A DNA stretch of 6,535 bases from Candidatus Fermentibacterota bacterium (GTDB lineage: Bacteria > JAFGKV01), in NCBI GenBank assembly GCA_030620115.1, contig JAUXFG010000193.1, positions 1-6,535 of the forward strand. The letters run 5' to 3'. Shown one piece after another: positions 1-6,535 of this stretch (positions within the stretch are counted from its first letter, which is position 1; each line of letters starts with the position of its first letter). A model generated the notes under the pieces. The model was not told the DNA's origin, ran no database searches, and saw only the letters and a program-made list of their open reading frames with translations. The position numbers and the translations under genes are program-made.

Positions 1-477
1 AACGCTGAACGCTATCTTCTTCCCCATCCCCCCATCCCCCCATTCCTCCCCCGAGAGGGCGCACGGCGCCCGAGCGATGACAATGCGCCGCTCCTGCTGA
101 GAGAGCATCGAAATCTCCAGGATCCATGTTGCTTCGGGAAGATAGCCTGTGCCCCGTTCAGGCCATTCCACCAGAAGCAGGCCTTCTGGCGTCATTGCCG
201 TCAGCTCCGCCGCCTCCGCGGGCCGAGTGAGCCTGTAGAGGTCCATATGATGGACGGGAATAGATCCCATGTACGACCGAAGGATCGTGTAGCTGGGGCT
301 CAGAACCTCTTCGTCTTCTGGAACGCTCAGCCCCCGTGCAATGCCCTTCACAAGCACTGTTTTCCCGGAACCCAGTGTTCCCTGCAGGAACACCACATCG
401 GTATCCTTGAGGAGCTTCGCAATCTTTGATCCGAAACGCAGGGTTTCTGATGCGGATTGTGTGGTAATAGAAAGCAA
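1..477 (-). CDS. tsaE: tRNA threonylcarbamoyladenosine biosynthesis ATPase TsaE (C-terminus cut by window edge)
   Basis: TsaE (YjeE family) is the cytoplasmic ATPase that works with TsaB and TsaD to make N6-threonylcarbamoyladenosine at position 37 of ANN-decoding tRNAs. With TTG at 477 as start, the frame is open for 159 codons to the left edge. It shows the family signature in order: an N-terminal SASETLRFGSKIAKLL stretch, Walker A GTLGSGKT (residues 33-40), SPSYT (60-64), the HMDLYRL motif (77-83, Asp79) and EWPER (104-108). The family is usually about 150-160 residues, so little should be missing, although about 25 residues already extend past the last expected strand (RRIVIAR). There is no in-frame ATG before Walker A. 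The start must be TTG at 477 or CTG at 480, one to four bases after the L,D-transpeptidase stop and without a good Shine-Dalgarno, which points to translational coupling. The C-terminal tail is Gly-rich, encoded by repeated G runs. The family call is secure; the start and tail are less so. Confidence 0.93.
   Translation of the reverse strand, partial: MLSITTQSASETLRFGSKIAKLLKDTDVVFLQGTLGSGKTVLVKGIARGLSVPEDEEVLSPSYTILRSYMGSIPVHHMDLYRLTRPAEAAELTAMTPEGLLLVEWPERGTGYLPEATWILEISMLSQQERRIVIARAPCALSGEEWGDGGMGKKIAFSV
22..52 (-). other. G-run repeat with G-quadruplex potential inside tsaE
   Basis: On the minus strand four G runs lie close together: five G (52..48), six G (41..36), six G (33..28) and four G (25..22). 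The loops are six, two and two bases. The two central units are a direct repeat of GGGGGGAT. This meets the usual pattern for an intramolecular G-quadruplex on the coding (mRNA-sense) strand. It encodes the Gly-rich tail of TsaE (EEWGDGGMGKK). Homopolymer runs like these are also prone to slippage and sequencing error, so the tail frame is less certain here. Folding is inferred from the pattern alone. Confidence 0.55.
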
Positions 478-481
478 CAGA

Positions 482-1063
482 TTAGTGGATATGCACCCGC
501 GTGCCCTCGGGTACGAGATCGAACAATTCGATGACGTCTTCGTTATACAGTCGGATACATCCAGAGGAAATGTGCTTCCCGATGGAATGGGGAGCATTTG
601 TGCCATGTATACCATATCGTTGGTAGGTTCCCCTCTTTGCCGTGCCCAAGGAAAGCCAACGCGGGCCATATGAGTTCCGCCAGTCCCCTGGAGGAATCCG
701 CGTGCCATTCCTCCAGTACATCGGTGGATCTTTGATCTTGCCGAGTATCTTGAATTCCCCATGAGGCGTGGGCTTCCCAATGGTATCGTTCCCCACGGCA
801 CAGAGGTAGTTCCTCACCGGGAAATCCCCCTTGCTGAGCACGAGCAGTGCTCCATCCCGGTAGATATCGATTCTCCACGAACCAGAGAGCGTCTTCAGCG
901 AATCGAAGGGGAGAAAAGACAGGGAATCCGAGGGCAGAGACATGGTACCCACAGGGTTTGCCATGGCCATTGCCGGGAGGAGGAATCCAAAAGCACACCA
1001 CATCCGCCATGCTCCACGAACGTGGGACACGGCGCCATTCATAAACCAAGCGGATATACTCAT
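482..1063 (-). CDS. exported YkuD-family L,D-transpeptidase
   Basis: YkuD-fold L,D-transpeptidases form 3-3 peptidoglycan cross-links or attach lipoproteins to peptidoglycan in the periplasm, using a catalytic cysteine. From ATG 1063 the protein has 193 residues. Residues 1-35 look like a signal peptide: two Arg (16 and 20), a hydrophobic core and an AMAMA cleavage site before NPVG. The YkuD domain fills about 63-193 and contains the substrate-loop TPHGEF, IHGTN with His153, and ISSGCIRL with the nucleophile Cys169, followed by NEDVIELF, as in Bacillus YkuD-type enzymes. No LysM or other wall-binding domain is present. The frame is open upstream to 1171, but that would overlap the ACT gene and add no signal-like sequence. 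ATG 1042 is an equally good signal-peptide start. ATG 1003 has a GGAG nine bases upstream but would leave no positive charge in the signal peptide. The gene lies 38 bases after the ACT gene and its stop directly precedes tsaE, so the three are probably one transcript. The exact cross-linking role is not decided by sequence. Confidence 0.9.
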
Positions 1064-1101
1064 GTCGGGTGCTGCCGGAGAAGGCTGGCGAGCAGCGAAG
1101 G

Positions 1102-1560
1102 TCAATCCTCCTGAATGGCCTTCATTGCATCCTCCAGGCGATCCTGCCGAATCACGCAGGTGATCCCCCAAAGCGATGAGCTGATCATCTCGATATTGAT
1201 TCCCGCCTTGGCCAATGCGACAAACATCTGTTTCGGTGTCACTTTCGGGCCGGCCTCCGAGGCTCTGATGGAAATCGTTCCCACCTCACGATCGACCTTG
1301 ATATCCTCGCCGCCCAACTTCCGCACTAATTCCTTCATTGCTTCCTTCACCACGGGGATCGTGCTTTCGGCAACCACGAATGCCACATCGGCCAGACCTG
1401 GCTCCACGGAAGTATTGACCACGAGTTCCACTTCGACATTGCGCGCTCCCAGAGCACCAAATATATCCGCAGCAATGCCCGGCTTGTCCGGCACTTTGAC
1501 CAAGGTCACCTTTGCCACCTTGGTGTTGAAGAATAAACCTTGGCTTGCCTGAGGTCCCAT
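1102..1560 (-). CDS. stand-alone tandem ACT-domain protein resembling the aspartokinase regulatory region
   Basis: This 152-residue protein consists almost entirely of two ACT domains, the small-molecule (usually amino-acid) binding module. ACT1 spans about 15-80 and includes [18 protein letters not shown]2 spans about 92-152 and includes [20 protein letters not shown], which matches the effector-site strand-helix of the second aspartokinase ACT domain (typically GINI-x-MISTSE). There is no kinase domain and no sign of one upstream, so it is not a complete aspartokinase. It resembles the separately made aspartokinase beta subunit, or is a free-standing amino-acid sensor. ATG 1560 was chosen because AGAGGAGG (1574..1567) sits six bases upstream; the frame is open to 1638, but that extension is basic and unlike ACT proteins. 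It is first of a minus-strand cluster with the L,D-transpeptidase and tsaE. Ligand and partner cannot be read from sequence. Lysine or threonine sensing is possible by family resemblance only. Confidence 0.88.
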
Positions 1561-1831
1561 CCCTCGCCTCCTCTGTGTTCGACCACGAAGGGTATGCTCT
1601 CTAATTCGACACAAAGGTGCGTCAGAGAGCTTCTGCAAGCAAGTGAAAAGAGAGCATCATGGTAACCTCACGGGTTCAGAGGTTCACCAATAATCCAAAT
1701 CCCGCCCCGGCAGGAATCTGTTGGCCTTGCATGGAGAAGGCAGGAGAGCAGAAGGACTCGTTGGGGTGGCAAACATGGAATCTGTTCGTCTTCTTCGGCA
1801 CATAAGAGCGGTTTCACACCGATTCTCCTCG
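1561..1831. other. intergenic region between vapC and the ACT gene; weak inverted repeats only
   Basis: About 270 bases lie between the vapC stop and the ACT start. I see no gene: open frames across it are short, lack ribosome binding sites and run into the neighbours. A perfect 9-bp inverted repeat, ATGCTCTCT (1594-1602) and AGAGAGCAT (1649-1657), brackets another AGAGAGC at 1624-1630. A second inverted repeat, AACCTC (1664-1669) and GAGGTT (1679-1684), has a nine-base loop but no following U run, so it is not a convincing terminator for vapC. GGAATCTGTT occurs twice (1713-1722 and 1777-1786). The promoter of the ACT/L,D-transpeptidase/tsaE cluster should lie here, but I could not pick a good -35/-10 pair. 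Confidence 0.5.
1567..1574 (-). promoter_or_regulatory. ribosome binding site of the ACT-domain gene
   Basis: AGAGGAGG on the minus strand, six bases before ATG 1560. It is the strongest Shine-Dalgarno in the cluster and fixes the start inside a longer open frame. Confidence 0.75.
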
Positions 1832-2239
1832 TCATGCCTCTTCTTTGAGGAGCTCGAACCACTCGGACTTCGACGCCTTCTTATCAAATGTGATAATGCA
1901 TTCACAGCCTGACAGTTTCGCAGAATGCCCGATGAGAATGTCAGTAAGGTCCATATTGGTTCCTCGTGCAGAAGAGACAAAGCCCTGAATAGTCGCCAGT
2001 GTCTCGAATTCAAGAATCGGCATCAGTACAAGATCTTCTAGGGAATCCAGTATCTCCTTTCTGGGAATTTCATAAACAGACTCCAGAACCCAGACTGTCT
2101 CGAGGACTACAAGCAAGGGCACGAGCAGGACTTCCTTGTCGGCTTCGGCCTTCTTGAATCTTTTGTAGACGGACTCTGCCTGCTGCTCGTCGTCTCTCAC
2201 CAGAAAGCGAACCAGGATATTCGTGTCAATGGCTTTCAT
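1832..2239 (-). CDS. vapC: PIN-domain ribonuclease toxin of the VapC type
   Basis: VapC toxins are PIN-fold, Mg2+-dependent endoribonucleases that cleave specific RNAs, often initiator tRNA or rRNA, and stop translation when the antitoxin is lost. This 135-residue protein fills the usual family length and keeps the four-acid active site: Asp5 in AIDTNILVRFL, Glu47 in VLETVWVLE, Asp100 in DLTDILIG and Asp119 in IITFDKKA. It therefore appears intact. Its ATG overlaps the antitoxin stop in an ATGA junction (2236-2239), the standard arrangement for coupled translation with antitoxin first. It has no ribosome binding site of its own beyond what lies in the antitoxin coding region. Transcription should come from the promoter at 2523-2551. 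The PIN assignment is firm. The RNA target is unknown, and the pair could act as a stress module or simply as a selfish addiction module. Confidence 0.93.
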   Translation of the reverse strand: MKAIDTNILVRFLVRDDEQQAESVYKRFKKAEADKEVLLVPLLVVLETVWVLESVYEIPRKEILDSLEDLVLMPILEFETLATIQGFVSSARGTNMDLTDILIGHSAKLSGCECIITFDKKASKSEWFELLKEEA

Positions 2240-2484
2240 CTGAACGTTGCCTGCATCTTCTGCTTTATCATCGAGTCGATCTTTTCCACGGAAATTGGCT
2301 TTCTTCCAGGCTTGTGGAGCCTGCCGAAAACATCATCGACCCTCTTCGTGACAGGCATGAGGAACGCATTCCCGTCTTCTGTGATGACAAATTCAACCTT
2401 ATCTCCAGTGTGCAGGTGTAGGGAATCCCGCACAACTTTGGGTATCGTAATCTGTCCTTTGCTTGTGAGTGTTGCGAGAGCCAT
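2236..2484 (-). CDS. vapB: AbrB/MazE-fold antitoxin of the VapB type
   Basis: The 82-residue antitoxin has an N-terminal SpoVT/AbrB swapped-hairpin DNA-binding domain at about 3-47: LTSKGQITIPKVVRDSL followed by the HTGDKVEFVI strand. Its C-terminal tail (about 50-82, GRLHKPGRKPISVEKIDSMI) is the part that normally wraps around the PIN toxin and blocks its active site. ATG 2484 is supported by TAAGGAGG (2500..2493) eight bases upstream. The gene overlaps vapC by four bases. A perfect inverted repeat over the -10 box upstream (2514-2531) is the expected binding site of this protein, alone or with VapC, giving autorepression. AbrB-type antitoxins pair with either VapC or MazF toxins; the PIN partner here makes the VapB label appropriate. 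Confidence 0.92.
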   Translation of the reverse strand: MALATLTSKGQITIPKVVRDSLHLHTGDKVEFVITEDGNAFLMPVTKRVDDVFGRLHKPGRKPISVEKIDSMIKQKMQATFR

Positions 2485-2492
2485 TTGAAGTG

Positions 2493-2500
2493 CCTCCTTA
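2493..2500 (-). promoter_or_regulatory. ribosome binding site of vapB
   Basis: TAAGGAGG on the minus strand, eight bases before ATG 2484. It probably serves both vapB and, by coupling, vapC. Confidence 0.7.
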
Positions 2501-2513
2501 CTAGCTCGATTTT

Positions 2514-2531
2514 CCTTACCATAAAGTAAGG
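2514..2531. promoter_or_regulatory. probable VapB operator (perfect inverted repeat)
   Basis: CCTTAC (2514-2519), a six-base spacer CATAAA, and GTAAGG (2526-2531) form a perfect 6-bp inverted repeat directly upstream of the vapB ribosome binding site and over the -10 box. This is where AbrB-fold antitoxins usually bind to repress their own operon. Binding by VapB is inferred from position and symmetry. Confidence 0.6.
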
Positions 2532-2551
2532 CAAGACTCCGCGACTGTCAA
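2523..2551 (-). promoter_or_regulatory. sigma-70-like promoter of vapBC
   Basis: On the minus strand a consensus -35 TTGACA (2551..2546) is followed by 17 bases and a weak -10, TACTTT (2528..2523), which keeps the conserved T, A and final T. Transcription would start near 2516, giving a leader of about 30 bases that contains the vapB ribosome binding site. The -10 lies inside the inverted-repeat operator. The spacing and position make this a good candidate despite the weak -10. Confidence 0.6.
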
Positions 2552-2555
2552 GCCG

Positions 2556-2686
2556 CTTAGCCCGCTTTTCTCACCGGGTTTCCTCGCGAAGCAGCGAAGG
2601 TGGTTGCGGCTGTCCCGCAGGCGTATCCTCTGTCCCGCGGCCGACGCGGGATCACAGCAAGACACTGGTGAGAAGTCCGGGCTAGG
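2556..2686. repeat. structured intergenic element with imperfect terminal inverted repeats
   Basis: The left arm 2559-2575 (AGCCCGCTTTTCTCACC) and right arm 2667-2683 (GGTGAGAAGTCCGGGCT) pair at 14 of 17 positions, with further pairing just outside. Between them are two copies of CTGTCCCGC (2610-2618 and 2630-2638) and a perfect hairpin, TCCCGCG (2633-2639) with CGCGGGA (2645-2651) around a five-base loop. It fills almost all the space between the CotH gene stop and the vapBC -35 box. No open frame of note lies in it. It looks like a small non-autonomous repeat, of the MITE or REP/BIME kind, or a large folded 3' end for the CotH transcript. Only one copy is present in this window, so dispersal is an inference. 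Confidence 0.55.
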
Positions 2687-2695
2687 ATGACAGAT

Positions 2696-5600
2696 TCATT
2701 TGAGGACTACCAGCCTGGTGTACTGTGTGCCGATCTCGCCGTGAGCACTTATGAGGTAGCTGCCGCTGGGGAGCGATGGGGAAATGGGCAGTTGATGCCA
2801 GCCTGCATCGAGATCGCCTTCCCAGACATGCTCGCACGCCCGGCCATGGAGATCGTAGATCACCAGCTCTCCGTAGCCGCCCTGGGGAAGTCCCAAGGTC
2901 ACCGTACATCGACCTGCGGTTGGGTTCGGGGTCACATCGCCCAATGTGAGGCACATGGGCAAAGTTGGTGAACCAGAATTCTCGCTTCCCAGGCCAGAGT
3001 TGTGGCCGCCCGGGGTCGGAGCTTGCGTCGCGCCCCACGGACCCGTTCCATCCGGGTATCGACCCCACGACTGATCCTCGTTCTGGGGGCCGAAGCTGAT
3101 CGTATCCAGCGGGACAATGTCCGAGGGGATGCGAAAGAATAGACCCAGCTCCTCTCCGTCCGCCGAGAGCTTGAACGACGCATGGGTCGGCCCCTGTTCC
3201 TCGTCATCGTCCGCCCACACCAGGAAGAAGCCGCCGGGCTCTATGGTCGTATCCGGAAACGCCCATTTCATCGGCTCCGCAAGGTCGTCGGTGAGATACA
3301 TGTGTGTGAGGGGCACCGGTACCGGCCCCATATTGTGGAGCTCGATCCAATCGTCATACTCGCCAAGCTCATCGGCAAGCGTGGTGGTATTGCTCGCCAT
3401 GAATTCATTGAGCACCACAGGGGGAGGCTGCCAGCCAACTAGGTACACGAACGATTGGGTAAAGGTCGGCTCCATGCCCATATTCCCCGCCGCATCCGTG
3501 GCCACCACGACATATTTGACCCGTGTCCCGCCGGGCTGCCCCGGAATCGTCGTGGCAAAGATCCCATCATGGGCAGCATGATCCCCATGATGGCCATCGT
3601 CATGCATGGGGATGGGCGCAAACCCCGGCCCCACATCAACGAACAGGTCAACCAGGAAATCATCGCCTTCAGGATCAATCGCGCGGGCCGTGATCAAGAC
3701 TGGCTCATAGGGGCGGGGCCACTGGGGATCGCGCTCCACACCCGAGATCTCCGGAGCGCTCCCTCCTGGTGTGCCATTTGATGCTCCCGGAGAGGGAGAG
3801 GGCAGGAATGTCAAGGAGGAGCTCGCATCGGGATACCTGCCGAATGACCGGTCGTCGGCTGCCAACGGAATGGTCATGCTATCCTGGTACGCGCCGCTGG
3901 TGATTCGAAGAGCCACCTGGGCCTCCTCTGCTCCTAACGCCCAGGTGCTATGCATGGCTCCCTGTGATGGTTCACCATCGAGCCACACAAGGACAAAACC
4001 TCCGGGAGAGATGCTCGTGTCGGGAATAGTCCACTCCTCACCGCCGCTCCCAAGCGTCCACCCACTGATATCCACTGGCCCTGGGCTGTTATTGTAGAGC
4101 TCCATCCACGGATCGAATTCACCGTATTCGTCTGCGATAGTGGTATCATTCCTGGCTTGCACTTCGTTGATGAATACAAACAACGATTCCTCCGGTGCAT
4201 ACGCGGAGATCTCGCCCAAGAGAAAAACACACCTCTGCACGACGAACTCCTTCAGTTCCGCGTCGGAACCTTCGAAGAGTGCATTGTCCTCTCTGCCGAG
4301 CTTCATGATATCCAGCCGCGCATCGTGTGCGATAGCCCCGTGGAGCGAGTCGATTTGGCATTCCATGGGCTCCGGTGAGAACTCGTTCTCGAGAAGTCGC
4401 GACAGCTCATCGCAGTAGAAGCGACGAAATGCTGGAATCTGGAGAATCTTGTCCAGGAGCACATTGGGCCCGCCGATGCACTGCGGACTCTGTGAACTGC
4501 CAAGATCGATGGGGCTGTCGAACTCCATATCCGGATCAAATGCGCCGCTGATACCGAATGTGTGGTCCATATCCCACGGGACGACTTCCCACATGTCATC
4601 CTCGAGATCATGGATCAGGTAGTAGTTATGGGTAGTGAAATCAACATTGGACGTTGCCACGATGACGGCGTAGTACTTGAGGTATGAGGCAACATCGAGG
4701 ATCTGCAGGAGCGCCGGGCCCAGGGCGTCAGCCGAGGTCAGATTGATCGTTTCGATGAACTCCATGAGATCATCGTAGCCAAGATCTTCGTTGGTTTCTT
4801 TCTCATAGTGGCGCCTGTAATCATCCTCTGATGGCAACAGATCGAGCGCTCCAAAGCACTTGTAGATGCTGGCGCCGGGATCACGCCCTGTTCGCACGAG
4901 GAATCGTTCATCGAGCTGCTCCAGATGGAGATACACGCCGGCGAACTCCTCGTTCAGGTGGAAATGTGAATGCCGCGCCCAAGGAGGCCGGATACCCGTA
5001 AGATCAAAAAGATCATAGCAGAGCTTGCTGCGGATAAGAGACCAATCCACAAAATCGGCGTTGCAGTTAACCCGATCTACGCCTTGAAAGGTATCGCCGT
5101 CATCCAAGCGGATCTTATACGATTTCTTGCTCATGAATCGCGAAATATTCCCCCGGTATCGCATCCCCACCGGCGAATACAGTGTATCCTCTCCCCAAAA
5201 CACGGCGTCCACGTACTCATCGGTCTGAGGATCAGCCTGGAGTGTGGCCAATGCTTCAGGATCCACCTCGATCCGATACACAGGCAAGGGCGAGTCCTCC
5301 AAGCGGAGAGCCGTCACCTCCTCCCATGGGGTAGCATTACTCTCATTGCCGAATACATCAACGCTGGTCACTGCGTAGGATGCCGTGCCGCCTGGCGCCA
5401 GGCCGTAATCAAGGAATAGGGGGAGTGGAACGGGCCGCTCGGTCAGGCACGTTTCGGGCTCCAGTGCCGACGTACGGTAGACCAGAACGCCGGCGAAATC
5501 AGCCTCCTGGGGGAAATGCCAGGTGAGCAAACCGACGCCGTAGCTTCCCCGGGCAACAAAGACGGATGGCGCCGCCGGGGCCGACGAATCCGGCTCCCAT

Positions 5601-6100
5601 GATACAATCTCGATGCCTTCCAGCAGGTTGTCTCCGACGAGAGGTAGGACTTGGACATTCAGATGACCATCGGTGGTAGCCACCGGAAACCGGAGTCTCA
5701 ATGCGTATCCATGATTCGCCACATCAAACACATCCAGTGAATCGAGGAGCGCCATATCCTCAGCGTGGATGCTGAGTACACGCAGATCGGGACCATGTCG
5801 TTCGATCTCCGCGAAATGGAGCGTGAGCACATAATCACCTGGAGGAACATCCGCCACGAACTCATCGAACTGGCAACGCCAGGATTCATAGAGCATAGGC
5901 ATGTCGGTACCGCCGATAGGATAATGATTGTGCGGTACTATTCTTCCCCCTATAAAACCCGCCTGACCCGGGGTATACGCCGCGTCGCCGACAAACGAAA
6001 CGCCATCCGGTGAGACGAACGCGCCCCCACCGCAGTTCATGTGAAGCTCGTAGGCCTGCGTGGCAGAAACCAACGCCAAGAGATAGATCAGCGATCGCAT
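2696..6100 (-). CDS. secreted multi-domain CotH kinase-like protein (malectin, FN3-like, CotH, two lamin-tail domains, C-terminal sorting domain)
   Basis: From ATG 6100 the protein has 1134 residues. Order: signal peptide 1-16 (core LIYLLALVSA, cleavage after TQA); malectin-like glycan-binding domain about 18-168; FN3-like domain about 176-260; CotH domain about 271-633; lamin-tail domain (LTD) 1 about 641-770; Ig-like domain about 781-888 with the DDGHHGDHAAHDGIF turn; LTD 2 about 894-1030; and a C-terminal beta domain about 1046-1134 (DVTPNPTAGRCTVTL, ending YTRLVVLK) like type IX/Por sorting or FlgD-Ig domains. The CotH part keeps RYRGN, KKSYKIRL, the NEEFAGVYLHLEQLD strand and VVPWDMDHTFG, the conserved W-D-x-D region. 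Bacillus CotH is an atypical kinase that phosphorylates spore-coat proteins; activity here is inferred. GGAGG touches the first possible ATG (6106) but lies six bases from 6100, so 6100 is preferred. The gene is flanked by repeats and appears monocistronic. Likely surface-attached or released; substrate unknown. Confidence 0.9.
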   Translation of the reverse strand: MRSLIYLLALVSATQAYELHMNCGGGAFVSPDGVSFVGDAAYTPGQAGFIGGRIVPHNHYPIGGTDMPMLYESWRCQFDEFVADVPPGDYVLTLHFAEIERHGPDLRVLSIHAEDMALLDSLDVFDVANHGYALRLRFPVATTDGHLNVQVLPLVGDNLLEGIEIVSWEPDSSAPAAPSVFVARGSYGVGLLTWHFPQEADFAGVLVYRTSALEPETCLTERPVPLPLFLDYGLAPGGTASYAVTSVDVFGNESNATPWEEVTALRLEDSPLPVYRIEVDPEALATLQADPQTDEYVDAVFWGEDTLYSPVGMRYRGNISRFMSKKSYKIRLDDGDTFQGVDRVNCNADFVDWSLIRSKLCYDLFDLTGIRPPWARHSHFHLNEEFAGVYLHLEQLDERFLVRTGRDPGASIYKCFGALDLLPSEDDYRRHYEKETNEDLGYDDLMEFIETINLTSADALGPALLQILDVASYLKYYAVIVATSNVDFTTHNYYLIHDLEDDMWEVVPWDMDHTFGISGAFDPDMEFDSPIDLGSSQSPQCIGGPNVLLDKILQIPAFRRFYCDELSRLLENEFSPEPMECQIDSLHGAIAHDARLDIMKLGREDNALFEGSDAELKEFVVQRCVFLLGEISAYAPEESLFVFINEVQARNDTTIADEYGEFDPWMELYNNSPGPVDISGWTLGSGGEEWTIPDTSISPGGFVLVWLDGEPSQGAMHSTWALGAEEAQVALRITSGAYQDSMTIPLAADDRSFGRYPDASSSLTFLPSPSPGASNGTPGGSAPEISGVERDPQWPRPYEPVLITARAIDPEGDDFLVDLFVDVGPGFAPIPMHDDGHHGDHAAHDGIFATTIPGQPGGTRVKYVVVATDAAGNMGMEPTFTQSFVYLVGWQPPPVVLNEFMASNTTTLADELGEYDDWIELHNMGPVPVPLTHMYLTDDLAEPMKWAFPDTTIEPGGFFLVWADDDEEQGPTHASFKLSADGEELGLFFRIPSDIVPLDTISFGPQNEDQSWGRYPDGTGPWGATQAPTPGGHNSGLGSENSGSPTLPMCLTLGDVTPNPTAGRCTVTLGLPQGGYGELVIYDLHGRACEHVWEGDLDAGWHQLPISPSLPSGSYLISAHGEIGTQYTRLVVLK

Positions 6101-6106
6101 GCGCAT

Positions 6107-6114
6107 CCTCCTAA
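6107..6114 (-). promoter_or_regulatory. ribosome binding site that decides the CotH-protein start
   Basis: TTAGGAGG on the minus strand ends directly against ATG 6106 but six bases before ATG 6100. Normal spacing therefore favours 6100, which removes only Met-Arg from the signal peptide. Confidence 0.7.
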
Positions 6115-6156
6115 GTTGAAATTGAGAAGTATCATTTTCTCGTTTTGCGGTCTCGG

Positions 6157-6180
6157 CCTATCGCTGCGTCTCACGATAGG
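6157..6180. promoter_or_regulatory. inverted repeat upstream of the CotH gene, possible operator or leader hairpin
   Basis: CCTATCG (6157-6163) and CGATAGG (6174-6180) form a perfect 7-bp inverted repeat with a ten-base spacer, centred about 70 bases upstream of the CotH start. One full helical turn plus half (17 bases) separates the arm centres. It could be a regulator site or a hairpin in the leader. I found no convincing -35/-10 next to it. Confidence 0.35.
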
Positions 6181-6227
6181 GATACAAGATTCCGCAGAGA
6201 AATCCCGGAACCGTGGTGCCACCCTCA

Positions 6228-6301
6228 GTCATTGCGAGGAGTACTGCGACGAAGCAATCTCATCCGCTCATCGAGATCGCCGCGCTGTCGCTCGCGATGA
6301 C
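6228..6301. repeat. palindromic dispersed repeat (GTCATTGCGAGGAG type), complete copy
   Basis: The element runs from GTCATTGCGAGGAG to the near-complementary end CTCGCGATGAC. Its inner parts GCAATCTC (6254-6261) and GAGATCGC (6273-6280) also pair with one mismatch, so the whole can fold into one long imperfect hairpin. Elements beginning GTCATTGCGAGGAG and containing GAAGCAATCTC are a familiar class of intergenic palindromic repeat in many bacterial genomes. That identification is from memory of the motif. It carries no gene. Confidence 0.75.
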
Positions 6302-6310
6302 CAGCTCCAT

Positions 6311-6329
6311 CCTCAGTCATTGCGAGGAG
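6311..6329 (+). repeat. partial second copy of the palindromic repeat
   Basis: CCTCAGTCATTGCGAGGAG at 6311-6329 repeats 6223-6241 exactly over 19 bases, in the same orientation and 88 bases away. After it the sequence departs from the complete copy, so only the first part of a unit is present. It may be the broken end of a tandem array. Confidence 0.75.
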
Positions 6330-6475
6330 GGTTCCGATAGTGTAAAGTACTTCCCGGCCTATCCTGAAACATCTGCATTCTCTCTCATACCGCACAGTTT
6401 GACCATCAAAGGTACCAATTGGTTTAACTGGGGTATCTACTTGACTCCAGTAGCCCCAATATGTAGTGTTCCGAC
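6330..6475. other. non-coding stretch holding the probable left end of an insertion sequence
   Basis: No gene is visible. It contains a perfect 10-bp palindrome ACCAATTGGT (6414-6423) and a bulged hairpin made of TGGGG (6429-6433), CTACT (6437-6441), AGTAG (6449-6453) and CCCCA (6454-6458). Since a transposase starts at 6476, the left terminal inverted repeat of the element should be in or near this hairpin, but the other end is outside the window so the boundary cannot be placed. TTGACT (6441-6446) and TAGTGT (6464-6469), 17 bases apart, are a weak plus-strand promoter candidate that would start transcription almost at the ATG. Confidence 0.4.
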
Positions 6476-6535
6476 ATGGAAGACTACCCCCGATCGCAGA
6501 CGGAGCTTGAAGACCGTTTCGGGACGGAGGCGGCC
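6476..6535 (+). CDS. IS1595-type transposase, N-terminal 20 residues only (cut by window edge)
   Basis: ATG 6476 opens a frame that reads MEDYPRSQTELEDRFGTEAA to the end of the window. IS1595-family transposases commonly begin MEDYP followed by a leucine/phenylalanine and acidic stretch (such as LLEFEKRFSTEEAC) before a zinc-ribbon domain, and this matches that pattern closely. No Shine-Dalgarno is seen, which is not unusual for transposases. Only 20 residues are visible, so the zinc ribbon and the DDE-type catalytic residues cannot be checked, nor whether the copy is intact. It is the only plus-strand gene here and is divergent from the CotH gene. Confidence 0.65.
   Translation, partial: MEDYPRSQTELEDRFGTEAA
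6476..6535 (+). mobile_element. insertion sequence, probably IS1595 family, left part only
   Basis: This is the visible part of an element recognised only through its transposase N-terminus. The left boundary is probably near 6429-6458 but is not proven; no target duplication can be checked because the right end is missing. Confidence 0.5.

Follow-up and report, generated by a model that had tools for sequence, protein, structure and literature searches.

A putative exported CotH kinase with malectin, paired lamin-tail domains and a candidate type IX sorting tail

CotH kinases occur widely among bacteria that form no spores, and the stretch of DNA analyzed here (the window, 6,535 nucleotides in length) raises the question of what such a kinase might do as part of a large protein that appears to be destined for export. 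The answer that we regard as probable is that the window encodes an exported, multidomain member of the CotH kinase family, which would be carried by the type IX secretion system (T9SS) to the cell surface or beyond it and would most likely be an active kinase. Since it combines intact catalytic residues with a signal for export and a type IX-like tail, the protein offers a clear test case for whether proteins or glycans are phosphorylated at the surface of Gram-negative-type bacteria; its domain order, being conserved, lends itself to the design of defined constructs.

The gene and its domain layout

Two ATG codons may be considered as the start of the gene. The AGGAGG sequence touches the ATG at 6106 directly, with no spacer, whereas it lies at a proper distance from the ATG at 6100, which is for this reason the likelier start; the start codon of the orthologue in genome G001 aligns at the same place. 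The gene end at 6100 given in an earlier note on this DNA thus fits the better of the two starts. Full-length orthologues with the same layout were identified in G001 and G002 (51% and 49% identity, respectively) upon searching 40 related genomes, and they rule out a chance reading frame or an artefact; G001 and G002 are the only two other members of the source genome's family in the set compared. No relatives of the protein were found in viral contigs. The gene and its parts, with positions in the window first and residues of the encoded protein after them, are the following:

6106..2696, minus strand: CotH-malectin coding sequence; most likely start at 6100 (1134 residues), longest frame from 6106 (1136 residues)
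6107..6112, minus strand: Shine-Dalgarno sequence AGGAGG, as read from the sequence, 6 nt 5' of the ATG at 6100
6053..6106, minus strand: predicted N-terminal export signal, residues 1-18, MRMRSLIYLLALVSATQA; by eye, a basic start, a hydrophobic core and small residues at the end
5648..6046, minus strand: malectin domain, residues 21-153 (Pfam PF11721, E 3.3e-13; PDB 2jwp, 1.3e-5; profile, 4e-13)
5303..5596, minus strand: putative Fn3-like linker domain, residues 171-268, suggested by its recurrence in other genomes
4187..5299, minus strand: CotH kinase domain, residues 270-640, with the Pfam core at 316-628 (PF08757; 5jd9; structural match, Z 22)
3767..4186, minus strand: lamin-tail domain 1 (LTD1), residues 641-780, with the Pfam stretch at 644-739 (PF00932)
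3425..3766, minus strand: choice-of-anchor X region, residues 781-894, with the match at 832-861 (NF041940)
2987..3424, minus strand: lamin-tail domain 2 (LTD2), residues 895-1040 (second PF00932 stretch)
2705..2935, minus strand: putative T9SS type A C-terminal sorting domain, residues 1058-1134 (TIGR04183)

The layout of malectin, CotH and duplicated lamin-tail domains put forward in the earlier note is borne out in full, with every domain scoring above its Pfam cut-off: malectin at 50.4 bits (cut-off 23), CotH at 202.5 bits (cut-off 23.8, E 1.6e-59) and the two lamin-tail stretches at 72.3 bits (cut-off 34.3), LTD1 and LTD2 sharing 41% identity across 140 columns. Two further elements can be added to that description. 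The first is the choice-of-anchor X match (30 bits, cut-off 25), and the second the Fn3-like stretch, an assignment of low certainty that has no Pfam match and is suggested by the repeated occurrence of residues 168-272, as a module, in unrelated proteins from four genomes (G031, G008, G036 and G039). As read from its sequence, then, the protein is large and of exported type, and it links an intact-looking CotH-type kinase to malectin, a pair of lamin-tail domains and a putative type IX secretion tag. Conservation among the orthologues is strongest in CotH (58% and 56% identity), followed by LTD2 (54% in both) and malectin (53% in both), and the T9SS tail is the least conserved segment apart from the signal peptide (39% and 31%). 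A full-length AlphaFold model, computed from three sequences, reached a pLDDT of only 30 and a pTM of 0.22 and was set aside.

The surroundings of the gene yielded no operon partner or substrate gene conserved in all three loci (the window, G001 and G002), because the place that is taken downstream of both orthologues by a zf-HC2-like protein and a DUF4097-like protein is held in the window by VapBC. This VapBC-like pair (1832-2484, minus strand) consists of an AbrB/MazE-type antitoxin gene (2236-2484) overlapping that of a PIN-domain toxin (1832-2239), and a perfect inverted repeat (CCTTAC-TTTATG-GTAAGG, near 2510-2530) just upstream of it could be its operator. Further along, the minus strand encodes a stand-alone protein with two ACT domains (1102-1638), which is similar to the regulatory part of aspartate kinase (PRK07431, residues 260-407), lacks the kinase part and is adjoined by genes for a YkuD L,D-transpeptidase (482-1171, minus strand) and TsaE (1-801, minus strand). 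Just 3' of the CotH gene, the region 2560-2680 (minus strand) is predicted to form an unusually stable RNA fold (-55.8 kcal/mol, z -2.9) and has no Rfam match. On the other side, an intergenic repeat (6213-6330) comprises two copies of TCATTGCGAGGAG, 88 nt apart, the first of them in an imperfect hairpin (z -1.9); this repeat has no Rfam match and was found in none of the other loci of the source genome that were checked. A longer exact match to the 6213-6330 repeat occurs once in a viral contig (L085).

Fold and catalytic positions of the CotH domain

The motifs RYRGN, KKSYKIRL (residues 327-334) and VVPWDMDHTFG, described earlier as intact, are all present. The only solved sequence that matches the CotH region is Bacillus cereus CotH (5jd9, E 6.5e-35), which is also matched by a profile of 32 CotH members (E 2.9e-78). 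Residues 265-645 were modeled with AlphaFold from four sequences, giving a model of moderate confidence (mean pLDDT 57.5, pTM 0.62). Within that confidence, the model matches 5jda and 5jd9 in Foldseek (E 4e-17, TM 0.67) and in VIA (Z 22.4 over 338 residues), where every other family remains below Z 8. The structural comparison with Bacillus CotH that had been proposed as a check of the kinase reading returns the same fold, at Z 22, and the pocket residues are likewise intact. The positions of greatest relevance to catalysis are:

5123..5128, minus strand: Lys327-Lys328 of the KKSYKI motif; K328 is found in 28 of the 35 CotH rows that cover it and is the same in 5jd9
4919..4921, minus strand: Glu396, conserved pocket acid (31 of 37 CotH rows)
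4640..4642, minus strand: Asp489 in NVDF, the putative equivalent of B. subtilis Asp228, assigned through 5jd9 and spacing
4565..4573, minus strand: Asp512-Met-Asp514 in WDMD; D512 is near-invariant (36 of 37 rows) and invariant in the orthologues

All 13 conserved pocket positions that were compared, including the equivalent of Asp228, are identical to those of B. cereus CotH 5jd9, and several other CotH homologues lack one or more of them. Conservation across the 37 CotH domain rows is highest at positions that include G319, K328, G390, E396, D489 and D512. The earlier note had named the absence of a CotH pocket, or the loss of the catalytic aspartates in close homologues, as observations that would speak against a kinase; instead, the 13 positions are retained in both full-length orthologues, in which D489, D512 and D514 are invariant. 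D489 and D512 are 23 residues apart, the matching aspartates of B. cereus CotH are spaced alike, and so are Asp228 and Asp251 of the B. subtilis protein. Asp228 is essential for the activity of B. subtilis CotH, which is inactivated by the D228Q substitution (PMC7821199). Since both the CotH fold and the known catalytic positions appear to be retained, the predicted kinase activity is likely, and the alignments and the model taken together suggest that the CotH domain would most likely act as an ATP- and Mg2+-dependent kinase.

Export, malectin and the possible targets of the kinase

The Sec-type signal peptide, apparent by eye at the N-terminus, would take the protein to the periplasm. The type IX-like sorting end proposed previously stands in part. 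The tail itself scores only around the TIGR04183 cut-off of 23 bits, reaching 17 bits in the protein scan and 22.5 bits in the genome search (23.1 with the neighbors in frame). The source genome, which is 98% complete, does harbor a divergent SprA, split over two contigs (C28 and C277) and above cut-off when the neighbors in frame are included (370 bits), six PorV proteins and about 60 type A tails that all exceed their cut-offs, with 86 tail matches at E<=0.01 that include the one discussed here; matches to the PorU sortase model in this genome are all below cut-off. With SprA, PorV and so many type A tails encoded by the same genome, T9SS export of the protein is likely, and the tail would then send it from the periplasm to the cell surface or to the outside. 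SprA is also present in 11 of 12 chosen genomes, all of them CotH-bearing, so that no association between the two is claimed.

ATP is scarce in the periplasm and in the medium, and B. subtilis CotH acts where cytoplasmic ATP is at hand. CotH chemistry outside the cell, such as the protein phosphorylation suggested there in the earlier note, would therefore need a source of ATP in that place, which counts against an exported kinase. The likely export of the protein to such an environment lends some weight to a second reading, according to which it is a structural or adhesive surface protein that has kept the CotH fold and works mainly in binding or as a scaffold. The mass outside CotH consists mostly of binding-type domains, which is in line with this reading, as are the suggestion that cellulosomal CotH proteins are structural as well as regulatory (PMC12484212) and the role of fungal CotH proteins (invasins) as receptor ligands (PMC9973265). 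Nevertheless, a pure scaffold would not be expected to hold its catalytic positions unchanged in orthologues that share about 50% identity, nor to have CotH as its most conserved segment, and we deem a mainly structural role rather unlikely. If the protein is instead an exported kinase, as we favor, its malectin, Fn3-like and lamin-tail domains would most likely serve to bind, or to position it on, the surface or extracellular material.

The malectin domain, the only malectin match in the source genome and likewise single in G001 and G002, had been put forward as a possible guide of the kinase to glycosylated partners, a notion that fares poorly here. Animal malectin contacts diglucose through Y67, Y89, Y116, F117 and D186 (PMC7783096). 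With frog numbering placed by eye, Y116 and F117 align with E102 and R103 of the window protein, E102 being invariant in the orthologues; Y67 aligns with Phe38 and Y89 with about Phe51, and D186 falls outside the alignment. Since the aromatic pair Y116/F117 is replaced by Glu/Arg, the animal-type diglucose site is, by this alignment, not kept. Bacterial GH2 glycosidases contain similar CBM57-type domains (8dhl, E 1.7e-10), and it is possible that the malectin domain binds some other glycan.

This fusion of CotH with a domain similar to the CBM57-type domains of glycosidases would be congruent with a kinase that phosphorylates a sugar or polysaccharide held by malectin, in the manner of the secretory-pathway kinases FAM20B and POMK. 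Given that neither residues nor structure point to a sugar acceptor site, that the reported CotH substrates are proteins (PMC7821199) and that the sugar site of animal malectin is not preserved here, we consider a glycan kinase of this kind very improbable. It also seems improbable, if a little less so, that the protein is a type IX-secreted kinase phosphorylating glycans or glycoproteins outside the cell and tethered in place through malectin and the lamin-tail domains; were this true, it would be a bacterial equivalent, acting outside the cell and on extracellular ATP, of the secretory-pathway kinases Fam20/POMK.

Distribution of CotH fusions and comparison with known CotH proteins

No match to Spo0A (PF08769) was found in the source genome, at 98% completeness, in agreement with the earlier view that the host does not look like a spore former. 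CotH was detected in 23 of the 145 genomes searched, and CotH modules occur in cellulosomes (PMC6083626, PMC12484212), so that its presence outside spore formers is unsurprising. Among 32 CotH proteins scanned, 15 also contain LTD, whereas malectin is restricted to four: the window protein, its two orthologues and L071, a protein from a genome of another family (G120) with the layout malectin-CotH-LTD-LTD. Both G120 and G091 carry many CotH genes (14 in G120 and 13-14 in each), and an N-terminal malectin is present in at least six of those of G120. In a tree with moderate to low support, the window CotH is nearest to the malectin-CotH proteins of G120 and then to Bacillus CotH, and the data neither establish nor reject a single origin for the fusion of malectin to CotH (p-AU 0.26). 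The source genome itself (G000) has three further CotH genes (L002/L040, L003/L041 and L042, on contigs C78, C136 and C184), of which two combine LTD with chitobiase-C-like domains and the third is shorter (494 residues); all three sit in another branch of the CotH tree than the window gene.

We found no publication in which CotH is linked to malectin or to type IX secretion. Neither CotH kinases nor most of these pairings are new, however, the Clostridium thermocellum cellulosome already having an LTD-LTD-Fn3-CotH protein (PMC6083626), and what the window protein contributes is a further combination of domains and no new mechanism. Bacillus CotH (B. cereus 5jd9/5jda and B. subtilis) resembles the window CotH in fold (Z 22), in its pocket positions and in some 28% of the residues of the domain; it is, however, a single-domain protein that acts on CotB and CotG in sporulating cells, whereas the window encodes a multidomain protein of exported type with no adjoining CotB or CotG gene, in a genome with no Spo0A match. 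C. thermocellum Cthe_0239 and CseP (PMC6083626) are likewise exported CotH proteins, the former with two lamin-tail domains and Fn3, but their domain order is different, they dock through dockerin instead of carrying a T9SS tail, and they lack malectin. Two proteins from other genomes (L048 and L073) share with the window protein CotH, LTD and an end similar to Por_Secre_tail or CHU_C, near or just below the Pfam cut-offs, yet have no malectin, L073 presenting a CHB_HEX_C domain in its stead. Six proteins of G120 (L071, L074, L077, L079, L080 and L082) also combine an N-terminal malectin with CotH, in L071 together with two LTDs; they differ from the window protein in belonging to another bacterial family, in having many paralogues and, in the case of L071, in lacking a Pfam type IX tail match.
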